From contig NW_013654473.1 of NCBI RefSeq assembly GCF_000499385.1, positions 1-64,000 on the forward strand: DNA of 64,000 nucleotides, given 5' to 3'. Below the pieces are notes generated by a model. That model worked only from the letters and a program-made list of their open reading frames with translations, had not been told where the DNA came from and did not search any database. Below are positions 1-64,000 of this stretch, piece by piece (position 1 is the first letter of the stretch; the number at the start of each line of letters is the position of its first letter). A program made the position numbers and the translations under genes. The DNA is from Eimeria necatrix. Lineage: Eukaryota; Apicomplexa; Conoidasida; Eucoccidiorida; Eimeriidae.

Positions 1-187
1 TGTCTGGTAAGAGCGCCCTGTCTCCCTCCAGTCTTGCGACCCCTCGTAGGTCGCTGGCTAGCTATCCTCTCTAGAGCACTAACCAGCCCCATTGTAGTGT
101 CTGTGCACTACAGATATCACAGCACGATACCCCATCAGCCCTAGTTCCTGAGTGAAACAGACAGCAGGATGACACCATTCATTTTGC

Positions 188-405
188 ATTGTTTGCAAAA
201 GCTACGTTTCGGTGTTCTGGATATTCTACACTGTCGACTATTTGGCTTTCTCGCGCATATATTCACTTCCTTCGGCCAGTGTCTCCTTACAGTTTGCAAA
301 AGCCACGTTCCCGCGTTCTGGCTATCTTGAACTCTCCGCTCTACATATCGACTATTTAGGTTTCGCATGAAGATATTCACATCGTTGCTCCAGTGCCGCC
401 TCCAA
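188..405. repeat. Diverged tandem repeat, two copies of about 105 bp
   Basis: Copy 1 (about 188-289) and copy 2 (about 291-405) share, in the same order, the words gtttgcaaaagc, acgtt, gttctgg, tcgactattt, atattcac and ccagtg. They are clearly related but diverged by substitutions and small indels. They look like an old noncoding local duplication. Confidence 0.7.
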
Positions 406-3400
406 CCTAGTTTCTTCCCTCTTTGTAGGAGGGCTATGCATAGAAATAGCCTTAGCTGTCTCACGCAGAAGTACAATTTATCCAAATAAATGTGTAATAG
501 AGACGTGCGTAGAGGCACTTCACCCTAATACTGCCTGCAGAAAAGCTACAAATGTGTGTAAAGTTCGCTGAAACACAACTACCCAACAAGGAAGTCATAG
601 CAGCGCTCTTCTGAGCTGCATCAGTCCTACTTGCTTCGGTGCATTTATGGCTGAACACCAGAAAAGTAGTTCCCTGCAAACGGTGAATGGCCATTTTGCA
701 GCAGTTCTGGAGTCCGTTCGTACAGCCGCTATTTTTTTTTTTGCCGCCTCTCCTCGAATTGGTATGAGGAGGCTCTATATGCACGATTGAGTGTCTTATT
801 CCCATTGTTACTGCTCTCATTGACAGAATGCTGTCTGCATTTTGCAGAGGAGTAAACTTAACGTCAGCGCTATAGCCGTCAGGATTACGCAGCTGCCTCT
901 CGCAATATTCAAGGAACGCAATGAGCCATCTGACCAACGTTTTATGCTAGCACTGACTTGCTGAATATCCCAATGTGCCTCTGCGCTTTTAGTGAAATGC
1001 CCTTTTCCAGCTGCTAGCAGACAGTCTGCACCCAGCACAGTGGAAAGGAGCAACTCAAGAAAACCACTAACGAGCAGCAAAAACCGATGCGCTGACTCCA
1101 TGTATGGCCCAGGACGTTTACTAGATTGAGCCGGCTAACATGGAGTCCAGAGCTGAGAACGAGGGGAAATGTATGACGGTCTGAGCGTACGTACAGTCGC
1201 ACGACATGGATGAAGGCGTGCTACCCGTAGATCTTTTGCAAACTAGTTCACAACGTCCTTGAAGCCGAGTGCGCTTCGCAGGAATAAGGTTTGTTAAGAC
1301 TAGCTCTGCAGTAGACGTTCAGTGGGGTTCAGACGAATAGGGGCAGCTAAGCCTAAGTTTGCTGCAAGGGAGCTTCACAGGAACCAGGACATTTAAGACC
1401 AGCTCTGTGCATTTACTTCACCTGCATGTGTGCTTCGCTGTGCAAGACGCTGCTTTCAGCCGTCTGTAAATCGCTCGCAAGACAAAAGCCTGTGTAATCT
1501 TTGTAGGACGGCGTAAAAGCCTCACCAAATAGACTAATGATGTCATTAATGTTATGTTTTTGTTTATTGCCAGTGAGGATTTGACCGGTATACTTGGGTG
1601 TTTCGTGAGTTGCCTTACCAATATCTGCAGACAGCAGTGACACCCTAAGGGTAAACTGTCTGGGTGAATGAGAAAAAGGCCATGCCAAGATGAAACAACA
1701 GTACTACAGGGCGCACAAGACGTTGAGCCCCTGTTCTTTGCATCGAACGTGGTAGGGCCCTCAAAAGTGCGTAAAATAGCGTTAGGGCGCTGGAGAGTGC
1801 GTAAAATGCCTATTCAAGTGCTGGTCGAACGTGGTGCCACCGGGCACTTGAAGTGAGATACGCCCGCACATTTGTAACTGCTGCCAGAGCGATGAGACCC
1901 TATATTCGTTTTCAAACATTCTACAAACTTCCTAGGTGTAATTATCACCAGTTCACGGTTCCCGGCGCATGGCATTGACAGAGAAAAGAAGGTGCTGGTA
2001 CCAAGTCGCTTTGGCTCGTTCAGCGGCCAGTTCGCTGCCACCGTGCAAGCACTAATGGAATAATGAGCTACGTTTAGACTGCGGGAGGAGACCAAGCCCT
2101 CGGTCCATGAAGACATGGAAGCCATGGATCCACTCATAATAGAGGCTGCTTACTACGGTTAAGCACGATTTGATAATTTTTCATCTTGCGATCAGTGGAC
2201 GCGGCAACAAGCGTCTAGTGTGAGCCCTGACCATGACCTAGAATTACGACAGCAACCATCCGATCTCGCGGTTAGGAGTACAAGGTAGAATGCTTTGTCT
2301 CTGCCGTGGCATCACCTGCTCTATAAATCAGCTAGCACAAAATAAAAGCTGTGCAGGCACACTAGCAAGAAACGTTGGGCACCGCTCACAACGCGCCATC
2401 ACAGCACCATTCGCTGAAATGGAAGAGGGGGCTCACAAATATTTGCCACCTACATGGAGCAGGGAAGCGGATGCTTATCAAGTATACAAATAGATATATG
2501 GATGTTTCACTAAGAAGCAGAAAACGTCTTGAGCGATAATCAATTCGAAACAAACGGTTGCTCTCAAAAAGGATACTCCGAATATTGTTCGCTAGCACTG
2601 CAGGGTTACGCGAGCCGCAGGAATACGACTAGGCAGCTAAACAGCAACCTCGTGGCACCACACGATACCCTAACAACTCCGAGTGGTAGCGCCTTGCATA
2701 GTATGAAATTCGAAAGGTTCTCTACGATTGATGCAGGCGATAGCCAGCTTGAAAGCGCCAAAGCACCCAGGCCAAAAGAAGGAGCCACACAAGATCAAAA
2801 CAACTTCATTGTTGAAGCGAGCCTCAGCGTGCTTGCTTTATGAGGCAGGCTTGCAACCTGGGATTACGCAGAATGAGCGATGTCGCAGGATTCTCCCGTA
2901 ACAGCCCAGTCAACGAAAAAACGTAGTGCCACCGCAGTCTATATATATATTTACAAGACCCCTAGGTGCGCCTACCTCAGCTCCTCTCACGAAACTCACG
3001 AAGACGAGCATGTGGAACTGCAGTTGCACGGACACTTTTGCTCCGCAGCTCATAGAAATTTGATCTAATGCCAGTCACTCATAATTCGATACCTCGACTC
3101 AGCAGCCCTCATCGAACCTCTCACTGGAATATTCTCATCAGAATCTAGACGACGCAATTCACTTACTTCACGCAGCTCCAGCCAGCGCGGCTCAACGAGG
3201 GTAAAGCACGCTGGCTTTGGTGTCGATAGGGCGACAGCAATGCCAAAACTGACAGTGATATTCCTCTTTCGACTAAGCATGAAATGCAAACGATTAGGGT
3301 CATGACAAGACGAATTTATGTGTGCGTTGATATAGACGGTGAAGCCGCAGGTCTACCATCTTGGCTAACACAAGGTGAAGTAACTGTGCTCAGCGTATGG

Positions 3401-6400
3401 ATTTACGTGTGTACTTTAGTTTCACCCCTGTGGTTAATCACACCATCATATAGAAGATACACTGTTCCCTGTAGGAGCTTTATTACCCAGTTTGTAGTTG
3501 TTCGTGCGTCCTCTACGTGTGCAACCGTACGCTCACTCTCTTCGAAGAGGCAGACACGTCGGCAAAAGGTGTGCAGAAAATGTTGGATGATTAGAACTGA
3601 AATTGTCACACTTATTCCTCTGGTTCGAATGTGCTATTGACAGAATTCAACAGCTTCAGAAGAACCTGCTTAATGCCTATGAGAACTCTTGGAGGGCTCG
3701 AAGCTCTCTATCCCATAGTTTATTTCTGCCTGCAGTGGCTCAATGCTGTATGCACTGCACCATTTCACGGTCTGGCATCAATGCAGGATAATACATCAGC
3801 AGTCCCGGGAATCTTTGGAAACTGTGTCGTACCTTAACAGCCAGAGAATCTCACGCCAAACGCAAGAGTGACATATGCGAGCTCAAGCATCGCATTTCAT
3901 CGGAACATACTGTGCATACGTCCTGGGCTTTCACACAATTCGGAATGCTTCGCATGCATTAAAAACACACACGTAACGCTTTTGAGTAGGTTGTTAGCAC
4001 AAAGATTCACAAACATGGACACCCCTGCCGTAGACAGTGTCTAGAAGAACAGGAAGTCCAGTCTGTTTTCACCCCGACGCAAATATTACTATCCAATTCC
4101 CGGGGCCTGATGGGACTAACGAAAGCGCCGCGTGACACAAGCCAACCCTTGGGGGTTGCAACATGATCTCCAGGATTTCATAGTTAGCAACAGTAGAATC
4201 TAGGCAAGAAATGGCGCTTAAAGTCAAATGTGTCGATTGGTATAGACCGTAGAAAAAATTGCAGGTAACACAACATTGCAACCCGCCGAGGTGCATTCAT
4301 CTTACAACTTATACTAAGACTGTGCAAGTTGCATTTTGTGAATTCCTAAACTGCGTTTATCCAGTCAAATAATGTGCTCTTCTGTACCCGGAGCAGTCGA
4401 GCCACTAAAGAAATAACGTATGCTCAGCTCACAGCAAAGGTCTCTGGAGGCAGGTCATCAAGTGTGCGTTTCAGCGCAGGAAAAGCTAGATTGGCGTAAG
4501 AATTCTGAATAGAGTTTGAGTGGTAGCGATACTACCTAGTTAACTCTCTCAATTCTGCCATCCCGTCCTTCCAATAGCATGCCCCCAGTTGGGCGTACTT
4601 CGGCTACGTCAAGAGACATAGTGCGGCGAGAATGCCCAAAGTAGCGTTCATCTTCATTCATATCTGCGCAAATCAAAGCCTCAAAAATAGACGTGGAGCA
4701 AGGTAGCATAATAACGCCTAGGCCTGCTACAAAGGAGCGCTCGAACCATGGGTGTTTTTGCGCTATAACTCAATACTAGATACTTAGCGTTTTGATTCGT
4801 ACTGAAGTGCGATTTCGCGCTCAGCAATGTAGCGGTTATGGATGAGCCAGCACAATCAGCAAGTACACGAGAAGCCATAGAGAAGCGAATATTCCGCGAC
4901 AAAAAGCTGAAGACGATCTCTAAAGACAACAACGTGATATTGTAGGCGGGGATCTATGAACAAGTAGAAAACCTGCGTTTGACCGGCTTCTTAAGAGTGA
5001 AACACCATCTGAAATAGTCCCGATCGTTCACAGTCCAATACTTTTCTGCAAACGTTTTCACTGGCACAGTAAAGTCTGGGTTTGCAAGAGCAAAGCCACG
5101 CTAAGAGCAGATATCTGCTCTATTACTTGCGTGGTGTTCTTACTTGAATGCCCCAAAGCACTCACTGGGTTTTACCTATCGCGTCAGAGCATGCGTCTGT
5201 AACAGGTGAGTCGAAACCAGAGAGTTGTGCCAAGAACTGAAGAATCGTGAAGTGCACTAGCGGCTGATGGTGTTTACGGGAAATTAGCAAGGCGCTAAGG
5301 TATGCGAACGCACTAAACGACAAAAAACTCCTGGCAGTTGACGACTCGAGGATAGCAGAAATCTGGCTTCCAAACACTTGCGATACGCACTAATTAGAGA
5401 GTCTTGAAGTTAAAGTGTGGGGACAAATTGTGAAGCATTCCTAATTGGATGACTGGCGCGGTTGCGTGCGTAATTCACTCGTGAACAACTTGACGCGTGT
5501 CTTCACTGTTCCTGCGGAACCTCACGCACCGCTGGCTGAAGCGCAAATGAGATTGGATTAGACGAGTTTTGGAATAAATATGTGACTCGCATAGTCAGCA
5601 AATTCTGAGACTCGCATCTTTTGGCTGCATATTTTCTTACGCTTTAGCGTAAAGCGCCATGAACTCCAGCATGATGGTCCAGCTACGAAAATGCTGCGTG
5701 GGTGGCTGCCTGAAAAAATACACAGGGCAAACGGCGAGTTCGGTTTAAAACTTGCTGAAACTGGTTATCAGAAATAATCCCTTGAAAGGATAATTTCCCA
5801 GGAAGTCGACAAAAAGAGAGCCACTAAGCGCATGCCGTACTCCCCGCGTGAAGGAAATAGATTCAAGTCGCAGAATTGTGACAGTGGAAACCAGCTCTAC
5901 AGCATGTCCAACAATTCCGTAATTTGCGGAACAAAGGTTAGACCTACAGGAGTTTCAGGCTGTTGCACAGATATTCTGCAGTGGTGGCGGCTGAAAGTAA
6001 TTACTTGCACAGTACACATATGAGCCCCGTGGGGAGCCAAATTTGACGTCTCGGTGAGAAGGTGATGATGATTAGGAAAATTTGACCACTAACAAATCGA
6101 ATCGGCATTGCGCTTAGTGCAAAATAAACTAGCATCATGGTGAAAGCTATTGCACGAAGCCTATGTGGAGGCGCAGCAATGTGCACTAGCTGTTACTCTG
6201 AAACACCCTATTCGAAAGACCATAACTTGCAGGTCAAATTCTCCTTTTTACATTGAACAGAATTAAAAGACCAATCCTAGCGACCATGTGGTGCAAAGGC
6301 TGTACCGGAATGTCGAGCTCCCATCCTACAGACCCTCTGTAATCTTCGCTTCGGCAATTTAAACGACCTTACGTGTCAAACTCCTGGCTTAATCGCAGAA

Positions 6401-8949
6401 AATACTGCATAGAATAGGGAGAGCCATTTGCTGACAAATCTAGATCAAGATGATTCGGAAATGAATTTCAACCCGTCAGCATGAAGCCCATGCGGAGAAC
6501 TAAGCCCCGCAGGAGAGAAGCAGCTGGCATTTTTGCTGTCACGGTGGAAACTGAAAATAACTGCTCCATAAAATTTGTCTCCTAAACGTGTGTTCTTGAG
6601 GAAAAGCAGTGCAAGTATCGGAGGAAAATGCGGTCGCCAGGGGTGCCATGGCAACTTCCGGTGCCTCCAAGAAATGGGAAAGAGGCGGGATAAGGGTTTA
6701 CTTGTCAAATATGTCCGAGCCCAAGTGCTTTTCATTGCAAGAGGGCTGCTGCATAATAAAGCATAGATCTAAGGAAGGCCGTTCCATGCTCAATATTCAG
6801 AACGTTATGGTGATGAAGACAGATCAAGCTGACCTTCTCGTTACGAAGACAGCCATAGCAACGCCGACCAAGAGAGGGGCAGCAGGCGGCAGAATGACGC
6901 CCGCGACTACAGTCAATAGACAACATCCTCCGGCTGGAGGTCTGGCTTTTGATTAGTATGCGTCGCAACATCATGCAGGGAGCCCCCTGACCACCCGTAG
7001 AGAATTAAAAGAACTGAGGAGTGGCAGCCTTCTAACAGATGCAGATATGGCATTTTTGGGACAATAAACAGGAGAGCCGAACGAACTGTTCAGTCCAGCA
7101 GGATCATGCCATTAATGGCGCATTTTAACCGAGTATTTGAGAGGCGCCGAACAACAAAAATTTTGGTTTTTGAAGCGGCCCAGTAGCTTAGTGGTGGTGT
7201 GCCACAGTATGTAACAATGCCACTATCACGAGCTATTAGTGCCTTAGCACATTTCGAATGCACTTTTGGTCTTAGAAAGCTTCAAAGCAACAAAATGTAC
7301 AGGAAGTGCAAGTGATTGGATCACGATGTCCTACTGTAGAGCACGAAACACCTAATAGCTGGTTCCACGGGGCAGTGGATGGCATTGCGAGTGCTAGTAT
7401 TTACACCATAGTTAATGGAGAATTCCCAGGCGCAAACAGTGTCACAGTTTCACACGCGCCTGTTGTATTCGCGGGTCTAGGTTCCTAGAATCTGTAGGAT
7501 ATAGGAAAGGATCACAAAACATGGAGGAATCGCACGGGGAAAAAAGTTGCCCACGAACAGCGAAGAGCCATAATGTGGTATCTGCTCATGGCAATAGTTC
7601 TGCAGCGGTTTCATGCGAAATGCTTCTGCGTGAAAAAATCCAGGTGTTGAAATTACTGTGTAAGTCCCAAAATTCGTAGAATACGGAGCATAGCTAGTGA
7701 ACTGCATGACTGCCTCTAATTACAGTGGTATCCGCGTTCATTTGAGAGCCTCTAACGATGCTGCTATCGAACAGCGACGCTGTAGTAGAGCTGGGTTTCC
7801 AGCGAGGTTCCCGGGATTTCAGTGCACTGTAGAAGACTTCAATGCATGAATAATGAACGGAAGTGAACGGAAATGTTTGTGCTTCTATTCGAAGTGATGG
7901 TCTTCTTTCAGCAAGGCAACTAAATGCCGTGTGCCAACTCACAAAGCCGGCGTCCAGCGCATTAGCGCCAAGCGTGGGCTGCACAGTGTCTAGCACAGAA
8001 GATGACGAATTACTGGTAAGCTACCCGTATGCAACAGCTTAGAGAGAACATTTACTTAATAGACATAGACACTTCTGAAATGAGGCTCAGTAGTTCGCAC
8101 AATTGTTGCTCTCCTAAAATGCAGGTTGCACTAGCAACAGAATGAACACGCCAAGCTTACAATATAGCAAATAATCTCTCGGCTGACATCACCCTACTAA
8201 CTGCTGCAGTGAAAAAGAAATTCGTAGCAGAGTGCGTCATAGAAGTCATGGGGATGACTCTTGGACCCCACTCCATAAGCAGCGTTGCCATCCATCTGCG
8301 TGGCATAAATGTAGGCAGGTCCCAGAGAGGGAGCCGATTACGCATTGAAACGCAACAAGAAAACGGGTGAAGACATCGATTATGCTAGTCGCATCGTTTT
8401 CTCAAGCACCACTGCTCTGGCCCGCTGGGTCTCATGACCATTTACATGACAACCTGTGTAAGATTTTTCTACGTGGCACTTTTGGAAGTACAGCAAGCAC
8501 TACCGACACATTTTCTAATCTTGTTATGTTGAACAGGTGCTCTCAAGTAATTTCACAGCCTCACTCTGGGACAGGAACTGTAGTGCACCGCCGTCTCTCC
8601 TCCGACTACGATGCTTCACGCCCCACAACTTGGGAGTTCTATGAAATCTTCTCTACTATCGACGCACCGTCGCGTCACGTCTACCAATTTATTGAAAATA
8701 CCCGTTCTGTTTCAAGTTCCGAAAAACATTTTTCCTAAAAGTCGCTCCTCATGGTTCTTGCTTTGCTGGTCCGGTGAAGATGTGACGCGCACTGGTGCCG
8801 GCGATGTCGCCAGCCCCAGTCTTCGGTTATTCGTAGACATTTCTACTTTATACATATTATTTTGTTAATAAATTGGTTTTGTACTATACTAGTAAGAAGT
8901 TACAGCCCCGAATCAGTGTCTCAACCTTTTATCTGCTTATATGTCGTCA

Positions 8950-9016
8950 GTTAGCTATCTTCTATAGATGAGCCCTATTTTCTCCAGGTAAGCCCTATTG
9001 TGGTGTCTGCGCACTA
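8950..9016 (+). repeat. Dispersed repeat copy related to 57-116
   Basis: Both segments contain ttagctatc or ctagctatc, then a C/T-rich stretch, then the order agcccnattgt, ggtgtctg or agtgtctg, gcactac. The similarity covers about 60 bp in direct orientation, 8.9 kb apart. This may be a remnant of an interspersed element; too little remains to classify it. Confidence 0.4.
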
Positions 9017-10672
9017 CCGGAACAGGCGCATCTTGTATCTACTAATTTCACATACCGGGACGAAACTGCCACTTTTTATTGTCTAGTGCTGTACCTTTGA
9101 GGAAATTTTTTATCGCTGAGGTACTCCGTGTGATAGCGGCTGCAAGCCTTGGTGTGGTAGTTGCGCACATGCCTCAGACGAGGAGATCAAATGAGCCTTT
9201 TATCAGCTTTTAGTTCCATTTGCTTTCAAAAGGCACACTACTAAAGTTCACACTTGTCACAGGAATACATGGCCACAAATATTTGCGCCCCTGGAGTTCG
9301 AGCACGTGTTCCAGTCAGAACATGTCGAGCTGTTGTATCATACGATGTTGTAAACTGAATGTTATGGAACTAGACTGAGGCAGTATCCAACGCAGAGTGT
9401 TCTAGCAAAGGACTAGCGCGACTTGATGGTTTTACTTGGGTGTATGCACTTTAAAAGGGCATACAGCATTGTGATATGCCTTTTTTTGGCCTTCCGCGCT
9501 ACAATAGGTAATGATGCGCTGTGTACAAGACGCAGAAGTCTTATTCAGCTGACATTGTAGTGTTGGAAAATATGCTGCCTCCCGCGAAAGTATTCCCCAG
9601 TTTATTGCTTCAAATTGAACACTGTCCATTGAATTGTGCACTGCACAGTTCACGCAAGCTGTGCGACAGGCAGCAGCCTTTATCAAGCTACATCTTATGC
9701 TTGGATCCATTCCCGCCTGACTTTCCCGAGCGTTCTATGGGCTCACTGCGCCTGGCAGTCGCATTCCAGATTTGAAGCTAGACAGAGCTACTTCCGTTGC
9801 ATTTTGTTCGGAGAAGGTATCACCAGCCAGAAAGCACATCATGCTTAGAGATGGGCATATGGGCGAAGTATATCGGCAGTCGTGGAGGAGAGCTAAGCTG
9901 TTCTGCGGATGCCATAGTACGTTCTGCATGTGTCGTCATTTGAGGTAGGCAATGATGGCGTCTCTGGGCAACTAGAAAGAGCGCAAACTTTTGCCGCTCT
10001 CACTCCTCCGTTTGGCTGAAGTAAGCCATCTTGCTGGCACAGTTCGCTTGTGTGAAAGTATCCTAATGTGGTCGCTTCGCTATCTGTACTGCTGAAGCCC
10101 AAAAACGCTTGCTGCCATCTCCTTCAGTGAAGCTTCAAACCCGAGTGCATATCTTGGAGGTTATGAAGACTCTTGTAGCTTCATAGCTATCTCCTTCAGT
10201 TAGGCGAATGGTTGGCATCCAGGCAAAAAGAGGTGGTACAATGCATTGAAGTTGTGGATACTAGCCTGTCCTGATGCTGAATGGCTGTAGAGGTGAGAGT
10301 CGCTGCTGCACAGGAGACCTCGTGGCATTGAATTGCCCTGTGGCCCACCAGTCAGTTTTTGCCTATACAAAAACTTTTCAATGCACTTATGTTAACCCGC
10401 TATGTCCGATTTGGTGGTTTGCTTTCTGTTCCGGCATCTGCTTGCGCTTTGGACCATCTCTGGAACAGAGTCGTTCTTCAACAATAATAACCATATGCAG
10501 CACCTGCCGTCGATGGGAAGCTTTCCCATATTGCCATCGATTTTGGGCGAAGAATCCTATGTCCACTGAAATATATGGCAATGACAAAGTCTTTCACACT
10601 CATAGGAGTGAAAGTGAATTGCATCCTGCTACAGCTACTCCTGTCCCCTCCGACTCCTGTTCTACACAACTT

Positions 10673-11050
10673 TCAGCGTAAAAATACTGCGAGCAGCGAG
10701 AACGGGGATGCAGAAACAGCATTGCTGCTCCTTCGCATTTGTATGCTATCTCTCAATCTTGGAAGTGCAGGAAAAGTTTCATTCCTCTGGTCATCCGTGG
10801 GTCCGAAAGGTTTGCCGTCCATAGGTGTCAGGTTTCGTAGTGCATGATGATTTTCTGCGACGTCGAGACAGCGGAGAACGACTAAGAGTCTCCAAGCTTT
10901 TATAAGTGTAGGTAGTGGCTGACCATATGCGGCACCGTAGTGCTGCTCTGCAGAAGAGATTCTAGTGCATTCAAAACCCGCTGGAGAGACTCCTTGCTCT
11001 AGTGCGGGCCTCACAAGACAGCCTGAAGAGCAAAAGCAGTTTCTGTCCAC
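10673..11050 (-). other. Possible coding segment downstream of the Sfi1-like gene
   Basis: A 125-codon open frame with acceptor-like CTCTTCAG at its 5' side. It includes one Trp-centred helical stretch (LIKAWRLLVVLRCLD) that resembles the repeats of the upstream minus-strand gene. No donor in the last exon of that gene gives a clearly better join than its own stop codon at 11087. It could be an alternative 3' exon, a fossil of the repeat region, or chance. Confidence 0.25.
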
Positions 11051-11086
11051 TAGCCCCAGGAAAACAATTCGTTATTCTGCCTTGAT

Positions 11087-14000
11087 TCATGCGCGCTCAT
11101 AGTCCGCCATATGTCTGAGAGCTCTTGCCCACAGCTGCTTCTTGACTTGTTGGAGCTTGTCCTTGTGTTGTTGCTGCTGGCGGCATTGCTTTTCCCGGTC
11201 AATCGCTGTTCGCGTTTTCACTTGGTACCAGGCCAGTATATGTCGCCTAAGAGCGGCTCGTTGCAATTTCTCGACCGCCTAATATGCAAAAGCGTGCTGC
11301 AAGAACGCGTGGGATGGCGTTATCCAAATGAGTGCTAGACCATTCAGCGCAGCTCCTTGTAAGGGACAAACACAGGCTATCGTCTATCTGCTTCAGTTTT
11401 TCTCAGCCAGGAGAAAGGTGGGAGCTGCATATGCAATAAAGCTTGGTCACGTTGCATTACCTCATGCTCCTCTTCCGTAGCCTGTAGTGTAGCAGCGCCT
11501 TGTAGTGCACGGATTGCCGTCCGACAAAGGACCTGATGCACATGCAGTGAAAAAAGATGTCTCTTCTCATTTCTGTGCCTCCACAGTTACTGCAGCCTGT
11601 GGGCATTTACTACGGTGGGTTGACGAAGCTACACAAAATGAAATTACGAAGTCACGAGAAAACAGGGAGCACAAATAGTAGGTCACATACCCTTCTTCTT
11701 GGAACAACTGATTGCTCAGCCAGCTGCCTCAGGTGTGCCAACACGTTGCGGGCCAATATAAAGCTTGCGCACTTTGCCAGAGCGTTGCAGAAATGTTGGC
11801 GCTGGTGCATCTTGCCGATTGCCGCTGCGTGGGTAATTACGGTTTTGCGAAGCACTGCAACCCTGCAGCGATGCTCACCACCTGATAGGCATTGCGCGTA
11901 CGTCAGAAAAACGCATCATCTATGTCACTGTAAGTACTACTGTCTTGTGAGTCGCTTACCTCCAGGATTGAAAGCATCGGGCCATCAAGTCTGTGGCTCG
12001 CCGTGAATCGTGCTGCTGTATCAGTGCAGCGACACTAGTGGCTTCCATATGCAGTTGTTGGAATGCGCTTTTTTTGAGTAATGTGTGGTAGAATGCAGCA
12101 ACAGTATGCGCAGTAGCTGTGTCACTGTGTGCCCTTCCGATGGAGATAGAACGCCGTTGCTGCTTCGCGATTTTCCCCTCTGCATGGGTCTTCGGTCCCT
12201 TCGCACGGTGCTCGTTCGTCGCGCTGTGCACACGCTCATACATACGTGACGCAGCTTATGAAATGGAAGTTGCGGCCTCCCGCAGTTTCATACGCCTAAC
12301 ATCCAAGTACCCTTTGAGTGCTACGCCAACTTCTTACCCGCATGTTTGAGCAAGAAGGTAAGGCTAATGCTTTAGACAAATTGCTGCTGGTTTGCGTGCA
12401 TGTATTAAGCCTTACTGCTGCTGCATTGTACAGGAGTGTTGGTCTTCCTGCTTTCTGAGGGCAGAAAACACCAAGACGTCAATGGGGCTTGGGATATATT
12501 ATGCTAACGAGTGCGCGCCAAAAATGACAAGCAGCGTGCAAGATGCAGCTGCATCTACAAATGGAAACAACTTGTAGTTAAGTCTCAGCACACCACTCGG
12601 GGAAGTAAACACCTACTTGCAAGCAAGCGCGATCTGACGTTCTCGTCTTTTGCGGGCTCGTTGATGAGGTGTCTCCGTAACCTCCTGGCATGATGACCTT
12701 TCTTGAGCTTGGTGGCACGAATATGCAGGCGATGCAGCGGCCAAAGGGAGCTCTTCTACTCTCGTGTTTTTCTTCTGCTCCATTGCTTTCCCTTGGTGTT
12801 GCTTGTTGGAGCCACTACATCCAGAGTGGACGAGCAGAGGACAGCGCTGTGAAGTTAGTGGAACGTAGCAGCAGGGTCTGTTCTGTTTTTGATGAATGCG
12901 TTGTATTTCGGTCTCCACTTGTTGGCCAGATGTTTCGTGCCCCGGGGTCCGTGAATCAGCCAAGTTGCTGCGGTCTTCTCTAGGAAATGCTCTTTCCTCC
13001 AAAGCATCAACGATCGGGATCGCTTCCTCTAGGTGAAATCCCACATTTTCCGCAGATGTAACGTTCGACGAAGAGGCATGCAAGAAGTTTTGTGACTGTG
13101 CCTGCTGTTGTATCAGACGCGATTTAGCTACCATCATCTTCACCACCCTGCCAGAGAGAGAGGCAGCTGCACCAGTTAACGTCTCCGGACACCTGTGTTT
13201 GCTGTAGAAAGCTTTGTGCTTCTTCGTTTTCATTACATCCGCATGAGCTGAACTCAAAGGTGAAACAACGGGCCGAAACTGCAACAGTGTAGCCTGAGAT
13301 GTCAGTGTCGTCGCCTGCGCTGGTACTTGGCTGGAACTAGCACCGCAGCAGCAAAGTTTCATCTGCGCTGACGTCATACAGCAGCTGCTGCCGGCAATGC
13401 TGTCATCTCTAGCATCATCACGCACTTGGCTGTTCATTGTAGGAGAAAAAGACCTCTCCTGTAGGGCTCCTGAGTCACCCTTTTCTGCAAAAAATTTTCC
13501 CTCCGTATGGCGTCCCCTACAAGTAGTGCCTCGAGCTTCCGTTGGATGATTAGCAGCCTGTAGTGCATTCTTATTCACTTCTTCTGGAAAATATGAAGAA
13601 TGTGCGCTTTGCGGTGGCGTGGCAAGACTGAAACGTTCGCCTTGCAAACCCAAGCGTGCGGCGGAGGGCAGCCCATGAGTCACTTCATTCTGCTCAACGG
13701 GGATTGTTGGCATAGTAAATTGCCGCTGCTCCATAGGTGGTGGAGGCCAAGTGTCCTGGCCCCCGCATTTTTCTGCCCCGAAGCGTGTTCTCTTAGGCAG
13801 TGCAAATGCTTGTGGGTGATTATCTGGTGTAAGCGTCGCTTTTGAAGCTCCTGCAGTCTTCAAAGTCCCGCTCGCCATTGATTTTCCCACAACGTACAGC
13901 TCAGGCAACAACTTTGTCTGGGGGTGCTGTAGCTTCTGCTTGCGCATTCGGAATTGAATATGAGCCTTTACCCGTTGCTTGGGGTTCATGTAGTAAAGTG

Positions 14001-17000
14001 GATTTTGTCGTGTGCTGCGTGCTTCGACTCGCTCGTCCGGTTGCTTTTTGTTGCCTGCGTCAGTTCCATTGGGCAGTTTTATGGTAGAAGGTTGCGCAAA
14101 GCGCCGTTTAAGAGCTTCCACGCGCTTAATTAGTGACACCAAGGCAATACGAGCTGCACAAGACACTTCTTGTTCCTCGCCTGCTTCACGGCTAGACGCG
14201 TGGTCCAGACCCTGGTATAGGTGCTCCTGAGATCCTACATCTGAAGACCTGGGAGGAAGCTGTTGGTGAGCTCTGGGCACAGCAGTGTCGTGAGGGCCTT
14301 GTTGCATTCCAGCGGTCATTTCTACAAGATCTTGATCTGCGTGTATATCCCCTCTGGGCTCGGATTCTTTCATTTGCGGTTCGGCCTCAGCCTCTATATG
14401 CTGGCAGTCTTGGAGTGGTGAATGCAACGAATTTTCCCCCTCTCCGTGCACGGGGACCTCCTGCTCCATCATTTCCACATTGTAGACTTCTGCGTGTAAA
14501 GCCCCTTTTGGCTCGGATTCTTTCATTTGCGGTTCGGCCTTAACCTCTGCATGCTGGCAGTCTTGGAGTGGTGAATGCAACGAACTTTCCCCCTCTCCGT
14601 GCATGGGGACCTCCTGCTCCATCATTTGCATATTGTGGACTTCCTCCGAGCGACGCATGCTGGAGATTTGCTGGTATGAAGCGGAGCACAGCTGAGCTCT
14701 GCATGGGCCAGAATCATACTGCATAATTAGACGGCTCATCAATTCTCTTTGAGCACTAAGCTGCTGTCTCAGATTTTCCAACTCATGCTGGAGATACTGC
14801 GTAAAGCATTTGTTTCTCTGCAGTCCCTGTTGTTCTTCCTGAAACTTTTCAGAATTTTTCAGCGGCTGTAACATCTCTTTTGAATGCTTGGCAAAAAGTG
14901 CAACTGCTTCAGAATCGCCTCCCTCTAATTCCATACGTTTGCCTAATGGTAGGCATTCGCCGCACCTGACTGAAACATTCTCTTGTATATCAAAGCTGCT
15001 GCGCCTTATTGATGACTCGACACTTGTTCCCTGGAAGCAGCACGAATTAGTGCTCTGTGACATCCATAGGAGGGATTGGTTATGGTATATATGCGGATTT
15101 GAAAATGTGCGCGCCTCATAGTACACTCGTTTTGAGGAAGCCTCTGGTGATTTTACTGTGAACTCTGCGCCGTGTCCTACTTTCCACGTTAGAATATTTG
15201 CTGGCATCAAAACATTTTCTCGCGATGTTGGGATATCATCGGACGCCGAATTATCTTGATTCCCACCAGCACCTCGAATTGTGTTTTTCGAGACTTCAGA
15301 ACCTCTTGCCATCATCGACTTTTGCACAACTGAGCAGCAAAGGCTTACTTCGCCATACGTGTCGGTCAATGAATGCGCCATCTGAGTAGTGGTAGTGCGC
15401 TTGCTGTCCTCCCCTTTTTCCTCAGAAGCCCCTTGCGGCGGTTCCCGGTGGCAGCCTTCCTCATGCGATACGGGTTCGCATTGTTTCTTTGGCTCCAGTT
15501 TCACCATTCGAGTACTCGGTCTCTTTTGGAAAGTTTCAGATGGCCCTCTGCTAGTGAAAGCACTTTCCTCTTCATCCACGAAATAAGGGGACAGATTGCA
15601 CACCGGCGCTCGTTCACTTTCAGAGATTCTATCTTCATAGTGGTGCTCTAGAACGCTTTTGTATCCGGACAGCACGGGCCGCTGCTTGCTGTCTGCTTGT
15701 TGCTCTGTTAAGCGCACGGGCTGACAAGCGTCCTTGCGCTCGTCTTGCACGTTTACAGCTCCAGCAGATAGTGGTGCAGCTTCTGCTGCAGTAGAATCCG
15801 CTGTGGTCAGCACTCTGTCCGCTGCGACGAGCGCCGCGCTGACGTCTGTCAACGCTATAGGACTAGGAGCCCGTGAGCAACTTAGATTAGCCTGGTGAGA
15901 GGCTATTTCAACAGCACCGTCGAGGTCTTCCACATGAGGTGAGTTTTGTGGAAAGACCTCAAAATTTTGAACGTCCCGAGTCTCACCATGGCGGACTGCT
16001 GAGTCGTGAATAGAGCCTACTGTATTTCTTACTCCACAAAATGGCAAATTGTGCTTTATGCAGATCTCAGGTTCCTCTTCAGGAGGAGACAGGAGGCCTT
16101 TCTGAGAAGACACATTACTGCTGATAGCTCCGTCGGCATCTCGAGGTCTGACAGCGCTTACTAGTCTACCAGTGCTTTCGGTAGTTGTACTTGAGCATTC
16201 TTGCAACTTTGAGCTATCGAGTGCCCAACAGTTCTTCTCGCCAGTTTGCTCAGACAAAGAATCAATACTCTGTTTTTTATTCGTGCCGGCTTCGTTGGGC
16301 ACTGGCTTGAGGAAATGAGTCATCCTATTCAGTTGTGTCGGTGCATCCTTTGATTTCGTGTCCACTGAGGGCTCTTCTCCATTATTATGGTTTCCTTGAC
16401 ACCTCCGCAGGAACCTACGTGCACCGTTGCGCAGCTGCCTAATAGTTGCAGTGCTCAAAGCCTATGCGGAAAAAAAGTGACAAGCACCTGCCCGCCGGGA
16501 AAGTAGACAGTCAGAAGTTCAACATACAGTAGAGATAAAGACAAGGGGAAGGGGAAATTCCACTATGCAGAGTGACAGCGGAAAAGCCAGCAGCTATCTT
16601 ACCTTACTGATGATGCGGGCGAGATGACGAAGTGCCGCAATTTGTGAGAGTGTTCCCCGTGGCTCAGCAGGAGTCGCAATGAACGCACCTTCACCAGGAA
16701 TGTCTACTGACCTGCTGTCAACAGCAGGGTGTAACCCACTTCGAAGCCCAGCAAACAAGCCAATTGCTTCCTCCGGTGTCTTTGGCTCTGTGCATGCTGC
16801 AGATGGACTTGATGGAGGTAGAACTGCTGAATCAGAAGCCACATTTGGTGCTGCTATACTTGCAGTCGTTGATATAGCTGACGATTTTGACTGTTCTGGA
16901 CCCTCTTGGAGTCTAGATGCAGCACTTGCAGAAGGTGAAGTAGGTGCAGCAGCGCAGTATTCCGCCTCTTGCATTCGGCTCCTTGGTGAAGTAGCTTTAG

Positions 17001-18718
17001 ATGGGGTGAAAAGAAGTGCCCGTTTTGTGGTTAGAGATGCTCCTGAATCCTCAGGTATCGGGTCTGTTTGATAACTTGTTGAAAGAGTGCTGGGACAGCG
17101 GCGAGCTTCGCCGTAGTCCCATAGATGCGGCTCATCACTTACAGTATGGGGCCCTGAATCGGCTGATTCGAGCTTCAGCGAGTGAAGTGCCTCGTCTTTG
17201 GGCGGTGCGGATGCCAGAACCCCAGATGAGATGGAAGTGCTCGTCCCTGGAGCTCCTGCTGGGTTGCCTTCAATCCCCAACTTTGATGAGCAGCCTCGAC
17301 GCTTGATCATTACGGGCTGCAGTTTCTTCCCCAGTGCAGAAAGGTCGCTAGCTGGTCCAACTATGCCTGCCTTTCGCCGTACTGTGTTAGACTTCTCGGA
17401 GCTGCACCGGCTTTTAGCGGGAAGCCTTGCGCTGCCTTTGTTATTGCTGACTGACCTAAGAGCTGAAAAGGGTCTTGCGTCCGACCCTTGAACAATTCTC
17501 CGGCATCTCGATACGCATTCCTTAAAGGACGTGGAGTATTTCATGCTAGCGGTCTGGGACGGCCTGAAGAAAGTTCCTGGCACCAGAGATTTTCCGAGCA
17601 TCTTCCCTGCCAAAGGAGACCGCGGCCGAATGCTTTTGTGGTCTCCCGTAGATTCTCGTGCCGCTGCAACTTCTTTCCTAATCCTCGCAGCAACTTCTTC
17701 TGTCTTGCTCTTAGCTCTTAAAAAAGCCTCTATCTCACTTGCATTGAGTTTAAACGCAGTCCCCAATCCCGACGTCGTTGCTGAGTCCAGCAGTCTCACA
17801 GATGAGCCTTCAGAATCCTCTATCGAGGCAGCAGCAAAAGCTGCTGCAGTTGCTGCTGCAGCCCAGCCCTCGGAAGTTGTCTTCAGAGGGCTCATGGGGG
17901 AAATTTTGTCAACTGTACTATCGCCTGGACTGCGGAACGTTGTGCTGCCTGTGGCAAACGGGCAACAGAACAGTGGGCGCGTTCCATCCTAGTAATTGCC
18001 CAGCATAGCTGCTGAAAATTTAGTTTCTCCTTCAGTGGTTATGCATGATGACAACTGGTGGCTTTTTTCTGTTTTAGGTATCTAGCATACGCTCTGCATG
18101 GGGGGTCGAGGTTCTCCGGGGTGTCTGCAAGAAGTCGCTAATTAATTTGTCTATTGACCGGGAAACATTGGTAATACAGAATCCATCGTCTTCAGTAGAA
18201 AATGATCCAAAGACGCCTGTTTCATCAGTCTCCAAAACACAGCTGCTGCGTAATGCAACGGGGAAGGTTTTTTGCCTGCGAGATGCTGATGTCCACTGTG
18301 CTGCACGTTCCTCGGTAGTCCATTGTGTTGATGTGCAGCGAAGAGGAGAACATTCATGAATGCTGCAGCTCTCACTCTCGCTGGAGTCCCAAAGGCTGAA
18401 TCGCGCGTCTAAAGGCTGTCCCACTTTCTCGGGCACTGGGGACCACCCGCTGAATCTCGCCGTGTCTGCTTTGCGAAGCTCGCCCAAAGTGTTTGGTTCA
18501 TTGCTTGAGGTGCTTCCTGCTCTTTGAGGCCCATAAAGACTGTCGATGAGGCAATGGCTTTCTGAGTTTAGAGATGAATCTGAGAAATAGTGGGTGATGC
18601 CCGCGAGGTCAGCAAACGGTTCATGGCTTGCCAAATAATCCCTTGCAGCACGAAAGCTAGGCACATAGTCATTGGCAGGTAAGTAGAAGGCTGCTTCAGG
18701 GTTCTTGGTGAAGGACAT
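11087..18718 (-). CDS. Large low-complexity protein with Sfi1-like C-terminal repeats
   Basis: Hand-built model, complement of nine exons: 18718-18091, 17948-16603, 16461-12617, 12454-12416, 12363-12338, 12254-11960, 11862-11691, 11532-11461, 11278-11087. All eight junctions are GT-AG and phase-consistent; the total is 6615 nt, 2204 codons plus stop. The first two thirds are Ser/Gln/Glu-rich and show no known domain, with a 51-residue tandem duplication. The C-terminal ~240 residues are basic, helical and Trp/Leu-patterned (LMARCFQSWRVAVLRK, AALRRHILAWYQ, LWARALRHM), resembling Sfi1 repeats, which in known proteins bind centrin at centrosomes or spindle poles. The large exon alone ends at an apparent TAG (12613), which the donor GTAGGT just before it removes. 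The 5' end is uncertain: the frame stays open upstream of the chosen ATG. The 26-nt exon is the weakest element. Confidence 0.65.
14338..14643 (-). repeat. Intragenic tandem duplication, 2 x 153 bp
   Basis: Two adjacent copies with a 153-bp period (51 codons) inside the largest exon of the Sfi1-like gene. Each encodes MMEQEVPxHGEGExSLHSPL, followed by QDCQH, AEPQMKESEP and an HA motif. The copies differ at only a few codons, and the repeat keeps the frame, so it is a recent in-frame duplication in a disordered, acidic part of the protein. Confidence 0.9.
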
Positions 18719-19588
18719 TTCCTGCCTACTGGTGTTAATGGATGGGTCACCAACACCCAATGAAACCGCGTGCGCTGGAAGCCCGAAGGAAAGTCCGATG
18801 AGGTGAAAACCACAGCGGACGCCTGAAATCTTCTCATAGAGAAAAAATGCGTAGCTTCATGCGTCTTACGAGATCTAGGACTAAAAGCTAACAACAGTCG
18901 GCGAGACGCTCATCGCTGTATCCACATGCCCGAGTAAAAGAGCAACAGCTCGCTTCAAATGCCTTACCTACACACACACAAACATTGTTCTGTCGTTGTA
19001 CATATCTTGCCGGGAGAGAAAACCGCGCAGTGGAGTGGCAGTGCGAGATTCACTTGGAGGTCACCTCCCAAGAGAGGCTGAGGCACAGTCTCCGTCGCAA
19101 GTCCTGCTGCACACTCGGCGAAAGAAGATATGGGTAATGCATACGAAATCATTCCGTGGTCATCACTGCCATGCTATAAGGTAGCTATACTGCAACTAAT
19201 TCCATTTTGTAAATGAAGTGAAGGAGCTCAGCCCCGCCACTCGTAACTATAGGAAAGCTCCACAGTTGACCAGCTACGCGCTCATATACAGCGACAAATT
19301 ATAGGCTTTGCCACAATATTAGTTTTCTTCCTCTGCAGCCGCAGACTATGCAATTGGACCAGATCCATCCGCCTCTGGTTAAAAGAGATGCGTTTGTGCA
19401 CGTGGCTTCCGGTCTTTTTAGTGTTGTTGGTTTATTGTAGTGTTTTGCTGACGCTCGAGAGCTCCTAACCAGAATCTTTTTCCCACGGTCAGTATGAGGC
19501 CTGTACATGCAATCAGTGTATAATGAAGACAGCATAACTATAAACACCTCCAGCTGAAATGGCATTGACTCCTTCGTTTACCGTTCAG
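18719..19588. other. Divergent intergenic region
   Basis: This separates the minus-strand Sfi1-like gene from the plus-strand gene starting near 19589 and should contain both 5' regions. A short CA microsatellite lies at about 18968-18983. An ATG at 19507 opens a 16-codon frame in the same frame as the downstream exon but separated from it by a TGA, so it could be a first exon. No core-promoter motif is convincing. Confidence 0.45.
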
Positions 19589-20431
19589 CCTGGAAGATTA
19601 GTCTGGTGTTGTTTGTTTCCTCCACTTTGGGTCGGAGCAGTATCAAATTAGTCATTTTTCTGGTTTTCCTCGTGATTGCTGTGTCGCGCAAGGAACTTCT
19701 TCTATGCCAGCGCGCAGGCTCTTATTACTCCTTCCTAACCAGTGCATGGGCACATCTTCAGTCGCCTTACCATGTCTCGTTAGCGACCGCATCTCGAGAA
19801 AATGGGTATCCGGTGGATTTCGAATGCTTTTTCTCTACGCCGAAACCTTTGAATTTGTCAGCTGATGTTCGCGTGACACTTGGCGCAGCCGTGCTTACAG
19901 CGACCAAAGGCCATCACGAGCTGCTGTTCGGGCATCTTTCCAACGCCAGCACTACTATCACGTAAACAAAAATTTCTCAGCGGACTCTATGCTCTGCAAC
20001 TAGAAGTTGTGGCTGATCAAGGTCAATGTGAGCCTTACCGTTATAACACAGAACTTTATTTTCAATGTGCAGCGGTCGCCATGCAGAAGCTGCAGGGGTG
20101 AGGTATGCATTCTTATCGGAGTTCGGCATGTCCAGTTTGGGCATTTTGGGCGCAGGCATCAAGTTGAAAAGCATCCTGATTCTATTTGTGCCTGGTTGAA
20201 AGCGTACTTTTCGCTGGCAAAGCGCCGCAGGTGAGATGTAAAGGCAGTGCATTAGCGCAAGAAACGACACAAGTATAATAAAGGAGCATGCATAATTTGG
20301 AAGATCAACGTGCGAGTGCACTAATTGCAGCTAGCCACTGAATTTGACTGGCAGTACAGTTGCTTCTCCTTTATTGCAGCAGATACAGCGTTGTGCTTGA
20401 AGGAAAACAATGTTTCTGGAACCCAGTATAA
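19589..20431 (+). CDS. Small membrane-anchored or secreted protein, unknown family
   Basis: Exons 19589-19961, 19981-20097, 20156-20230 and 20380-20431 join in consistent phase and end at TAA. Exon 1 is preceded by a pyrimidine-rich acceptor ending GTTCAG and encodes a hydrophobic segment (LVIFLVFLVIAVS), which could be a signal anchor or uncleaved signal peptide. Then comes a beta-strand-rich region with sparse cysteines, ending in YSVVLEGKQCFWNPV. The intron between the first two exons is only 19 nt. The other introns are 58 and 149 nt. The start codon was not located, so the entry is 5' partial. Its 3' end lies 187 bp from the converging 3' end of the adenylate cyclase. I do not recognise the family. 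A frameshifted pseudogene is the alternative to the 19-nt intron. Confidence 0.5.
19962..19980 (+). other. Candidate 19-nt intron
   Basis: GTAAACAAAAATTTCTCAG begins with a GTAAAC donor, ends with a T-rich acceptor, and contains the only stop (TAA) between two in-phase coding stretches. Removing it joins ..TTIT to GLYALQ.. in the same frame. No other upstream donor of the required phase lies near. Confidence 0.5.
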
Positions 20432-20618
20432 AGAGCTTTCTGGCATCCAAGGGAGGAAAAGTAATTTTTGAACTTGTGCTAGAGAAGAGTTGTCACAATG
20501 CACAGTCTCAAATTTTGATGCCGATCTTTGAGACTGTGGCTTTGTCGAGAGGCATGCCCATGCTTTCTGGGCATTCCGGTGGCTGGCATCTGAAGTTGAT
20601 GGGACATAACTATCTGAT

Positions 20619-23333
20619 TTACTTTTCTACAAGCTCCCGGAACCCTCCCCAGTCTTCAGGGGCAACGTAATTCTTGGTGCTCATGAAATGGAGAAGTACA
20701 GTTGACGGTCCATCCTCCACGCCCAGCATGTACTGTGTGCGGACAAATATCTCTCTAGCGGTGTACCACTCACCAGCTTCGTAATGCCTAAATCCGGAGC
20801 GAAAGGTACCCAAGAACTCTTTGGTCAAGTGCTCACGCATAGATACAATATCTGGGTCGGTCTCAAACATTGCAGAAATCGATGTTCGACTAGACCAAAG
20901 CTTATGCTTTTCTCGGAGACGCTGTTGCCTCTGAAGGAAGACTGCATTTTTTGAGTTCACTGTCACAGGGGTCCTTGCGGGAACCTGGAGACGACCAGGG
21001 TCTAAATCAACAGTGTAGAGTCCAAGAGGTACTTTGGAGCCCTTTACGGTAGCTCGATCAATTTGGCGACAGTATGTCTGCGTTTGCGGAGACATGATGT
21101 CGTAGAGATCGGAAGATATTAAGATTGTGACCCCATACTGCTTGGTTGCTGCCTCAAGCCTGGAAGCCATGTTTACATTGGGAGACAAGTATGACGCATC
21201 GATTTTGTATTCTGATCCAATGGCACCCTCGATAGCCCACCCAACGTGCAGGCCAAATCCCATCTTAACCTTCCAGCCCGTCCCCATGCGCTCAATGATC
21301 TCCGGTATTTCTCTGTATTCAGCCAATGTGTATGACTTGTTGATCCCCGCAACAACTTTAACAAACGACATCAATGCCATGTCTGCCAGCTTATTGCTGG
21401 TAACGGTGTCGATGATTTGTTCTTTAACGCCATCGGCGATCTCCCTCTCTGGAAACTTCCAGACCAGAAGAAATGCATCACCTATGTTCTTATTGGCGCT
21501 GCCTGAAAACTGGTCCACAGTGCCGTGGACGATCTCAGCAATCTGGTTCACAAAGACCATAACTTTTTCCTTAAGTATTTCTGTTGCATCTGTGAAATTC
21601 CGTATGTCACAAAAGCCAAAGATTGCTTCCATCTTGCGTCCCTCGATCATTGCGTTTATGTTGCCATCAGCAGTGTGCATATTTTTGGCAATAATTTCGG
21701 CTCCTGCCTCTCCAAAGCCAAGAGCTAGTAAACCCCCGATTTTGATAATGGTTTTCTCCAAGATAGCAGTCTCGTAGTTCTCCTTTTGCGTTTTCGATCC
21801 CTTGCCGCCCATCCAGTTTTTTAGCGCTTGGAGAGGATCTCCCTCTGCGTTTTCGGCGTTTTCCTCAACTTGTTTACCATCACTGTCTGCATTCATATTG
21901 GTGGCGGCAAGGGGGTTGTTTCTGATTCTGTTCATTTTTGTTATCATTCGCTCTATAGGTCTTAAAATGAGAGTATTAATATCATGGTTGATTGCCACAG
22001 TACCGATGACCATGATCAGACAAACAAACACAGTTTTAAGCATGCTCAAGGCTGATTCTAGATGAGAAAGTTCTCTCTTGTCGTAAACTGCCTTGAAAGA
22101 AGAAATTTTTTCAGAAACACAGGATGATGCCTTTTGTGTTTCAAGTGGACCTGCCACCTCCTCCGAGGGTCCTTGACAGAAAGCAGTAGAAACAACTTCC
22201 CTTTCACTAGGCCTGAGTGAATCTATCGACTCCAGCTCGTCAGTTAGCATTGTTCCGTTGACTGCGCTTGCTAGAAGCAATTCCTGTGCGCATTCTGGTG
22301 GGAGTTCCAACGGATGCTCGCAGCTCTTGAAGCCAAGACATGCCATATCTACGAACACTCGGCCAGCCGATTCAGTGACGTGTCTGAGAGGAAGCGGAAG
22401 CTCCATGTACACTAAATTTGCTGGATTGATTTCTCCTTCTGCGTAGCCTAAGCCGTTCTTGCGATGGTAATTGATGTAGTAAACGGTATTCATGGAGTAC
22501 ATTCGCCACCAAGGTGCTGTGTTGTACCGCCGGGCTGCTGTGGCAGATTCCGCGACGCTATCTAGTCCAGACTGCTCAGAGCTTGTTCTTGTGATGTATT
22601 GCTCCTCGGAGAGGAAAGGCAGAACTATGGTCATCGCGAGGATTATATAAATAACTTTCCTGGTAGTCCTGTCCGTGAGCTCCTTTCCAATTTTGCTGTC
22701 GTACTCATCTCCCTCGTCTGTGGCGTCAGCTTCTTCTTCAAGCCCGACATCATCTGGAGCGCGTTCCCCGGGTTCGAGGAACATATCTTGCTGATCCACA
22801 ACTTCGTCTTTAGCTTGGAATCGCAATGCAAGAGTTTTGTAGAGTTTTGCAACTCGAATAAGCCGAACTAAACGGATGACTCTGAGCACTCTAGCGACTT
22901 GAGACCCTGCCTTTCCGGCCCGTGACACTTGCACTACATCGCTAGATGCTACTTCAGCATTCTGTTCGACAACAAGATACATTTCATAGTATATCCATGA
23001 TAGATCTAATATTAGAGTCCCAGTCGAAACTAAATCGAACCAGAAAAATGTATGCCATGTATAATTCTCTTTTCCTACGCAGCTAACAAAGATTTCCGTC
23101 GAAAAAATGATCAAGCACAGGATGGAAAGTATGTCGAATGGCAAGTCAGCACTCACTGGCGTAGCCCACAACTTGAGATCATTTCCAAACAAAGCATATA
23201 CAGTTGCAACTGTTGTTACTACTTCTGTTGCCTGGTGATGGGAAATACGTGTACAAACAGAAACGAACTTCGAGTCGTTCTGTCCACCTTTCTTTGTGGA
23301 AGCTACAGAGCTATGCCGCTGCTGTCGGTCCAT
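20619..23333 (-). CDS. Adenylate cyclase fused to a voltage-sensor membrane module
   Basis: A 904-residue single exon making cAMP from ATP at a membrane. The N-terminus has four hydrophobic segments (about 38-50, 66-88, 96-116, then S4). S4 has positive charges exactly every third residue: R148, R151, R154, R157, R160, K163. A further membrane segment follows, then a large Cys-containing loop, another membrane segment (about 430-455) and a HAMP-like linker. The C-terminal class III cyclase domain has metal-binding D576 (GFCDIRNFTD) and D619 (NIGDAF), KIDASYL with D712 at the adenine-selecting site, and catalytic N721 and R725 (NMASRLE). Cyclase/ion-channel fusions are known in Plasmodium (ACalpha), Paramecium and Tetrahymena. 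I see no GYG pore motif, so it may be voltage-sensing without conducting. The frame is open upstream of this first ATG. Confidence 0.93.
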   Translation of the reverse strand: MDRQQRHSSVASTKKGGQNDSKFVSVCTRISHHQATEVVTTVATVYALFGNDLKLWATPVSADLPFDILSILCLIIFSTEIFVSCVGKENYTWHTFFWFDLVSTGTLILDLSWIYYEMYLVVEQNAEVASSDVVQVSRAGKAGSQVARVLRVIRLVRLIRVAKLYKTLALRFQAKDEVVDQQDMFLEPGERAPDDVGLEEEADATDEGDEYDSKIGKELTDRTTRKVIYIILAMTIVLPFLSEEQYITRTSSEQSGLDSVAESATAARRYNTAPWWRMYSMNTVYYINYHRKNGLGYAEGEINPANLVYMELPLPLRHVTESAGRVFVDMACLGFKSCEHPLELPPECAQELLLASAVNGTMLTDELESIDSLRPSEREVVSTAFCQGPSEEVAGPLETQKASSCVSEKISSFKAVYDKRELSHLESALSMLKTVFVCLIMVIGTVAINHDINTLILRPIERMITKMNRIRNNPLAATNMNADSDGKQVEENAENAEGDPLQALKNWMGGKGSKTQKENYETAILEKTIIKIGGLLALGFGEAGAEIIAKNMHTADGNINAMIEGRKMEAIFGFCDIRNFTDATEILKEKVMVFVNQIAEIVHGTVDQFSGSANKNIGDAFLLVWKFPEREIADGVKEQIIDTVTSNKLADMALMSFVKVVAGINKSYTLAEYREIPEIIERMGTGWKVKMGFGLHVGWAIEGAIGSEYKIDASYLSPNVNMASRLEAATKQYGVTILISSDLYDIMSPQTQTYCRQIDRATVKGSKVPLGLYTVDLDPGRLQVPARTPVTVNSKNAVFLQRQQRLREKHKLWSSRTSISAMFETDPDIVSMREHLTKEFLGTFRSGFRHYEAGEWYTAREIFVRTQYMLGVEDGPSTVLLHFMSTKNYVAPEDWGGFRELVEK

Positions 23334-26300
23334 TTCAGTGGCAGTTGTAGATACAGGGTGAACAAGGCGGCTGGTAAATGGTTTATCCGAGGGAAAATTG
23401 ATTCGGGGCCTTAAAAATATATGACCCCTAGAACTTACAGCCAGGAGAAGGCATGCATTAGCAAAGGTGTTTCCGAATACTCAGCGTTAGCATACAGATA
23501 AAGTAGCTCGATCAGAAGCACACTACGGGGAGAACATTGGAGATGCCTGGAATCTGGGCAGATAGCGAAACTAATCAGCTGACTGAACAGAAATGCTGTC
23601 TTTTCCCAGGATGTTTTCCCTGGCTACTTGCGCAGTGGGTTTCCACGGCTAGTCGCAGTACCCCAGCGCTTAGTCGGTGGAGACTTGCTCCTAAAGCGCA
23701 ACTCTTTCCCTGATTATTCGTGGGGAGTTTCGATAGGTGAGATGATCTGGTCCAATTCTTGGCTTTCTCTGCCTTTGTGGAAACCCATTGGGTCTACTTC
23801 GCTCCGGCGCGCGGTAGCAAGCCGACAACAAAACTTGAACAGAACGCACATCATGCTGATCCATACAGCAGACATGCCTCCATAACGTTAGCTGAAATGA
23901 TATAAAGCGCTTTCCCGGTTGTTAATTGCTGCATCACGAGAGGTGCGTGTCGTGCTGGTGGGGCTTTCCACGTTTACGCCACCTGGCTCCTGACAAACGC
24001 CAGAGCGCCTCGAGCATTTGCAGTATGATCCAGTGTCTCTTGCTCTATTTTGAAAAATAGTGCCCCACAAAGCGAATATGAGATGGAATTTTTTAGCTAC
24101 GGCGCGAATCGCTTCGATGGCAAGGCAGAATGAGCGGCCACGTGGAACAACGGAGTAGTCCGAAGGGAGAGCTATATTTACGCAGCTCATGCGCAATACC
24201 CAATATCCGAATTTTCAGAAAGATGAAGAAGCGTAGAGGCCACTGCTAACCCTTTTGAGGAAGGGCCTGTTCACTAGCCAGCTACTCCTGCGCCACAAGG
24301 CCACTGCACCTCAGGAAGTGACCCCAAGCAGTTGTTTTGAACTTGGAAACGAGAACACGCACACAGTGACTGCTCTGCTTCAAATGGTTATCAGAACCTA
24401 TGCACCTTTGTCGTTTGTACTATGAAAACTACTGTTCACTCAGAAGCCTATTCATGGTTGTGATGCACTCTGCTGATAACAGAGGCATTTGCCTTCCGTG
24501 TCTCCTAGAACGTTATTGTAACTAACTATTATCGTGGGCATCGGAAGTCTGCAAAAGAACATTTCTGTTTTCGGTACAAACGCCAAGCGCAGTTGCTTCC
24601 GCGCGAAAGCCACTAATCCCCCTAGGCTGTGAAAGGCTGAGCCATTCATCAGCTAGCTCATCTGTGGCGCTCTAGCACGAAGGCAGCCGATGTGCATGAA
24701 GTATTACTCAGAGCCACCAGAGTTACTCTGGGTGGGAGAGGCTGCCATCGTTGGGAAGCCACTTCGAAAACTGCACTGCATACTATAATTTGGTGGCCAG
24801 AGTGCACGCTTCCAGCACTGTAAACTCCCTGTGACTATGCAACAAAGGCAAATAAATATATATGGCGTGAGCTAATCGCACGATACTCGCCGCTCTCTGC
24901 AAGAAACAGGTCCCACATATGAAAGCATACGTTCCGTCAGAGCCACCAGTCGCACCTGTGCATTTGGATGTGAGTGCCCCTCCGCAGCAAGACTTCGAGG
25001 GAAACGGCAACAGTGGAATGATTCATAAAATATGGGGCAGACGAACCGGACTGCTGAGAGTCAGCTGCTTCTGCAGCATTGCAGGATTTCCTTAGGCCTT
25101 TTGTGTGGCCCAATTTTACATCACCGATCTGTTGCTGACTTTGCAGTCGTGTTCCAGAAAGGCGCATAGTAGTTCCGGTACAATTTCTCTCTGCAGCATG
25201 CCATAAGCTTGCTTCATATTCAATGTAGGCCCTATTCTACATCCCCGATCTGTTGCCGATTCTTCAGTCCTGTTCCAGAAAGTTGCATAGTAGCTCCGGT
25301 AGAATTTCGCTCTGCAGCATGCCATAAGCTCGCTTCATATTTAATAGTTAGCGCTCGTGGGGAGTGTTTGCGTACACATTCATGGGAAGCAGGGAAGCAC
25401 TCACCTACTCAAACCGTTAGAGAAATAGGGAAAGTGCCAGGCCACAATGAATCGCTACCAGAAAGCCTTGCCCCAACATGCTTTACAATATCTAGAAAGA
25501 CGAAGGCTAGATGGTAAACGGGCAATTTTGCCTTGCTGAAGGCACACATTGTTTGTGTTTCATGGGTTAGAGGCCACACGTTCTTTGCCACAGTACAGAC
25601 GACGCATGAACGCAGTCTCTAGGGAAAACTGAACTAAATGCATGCTCATTAGTGGTCATGGCTCATTTCCAGAATGCTCGCTCCCCTGTTGTTGACATTC
25701 GACCTCAACGCTGAGCTGCTCAGACATATGGTGCAGCGAGAGCAACAGTAACATGCTCTCTCCGTAGGACTGCACAATTTGGACCAGTGGCAGCTTCAAT
25801 CTACCTCTGACAGTGAAAAAGCAGCGGCCGAGGAGACAATCTGACAAGGAGAAATAACAGGCACGACAGCAACAGGAGGTGATGCACTTTCTCTCGGTAC
25901 GTAGTTGATGACACCAATATACTATGATGCGATTATATGAGGAAGCATGCAGCTTTAATGTACTCAATTTTGAAATCGGAGCCAGGAGCATGCGGGCAAC
26001 CAATTTGGCCCATGAGAAAGTTTCGCAGCGTCCCGGTAAAATCGCAGCGTCTAGAACATTATAGCCAGTTTGATTCTATAATATAGGATTAAAGTGTAAA
26101 GTGCTTCAAACTCCGCCCTTCAATAGTTATTGGCAAGATAGTTCCCCTCGAGCGCCGCTTTTGGCAGCCCGTCAAGCACGTGACCTTCGTGACCTTCGCG
26201 AAGAGCATCGAGGATGAAGCAGCAGCGTTGCCGTCACAGCAAATCAAACTGAAAGGTATTCTTTTATTTATGAAGGCTATAAGTAAACATTGCACAGAGG

Positions 26301-26679
26301 TGTACCAGCATGCAGACAGCTTGAGCCTGGCTTTGGCCCTGAATTGCCGCCACGCTGGAAGTTTGTTAGCGAGCCGGGAGGGTACTTTGGAGCGGTTGCT
26401 CTTTTTCCATTCCCACAGTTACTGCAGGTTCCATAATAAGGTGGTAATCTGAGGTCCTTTGACCGAAAAGTGAAACTTTCGGTTTTCACTCGTCGCTGCC
26501 CGTCGTTTGAATTGGGGAAATGTGGCCATAAGGGCTGCCCAACCTGCAACGACACGCGTCGTATAATGTACACAGGAAGTGAACGAGAACTAAAATTTCT
26601 TCATGAACCACACTCTGTTCTTTTGCTACTAAGTGGGTTACCATAGTCAAGTGGAATCTGTTGTGTAAGAGTGGTAGGG
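23334..26679. other. Intergenic region between divergent genes
   Basis: 3.3 kb separate the cyclase (minus) and the LRR gene (plus), so both promoters should lie here. Open frames are short and without recognisable domains. The only clear structure is a 121-bp tandem repeat at 25105-25345. Confidence 0.5.
25105..25345. repeat. Tandem repeat, 2 x about 121 bp
   Basis: Copy 1 (25105-25224) and copy 2 (25225-25345) share long words in order: cgatctgttgc, tgttccagaaag, gcatagtag, tccggta, aatttc, ctctgcagcatgccataagc and gcttcatatt. Identity is high. Both lie in noncoding DNA. Confidence 0.85.
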
Positions 26680-27597
26680 ATGGCAAGGGGAAGGAGAGCT
26701 AGAGAAGCAGGCGACTCCTCTGCAGGAGCAGAGGCAGCAGGGACTTTGCTTCGTGGTGATCTACTGCACAAGGCTCTAGGGGACGTCTCTCGTACTGCTG
26801 ATGGAAGCGGGTATGCCTTCACCCGGTTGACTTGCTGCGGGAAGGGTGTGACTACGTTACCGAATGCATTGCAGCTGTATGTACACCTGCGGTACATTGA
26901 TATATCTGGCAACAGAATCAGAGACTTGACTCCTTTCTCCAGGCTTCCCTATCTGCTGACGTTGAACGCAGCAGGGAACCAAATAGAAGACATTACATGT
27001 TTTTCATTTCCAGAGGCACTTCCGTACCTCTTCCTCCTCAATCTTAGCAGTAACAAAATATCTAGGGTTCCTCGGTTGGCCCTGCAGAGACTTGCGCGTC
27101 TTGCTCTTGATGCGAACCCTATTACCACACTAGAGGGTTTCGTGCAGCCGCCTTCCCTAACCCACTTAAGCCTTCGAGGGACACCGTTGGAGACTCTAGA
27201 TTCCTTGCCCCCATCTGACACCATAACATCCCTTTACTTATCGCACACACCGATGCAGCAGCTACGACAGCTACAGCAGCTACCCCAAATCAAAACGCTG
27301 GATCTGGAGGGCGTTCCCCTTCCTCCAGACCAGATCAACGTTCTGGTTCAACTCCCTAAGCTTAGGGAAGTTTGTCTATCCTCTACAGACCCGTATATGG
27401 AGGAGGAGCATTTTAGGGCAGAAATCTTACGAGTTCTTCCTCGATTGCATTGGATTAACGGCAGTGCAGTGACCTCGGATGAACTGAAGGCAGCAAGGGC
27501 CTTACGTGAAGCGAATGCGCAGCGGGAAAATGAGCTCAGTGAGGCACAGAATGAGAAGGAGGAGAAGCAGGAAAGCAAGGAAAATACGGCAGGCTAA
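26680..27597 (+). CDS. Leucine-rich repeat protein, LRRC23-like
   Basis: A single exon of 305 residues from the ATG at 26680 (a GTG nine bases upstream is not a plausible start). The region from about residue 40 to 220 is built of LxxLxLxxNxI-type repeats (LRYIDISGNRIRDL, LLTLNAAGNQIEDI, LFLLNLSSNKISRV, LARLALDANPITTL). It ends in a cap-like segment (VLPRLHWINGSAVTSDE) and a charged Glu/Lys/Gln-rich helix. SDS22-like or LRRC23-like proteins of this size often sit in axonemes or bind phosphatases. The cap resembles those of flagellar LRR proteins, but no specific orthology can be proven here. It follows a 3.3-kb intergenic region shared with the divergent cyclase gene. Confidence 0.85.
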   Translation: MARGRRAREAGDSSAGAEAAGTLLRGDLLHKALGDVSRTADGSGYAFTRLTCCGKGVTTLPNALQLYVHLRYIDISGNRIRDLTPFSRLPYLLTLNAAGNQIEDITCFSFPEALPYLFLLNLSSNKISRVPRLALQRLARLALDANPITTLEGFVQPPSLTHLSLRGTPLETLDSLPPSDTITSLYLSHTPMQQLRQLQQLPQIKTLDLEGVPLPPDQINVLVQLPKLREVCLSSTDPYMEEEHFRAEILRVLPRLHWINGSAVTSDELKAARALREANAQRENELSEAQNEKEEKQESKENTAG

Positions 27598-28397
27598 AAG
27601 CAGCAAAATGGCTGCGGACGAAAGTTAGTGGTGGACCATGGAAGTACTTAATCTAGCGCTAACAATGATTTGCACGGAAAGCAGCTTCCTCACACAGCTA
27701 AGAGTCACAAATCTTTCCTAATGCGAGTCCAAGAAGTGCTTATAGAGAACAATAGTTTTTTGCATTAGAAAGAAGGGAGCTCGTCGCTGCACTGGAACTC
27801 TCTTAGTGGGAATTATTGAAGCAGCCTCGGATCTTTACCTCATACCTGCCAACAGTTTTTCTCACAAAAGCGTCTGCGATATCGCCTTATTGTGTACAAG
27901 CTTCTGGCTTTTACCGGCCCAAGGTGTCCAGCGACTTGATACACTCAAATGTGCTATCACCCTCTCCATATCCCACTCTACAGTTTGCTGTGCGTATGGC
28001 TAACTGCCTAGGAACCAAAATTTTTAGTCGATGCTAGAGTTTACGAAGCCAAGAGCCAACCAAAAGCATTGGACAGCTCTAGAAGAAAGCGCCAAGAGAA
28101 TTTTGGCATGCTCTATGCAGTGTAGACCATTTGGCCATGCGAATCCATGAGACCCAAACCTGTCAGGGGCTACGTCAAATCCCTGAAATCGTCAGTTTAA
28201 TGAATTTGAGGGTGCGCGTTACGCCGCACGCCTTCCGAGTTCACACGCTGGGACACGAAGATGGAGCAATTCGCGAGCAGATTGTCAAAAGAATGCTCAC
28301 GGCCAGCAAAGCACACAGGAATAAATATCTGCTTAATTTTGCCCAGCCTGAACACCGCAACTGAGGGCGTATGGCCGCCGAAGTAGGGGGCCAGATG
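27598..28397. other. Intergenic region, nothing recognised
   Basis: This lies between the 3' ends of the LRR gene (plus) and the converging minus-strand gene at 28398-29243. Only short frames are present. No repeats or structural RNAs stand out. Confidence 0.5.
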
Positions 28398-29243
28398 TCA
28401 CTGCATTAGCGATCGAAGGTGTGCGAGTTCTGCTGCATCCGCGACACTGCTGCTTGAGGCAGATAGTGGATCTTGAGGATAGATTAACAACAGAGGGGTC
28501 GAGAAGATTTCGGGAAATGGTGTAGCCGTTGCACCGTTGTAAATCACACGATACAACCAGTCCACGCCAGTGCTGCCACAAATGTTGCCCTTCAGAAGGC
28601 AAACATCATCTTGAAATTATGGTTGACCTTGTAGTGGGCTGCCAAACAGCTTAGAGCAAGCAGGTACAGCAATCTACTGCAGTGGCTGTTGAAGCAAGCT
28701 GCTTGAGCTCTCCTGCGACGTTTCCGCAGTGCATGCCTCAGTGACTGCATAGGGAAAACCACGAGGCTACCCTTACCACTTGAAATAAACACAGAAGGGG
28801 AAAAGTTTTTCCATTGTTTATCAGCAATCGTGCACCGTGGTGGAGAGACAATGGGAGGCACAGCTGGCTCGAAAAGCTGTTTCACGACACAACCGTCGCT
28901 CCCGTGAAGCGTGTAGAAACTTCACTAAAAATTCTTTGTAGGAAATAAGTCACGAAATTCATCCAAGCAAGTTTACTGGTGCAACGGCCCTTAGGTTACT
29001 GAGTCTCCCGGAGAAATAGCACCCGGTAGCACTCGTCGCAGCTTACGTAAGGGTGATGTCCGCAACACAAAAACTATTATACGTAAAGTTTAGATATGTG
29101 GTTATCAGGAAAGAGCCGCGGGGGGTTTTGCTTGCTTTTGCTGCTGTCTGGCCTAAGGATAGCCAGCTCCGCAACGCGCGGGATGGAGTCACTTCCGCAT
29201 CAATCAATGTGAAGCCCCAGCAAGGAGGGCACGAACTTTCCAA
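28398..29243 (-). CDS. Cysteine-containing protein of unknown family, 5' partial
   Basis: Rebuilt from three minus-strand exons: 29243 (or slightly upstream) to 29047, 28919-28777 and 28609-28398. The donors are GTAAGC and GTAAGG; the acceptors end GAAG and CAAG. Phases 2 and 1 match, giving one coherent protein ending at TGA. Exon 1 includes CPPCWGFTLIDAEV and LITTYLNFTYNSFCVADI, exon 2 GSDGCVVKQLF and SPPRCTI, exon 3 DDVCLLKGNICGSTGVDWLY. The mix of alternating hydrophobic strands and spaced cysteines suggests a folded beta-rich domain, perhaps extracellular. I recognise no family. No start codon was found. An ATG-led frame at 29932-29750 could be an upstream exon, but I could not match its phase. 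An alternative GTGACA donor before the stop would change the last few residues. Confidence 0.5.
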
Positions 29244-29264
29244 ACGACCCTTAATGGATTTCTT

Positions 29265-30090
29265 AACATTTTCACTTTTTAGTTAACTAGGTAGGCCAAG
29301 TCGTAGGATCAGGTGAATGCTCAGTGTCGGCGCCGAGCACGCGTGCTGTCCTTGGAATCTTGAGCCTAGTAGCAAGAGGGATGAAGCACCCAGCTCCCTT
29401 GCTCGCGATCAATTCTTTTCGCATATCGGAACCAGCCTAAAGAAAGGAACTCCATAATTTCATCGCTTTTCACGACGTGTATCGGCTGCATTGAGATTCT
29501 CTTCACCGAGCTCCATCACCTTCCTTGCCAAGCAGGAAAGAAATGACTCGCTCTTTTGCTGCAAGAATGGTACTTATTAGCTGAAATACGGAGTTACGGA
29601 GCTAAGGAGCGCGCGTTAATTTCACAAGCTGTGTTTTGCTGTATTAATGATTACTTTTTTAAATTAAAAGACTCGAAGCCGAGGCACTTGCATCCTCAGT
29701 TGGTCCATTTATGAGTAAACTGCCACGCCATACAAATTGACTCGACTCGTCAGAGATGACTAAGGAAATAAACGCTCCTACTGATAAGGAAAGTGAGTGC
29801 TCTTAAGCCATGCATTTTAGAAGCGATCAAATGACGTCTACAGTCGCACTTGTTACATGCGGCTTTCGCGTTCTGACTTAAAAGCTCCCGGAGTGCTTCG
29901 CGTTGTAGGCAGAGGAGGACTGAAGCCGCCATTGCGCCCTAGAGAGTTTGATAAATCAACAGCAAGGGTGCGTAACTAGGCATGTAGGCCACACAAACAG
30001 GAGTAGCTGAGTCTCTATCCATTCCTAAGTTTAATATAACTTGAGGAGAAGACTAGCAGCACACTGTTTTGCGAGAAACCCACTCCAAAT
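29265..30090. other. Divergent intergenic region
   Basis: This lies between the minus-strand gene above and the plus-strand Src1-like gene. It holds one ATG-initiated minus-strand frame (29932-29750, 60 codons, starting MAASVLLCLQ) that may be a 5' exon of the minus-strand gene. Otherwise I see nothing. Confidence 0.35.
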
Positions 30091-32226
30091 ATGGCAACGG
30101 CCTGTTTGTTCGTGACTTTTCTGATGCGAAGCCAGGATTGAGGGCTCAGGCCCTCGAGTATCTTCTTCGTTGATTTGCCCTCAGCAAATTTCGTTTGAGA
30201 AGGGAACAAGCATCACTAGCAGTGGAATTCCTCCTGAGAAGGATACCACTGTAGCCAATGAAAGAACGTCCCAACGAAGGAGATCTATCACAGGCCGAAA
30301 ACGTGCAGCTTGGAAATTGGCTCTGCAGATTGCTGTTCTCTCAACGGTTTTTATTCTTCGCAAACCTGAAGGCAAACCAGCCCAGCAGGACACCATCCCT
30401 GCTCAAGAAGAAATTACTGCAAGAGAGGATGCTGAAACGGTTTTCTGTGACAGCGACAATGCCACAGAAGGCAGCACAACACCCCAAAATTGTACTGTCT
30501 GTCCTGAAAATGCGGAATGTAAAGACGGGAAGCTTAGTTGCCTCCCTGGATATACGAATAGTCAGGAAAATAAGTCTTCGAAAACAAAGGAAACATCATT
30601 ACAAACCTGCACCGAGGACCTCGCATCAAAAGCCAAAGCAGAAGAAGTTCTTAAAATACTGATGGAGGTCCTTAAGGAAAGACAAGGAAGGTACGAATGC
30701 GGTCTCCCTCTAGATCCGCTCTTTAGCCCATCCGAGCAGCTTGGAGGAAAGCCATGGAGCAACGCTATCAAACAGATGTGTAGTGGCCCTGGCCTCACTC
30801 GCTGGCAGATGCATTTTCATCCGGAGATTGCCCCAGCTATTGCGCACGAGGGAGTTTACTTTTGGCTCTTCTACCATTTTTTGGGCCCAGAGGCTGCTGA
30901 TGAATTGAATATTCAGGTCGGAAAAAAGCTGATAGAAGAAGGCCAAATCTACACGCTAAAGGAGTTTGCAGTCTGCATACGCCCTCGTAAAACTTTTAGT
31001 AAAGTACGGAGTTTCAAGAGCGAGTGATGCAATGTTTCGCACTGTAGAGCGCTTAAATTTCGAGGTTGAGCCAACTGGCGGCTCTTAGTTTGAGTGATCT
31101 GTGGCTTGCGACACGTGCCCAGGTGGAAAGGCAATATCTCTTTGTTCCTCTTGCAAATCCAGTAGACTTCCCTGGACTTCACGAGCGCCTTATGAAGGAA
31201 CAAAGCAGATCTAAAGGAATCACATTTACCTACACTTACAAAGGCTCAGATCTAAGGAAGCCTCTGAGCTGCAGAATAAGTCAACTGGCTCAAGAACACT
31301 TTCTGGCGCTCTTGATGATGCTCTCACTTCTTGTGGTGACTGGCCATTTTGCCCAGCACTTCTATTTAAAACACTACATAAGGAAAGAAGTTTTGAAGCT
31401 CATTCGGTTACACTCTCAACAAGCAGGAGACACGGCCGTAAGTAGAGGGATTCCCACAGAAAGCATATATAACCTATTGTGCCACCGAGTTGCAAGGGGC
31501 GGCACTATTCCTCGGCTGCTCCTACGGAACAGACTCACAGTGGAACTGGTGGAAGATGCATGCCAGGAGCTGCTTTGGAACCCAGAGACAGGGGTACACT
31601 CCTATAGACTACACGAATCAAACCACTGGTGGGCTGAAGATACAACATCTTCATTTCCAGCCGAAAGTGAAGCAGCAGAAGAAAATAAGCAGTCCGTGTG
31701 GAACAGCATAGGCCCGACAGTTGGAATGGCTCAAAACTCTGAGGCCGCCAACAGCCCCAGTCTTGGCGCACATATCCCTCAGTGGGAGAGAGAGAGCCCG
31801 CATACTAGAGAAAGTGGAAGTAACCCCCTGTACTCCTGGCGTTATGGGGATTCCCCACCGCGAGGCCATCTGTGGAAACAAGACTCTTTAGACAGCGCTG
31901 CAGATTATTTCGCAACATCTAACGCTGGGGAGGTGCGACGATGCGCCTCTCAGATTCCTTCGCTGCACATGCTTTGCCAGTAGGACTCCACCCCAATAAA
32001 TGTTCATCATTGTGTGCAGTGCTGCCTGCCTTTTTTGTGTGCGGAGAACGTGCAGCGAATGGCAATAAAGATGTACGAGAATGGGGCTTCAGAAGGGATG
32101 AAGCCAGCAAAAGGGCTGGATGACTACTTGGGACTCATGCGAGAGCTTCGGGAGCTACGGCGGGCAAGCCACGCAATCTCTGGAGAACTCTCGCGAGACA
32201 GACACCTCAGAAGCCCGAACATGTGA
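30091..32226 (+). CDS. Inner nuclear membrane protein, Src1/Heh/MAN1 family
   Basis: Model: exons 30091-30111, 30185-31023, 31089-31932 and 32047-32226, 627 codons, all junctions in phase. The central region matches the Man1-Src1 C-terminal (MSC) domain: a basic NLS-like stretch (RRRSITGRKR), membrane segment 1 (LALQIAVLSTVFIL), then a lumenal domain with CTVCPENAECKDG, CLPGYT and the hallmark helix ending RQGRYECG. Membrane segment 2 (FLALLMMLSLLVVTG) and a winged-helix-like tail (IRKEVLKLI, IPTESIYNLL, RLTVELVEDACQELLW) follow. Known relatives (yeast Src1/Heh1 and Heh2, animal MAN1) tether chromatin and survey nuclear pore assembly. The usual N-terminal LEM or HeH domain is absent; only about 45 residues precede segment 1. 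The 21-nt first exon and the 65-nt second intron are the least certain parts. The last exon adds a charged helix. Confidence 0.72.
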
Positions 32227-33806
32227 AACGATTTGACACTATGGCCAAGAGCTACATGGTTTTAAGCCTGAATATTGGAGAAACTTGTGCGTGTAACCGC
32301 AGGAGAGCCTTCTCCCCACTGCGTGCGCGGTGAGTTGCCCGTGGAAAGGCCGAAGTCCGCAGCAGCGAAATTCGCATCTGAGTTGCGATCAGCCATGTTA
32401 TTTGTGAGCGTTGAGATGATTTATTTGGAGCTCGGCAACCCAGTGTCCAGCGAACCATGATCACGCTTGTGTGAAATATCGCTAGCTCCCCCCCGATTAC
32501 ATTAAAACTCGGCCGCATTAGAATTTCTTAAAGACCAACCAAAGAAAAAATCCTCACAAGCGTAGGATTATTCTATGCAGTAAAATGGCAGTATTGAAGG
32601 TTAGTTAATGAGCACGGAAGTCCTATATTCGCTCCAGGAGTTGTTCCAAACAGTATGCGCATGAGCAAGAAGCGCAGCGCATATCCCTTAACCCCGCTTC
32701 TTGAGCACTTCATACAAATTAGTCAGCACGGCAGGAATGTGTCGGGCTCGTTTTTCCTTCTCGTAGTGAGCCATTTACACTAGCAGTGGGGTTTGGACGA
32801 ACTTTCGAACTGTCGATGGCACAAGCTGATGAAACACCGTTCTAGAGGGTAGCATCGAGCGTAAACTACGATTTGCTATACAGCAAACTACCTGCACTGT
32901 GTATATGAATACGAACTTGATAAGCAGTATGTGAATGCTTGCTGCAACGTTCAGAATGCGGGGTGATTTTAGTGAAAATGGGTTGTGGAAACTCACCACG
33001 CTCTGCGGAACAGTCAAAACTAAAGGTTGTATAACCGGATTACTTAATAAAGCATATCTATGCAGCATGAACGTGCACAGCATCGGTAGCCTGAACTTTA
33101 AGCAGAGTTTGAGCGGGCTCGGGCGATCAAAGTTCCAAGACACGCGTAGTAGACGCTACCCACCGGAGTACGCGAGCAAAAAAGCAAGTTCGAGGAGAAA
33201 CTCTGGCATGAAATCTATTCATTTCAATAAGTGTACTACACCAATGGCACAGAAGCGATTCTTTGAGAAGGTAATCTGCGAACACGCTGCTTCGGGCTTG
33301 AGCCACTGGAAGGTCACCTCGAACTCATTTTAGAGAACAACCAAAACGGACCAAGGCATTGCCTTCAAGATAGTGACCCCTATATATAGTTGTTTTGGGG
33401 CTTTTAAACTCTAGTGTTGCCTACAACTGAGGGCTTTTGCCGCTGTGCACTGCTATGCTTGGGATACGCAGGGCCTGCCACCTGGGACGTCGGAGGCTTG
33501 GACTGCTGCTCCAAGCTACGCAAAATGACAGCTAAATATCGAGGAGAATGTTTTGCTCGAGCAAAACCAATTTTTAGAAGGCAGACGACCGTATGCTGAA
33601 GAGATAATATCTTTGCAGGGCTAGAAGCTGGCCCCACGCCATCTGGACAGTAAGAATTTTGGCTTGCCAACGCACGAGGACGGTTACTACTGTTCAAATG
33701 AATCCAGTACAAAGCGCCAGAGATTTTTCTAATAGAGAAGAACGTATCGACATTTTATTGCCGCTTGTGGCATGGCAGGTGCTCGCATCTCTCCCCTAGG
33801 AAAAGA
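32227..33806. other. Intergenic region
   Basis: Mostly featureless, apart from one ATG-initiated frame at 32935-33333 listed separately. It should contain the promoter of the TSP1 gene. Confidence 0.4.
32935..33333 (+). CDS. Hypothetical small basic protein
   Basis: A 132-codon frame from a true ATG to TAG in otherwise noncoding DNA. It is Lys/Arg/Ser-rich near the C-terminus, including a YPPEYASKKASSRR stretch. There are no signal peptide, membrane segment or recognised domain. A donor-like GAAG/GTAATC near codon 110 could mean a longer spliced gene. The opposite strand also has a 122-codon frame, so coding status is doubtful. Confidence 0.2.
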   Translation: MLAATFRMRGDFSENGLWKLTTLCGTVKTKGCITGLLNKAYLCSMNVHSIGSLNFKQSLSGLGRSKFQDTRSRRYPPEYASKKASSRRNSGMKSIHFNKCTTPMAQKRFFEKVICEHAASGLSHWKVTSNSF

Positions 33807-36800
33807 ATGGTAGGCTTACCGCTGCACCTCCTAGTACAGTTTTCATTGCCATGGCTATCTTCTTGGCTCCTTTACTGCCTCACACCATGCCATTCCATGT
33901 CGTTACGGAATTATATAGTTAACACTGGCACGGCCAGCCCTGCACGGATCAAGAATGCTTTGTCCACCCGAGAACTCGAATCAGTAACGACAGTCGAGGG
34001 TCTTCGCGCTGTGGAGCGTCTATCCTTTGTATCCCTTCCCAGTGGAAAACTCTTGCTGATGCTTAATAGCTGCAGCGGAGCAGACGCACATGATTCAGCA
34101 AGACCCCCATTGGATGAACAGGTGTATTTCGGATGTGACATAAACTTGCAGCGAGTAGATCCATCAGACAACTGGAACAGGTCGCAGATCCAATTGCTGA
34201 GCTCTACAGACCTCCCAGAAGTTCGGGGAGTGGGATTGTGGGCAGAGGAGAAAAATGGCTCAATCGACAGAGTGATATTACTCCTTTGGAGTGCAACATG
34301 CCCCACAAAAGAAGAAACATGCAAATGCAACAAAGAAGATGGTTGCAAAATTATATTTCAAGAGGAAATAGAGCCCTCTTGCCTTTCATCCTTCTATGAA
34401 GGGATGCTAGCACCCAACGGAGCTCGAATCTGCCAAGGGACAGGCGCCACTGTCAGAGAAAGAAACGGCGAATGCTATGGCTACAGTTTGGATGGCGGAC
34501 ATGGCTGGGAATGCAACTCTGTTCCTACAGCACCTACAAAAATGAGTGCTGGCAACATTTTCGTATCGAGATCAAGCGCAAAGGACGCCGCTGCCTGGCA
34601 CGCCACAAAGGAGGATGCCTGGGAACGTCATGGAATCCGTTTGGGTTCATCTACTAGCGTGCCATATGGCTCCTTGCTTCTAGCAGAATTCGATGGAAAC
34701 GGAGTCCTGCAGTGGATCAGAACTGTAGCGGATGATGCAGTGGTACCATATAAGCAGGAGCAGCGCGCATCTATTGTTGGGGGTGAAATTACTGGGAATG
34801 CAGGGCTTAAACAGACTCAGTTTGCCGTCACTGTGGTGAGGGAAAGATGGGAGAGAAAGGAGGAGAAAGTTATTGTAACCCCTAACTGCGAAACACTTCT
34901 TTTGAATAGTATCGGCGAGCCAGAAAAGGAACAGCTGCAAAAGAGTGAATGCGAGAGTTGCCTCTACTCAGTGGCCTCAATACACCCGGAAACACGCAAC
35001 TGGGCTTCCCTGTGCGTTAGCGGCAGAGGTCCCATGCAAGGAATATCCATCAATGGCCGGCTTGCAGTGGATAGCATGGGCAGGTACCGAGCGGAGACTC
35101 AGCAATCAGACCTCCCAGACGACTCGCTTTTGTATTACAACGACACTGGAGCAAGACTGCTGCCTGTGGGCGGAGGCAAGTGGGTGCTAGTTTGGCGGGA
35201 AGTGTCTTGGATCGAATCAGATATAGATGGCCTTAATGCAAAAAGTGCAACTCTGAAGGCAGCGCTGTGGGTGGATGAAAGTGGCCTTGGGGCTCCAGTT
35301 CCACTTCTGGGTCCTGTGTTGGAGCAGCGGCTAATGAATCCAGACGCCGTTTCGCTGTCCCTACACACTGCAGTGCTCACGGTAGCGAATTACTTAGATG
35401 AAGAAGCACTGGCAGCCACTGTGGACCTATCAAATGCAGGCGTCCCGGAACTTTCTGCTACAACTGCTGTCGCTGGCGTGTATTGGGGTGCCCTGTTTGG
35501 TCAGACATATGGACATCCTCTTCTGAGGCTCTCTGATGCTAGTGCTCTTTGGTTAGGTTCGATTAAAGAGAATAATTCGCCGTTCGTCGGGCCTTCGATA
35601 TTGCTGCCGGACTGGACGCCGTCGGACACCTCAAGAGCTGTAGTCATTTCGGTGGAGCAGGGTGAACAAGACTGCCAAGGACAGTCCGCGAACACAGGAT
35701 AGTTCCACATTTCGCGGGTGCAACCCCTACGCAGCCAGTGCCTAACTTTCCTACAAAAGATTCAAATAGTATAGGTAGGCTTGGACCGTCCAAGAACTTC
35801 CTGCAGGCGTGGCACAGTTATTTAGAAACGCTATTACGGCTGCTGGGTCTGCAGGTGGGAGGCTGGCAACTCCACATGCCCTTCCTCGTGCCTGCAGCGT
35901 CATCTCTTTCGGAGCCTAAGCAATAGTAGTGGGTGCCCTTGGGAAGCTGATGCATTCCGACTCGTTCACTGCGAAGGTGGCGACTGCCCAGATTGGCGAG
36001 AAGGAGCCACATTCTCACCAAATAATGCAGCAACTAGTGGTGATAAGCTTTTGGATAAGGATTTAGTAACAAAAGTAGACTTGGGGCCAGGAATGGAATC
36101 GATTGAGATCCGCTTAGCGCAACCAGTGAACCTCGAGGGCGTGGAGATCTACATACAACGTGCCAGTGTTTCGCTAGTGCTAAGCATCATAGACGCTGAA
36201 GGAAACTGGCTTTTGAGTGTCTCATCGTCGTTCAGCGCTGCTCCTCTTGATTCACCCGCTGGATCCCTTGCATGGGTCACTAGATACCTTTCTCTGAAGA
36301 GGGTCAATGTGCTGCATTTGAGGGCCTCCCCGGTTACGCCGAATTCTTCTGCACAACCCGGAAACTGGAGTGTAGGAGTTCTTGAGATCCGTTTGCATTC
36401 AACACCTCTATTAGCTTGCGCTGGAGGTGGTTTTCTGGGGAACCAGGAGGATTGCGAAGCTCCAGTAATGCTCCCCTCATCGTTGGAGGCCCTAGACTGC
36501 CAAGGCGAGTGGGAAGAGTGGTCTATTTGTGATATCAGTTGTACTCGAATGCGGCAGTTTAACGTTGTCTCTCCTCCAAAAAGGGGTGGCAGACCCTGCC
36601 CTTCTCATGAATTGGAGCCGTGTACAGGTAACAGAGAGCGCCCGAATGCTGACGCTGGAACTCTACAGGCGTCCTCCAGCTCTCACCTGAGTTTAAAGAA
36701 TATATTTGTCCGTAGTCAGAAGCACATTGAGCTGTACGAGATCTTGAAAGACCCACTGGAGAGAAGGCTGTAAGGTGCACAAATAAGAAGCTGCGTTACA

Positions 36801-37677
36801 ACATCTTGCGTTTGCTCATCTGCGCTACCATTCTGCTCCAGGTGGTGGACTCTGCTCTGTTTCCGAGTCCACGAGCGGATTAGAACATAGAATTCTGTCA
36901 CGGCCAGTGTATCCTCAGAGCATGTCCAGCAAAGTGGGTGTGGAAGCAGCCGAATCTTCGAGTACAAGCACAAACTGTACATCGGTACTTTCTCCCAAGT
37001 CGCACTGCAACTCCTGCCGAACGCTTCAGATACATCAGGTTACGCGCCAGGCAACAGGAAAAGGGCAACGATGTCCTGAGGAACAGTTTGTATTGGAATA
37101 CTGTGATGCGAATTGCGCCGCTGCGTATGGGCCCACCACAACAACCACTACAACAACTACCATGGGCCTTATATTTACTTCCTCCGCTACCCCTATAGTG
37201 AATATGGAAAATCCTGAAGATATAATGCTGCTGCTCAGAACTGTGGCAATCTATTTTTTGGTTGTGCTCCTTGCGTGTTTAATCACTGCCTACATGGTGG
37301 GGATCTTCGAAGGAGGCCAAACACAGAAAGGAGGCAACGCTTCTGCAGAACAGGTTGGTCATCATTCCTCACTGCCATCATCAGCCACAGCAGCACCAGC
37401 TAGCACCTTTGCTGAAGATGCAGTCAATAGCCCTCAAACAGCAGCAGCAAACACTGCAGTGAGAGACAAGAGAAAAAGTAGTTTTTCAGCTCTAAGACTG
37501 TCACTCTTAGGAGGGAATTTGCTGCCCAGCGATAGTGACAGCGAATCCAGCAGCAATGAAAGCTTTTTCGGTGAAGATAATCACAACCGTAGCATGCACT
37601 TATACGGGCAAAAAGAAAGATTAGCTCATGTGTCTCTTAAAGGAGAATCCAAGAAAGAAGAGTTCCCAGGAGTCTGA
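33807..37677 (+). CDS. Type I membrane protein with thrombospondin type 1 repeat
   Basis: Model: exons 33807-35683, 35855-36627 and 36842-37677, in phase, 1161 codons. The ATG at 33807 starts a signal peptide (LPLHLLVQFSLPWLSSWLL); the upstream in-frame TTG is not used. A ~600-residue beta-rich Cys-containing ectodomain follows, then a segment with NSTCPSSC and HCEGGDCPDW, a discoidin-like beta domain, and a TSP1 domain at about residues 841-882 (GEWEEWSICDISC, then RGGRPCPSHELEPC). After a second Cys-rich stretch (CNSCRTLQ) and a Thr-rich linker comes one membrane segment (TVAIYFLVVLLACLITAYMV, about 1015-1037) and a ~125-residue Ser/acidic tail. The architecture resembles apicomplexan TSP1 adhesins, but the domain order matches none I can name. 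The junction at 35683/35855 is the least certain. The intron right after the TSP1 domain is phase 1. Confidence 0.78.
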
Positions 37678-39577
37678 CTTTTCTGCTAACACCTTACGCC
37701 TTCTTTGTTCGGCTACTCGACTTTTCTTTCCAAAATCTATTTTCGCCTGGGCAAGGAGGCTAAGTAGCACACATGCCCGAAGAGAAAGCTTCTCCAATCG
37801 CCGCCTGTGCTTAAGGTTCCCCGTTCGCAGCAAATGCTAAAATTGCGAGCATATGATTGTTAGAGCGCTAGATATATTACCGCCCAAGGCGGTCATTGCC
37901 TATCCGCTCCTACAGCAAGCGATTGGGCTGTCAAGTATGACAAGTATGACAATAAGCCTTATGCGGATGCCTGTGAATGCGTGGGGCTGGCTGATATGCG
38001 GATGAGAAAAAATAAGCCGACTTCGTTGATTTTTTTCATTTGATGGTGACGTAGAAATGTTACGAAAAAATTCAGAAGTGCTGAAGCAGCTACCACGATG
38101 GTCTCTGCTAGTCAATTATGTGGCGACACAGTACGTGGCCACTTGACATGATTCCGCTTTTCGAACGTTGCAGAGATTTCTGTCCACCACTGGTTACTGC
38201 TCGCGCATATAAACTGGCATTCGAACTTCAGTAGGTCAGCCGCAACCAAAGCCAGTACGCCAGGCTCGAATTCCTGCGTTTGCGTGCAATTGAATATCTA
38301 CCATAATGAGAAAGCGCGGAAGCACTTGTTTCATCAAGTTTTTATCCGCTAAAAGTGAAGGCCAGTTCCATTAGCCTTCAAGGTCTTCAAATTAAGCTTG
38401 CAGAGGTTTCTGCCTTGCGAAGGCAAAATTCAGCAGGAGCCACGACACTTGGACAGGGTTGTACTGCGTAGACGAGAATCACCTCCCAGCGGTTGAGGGA
38501 ACGGTAGAGCAATGCATGTTTAAAAAAAATCGAACAACATTTGAGACGTGAACAACTGTAACAACTGCACTTATCCCCATTCCACTGGAGTATGCCTTCA
38601 CGCCAATTTTACGGTGTTTCTGCGTGATTGAGAAGTCCAGGCGTACCGCTGCAATCAGCTGGGAAGTTTCGAAGACTAAACATGCCAGTGTGCTGAGAGA
38701 GAATTTTCCTCCACAAACGCTTGAACGTGTGCTCTTGCCTGGATACGGTTTTTGCATAACTTGTGTGCATCAAGAAACTGAGTGCCTCCCAGCGCCTCAT
38801 TCACCAAGTCTTGCACCAGGTCATTCGGCAGGGATAGTTCAACCTGCAAAGAGGAGCTTAAAATTTTTTACACGTCACTTTGTCGTGCCTCTTTCTGCGC
38901 CACAGGCACTTCCACACTCATATAGTGTTTCTCACATAGACCGAGCTTTACACCATCCGATTAGTCCAGCAGTCAGCAAGCGGCGTGTTTTTCCAAATCG
39001 CCAGTGCATCTGGTGAACAACGTTATGTGTAGGAAGAGTTGGAGCATTTTATAGTTACGTTACTGACGAAGCGCTCCAGCAAGACTGGATGTAGCCTGGG
39101 TGGCCTGCTGCCGGCGTGAGCAAATCGCGAAAGTAACCGATAGAACTGGAAAGATATGGCTTGATAGTGTCTATAGAATATTATAGGTGGTATATGAGCT
39201 ATAGCTGAGTGCTAACTGTATGAGGACCTGCGGTAGCAGTATTGTCACGCTGCGGGCACGGCTAGGACACGGGAGCCGGCACTGCCCGGATCAAATAGCC
39301 CCTACAGGAATTCATAGCAGGTCTTCTTGGTAGATTACTGTAGGCAATACAGGAAAACTGGTCACTGCACGATTTTCCGAGGTACACGTGGCTCATGCTA
39401 CATGACCACGACTACATGCGTCCTGAAAGGCTCTCGCCTCACGTCTATCCAACGCTTTTTTTCCTTTTCACCTCTGTCAATATGCAGTTTGCTTTTTCCT
39501 GAATTAGTAGTTCTCCTCCAGAGGAAGGACAATACCCGCTAGGGGAAACTTCAGCACCAATATCCTTTCCTGCAGCT

Positions 39578-40358
39578 ATGACAGATTTGCGCCCTACAAA
39601 GGGAGTTGTAACAGTCGATGAAGGCGACTGTGGTCTTTGGACACAGCATTCGTTGAGCCTTTTTTATACAAACAGAATCTCTCCAGAGACCAGACTGCAG
39701 CAGAGGGTACACTGCCCAATGAAAATGATTTGCAACACAAAGAGGGCTCTCACACCCACGTTTGTCGTGTCTGCCTAGTGCGATCAACGCTGCTTCCCAT
39801 GAAGGAAATGTCTCATTCGAGGCGCTGAATAGGCTCTGCTACACCAGCAAAGTCCCTAGTGAATGGACCCTAGTGAACAGCGGTTCCCACGAATCGGCGC
39901 ACCATTGCGTAATGGTGCGATTACCCTTTAAAGGAGGAAGAAACAGCTGCGTGCTCTCTGTCGTTGTGGGGTCAGGTCCAACGTTTGGCGCATCTAAAAG
40001 GAACTCCACTTCACGTGCCTCCGGCAGGAGAAAGACTTCGGTGGCTGCAGCTGCGTCCAAGCTACGCATTACAGAGCCAGTGTCACTGAGGACAAATTTC
40101 CTATCGAGACCCGCAGTCACACAAACATACTTTAGCCCTCCAAAGGGCAGGCCTCGTAACGCCTGTTGCGCAGCTGGTTCTCTTCTGCTTTCAAGGGGCT
40201 CCCTTGCCAACGCGCGTTGCCCACCCAGCATGAGGGGAACAAGATTTATGCAAGAGCTTGCAGAGATTTTACTCTCCGAGGAGCGTTTAGCAACTCACAC
40301 GTACAACAGGATTTGTATGAGAGGCGTGCAGTATTTTGTTTTGCCGAGAAGCGTTTAG
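39578..40358 (+). CDS. Possible gene fragment, strand uncertain
   Basis: A plus-strand frame at 39578-39778 starts with ATG just after acceptor-like CTGCAG. A 198-codon frame at 39762-40358 overlaps it in another register, so an intron would be needed. Over the same DNA the minus strand has a 130-codon frame from an ATG (40231-39839) whose pattern (GLKYVCVTAGLDRKFVL, EVFLLPEAREVEFLL) looks at least as protein-like. I cannot decide which strand is coding. No domain is recognised on either. Confidence 0.25.
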
Positions 40359-41253
40359 CGAGTCGTCAAGGTAAACTAATATGAGTCCCGTAAGGCATTA
40401 AGTACTTGGCAGATATGCGAAAATCACTTTGTTGCGTATCAGGTAAAAACTACAATGCCCAAATCTTCCACCAGGCATTTTAAATAGGAACACGAAAGAC
40501 CCCAATTCAGGCGACCTAGGGTACATTTTCTGAGAAAATATCCCACTTCAGACTCTAGACAACAGGAGCTTTTCTATAATCGCGTACGGAGGAGCTGGGT
40601 GACCTCGGAATGCAGCATAGCAGCCGTCGACTGACGAAAAGGTGTACAGTGAAGGTTGTGACGTTCACTTATCAGTGGCGTATCCCATGCACGTACCTCT
40701 AGGATACTCACTACGCTGCTCTGCGCCAAGTGCCGCTGGCCCGCCTACACAGAGCAAGTGTTGCCATTTGTATGTAAGAAAGATTAAAATGTGCAAGTCT
40801 TGAGATATTAGTTGAATATGGAGCATACACTTTCACTGGTGGAGTTACCGGCTTCTTACACGAGAAGAAAACGCGCGATATGCCGTTCATGCGAGACAGG
40901 AGGAGTTCGGTGAACTCCAAGCACCAAACGAGCAGCGACGCACATTCTAATAAGGCCGGCAGTCGCGGACATGGTCGTAGAGTTATGGAATGAAAAATCA
41001 AAGACCATGAGGGGCACTATTACCCACACTGATTGCAGAGTGTAATGAATTTGATTGTATTCATGCCTGCTTTCGCAGTCTACTAATCGTGCTTTTTGCT
41101 ACGTAGGCTGACTTAGCCACAGCAGCTGGAGCATGGTTCCACAGCGGCATTAGAAACAGTACATTTGCAACATATTGAAAATCCTTCACTTAATACTGCT
41201 GGATGTAATAATGCTCTATGGGAAGGTATTTTGAATTTGTAGATTTCGAAATG

Positions 41254-41555
41254 TTACGCCCTGAGTCCGTGGAAATTTTGGGGAACTTTATGACTGAGCT
41301 GAAGGGATCTAATCGAAGAACCCTGTGACAATGAAAAAGTTAATTGAATATTGTGGAGTTGTACCGCAACAGGCGCAAGCCTGCGTGAGCCAGCTTGTAG
41401 CGCACGAGCAGTACAATGGGTTCCCTTGGGCCTCTGGAGGCCAGAAGTAGAGAAGAACAGGGAACCCCGTAGAACCGGCTTACCTTCCACCGTGGCTGAG
41501 GCGCAGCCCCAGCATCCCGCTGCGAGTCGAGGCACCAGGCAGATTGAGGTGCCAT
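41254..41555 (-). CDS. Possible two-exon small protein, 83 residues
   Basis: An ATG at 41555 opens 24 codons ending at AAG/GTAAGC (exon 41555-41484). After a 50-nt intron with a pyrimidine-rich acceptor (CTCCAG), the frame resumes in phase 0 and runs to TGA (41433-41254). The protein is Arg/Gln/Ala-rich, with no membrane segment or known domain. The region is GC-rich and open on the opposite strand too, so this is only a candidate. Confidence 0.25.
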
Positions 41556-42990
41556 GCGGGCTGCAGATGCACTGTCCCAGCCAGGGGAGGTTTAGTCTCG
41601 GACCTCAAGGGGATGGCCTGAGAGAGAGAAATCTATGTTTGACGACTATGCGACTTGAGTTTGCGCTTAATGAAAGTCCCTAAGACAGATGAAAGGTTTC
41701 GGTGCATGTATTCGGGTTCATCTGCTGTTGAAGGTTTAGGCCACATGTAATACAGCAGCTTATTCCCCGCGCACTACAAAGCTTGGCCTGCCTGCAGAGT
41801 GGACAGCCTTTTGTTCAATACGAGTAACAGTAGCTTGAGTGTGTGAACGCGCCTTGTTATGCATCTGCCCAGACTGTTTGTTCACCAGCAACATTTCAGC
41901 GAGAGCGACAGCCACATAACTGACTACCCATGGAGAAAGCAAAGATTTTCAAGCTCTTTGCCATGATCATCGTGCAGCAAGAAGGTTGTCGAGAAATTTG
42001 ACCCATTCCAAAGTAAATACCCAAATATACAAACTTTCTACATAGTGCGTGAAAATATAGTGCAGTGAGGGCCTAAAAACCCACATTTTCTCGAGCAAGG
42101 CCAGTTTTTTGGCGCTGGTAACGACACTGCGTACCTGGCACGGAAATCCGTGCATGAAGAGGCATCAGGGCAAGCGAACGGTGTTCAGCACTTTGCCATC
42201 GCTTAGAATTATTGGCTTTTAACGGAGGCAATTCGATTTACTCAAGCGTCTGGAATATTTGTGAGTTGAAGTGCAGTGGAAGCAACGTTAGCTGGCTAGT
42301 AAATCCGATTGCCCAGCGAGGCGGAACTCCTCGACACACACACAGTCGCTACTCAGAATGCTTATGAATGATATCAGGGGCAGCTCTCTGCTCCTTTTAC
42401 CTCTCTGAAATACTAAGCACTGATGGACTCATTTTTTTGTAATTAGGAACTTAGTAAGCTCCATCTATGACTGCAGTCGCTTCGCCCCGCATGCCAGTGA
42501 AGATAACTTTGCCTGATCAGTAAGAGTTGCTGAAAAAGAGCCTCAAGTACTTGGTGCTTTTGGTTCGCTTCGTAATAATTCCTGAGTTTTGCACTGAGAA
42601 CACGTTTATACGTCAGCTCCAAATGCAACTGAGGTGAACCCAGGGGAAACGAGCGCAAGCAACAGCGCAGCAGAGGGGAAAACTGCTGAGGCAAACTAGA
42701 ACTACGTAAGAATGGGACGATTCAACAACTATTGGGCAAACACAAAGAGGGTCGGACCCTATTGAGCAAGCTGGACGACGCATACGTGATCGGCGCCAAA
42801 GACTTCAGAAACCCAGGCTGCCTTGACGGGGAAACACTGTCACGGACAGCAACTCGCAGTGGCCTACATGGAAAAAACTCAATAAATAAGTCCTACCTTT
42901 CATCTGGTAGAGGATTGTAAATGCGGAAAAGGCACCATCGACTCCCTTCGTAAATCCGCAACCCTGAGCAGGAAGCCTTGGCTCACCACA

Positions 42991-45900
42991 ATGCTTCTTC
43001 TCCTCCTCATCTTAAGCTTGGCACCACAGACATTGGAGTGTTCAGGCCAGGGTACCTCGAAAGTAGAGACAGTGTGCTCTTCTGGAGGTTTAGGGTGTAC
43101 AGACAGGCTAATTGTTGAGCTTGATGTGGACAACCTGGATGTACGGCTGAGCCGCTCCCCGAATCGTCACCGATTCCAGAATTATCATAAGCATAAAACA
43201 CCTAAAAATCTCGGCAGAGTATACAGTGGGAGTTTCCTGTGCAGCTTCACACAAACAGCCCTGCCTGTTCCGGACTTAGATCGCCGTAATCACGGGCGGT
43301 ACTTTGTCGCTGCCCTGCTGCTGTCGGGGTTTTCTCAGAAACTTCAGTTTCAGTGGGAAGCAGGGGATATTAACAATCGGTCCCCCAGAAAAAGCGATGC
43401 AGGCAATGCCGGAGTTGTTGTAACTGTACAAAAAACCGCCGTATCTTACTCGTACAACCTTACTTATGTCAAGGTAGACTTCAAGCTTTAAGGCCCCACG
43501 AAAGTCTTTTTAATTAATGTATTAAGCCAAGAATATGCTTGGCATTTACCAGGCACAGCGAGTTTTGGGCTTTTGGATAGAGCAAAGCACTTGCTTCTTG
43601 GTTCAACTGACGAGCCGTTTGTGCTGGGTAAACACATGTGCGCCAATCATTACAAAATTCCTTGCAGTAGACGCTCACACGGGCAATCTTCCTGCTGAGA
43701 GTTTTTGAGGCGTGTCTACCTTTTGAACTCTCAGGCAGTGCCATTCAACTGGATAGAGTACGCCCATCGTGCTCTACTATGGCAGGTCAAAGACGGTGGG
43801 GAAAACTTCTGTTCGCAGACATGGGGTTCCAAGTGCCAGGATGAGCATGGGGAAAATGGATATCCCATTAGTCCTAATACGGGCCTTCCTGTTGATGGAG
43901 CTCAGGGGAAATGTTGTTGGTGTCCTTCCGTCTGGCATCTCTGGCTAAACAACCCTAATAGGGGCAGGGAGCCGATGCTAAAGTGCAACTTTTGGGGTAG
44001 GCCAGTACGGTGTTGAGAATAGACGTAGGCATGTGAGTGCTTGCAAGGGAAAGAGGTAAAATTTTGCCTGCTCATTTATTGTAGTGGTGACGAGCTTGGC
44101 TAGACGAGCCTGGTTAGTGGCTGGGTAGGAGGCTCGATACGTGGCACTTCTAAATTTGCACTGCACCGCACCGGCACTCGTGACATAGCAGTATCTATGC
44201 CACTGCTCTCTTGGTGCAGGTAAATAGCGTTTTTTTGTTCTGTACTGTGAGCCTTTTCCTAGGATTACGATTTGGAAAAATCCCGGATCCCTACCTGACA
44301 AAATTTTGCCCGGTTGTTGAATATCCGTGGTATCGTATGCTAAAGGTCAGCGAAAATAGAACATGGTTCTTTAAGATCCTCGTCGGAATATCTTGGTGGA
44401 GTAAGTTTATCCCATTTTCTAACCTGGCATGCCTCAGTGGACTTACCCACGCGAAAATCGCGTACAGTCGGTAGAACAAAGGCTAATTGAAACTTAAAGA
44501 GCTTGGTTCATCCACTGCATGCGCAGGGCCACCCAACCCATCAAGCCTCTCAGATGAAGAATATAAAGCAGAGTGTGAGAAAAGAGTTCAGGAAGGGAGC
44601 TACCCTCAAAATTTCGATTGCTCTCAGCGGCTTCACACCGAAGCGGGGATGGCGGACGCCATTCTCGAGCTTTCAGATGCCAAAAGTGTTGCAAGAGACA
44701 GTAAGGCAGAGTAGCTCTTCAAATTAAAACAAAATGCCCTTTCCTCTATCAATCGTGCACGCACATTTTGTTGATTGCGCATCTCCAGCTTAATGGTTTT
44801 TCGCTTCATAAAGAATTACGAGATGTTAAAGCGGCGTGTGAATGCATGTACGATGTCTAATCAATGCAGCAACATTTGACGTTACAGCGCGTCTAGTTAG
44901 CTCAGAAGTACCGGAATCCCCTGTGAGTTGCATTACCGCGTCTAAGCAACATTTCGTTGTCCTCCTTGGTTGCATGCGTCCTTTTACTCCTGATAACGCA
45001 CGCACAATGAGGCAGAACATTCCGCGCCCTTTTAGGATTATGTGAGAACTATGCACTAACAGGAGCCAAATATTAAGGGCAAATACGTTTTTTTACCAAC
45101 AGCCCCTTCAACAAATGCCTGGGTGCAAGAATCCCTTATAACGGTAGGCTGAAGTATCTTTTCTAGCATTTCCATTATTCTGCATTCGCAGTGAAACTAT
45201 TTCAGTTTTTTTGTTCTTTCTACGGCGTAGAGTTATTCTTCATCAGGAAACCAACGGCTGTTGCACTTTTGTGGCAAAGCATGTAAATTGGTCTGCAGGA
45301 AGGATGCTCAGACTCCGAGGACCTATCACACTGGGGAGTAAGCGAGACGGATAATCCAGATCTTGCCAGACTGTGCAAATCTGGTGAGATGATGATACAG
45401 TCTCGTGACAGGGTTTTCATTTTGACGCTACATGGTTTGCTGCGCCTCGAACAAAGAATGTCGATTTCGGCTGTGGCGTTTCAAGCTACAGTAGTGCTTT
45501 ACGGGACGAAGTGCTTTTCCTGTTCCTTCTCCCGATGAGCTTTTTAATTTCAGGCTCACCATTTTGTAACCCCAAGAGCTGTCTGAGGCATATGATCGTC
45601 CTAGACGAACAACACGTCACAGTGGATGGCAGCACATGTGATCTCCCAGGAGTTTCACTGCAGCAATGGGGAAGAGACGGTTTTTGTGATTATGCACAAG
45701 GGACGTGCTTTGCGAAAAATCTGAAGTGGTTTCATGAATACAACGAACAGGCCGCAGAGCTTGGCAGGACGCCTCTTTACGCTGTAACACATGTGCACAA
45801 TGGAAACACTGCACTGCAGCTATCTTTCAAGAGCATATATGCACAGAAGCAAGCGCATGAACATATTCAACATGAAGTGCTGATACACAGGATAAATTTG

Positions 45901-48285
45901 CAGGCCTCCAGCACTCTGTTACTTTGCTGCAGCTAGAGTATCCACCTGGTAATTACCCTCGTTATCACGTCGGCTTAGATAACGTGGATGATGCAATTGA
46001 CACTTCAAAAGCGGGTCCATTTGAACTGCATCGCTTAGCCTTTGCTTATCCGGATAGTCATAAAAGTAAAGTGCGCATTGAGATGAATGCTGGATTGATT
46101 CGCTGGATTCAGTCTACCTCTCCAGGTCAAATAACTAGCATCGCGTAAGCCAGTTCTCCCTGTGTGGAAAGCAGGGGAAAACTTCTTGAACCTGCCAATG
46201 CAACTTAAGCAAATGCAATCGTCCTGTTGTACTCCTACGAGAATTTCTTCTGACGCGTGTAACATCGCAGGTAAAGTGAACGTCTGACGACTGCCCATGG
46301 CAAAAGCGGCCATCGACAGGCTGAGTGCTATCTGCTTCAGGCCCCCAGCACCACGTGAATGCGATAATGCTCAGACGTTTGGATGCCCACTAAAAGTGTA
46401 TGTGCTCAACTCAGGTTAGGCTTCCATGCAGCCTCCATGACAGGCTCTCTCAACCATATGCGCTATATCGCATCCACATTCTCCACGCACACTATTTCCC
46501 TAGGCAAAAGTTTTCCTGCTCTTGAGAATCACGTACAAAAGCGACTGTATCTCAAAATGCCCCTGCTCTCCAGGCACGATAGATGCAACGTACTATTTGG
46601 AGCTACCATACTGCACAGAGCATGGCAGCGAGGAGCCAACAGACAAAGTAAGCATTTCGCAAATCGTTGCAACGAAACAGTTATGGAAGGGTAGCGTCCA
46701 CACTGCATAAGCAACATAATAGCACTACAGGTCATATTTCTTGTGATATAAGCTGTGGCCAAAGCCTACTCCAGCCGGTGGCTACCACCAGTGGAATCCC
46801 ATCATTACTTCGCTGCTTCTTTTCAGTTGGACCCTGTGCCGGCAGTTCAGCGTAATGTTCCTGCCGGCGCCAGTCAGGCATTTGACCTAACTCTCCGCCT
46901 CACAGCCGTTGTCGAGGAGTTTGACTTCAACTGCATAATGAAGCTTTATGATTCAGAGCTAAACCAACTTGACATAAAATCATTTGACCTCCTGACGGGC
47001 AAGGCGGCAGTAAGCGTCTCAACAACCTGTACAATGGCTGGGTACTGGGTAGTGAACCCCGACTTGGCAACACTGCCTGATGATCTCACAAGGCTAGATA
47101 TGGTGAATTATTTGGGTAAGCGCATAGGTTTTACTTTGGACTGATATGCGACGGCCGCTGTTTGTTCAGGAGTTGCCAGGGGGTGTAACGAATCCCGCAG
47201 GAGAGGTCGTAGTCATCGAACCGCCTGAAGTGAGGTGTAAACCGTGGATAAAAACAACTATGAAAACTTTCAGGAGCTAACGCACTTTACAGGATTCCCA
47301 GAGTATATCGTTAACGACAATGACTGACTACGACGCACTCAGCCGTTTGTTTTTATGCACCGTGTATCTGACTTCGGGCTCTTTGGAGACTACGGCCTAC
47401 CAATTCTGCTTGCTGGCACACAAGGGAAATAAGAAATCTCAACTTGCGCTTCAGGACAAACGGAACTGGTATCAAAAGCTAATGAACGTTGTGCCGGATG
47501 ACGGGGAGTGCGACTGCTCTTTTTGGAATGTCTTGTGCCTTCCAGCTGATTGTGAGAGTCCCTGTTTGCGGAACATATAATCCACCAATGCCTGTCAAAA
47601 CTAATACCAGCTACCCTACCTGCATAACTACCCTTAATCATACAGCTTGAGATGTGCTGTAAGCTGCTTCGAATGACACTGAAGGCTACAAGAAAGATAT
47701 GCTCAACCCTCAGAATGAGGAGATGTTTCATAGTGAATCCGCATTCTGAAAGGCTTTTTTCTGTGAGGAGCTGCGCGCAAATTTGCAGGGAGCGACTGCA
47801 TGGGTTCACTTAAAAGGGTTCTGAAGACTGTTCTTTTCGCGGGGATTGCCGTTGTAGCTCTATTTCTTTTATGGCCCATACTAAAGCCTCTTATTAAATT
47901 GCTATGCAAGTGCATCCTTATTCCTTTTAAATGCTGCCGGTCAATAGGCAAGCATCGTAAGACGCTGCGAAAAGAAAGGAAACAACGAAAAAAGGAAGCA
48001 AAGAAGCATGCAATGGAGGAGAAAAAACATAAACGGAGAGCAAGAAAGGAAGGTGCGAAGGCAGGCAATCCTGCTAACTGGGAGCGCAGTAGCGGAGGAC
48101 AGCAAAGCAGCGACAGAGGAAACGAAGAAAGCGTCGCTTCTTCTGGAGCTGCCGCTTCAGAAAGAGATAATGAAAGCAACAGATGGAAAGAGTCTAACGA
48201 TGATGAAGACCGTAGTAACAGCAGTAACTATGGAGCCAATAATGAAGAAACCAGCCTGAGTTCATCCAAAAAGAGCCAGGAATGA
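42991..48285 (+). CDS. HAP2: HAP2/GCS1 gamete fusion protein
   Basis: HAP2 is a male-gamete membrane protein that drives gamete fusion and shares the class II fusogen fold. Supported exons: 42991-43473, 43735-43996, 44263-44400, 44500-44700, 45554 to about 45831, 45904-46144, about 46504-46647, about 46790-47115, about 47290 to 47547, and 47789-48285. The first four and the start of the fifth join in phase. Order of features: signal peptide (MLLLLLILSLAPQTLEC); N-terminal strands (GGLGCTDRLIVELDVDN); VQKTAVSYSYNLTY; the GCS1 cysteine core (CCWCPSVW, then LKCNFW, then LRFGKIPD); DGSTCDLPGVS; the SPGQITSI motif; and a stalk with CPCSPG and CDCSFWNVLC. One membrane segment (TVLFAGIAVVALFLLW), palmitoylation-prone cysteines and a Lys/Arg-rich, then Ser/acidic tail end the protein. 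Several middle junctions are unresolved; one may use a GC-AG intron at 45832. Confidence 0.88.
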
Positions 48286-49459
48286 GTCACTTAATCTACT
48301 GGAGAGACAATATCTGGGCCTAAAAGGGCTACGGGGTGACTTATCGATATGGCAGAATAAATTACGAGAAAGCGGGACATTGATTTGCCAGCTAACGGCA
48401 GTCTGAGACGCCTTCCCAGCTAGTGTGACAGGTGTTTTCTCTGCCAATGCCATCTAGGCGCGATATTCAGAAGGGCCTGAAAAGCCTACAATTTTTGGAG
48501 CACAATAGGCTCGTCAAGCCATGAGAGCTACAGGTGGCCACAATAGTTAGTTGTCAGGAATTTCCCAAGCTTGTAGGCAAAAATCCTGATATGTACCAGC
48601 AGGGCTTAGAACAGCTAAAGAGAGTGCTTGGAATGACGAGGTTGGAGAAGATATCAACTAAAGAGTTTCGCAGCATGGCGTGCAACTGAACATAACAGGT
48701 GCTCAGTGGCTTAACTGTGGCAGAACTATCACAAGCTAGGCCCGCAACGGTTCTGTTTAGTTCAAAAGTTATTTTCATGGATTTATCTGAAATTGTTGTC
48801 GTAAGGTGTCAAAGTTGTGCCCAGGAAAGCTCATATTTATCTTCTCGCTGGCGTGCACGCGCTTTCTGACAATAACGTTAACAGGGAAATACGATCCGCG
48901 GCAGACAAGATATGTTGAGGATGCAGGGGGTGCACTTTCATGATTTTGTGGTATTCTGCCCAATAATTAGTCTTCGTTGCTATGAACGCTGCATAATGCA
49001 ATCGCTTGAGGTTGGCAGATGTCCCACAGGTAAGGTCACTTGTGTATCGCCACCGAAGTTGCTGGCTCAGTACACTGCTTGATCTTGACCCTGCAAGGAT
49101 TTGGCAAGTAGAAAAATTAAAAGCCTTAATAAATAAGCTGCGTTATATCGGTAGTACCCTGCAGGCTCCCAGTTCAAGAGAACCGGGGCCTCGGGACATT
49201 CGTGCAGCAGGGTGCAGATGACTTAGCATGAGTATTTTCTTTTTAATTCCAGAAAATACAGTGGAAGTGTCTTTAACCTTTCTATCGCAGTTAAAGGCAC
49301 ACAAAATTCGCAATAGACAAAGAGCAGGGACGGCTCACCTTGGACCTGTGCCAGTGCTCGCGGAGCAGGCAGTGGGCAGTGAGCACCTCTTGGATCACCT
49401 GTACAAAAAAACTCCTACAGACGCCCGCCAGGCTCTTCTGTAGGCCTATCGCTTCTAAC
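48286..49459. other. Intergenic region
   Basis: This lies between the HAP2 stop and the first recognised exon of the EF-hand gene. Only short frames without domains are present. It may include a 5' untranslated exon of the EF-hand gene. Confidence 0.45.
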
Positions 49460-52400
49460 ATGCAGCTCTCTCTGGCAGCGAGGCAGCGCCTCGCCCACTT
49501 CTTTGTCTCAGTAGCCGAACTTGAAGGGCAGGTGTGCTCCCACTCATTGCACCAGATACACACTTGGGGCACAGAACGCTCCTCAATATGGCCAGAGGAG
49601 GGATCAAAGTTAGCAGTCCGTTATTCCATGCTTTGTTTTGATCTCCCTACCGGGGACATGAAATTTTTCACAAGGCCCATCTGCTAGGGAACTAGCATGT
49701 AGAGGCCAAAAGACTGTTGGAAAGCCCATTCTCAAAAACAAATATTATAAGCTCAACCTGATTATGGGCTGGTGGCTCAGGTTGAGGCGCTACGCGTTGC
49801 GCTTGCCCAGCTCCCAACCTTCACATCTCACAAAGCATTTACTACTCTGGACCCCCTCGGGAACGGCTTCCTCACCAGTAAATCACGCTCTTCACTGCGG
49901 ATTCCCTACTAATTAGTAAATCATGTGGAGTTCTGGCTTAGAGCTCAGGTTCGTGTGGCGTAAGCATATCGATATTTCGCCATCGCCCAGTGACCACTAC
50001 GCTTGTAACCAGTAGTTGTGGCCCTTGTCGCTGCACAACCATGTTTCCTTAAATAGGCGGAGACCTCCAAAGGTACCTAAAGAACCATGGGGTTGCAGTG
50101 ACGGATTCTGAGGCATATAACCTTCTCAGACGCCTCGACACGAATGGGGATGGGAGGGTCTCTTTCCCTGAGTGAGTTTCCTAGGCTTTTAGAACCAACT
50201 ATCACCTGCTCGTTTCCACGGCAGTGAGTCATGTTAGCAGGATAAGCGTTTAATGAAGAAAACGCTTCACCACAGGATTGGTAAAAAGCACACTTCAGAT
50301 GCAGTGGACGTTGATGCAGAGCCGTACGCAGTTGAATTGCTGTTGTCTCGCAAGGTTCATTGACTTTCTGCTGCCCATGAGTTCGTCGGAAAGAGAGCTC
50401 TTACTCAGTCGAGACCAGCGTTCCTTGCGCCTTCCAAGACGCAGCTGTTCCGTTTGTTACTGTTGCTGCTGCTGCTGCTACTCTGCTGACAAGAGGGAGT
50501 CCGACTACAGCTGGAGCACAGGCGACGTTTGCGTCGCTCAGCTGCTGCAGCGTGAGATTGATGCGCATCGCGCCTTGGAAATTAGGAGGCGAATTCTCTC
50601 TGATTCGCCAGACTTTTTGCTGCTCGCCGCCTTCCAATTCGTTGAAGATCCTAGCATTGCTTCTGTAACTCCACTGTCACTGGCAGAAGCACTTGCGGAG
50701 GAAGGCTTCGTCCTGACACAAATGGATCAAAAGCTAATATTTCGCAGACTCGACAGGTCATCATACCACTCATCTATTTTTGGCTGCTATCTATCACATT
50801 GTCTCTTGCTCTAGTGGCATTGGAGCAAGAGCCAATGTGATGGATAGCAGCCACGCTGATTGGTACTCAGCATGCTTGATTTTTCGACAAGTGTGGCGTC
50901 CGCAGCACTGACAAACGTACGATAGTACTACAGAGCGTCCCCTCTGTAGTACTATCGTACGTTTGTCAGTGCTGCAATCCCTCTTCATGTAGTGGCACAG
51001 TGGAGCAAGATTCGCATTAACCAGTCGAATTCGCTTATATGTTTCAGGGACAGTGATGGCCGGATTAAGTACTTGGAGTTTGTAGAGGCGGTAATGCCTT
51101 CAAGCTACCCAGAGACCCGGATTTCTACCGACCCTTTGCCTGTGGTATGTAGTGCTGTTCTCAAATATTTCGTGGTACTTCAGTGGCAGGGGCAAAATGT
51201 TCCTGCATCTGAGATCTTTGCAAAGCCCTGCAAGGTACTGATAGTGTGCTTGCATTGTTTTTTCCAGCTGCAGTTACAAACGTTTCCAAACCCTTCACGC
51301 TCATCTCTCCTGTTTCTCCTTTCTCATTAACTCTCAATCCAACATCATCAGCATACGATTGGAGGACAAGGTATGCGTTTGCTTTGAGTTGTGTAGGGAT
51401 ATCAGGGATGCATCTGTTCTTTCGGCACCTCATTGTGTGATTGCTATCCAAGCTCGTTGGTGCGGAGTAGCAGCAGCAGCCGCCTCCAACGTCACCCGAA
51501 ATCCAGCGAATTGCGCAGCAGCAGCTCCAACAGCAGCTCTATTGGGGAGCAAACGCTGCCGTTACGCAGGGGATACTCATCAACCGGCACGCTGAAAAGT
51601 TACCTGTGTGGAGGATGCGGTTACCTGGAGAGTAAGGACAGCTTCCAACTGCGCGACAGCAATACAGAAAGGAAAGACTGTTTAATAGCAAGCGAATGCG
51701 AAGTGGCAGGAGTTTTAAACTCACAAATCGACACAGAAAGAAGGCTGGAGCTCCTGAGAGAGAAGCTGGCCCTGAAGTCTGACTTCAATCTCTTGCAGTT
51801 CTGGGGACTTTTCGACAGAGAAGGGAGGGGGTATGCAACAGCCGTGCATGTACAGGAGGCCTTCAATGCTGTTGGATTAAACATATCTCTCACACAGGCG
51901 CGTCTTTTTGCTGGAAAACTAAACAGCGATGCAGAGCCGCGCTTGAGATACGCTGACATGGCAAAGGCCTTCCTTCCCACAAAGGCGAGGTATGCTGAGG
52001 CCATGATCAACCGCACAAGCACAGGCTGTCACAGATGCCCAGCGCCCCTGACGCACCTGGCCCCCGAAACGCTCGAAGTCGTTGCTTCGATATTCGACCT
52101 AACTCTTGCGGTAAGCGAGTTATGTCAACACGCGGCTGTTTTAAGCGTTGAAACAGCATAGTGACACGCGAATGGCAAATATGCTGTCAACGAGCCTTGG
52201 TGGGATTACGTGCTTTCATGAAGTAAAACCAGCATGAGCACGGCCACGAGACGTTAAACTTTCGGAAACATTTGACCATTGTGGCATGCGAAAAGCTGTC
52301 AGCTTGCTTGTTGACAACTCAGTCTGAAGAACAAGCCGAGATTTCGAGACATCGTCTTTGCTTGAAGGATCTTTCTTCAGCATTCCGCAACTTGGACAAG

Positions 52401-52725
52401 TACAGCGCCCAATGCAAGCTGAAAAAGCCCCTATTCATAAGTATCTCCACCTATTTTGTGCCCAAACATTGTATCGAGTTCTCATGTTTTTTTTTGCTCC
52501 AGTGTGTTTTTTTGCAGGAACGGTGACGGATACATCACGGCCGCAGAGTTTTCAGCGTCTCTGACAGCCCATGGCTTCCGTCCCTCGGAGGCCGAACTTA
52601 AGGCCCTTGTCAACCGCTACGATAAAAATGGAGATAGCAAAGTTTCTTATGCAGAGTTTGTTAACGAGATAGCGCGAACAAGGTGCCCAGTGGGTTGTTG
52701 CCGGCTCATTTGCCTTTGCCGCTGA
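49460..52725 (+). CDS. Multi-EF-hand calcium-binding protein
   Basis: Exons: 49460-49531, 49781-49877, 50057-50171, 50355-50756, 51048-51144, one near 51262-51371, one from about 51447 to 52110, 52323-52399, 52518-52725. Every junction except those around exon 6 is phase-checked, and four fall within EF-hand loops or next to them. The protein has about 600 residues in repeated modules: helical preamble (QRLAHFFVSVAELEGQVEAL), degenerate loop, canonical DTNGDGRVSFPEF, IDFLLP; then a second module with DRDSDGRIKYLEF; then LKSDFNLLQFWGLFDREGRG with degenerate hands; finally two canonical hands, DKNGDGYITAAEF and DKNGDSKVSYAEF. This architecture is common in ciliate and apicomplexan EF-hand proteins of cilia or basal bodies; the precise role is unknown. 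Exon 4 includes a run of six cysteines encoded by TGC/TGT repeats. The ATG at 49460 is the simplest start. The fourth intron carries two strong hairpins. Confidence 0.83.
50781..50853 (+). repeat. Intronic inverted repeat 1, pre-miRNA-like hairpin
   Basis: Arms 50781-50811 and 50823-50853 pair along 31 positions with one mismatch and one G:U pair. The left arm begins TGGCTGCTAT and the right arm ends ATAGCAGCCA. The 11-nt centre can pair partly as well. It lies 24 nt after the splice donor of intron 4 (50757-51047) of the EF-hand gene. Confidence 0.93.
50902..50975 (+). repeat. Intronic inverted repeat 2, perfect 34-bp hairpin
   Basis: Arms 50902-50935 and 50942-50975 are perfect reverse complements over 34 bp, with the 6-nt loop CGTCCC. 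The left arm starts GCAGCACTGAC, and the right arm ends GTCAGTGCTGC. It lies 48 nt downstream of hairpin 1 in the same intron. The stem length fits a Dicer-type substrate, a mobile-element remnant or a splicing-related structure. Confidence 0.97.
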
Positions 52726-54858
52726 GTCAAAGCAAGAGCAAGCACTTGCTCCGAAGCAAGCAAAACCCTTATATACAAGGGCTTCCTTCCCGCAAATAAC
52801 GTTGGTCGTGGGTGCTTCGCACTCGCAAAGCTTTCGCCACAACAAGGCTTCTCCATAGCGACTAGCATGCCGTGACAGTACAGAAAACTTGAAGCTCACG
52901 TTTCGGCAGAAGCACTTCAGATGCGTGAGCGTAATCCGGGGCCTACCGCATTCTTGTGCCTTTTCATAGCAACTGGCACGTCTTAACCGTATCGGAAACT
53001 TCAAGACTCACGTTGGGACGAAATGTCCCTGCATATGCGAGCGTGATCCGAGCCTCAGCCCACTCAGCCCATGCGTCTATGCTTGCGAGTCGAAAAGCAG
53101 GCTGCTCTTCTACGTCCCCGTAGTTGGTAGTGCACCCGAACCAAGAAATCGGGACTTTAACGTAGCTCCACATTATGCAAATATTGCATTTTATATAAAT
53201 CAGTGTAAAAAAAATTAAGGTATAGAATTTGGCCGCATGCCGAGAATATACCTGCTTACCATCATTTTGCGTGTGGGATTAACGTCATATAGAAGCGGCG
53301 GAATTGTTTCTGGTCAGATGAACCAATCCACTGATGCAGCTCACGGATATTCACCGGGTCAGATCAAGTTGTAGGTATTACAGGCCTTTGATTCCATTAA
53401 GTGAAAAGTGAAAAATCCTGGTTATGGACAGAGCACATCCAACTTACAGATGATAGCACGGCTATTTTGCTGAAGTACAGCATAAATTTCTCACACATGA
53501 GGCTCGTTCAAGGCCCATAGCATAATTACATAATCTACTCAGGCATGTTCATGTTTATTATCAGGAAGCACGCAGGATTGCACTGTGGTGAAGGCATGCG
53601 GTGCGCTGATGGTCTATGCAGCTGCATGATACACCGCTGGAAATGGGATGTAGCTGGAAATGTGCTCACTTGTGGTGTTAAAATGCTCAAATATGCAGTC
53701 AAAGGTTGAAGAGAAACAGGCGTGTCGCCGTTTTGCCGGACAACAGACGATGCCAGTCCAGGCTGTGGGCGAAATTGGACACCTTTGCCCTTTGAGATCC
53801 CGTGGCACCTCACAGCAACAAGAAAACGATTCCAGGATCGATGAGACTTGTGGTCATCTTGTGCTAGTGCTTTTGCATTCATGCATTGCACAGCGGTTGC
53901 ATAAACTTCAGGTTCAGCCACTAAACAATATTGCCCAATGCTGGATAAGCCAGCATCAGTCGAATCGTCCGAAAGCAAACCATAATCTTTCAGCAGGCTT
54001 GGATTGCTGCTGTTGGGAATTTTGGTTGGTCCATCAGCCAATGTAAACAAAATCAAGGTAATATGGAGGGAATTCCAAGTAGCGCGATGCCGTGAACGGC
54101 AAATCCTTGTTGGGACGGTGGCACATGTCGGCGAATAAATCCGTCATTTTCATCGAAAATATTTTTTTCTTCGACATTGAGAAACAAGCTAGCGCATGAA
54201 GCAGTACTAGGAACAGCTCATCCTCACGCTACATGATTCGGCTCATCCCAGTCGACATCCCTCGCCAGGGTCACTGAGGTCACCGAATGATCTTCTTGAG
54301 GACACTCCCTGGAATTGGCCTGAGGGACTTGGCAGAAACTAGTGATAGTTTAGGTATTCTACGGTCTATGTACCGTAAAAAAAAATTTCAGTTTCTGCCA
54401 AGCTCATTACACTTTTGCACAGGAAGGTACCGCGCATGGACCGGCGGTGATGTGAGACGCAGTTTGGTGATTCTTGCACAGTCGCTGCATCTAAAATTGA
54501 AGTTTTGTGAGCAAAAGGTGCTTTTTTTATGCTGGAAGAGCCGTGAATCCAGCTTAGCAGATTGCATGCGCAGCCAGTTCATACCGGTACCTCCATAACG
54601 TCTGTTTGATTAAAGAGCGCGGCACAGGCGAGGCTAATCATTTTCCAGAGAAAAGAGCTCTATAAGATTTCATGTCAATTTACTACTAGCGTAGTGATAC
54701 TGAAATAACCACATTCAGCATTGAAAACGTGCACAGATTTGATAAGTTCGGATAAGTCAAGTAATCGAAGTGTTCGACCACAAGCGCAGTCTTCCTCCTC
54801 CACAAGAAAGCGAGTGTAAGATTTTGAAACTGCATGAGTACTAGAAGAGCCTTTCCCA
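52726..54858. other. Intergenic region
   Basis: This contains a tandem repeat (52854-53060) and a 173-codon minus-strand frame (54056-53535) that starts with TTG and has no known domain. The frame is matched by a 128-codon plus-strand frame, so neither is convincing. It should contain the promoter of the gene at 54859. Confidence 0.4.
52854..53060. repeat. Tandem repeat, 2 x about 111 bp, diverged
   Basis: Copy 1 starts at 52854 and copy 2 at 52965. They share the order catagc(g/a)act, gaaaactt or gaaacttc, ctcacgtt, gatgcgtgagcg or tatgcgagcg, and tgatccg or taatccg. They diverge by substitutions and lie in noncoding DNA just after the EF-hand gene. Confidence 0.6.
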
Positions 54859-57800
54859 ATGGATAGTTTCAAGCCAGTCTCCTCGCATGAGGAGCTTCAA
54901 CCCACTCAACAAGGTGGCACCAATCAATCATCGAACGCCTCGGAAACAGCTCCGGCTACCGAAGAAACATCAGACAATCCAAAGCAAGAGCTTGACGGCG
55001 AAGCCCAGAAAGGTGGGGAAAGAAATGCGGCAGATGCTCAGTCCAAGGAAACACCAGCCGGAGCGCTTATTCTCCTTGAACAGCTCCGAGCTAAGCGACA
55101 GGCACGGGACAGTGGGACATGGGATGTCGAAGATGCCGACCTAGAGGATGCGCAGATGAACGAGGTAGCAGTTCACGTTATCTCGTGCTCTTCTGATGCC
55201 TCCGACGATTCCTCATCGACTGAAATTGGAAGAATATGTCCTGTGAAGCGATCGCCAAGCTCTATTGAGTTCGAGAACATGACTTCCGTGCCATATCATG
55301 CTCAATATCAGCGCATTGTGGAGGAGGAAGAGGCCGCTGAAATGGAGAGGCTCTTGCAACAGTTAGATGAGGAACAGCAGGCTGTGCAAGATATGGCAGT
55401 AGCCCAGCGTTACCAGTTGATGCAGGAGCAGATTGCTCTAATTCAGATGCAACTTGGCAACGAAAATGCTGAGGTTCCAGATCTCAAGTGGCTTATGGCC
55501 AACGATCCCGATAACAGTCATGAACTTGACGAGGTTATTGCGGCGTTCGCCGCGAGGGACGACGACCTCCCTGAAGAAACACCCGAAGCACCTGACATTC
55601 CACTTACGTGCAGAAACTTCTTCTGCCGATGCCCATGGAGAGATGATATGAGAAAAGACGAAAAAATGTCAGTAGTAACACGCAACACATACGGGTGACA
55701 GCATTCGTACGCTGCCACGCCGCTCATCTCTTCATCCTCTGTGTCGGCGTCTTACACAATTTCATGCGTTTCCGTAGTGCAACCTGCTGCACTGCACACG
55801 TCGTTGCTAGGGGTTTTGTTTTTAATTCAGAATACGGTGGGCCTTGATTTGTTGTCCGCTGGGAATGCCTCTGTTTATCGGTCAGTTGAAAATGGTAACA
55901 CACGCTTTCACAGCAAATCCGTCACTACAATTCACCTACAGTTCGACTAAAGATAACTGGCTGCGATCCAGATGCTCTCTTGCAAAAAGTAGTCTCATAA
56001 ATAAATCAAACACCCGTGACAGATTGCAGAGAGAGTGGCAACCAGTGAAATAAGCTTCAGTAATGCTGCCTCAGATGTTGGTGCCCTATGTCAGTGACTT
56101 TTTCAAATGATGAAGTTCCAGCGAAGTTAGGCAGGCGCTGATCACGGCAAAGTCAGAAGGACGCATGCAACCCCATGCAGAGCAACTAGTGATTTTTCGC
56201 TTGAATCCACGTCATGGCACAGTAACTTTGTTTTCGCTTGATCTTCATTTTCTTCTGTCTTTGCTAGCTTGTGAACAGGAGTGATCATGAGCTTATGCTC
56301 GATCAAAAGGAGGCAAAGTGTGGTGAAAGCGGTGAGAAACTTGCTTCTCAGGTCCTATGTGATGGACAAGCTGCCGTGGCGTGGCATGCAATGCATACAG
56401 TGGCTGTATCAATACAATGGGCCTTCTTTCGCATCAATTTAGCGAGCTAGATGGCATGTGAACAAAAACACAAGGGATATGTTTTGTTTTCTGTGTGCAT
56501 GGTTGAGCTGAGCTTTGCTTAGGGATATGTTTTGTTTTTCTGTGTGCAGCTTGCATGGTTGAGCTGCGCTTTGTTTACTCTGATAGTCTGCTCAATTCTA
56601 ATTGGCCTAGCTGTTGCCCTAGCTATCGAGTTAAGGGGTCAGCTCCAGCTTAGTGGCAATACTTTTGGGCAGCTTATAGAGACCGCAGCAGTGTTTGAGA
56701 AACTTCGCTTTTGTTTCATTGAAAGCATAAATGTTTGAATTTGTCACTAAGGCCTTAATTTTATGGTACAGCAATCGAGGAAAACATGCCAGACGGAGCT
56801 GATTCTTCTGGGAACGAGTCAGGGGACGCAGTGTGGTCAAATCCGTACAATATCTTTACCACTACGACCTGTGGGCCGTACGGCATCAGCTTGAAGATCG
56901 AACACTCCAGCAGTAAGGCGGCATTACAGTTCTGGAAGACTCATCACTAGAATTAGAATTCACCTGGGATATCAAGTTTTCCGTCTTAAACGGCTTTGCT
57001 CAAGGCCCACCAACGCACTTCAAGTAGCATCAGTCCGGCTGCAGATCAAATCTGGCATCTTTACGTGAATTTCTGGGGCCTGCGTGTCCCCAGAAACACA
57101 CATTTTAAACGAGGAAGTCTTCGGTACCGTTGCATTCATCGGCCTTTCCAGAGCAAACACTTGGGACATCATGGGGTTGCTAGACTGTGAGCTACTCTGT
57201 GCACGGGTTCCAGATGCACTAAGGCAATGAAGGTGCGAGGTAGTTAATCACTGCAATTCGGTGAAAAATATTCTCGAGAGCATGTAGCTAGGAATGTGGT
57301 TTGCTCTGTGTGTTTGGTTGCTCTCCCTTAGTGTCGTATGATCACGACTTTGATGCCATAGCGATATCACCGCCTGGTCATGGAAACACAACACAGGTAG
57401 AGGAAGACGGCGGAGGATTTTGGAGCCCAGCGAACTTCCTCAAAAACGGACTGGAATCTTGCTTGGGCGTGTCTCTAGCAAAGACAGTCGTTGTATCCCA
57501 TAGCAACTTCGTCACCCGCAAGTATTTCCTTCCGCTTCTGATGGTGTGGCTGTACCTTCACTGTGCACGAGGGTCATTTAGGTGGCGAACAGCGATGCAA
57601 AGACACGCCACACCGTTTTGAACACACCCAGAAATTCAGAAAGTTCTTGTTATCTCAACGTTCCGGCGGATAGCTTGGGACAAACTTTGTTTGTATTTCT
57701 CAGTCAGAAATCGCCCTGGGTTTCGTGCTCTTTGATAGCTCTGTTGGCACCGAGTGGATGGATGAATACGACACGGATGTCAACGACCACAAGTTCTACC

Positions 57801-59053
57801 AAGTCAGAACGAAACACTACCGAGTATGTTCTATTGCATTGGAGGCTCACCTAGGAGTGACTTTAAGTTACTAGATTTCCCTTGAAGGTTTTGCTTTTTC
57901 CTCGTAGGGGGCTGAAGTCCCCTCTAGGATGCAGTTACTTACGACGCGCCCAGACCCTATTGAAATCTGCTGTCATATTCAGTATGTTGGGAAAAGACGT
58001 TTAGCCGCAGCGGAAAATATTATTCAAGCTCTGGAGGCCAGATACCAGGTAAGCAAGTGATCAGTGGTCTGCTCACTCTAAGAAAGCATATCTAAATTTC
58101 GGTACTGTCCAACACACCCAATAGGAGTGCAGTTGACTATCGGGTAAGTATCAGGTAAGTGCTGCATTGCTTCTGTCCCCATTTTGCTGTCTTTTAGAAG
58201 CGAAATTCCCCGAGTGTGATAGGCAGCAGCCCTTTGCATGGTGACGGCCTAGCGCTGCAGCAACATGTTCCACGAATACTGGCAGCTACATCACTTAAAG
58301 GGTACTGCCGCGCTGAACCTGAAGGACCAGATGATGCATTTCCGACGAATAGCACGCTTGGCCCGTTCGACTTTTTCCCAGGAAAGTACAAGGTAAACGG
58401 TAGATGGACAAGCGGTCTTGCCGCGTTTGTTGAGCACCTTTCAAGAATGAATAATGAAATAGTGTCGCAGGCAACCAAGATAACACTCAGCAGCATGATG
58501 ATAATTTTTTCAATCTGCCCACTGGAGCCTGTCTTCCCTGTAACAGTTGCCAGGGTGGGACACAGCAAGAAGGCGTTACCGAGAGACTCCATTGGATGCT
58601 CCGGCCGACGAAGGAATGGAAACTCGATTAGTAAGCAGCGAATATTTCGCCCCGCTTCGTGCTGCTCTTGCTGAATTTCTTGAAGAGTTGAAAAGCTTGT
58701 CGCTCCAAGGGAAGCTGCAGGCTGAACAGCCACGGCCGCTTCGCTTCAACAACCGGCAAGTTGAATACGACAAGTCAAGAGAGAACACTACAAAGGTAGA
58801 CCCGATGGCAGTTTATTGCATTCAAGAATCAGTTACTGAACAATCGGCTGCCCGGTCAGGTCCCTCAAGTGAGCCCCCCATAGTACATCTTGTTGACCCA
58901 GAAAAGTATCTGCTTCAGAAAAAAGCTAAAGCACTGCGTAGCTCCTCCACCACTACGCCGCCTCCTCATGCAACAAGGAGGAGGCCCATAGACAGTCCCC
59001 CGATGGAAGTAGGCTTCTCCATTGGAGCCGTCATCAGCAACTGGAAACCTTGA
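54859..59053 (+). CDS. Acidic type II membrane protein, unknown family
   Basis: Exon 1 (54859-55671, ATG start) encodes a 271-residue acidic, Gln/Glu-rich cytoplasmic-type region with a coiled-coil-like stretch (EEEEAAEMERLLQQLDEEQQ), then a Cys/basic patch (CRNFFCRCPW). The donor TCA/GTAGTA joins in phase 0 to the exon at 56550, which encodes one membrane segment (LIVCSILIGLAVALAIEL). Following exons: 56772-56912 (NPYNIFTTTTCGPYGI), 57332 to about 57500, 57704-57823 (ALGFVLFDSSVGTEWMDEYD), 57908-58048, 58198-58399 and 58554-59053. Phases agree at the first junction and at every junction from 57704 onward; those around 56650 and 57500-57704 are unresolved. The predicted ectodomain ends in a Pro/Arg-rich tail. 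I recognise no family. No second membrane segment is apparent, so the C-terminal region would be lumenal or extracellular. Confidence 0.6.
56473..56577 (+). repeat. Tandem duplication over a splice acceptor
   Basis: Copy 1 (56473-56520) and copy 2 (56521-56577) share agggatatgttttgtttt, ctgtgtgc, atggttgagctg and gctttg. Copy 2 carries seven extra bases (agcttgc) that create the AG acceptor used before the membrane-segment exon. Copy 1 has no AG at that place. Confidence 0.85.
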
Positions 59054-61320
59054 AGCGCATGACGCGGAGCTGTGATGAGCGCTTCACCGGTGGACCTTGC
59101 GGCAGCCATCAGAAGACCGCTCTATTAACGCAAGCTAGCTGCGCCCAAGGCGTTTCAGAGTTTTCCATTAAGAAAAGATTCTTCCGCCCTGAACGCGAAA
59201 GGTCTGATACAGCGCACTCGCGACCTGCAATACTCTATCTTGCGGCACCACAAAATTGAAAGGCTTTTGAACGACTGAATATACAAGTCTTCGACTAAGC
59301 TCTTCTTTGGGTCAGTACACTGGCGGGTGCAAGGAGCCGCACCAATAAGCTCCACTAGGCAAGTAGAAAAAACCAAGGGCTTCTTGTGGAGTATTCCAAG
59401 TAAAATTCTGCCAAATCCTTACTTGAGCAATGCAGAATTCCAGTGGCGCACTCCCTTTTACACATCTGGTGCCTATGGCTCGTGCCTTTAGAAAGCTGCA
59501 ACGTTCACAAAAATGCAGAGCCGTAATAAGCACGAAACAAAAGGGTTGCCTTGGACTCAGTTTGACGAAATATCCAAAAAAAAACATACTACAATGCTCC
59601 ACTCCTGCATACATGTTGCGTTAGCTCATGAAAGCCATTGCTCGAATACTTCACCCACCGGTTTCTGGTTAAGAAACCCAAATGAATCAACTTTTGTGTC
59701 TAGTTTGGGTGGTGCTCGAAATTGCAAGCTTATGGCTAATGTAATGCACTTCGTTATCCTCAAGGAGGCTCATCGGTAGAGTATTACCTAAAGGCTGCGG
59801 TTATTCTAAAGTTGCTATACCAAAGTGAGCCGCCTGTTTAGAAGCGCGAAGCCGCTTAAAAAGACAGTCTCGGCCACAAGGCCTCTCTCGCTTCCCGCTA
59901 AGAAGAGCGGTTCACACATAGCCCCGATGCCCTCGTCATTTGTGCCTCCAGTTCGTGTCTGTTGAATTGACATATTAGATTCTACGAATAAAGCTGCAGT
60001 GCACAATCACAATGATGTAAGAGCATCGTTAGTTCATGAGTGGTACAGCATCTGCTACGTGAACGGTCTCTAGCCTCTCCACCAATTTTTCAAAGACTCC
60101 CCGCAAGCCTCAAGCCTACAGTTTAAAGTAGGCTATAGAGCAGAAGACGCGAGAAAGGGGGAAGAAAGAGAAAACCTGCCACAGAAACAAGAGTGCAGGA
60201 AACGACTAGAATCGCACGCCCCACCACCTGCTCACAAGTGATGAAGGGAGGTATTGCTAGTATAGATTTATAATGTTTAAGTTCTGAGGATAGCTCTGTT
60301 GGCAGTAGTTTTGTTTGTACAGTACTGCTTTCATAGTTGCACCGTCGTGCTGCGTGAAACTGAACAAGCACAGTATTACCTATATGTGGAAAAGACCCAA
60401 GAGATATGCATATGTACCAGCAGGGTAAACGCCCAGTAGTCCATTCACCTTTTGAATCCCTGAAATGGCGACTTCGTCTGTAATTCAGGGCAAGGTCACT
60501 TGGTGACAGTGCATCCTGGCATTCCGCAGTGAGGCAGGTACCAAAAAGGCGCCGACCGCCATAAACGTTCCTTTGGAACTAGCCCAGATCCAATTTATGA
60601 AGTATTGTTCGGGTGTACGCAGAAGAACTTACTATAAGGTCACTCGCCCCCACTATGGAGCAGAGTTTGGTGTCTGTGTAGAGATCTGGCCGGTAACATT
60701 TCCCACAGCTGCTTTTGCTGAGTAGCTCCAAAAATGTCACAAAGTCGTCTCACATTTACAGTTCAATAACGACGTTCTGTCCAGCTTTGATGGGCAGGCT
60801 GACTGTCGGAATCGACGGCTTCACAGCCCCGGTGCGCACTGCCCTCTGCCTTTCAACAACCGCCAAGAAATACCGTGTTCAGCTTAAAAGTGGGGCGATT
60901 CGGGTTCTAACCCATGCAATAACATTTTGGTTGAGCAGCGGAAGGCCGGTCTCGCCTTGTGGTCATGAGCTCGCACTACCGGCTCTGTGGATGGATTAGT
61001 GGTGAGCATCGATTTATCTAGAGACTTCCTAAGCAAGCGCAGGTCAGTGTCCTACACGGCCATTGATTCAAAGGCCAGTACCCAAATACATATTTTGGTC
61101 AGTCGTTCCGTCAAAGAGTCTACCAGTGGTGCATGCTTCTGTCCCCGAGGTACTCTCAGTTGTTACAAAAACAGAAAGCAACGACTTGGTGTGCTAAAAG
61201 AACAGCACGGGCGACGCAGTAGATGCCCTCGTGTCTGGCCTCCGCTGACTGCAGAACAATTAGGGTAGGGCTTCAAACGTCGGTAGAGGCTAAACGTGAC
61301 CCGTTACGAGTGGGTCGGCA
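59054..61320. other. Intergenic region upstream of the H+-ATPase
   Basis: Only short frames with no recognisable domain. The two longest on the plus strand (60715-60999, 60987-61268) have no splice or domain support. It should contain the ATPase promoter and 5' leader. Confidence 0.5.
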
Positions 61321-64000
61321 ATGGAAGACCCCAACCAACAAGCCTTGTTGGAGGCCGTCCAGCCAGGCAGCACACCTCAAAATGGCGAACATGCTTCAGT
61401 TGGACATGAACATAGTGAATATTTAGCCAATGGAGAGCAGGCCGAGCCAACTGGACCGCTCGAGGGGACCGAACACCAGAGTCCTAAAGAACTTGAGCGA
61501 CAGGGGCCTAGAGACAATTTTTACCAGCATCCTACTAGCGTAACTGAACAAAATCAAGAAACAGCTATATGTATTAAATCTGCAGTAGATATGGAAGAAC
61601 TCAATGACACTGGGCTCACGACTGATCGTGTTGAAGAGCTTCGGTCAGTCTTCGGTCCAAATGCTGTCAAGCCAAAGCAGGTGGGGTAAAGTGGCGCAGC
61701 GAAAATTTCAGCTGTGTCCATGCCATTTCCCGCAGTATAATGCTCTACAATATACTGCCAATAGAGGGGATTTTGGCACGCGGAGACGAGTAGAGCGAGC
61801 TTGCGATTTAGCTACGGAGGTCTTGGCAAAAAGTATCAGCTCCGTAGGCTCTGGCTGATAGGCAGCAGTAGTGAAAGAAAACGTTGCTGTATAGAACTTG
61901 TGAAGCTAACTGGCGTCATTGGCGTGGCCGCTGTATTTCTGACCATGGTTTCCTGCGCGCAGATTGCTGAGTGGCAGAAGGTTCTAGAGCGGTACATGCG
62001 TGTGACGCCCATCTTGCTAATGATAGCCTGCCTTTTGTCTGTGTGCATTAAAGTTGGCGAAAAGCGAGACTGGATTTCGTTTAGTCTTCTGTTGTTTCTC
62101 TGCAACGTGATGGTCTGGGCCGACTATCTTGGAGAACGATCAGCATCGAATGCGATTAGCGCTGTGGAGAAACTGGCGGCGGTAGAGTGCAGCACCAAGC
62201 GTGACGGCTCGTATATCACCATCAATGTTGTTGATTTAGTTCCAGGCGATGTCGTTTGGCTGAAAGCAGGAATGGTCGTTCCAGCAGACGGAGTGTTCAT
62301 ACCGCCACAAAAATATTTAACAGTGGATGAGTCAGCACTTACTGGGGAATCAGTACCGATTAAGAAGCACAGAGGAGCCGAGCTGCTCAGTGGCTCCGTG
62401 GTGCAGCGGGGGGAAGGAGCAATGCTAGTACAAAGGACCGGAGCTCAGTCTTTCTACGGCAAAACTATAGCACTCCTGGCTCGAGCAGAGGCAAAGGGTC
62501 ACCTGCGAACGATTCTCGATAAGGCCTCAAAAGTACTGACACTGACAGCTGTGGGATTCGCCGTTTTCCTCATATTTTGGGAGGCGTTTCACCCTGTCTG
62601 GATACAGATGAGCAGCGGAAATGTTAACGTCGGCTCCCTGTTCAAGCGCGCTTTCACTCTGATTGCTGCCGTAATCCCTGCTGCCATGCCAGTAGTCACT
62701 ACAACGGTGCTTGCCGTGGGGTCTGTAGCTATGAGCAAGGAGCATGCAGTGGTGTCAAGGCTGTCGGCCATAGAGGAAGCAGCTGGCGTTGAAGTCTTGT
62801 GCACCGATAAAACTGGCACTCTCACGCTGAACATTCTTAGTTTGTCCAGAGATGAGATCTTCGTTGAGGCCAGTCACACCATTGATCAACTACTGGTCTA
62901 CGCCTCACTTGCAGCAAGCCTGACAGACCCCGACGCCATTGATAGGGCTATCAACTCAGTTGTAGATATGAATGAACGGGCGAATTTTACTGTCCTTGAC
63001 TACACACCTTTCAATCCGGTGGACAAACGTGCTGAAAGTATCGTGCGGTCGAAATCGGGCGAAATCCTCTTGGTCACGAAAGGTGCACCTCACATAATAA
63101 GTGAGCTAGTCTGTGCACCTGACGATTCAGCGAAACGCCAAGCGCTTCAGTCAATTATTGAGGATAAAGCCAGAAGAGGCCTACGCACCCTGGGTGTTGC
63201 TATTAAGCGACTCGGAAATGAAGCCGTCAAGACTATCGAAGAGGCCTCTGAGAGTGTCAGCGACACCACATGGGATTTCGTTGGCTTTTTGTGCCTGATG
63301 GACCCTCCACGACCCGACACAAGGGAGACTTTAGAACGGTCGAAACATATGGGAATAAGCGTGAAAATGCTGACAGGGGACCAGCAGGCGATTGCGGCAG
63401 AGACAGCGAGGCTCTTAGGGCTTGGCGACAACATCTCTGGGCCAGAGATATTCCGTTCCAGGCCGAAAGGCATGGAGAGTGACGTGGCTTTCCGAGAGTA
63501 CATTGGCAATGTGGATGGCTTTTCTGGAGTATTCCCTGAACACAAATTCGAAATTGTTGACAACCTGCAGCAAGGCGGCCGCCTTGTTGCCATGACAGGT
63601 GACGGAGTCAACGATGCACCTGCACTGAAAAGGGCAACTGTAGGGATTGCAGTCAGTGGCGCAACGGAAGCGGCGCGCGCAGCAGCGGATATAATTCTGC
63701 TCGAGCCGGGTTTGTCCAGCATTATCACCGTCTTTAGTTTGTCCCGCCAGATTTTCAAGCGCATCGAGGCGTACATCACTTTTCGTATCCATAGTAGCTT
63801 TATGACCCTGTTCTTTTGGTGGGGCTGTGTAGTCATTTTTGACTACGAATATCCCACTTGGGTGCTGGTGCTTGTTGCCATTATAAATGATTTCGTGCTC
63901 ATGAGCTGTTCCCGAGATAACGTCCCATCGTCTAGCAAGCCACTGATCTGGTCGATGCTTCAAGTGTCATCCATTGCTTTTCTGACTGCAACGCTCATGG
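61321..64000 (+). CDS. P3A-type plasma membrane H+-ATPase, 3' truncated by window
   Basis: An ATP-driven proton pump. Exon 1 (61321-61680, 120 codons) gives a Glu/Gln-rich N-terminus ending in the conserved GLTTDRVEELRSVFGPNAVKP. A 282-nt intron (61681-61962, phase 0) joins exon 2 (61963 to the window end, no stop). Seen in order: M1 (VTPILLMIACLLSVCI), M2, actuator TGES at residues 247-250, M3, M4 with PAAMPVV, phosphorylation motif DKTGTLT with D402, KGAP in the nucleotide domain, TGDQ, hinge GDGVNDAP with D667, then M5 and M6. Families P2 and P4 are excluded by M4 and the short loops. About 799 residues are visible; M7-M10 and the tail lie beyond the edge. M6 reads INDFVLMSCSRDNVPSS, where fungal and plant pumps have a different motif. 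The donor at 61681 (GTGGGG) is non-ideal; GTAAAG five bases later is an alternative of the wrong phase. Confidence 0.92.

Follow-up and report, generated by a model that had tools for sequence, protein, structure and literature searches.

Two hairpins in one intron of an EF-hand gene

The analysed stretch of DNA (the window, 64 kb) carries a gene for a coccidian EF-hand (calcium-binding) protein, one intron of which contains two consecutive hairpins, designated H1 and H2. The features of the locus are the following.

50355-50756, + strand: coding exon that precedes the hairpin intron in the EF-hand gene, placed by protein homology (tblastn)
50757-51047, + strand: host intron, 291 nt, GT-AG, phase 2, splitting the EF-hand as LDR / DSDGRIKYLEF
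50781-50853, + strand: hairpin H1, 73 nt, arms 50781-50811 and 50823-50853
50902-50975, + strand: hairpin H2, 74 nt, arms 50902-50935 and 50942-50975
50981-51010, + strand: direct but diverged copy of 50803-50830, the tip region of H1; 24 of the 30 aligned columns agree, and the alignment has a single 2-nt gap
51048-51144, + strand: coding exon of the host gene downstream of the hairpin intron, placed by tblastn; the donor at 51145 is our choice

The search for homologues of the host protein, in which 7,990 candidates were scored, returned 13. Five homologous proteins were aligned to the DNA by tblastn. Three of them (C. cayetanensis P0004, E. flavescens P0001 and E. stiedai P0002) span both exons flanking the interrupted EF-hand loop, with no residues inserted between LDR and DSDGRIKYLEF. 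E. tenella P0003 starts downstream of the hairpin intron, and the model of E. brunetti P0005 has no upstream flanking exon. In the protein alignment, P0009 is likewise joined at the intron point, while models P0006 and P0007 end there. The orthologous proteins thus bear out the claim of an earlier note on this DNA that the exons join exactly without the intron, and they support the view that the hairpin intron would be spliced out. Identity to the three downstream host exons in tblastn is 94.6, 97.1 and 93.3% for E. tenella P0003, and 64.2, 83.8 and 80.0% for C. cayetanensis P0004. These values speak against a Cyclospora and point to an Eimeria near E. tenella, yet at this distance probably distinct from it; E. 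necatrix, the nearest sister of E. tenella, is our guess.

In the DNA, the arms of H1 pair over 31 bp with two mismatches (Watson-Crick rule) and are separated by an 11-nt spacer, while the arms of H2 are 100% complementary over 34 bp and are separated by a 6-nt loop. H1 is preceded by 24 nt of intron, H2 is followed by 72 nt, and 48 nt lie between them. The positions, the arm lengths, the 48-nt gap and the 6-nt H2 loop given in the earlier note are exact to the base, and the hairpins do fill half of the intron (147 of 291 nt), as it had claimed.

Folded in the sense direction, the RNA of H1 (73 nt) has 34 pairs, of which three are G.U, plus one U.C mismatch and a loop of 3 nt; that of H2 (74 nt) also has 34 pairs. 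The two RNAs thus match in size, and their sequences are unrelated. The folding energies of the sense strands are -56.1 kcal/mol for H1 and -62.9 kcal/mol for H2. Antisense H1 forms 29 pairs at -47.0 kcal/mol, compared with 34 pairs in the sense RNA. The departures of H1 from a perfect palindrome favour sense-strand pairing, a weak indication drawn from four changes in one hairpin. H2 has no strand preference, with -64.4 kcal/mol antisense versus -62.9 kcal/mol sense. When the whole intron is folded, no pair of H2 has a probability below 0.98, and none of the outermost 21 pairs of H1 falls below 0.78.

The host gene has about seven introns, of which two are exact (183 and 291 nt) and five were estimated from tblastn gaps (about 115, 176, 191, 234 and 312 nt). 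The hairpin intron is not unusually long among them, and in the hairpin scan it alone contains hairpins of the H1/H2 class. These lengths bear on the suggestion in the earlier note that the structure brings the splice sites together. Specifically, the hairpins would cut the effective length of the intron from 291 to 144 nt, leaving the segments of 24, 48 and 72 nt, and might thereby approximate the splice sites or hide cryptic ones. However, the remaining introns, one of 183 nt and five of about 115–312 nt, manage without such hairpins, and in our judgement shorter stems ought to suffice. The suggestion is conceivable; it gained no positive support, the intron being of ordinary length for its gene, and we consider a splicing aid improbable.

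Fold-back reads are a familiar artefact of sequencing libraries, and a hairpin in an assembly could arise from one. At this locus, however, the sequence on both sides of each hairpin runs on to exact exon ends, whereas by our reasoning a fold-back read is not expected to extend into the far flank. The inequality of the H1 arms also argues against such an origin. A sequencing or assembly artefact is thus very improbable.

Rarity, copies and origin of the hairpins

The folding of H1 and H2 is far beyond chance. The stretch 50700-51100 (401 nt) has a folding z-score of -11.6 against 100 dinucleotide shuffles, and the z-scores of H1 and H2 are -12.1 and -16.2, respectively (300 shuffles each). A scan of the window for ungapped hairpins with spacers up to 80, listing those with a score of at least 11, returned four: H2 and H1, with scores of 34 and 23, and two with scores of 13 and 12. 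The same scan of three mononucleotide-shuffled windows gave one, one and zero hits, with a top score of 11. H1 and H2 are therefore the sole hairpins of their class in the window.

The survey was extended to 23 other stretches, comprising 195,250 readable bases (about 259 kb in total with the window); in 200 kb of these stretches, about 30 kb reads N. Long hairpins are common there, but are built of CAG, TTTAGGG, GGGGCCCC, AATT, GCTA or similar units, with repeat and non-repeat hairpins sorted by eye. Bands rich in CAG repeats and in telomere-like units have been described in Eimeria genomes (PMC9131526). Outside the simple-repeat classes, the longest perfect hairpin in the 195,250 bases has 19 bp (L006:5869) and includes GTGTACGTACAC. 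A further hairpin, at L021:7245, has 32-nt arms with three mismatches and is composed of the GTGTACGTACAC palindrome and G/C runs. In a scan of 120-nt sense windows, the H2 region reaches -73.3 kcal/mol, compared with -51.2 kcal/mol for the most stable window located over 150 nt from it. Energy by itself does not set such hairpins apart across the genome, since 120-nt windows from the other, repeat-rich stretches have -70 to -76 kcal/mol despite a crude low-complexity filter.

A DNA search of the genome with the whole intron (E ≤ 0.001), which skipped very common words and scored only the best candidates, returned only the intron itself. Five arm probes (21–25 nt, up to three mismatches) matched nothing in the genome except both arms of the hairpin they came from; reversed probes, used as a control, gave two chance hits for one arm probe and none for the other four. 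The searched assembly may lack short contigs, since all 20 of 20 sampled contigs have at least 10,000 bases. The proposal that the arms recur elsewhere in the genome as a scattered palindrome family is thus not borne out by the intron and the five probes. The intron and all five probes being single copy, a mobile-element origin is largely refuted at the sensitivity used.

The same searches bear on the idea, also raised in the earlier note, that the hairpins are footprints of palindromic, MITE-like mobile elements. Short near-perfect inverted repeats in themselves would suit such elements. Nevertheless, neither of the two hallmarks of a MITE is present, namely many copies and a target-site duplication: the genome-wide searches return the hairpins alone, and visual inspection of the sequence flanking each hairpin showed no target-site duplication. 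In addition, a survey of 64 apicomplexan genomes reported no class II transposons and dismissed its MITE candidates (PMC9141347). We therefore regard mobile-element footprints as very improbable.

Searches for other relatives were also negative within their scope. At up to three mismatches, the five arm probes have no near-perfect target site genome-wide, a result that applies to these five probes, for which the register of cleavage is uncertain. An Rfam scan of the window at the gathering threshold gave no match, hence no known RNA family there. A 24-mer of H2 had no match in a viral contig collection, and E. tenella P0003 matched four bacterial loci and nothing coccidian in a genome-contig collection.

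Within the intron, a diverged direct repeat of the apical part of H1 lies 178 nt further downstream. The repeat scores 29, whereas 100 mononucleotide shuffles gave at most 24, and its segment at 50981-51010 is single copy in the genome at up to three mismatches. This direct repeat suggests local copying within the intron, by a path that it does not define.

Local copying is relevant to the possibility that both palindromes are neutral, i.e., two recent template-switch (fold-back) replication mutations that are harmless in an intron and have no small-RNA function. Template switching is reported to be able to make a perfect stem in a single event, and mutation patterns at human microRNA loci are described as consistent with it (PMC8794818). 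As putative products of template switching, H1 and H2 resemble hairpins born in this way in having a perfect stem (H2), a short loop and a single copy. The H1-tip repeat, as a sign of local copying, fits neutrality, and so does the failure of the genome and window searches to find targets, an Rfam family or repeat copies. On the other hand, a local hot spot would be required for two independent events to leave products of one size in the same 291-nt intron, and no other such hairpin lies outside low-complexity sequence across the ~259 kb. Taken together, a neutral origin, the main rival to a small-RNA function, is a real possibility, somewhat short of probable.

Perfect pairing does not settle the matter. 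The earlier note had argued that perfect pairing over such a length decays unless it is selected or very recent. This argument is incomplete, because template switching can re-match the arms (PMC8794818), which weakens the step from perfection to selection. Perfect pairing is also expected of a fresh palindrome that has no function.

Silencing genes and a candidate small-RNA precursor

The genome of the present Eimeria contains a set of RNA-silencing genes: Dicer-like, Argonaute-like and RNA-dependent RNA polymerase (RdRP). Specifically, C218:42272-43729 (L004 and L005) encodes two RNase III domains in tandem, a Dicer-like arrangement; they are separated by about 1 kb and score 65.8 and 42.2 bits at a cut-off of 27. 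The RdRP, at C178:84993-88922 (L029-L033), scores 83.3 bits at a cut-off of 23.8 and contains the letters GGDLDGDKY; an in-frame TAG occurs in one of the five pieces. The Argonaute-like gene at C187 is marked by a PAZ domain with 35.2 bits (cut-off 28.8) and, 4 kb beyond it, by a Piwi fragment that was found at a relaxed threshold and, with 22.9 bits (E = 0.009), falls under its cut-off of 28.9; at the default threshold the genome search gave no match to the Piwi family. In a Pfam scan of eight ORFs, five contain silencing families (PAZ, the Piwi fragment, two RNase III and RdRP) and two have no family. The remaining one, L036:6767-7570, matches two unrelated families weakly, and by its sequence reads like a PIWI domain.

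In E. tenella, a close relative in the same genus, 392 miRNAs have been reported along with an Argonaute and a Dicer-like protein that has two RNase III domains (PMC9353057). The E. tenella enzyme is described as having no recognised helicase or PAZ domain, and RdRP is not mentioned in the accessible parts of that report. The same report found no Dicer-like protein in chicken coccidia other than E. tenella, and for this reason the Dicer-like gene in the present Eimeria is of interest. The use of miRNAs by Eimeria is thinly documented; the one study found describes itself as the first (PMC9353057).

Our leading explanation, held tentatively and at a little less than an even chance, is that the intron is a young pair of Dicer substrates (miRNA- or siRNA-like), probably born by replication template switching. 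Both hairpins would be carried along, in sense orientation, when the host gene is transcribed. The two stems would then fold and be cut by the Dicer-like enzyme, either before or after splicing, and the resulting small RNAs would be loaded into the Argonaute of the parasite. Each hairpin would have arisen by a template-switch event that turned one arm into the reverse complement of the other, and the pairing of both may be maintained for the sake of transcription and processing. We infer transcription, all of the later steps and the template-switch origin.

The features that favour a function are the matching size, the common intron, the rarity of the hairpins, the sense pairing of H1 and the presence of silencing genes. 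Because two such rare hairpins lie within one intron, shared use fits better than two unrelated accidents. Counting against a function are the lack of near-perfect targets for the probes and of an Rfam match in the window, and the equal stability of H2 in the antisense direction. The Piwi match below its cut-off and the in-frame TAG in the RdRP also weigh on this side. As a candidate, a clustered intronic small-RNA precursor is the best supported of the three readings put forward in the earlier note, strengthened by the Dicer-like, Argonaute-like and RdRP genes and by the sense folding of H1.

A close parallel to such a precursor is found in the Tg-MIRNA loci of another coccidian, Toxoplasma gondii, whose fold-backs lie in introns and intergenic DNA, have precursors of about 80 nt and are encoded alongside Dicer and Argonaute (PMC2877743, PMC3453492). 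In one study, 33 of 356 located T. gondii miRNAs are intronic, and Northern signals of pre-miRNAs are at about 80 nt, with one at about 100 (PMC3453492). H1 and H2, at 73 and 74 nt, are close in size to these signals. In contrast to the Tg-MIRNAs, which are defined by reads and reported not to be genomically clustered, two hairpins here share one intron, one of them is perfectly paired, and both are known from sequence alone. The reported lack of clustering in Toxoplasma counts against the present reading.

Among the features used to define Toxoplasma miRNA genes, a locus with a characteristic fold-back is present in H1 and H2. A further formal criterion there is abundant small RNAs with a common 5' end, with a star strand where applicable; near-perfect genomic targets, and for nearly all Tg-miRNAs an orthologue in a sister species, are reported in addition and are not formal criteria (PMC2877743). 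H1 and H2 are not mirtrons, in which the splice sites form the ends of the hairpin, because 24 nt separate H1 from the donor and 72 nt separate H2 from the acceptor. There is a resemblance to the intronic miRNAs of Chlamydomonas, another single-celled organism, in which a stem-loop in a spliced intron of a coding gene is processed and does not block splicing (PMC4817775). Processing in Chlamydomonas was demonstrated with dcl3 mutants and reporters, whereas the Eimeria hairpins were recognised from the DNA.

If correct, the reading as a small-RNA precursor would make this, in the literature searched, the first miRNA-type locus of Apicomplexa known to be both clustered and intronic, seen shortly after template switching had given rise to it, and a good case for witnessing that route to a small-RNA gene. 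Topic searches, which did not cover the supplementary list of E. tenella miRNAs, found no report of this intron locus. A broader proposal, which we consider doubtful, is that eimeriids make small RNAs from near-perfect intron hairpins of fixed size (about 34 pairs, 73–74 nt), possibly clustered, and that a reduced Dicer-like enzyme cuts them, with the product determined by the length of the stem and not by a PAZ ruler. Being strong, single-copy and located in a defined intron, H1 and H2 are a clean test object for the action of an eimeriid Dicer-like enzyme on hairpins.

Other repeats in the genome and the window

The survey also brought up a 14-bp palindrome, GGTGTACGTACACC, which has 2,413 exact occurrences in the 44.0-Mb genome, compared with 0 for its reversed control. 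Example sites are L008:5197-5469, L006:5869-5923 and C15:13771-13824, and in places the copies are spaced 20, 26 or 32 bp. The 12-bp core occurs 26 times in 195 kb of the other stretches and 0 times in the window. A single topic search of the literature found no paper with its 12- or 10-base core. GGTGTACGTACACC is possibly a protein-binding site or a repeat unit.

The window itself contains two tandem duplications of 2.0 copies each, at 14336-14643 (153-bp unit, 91% matches) and at 25107-25345 (121-bp unit, 87% matches).
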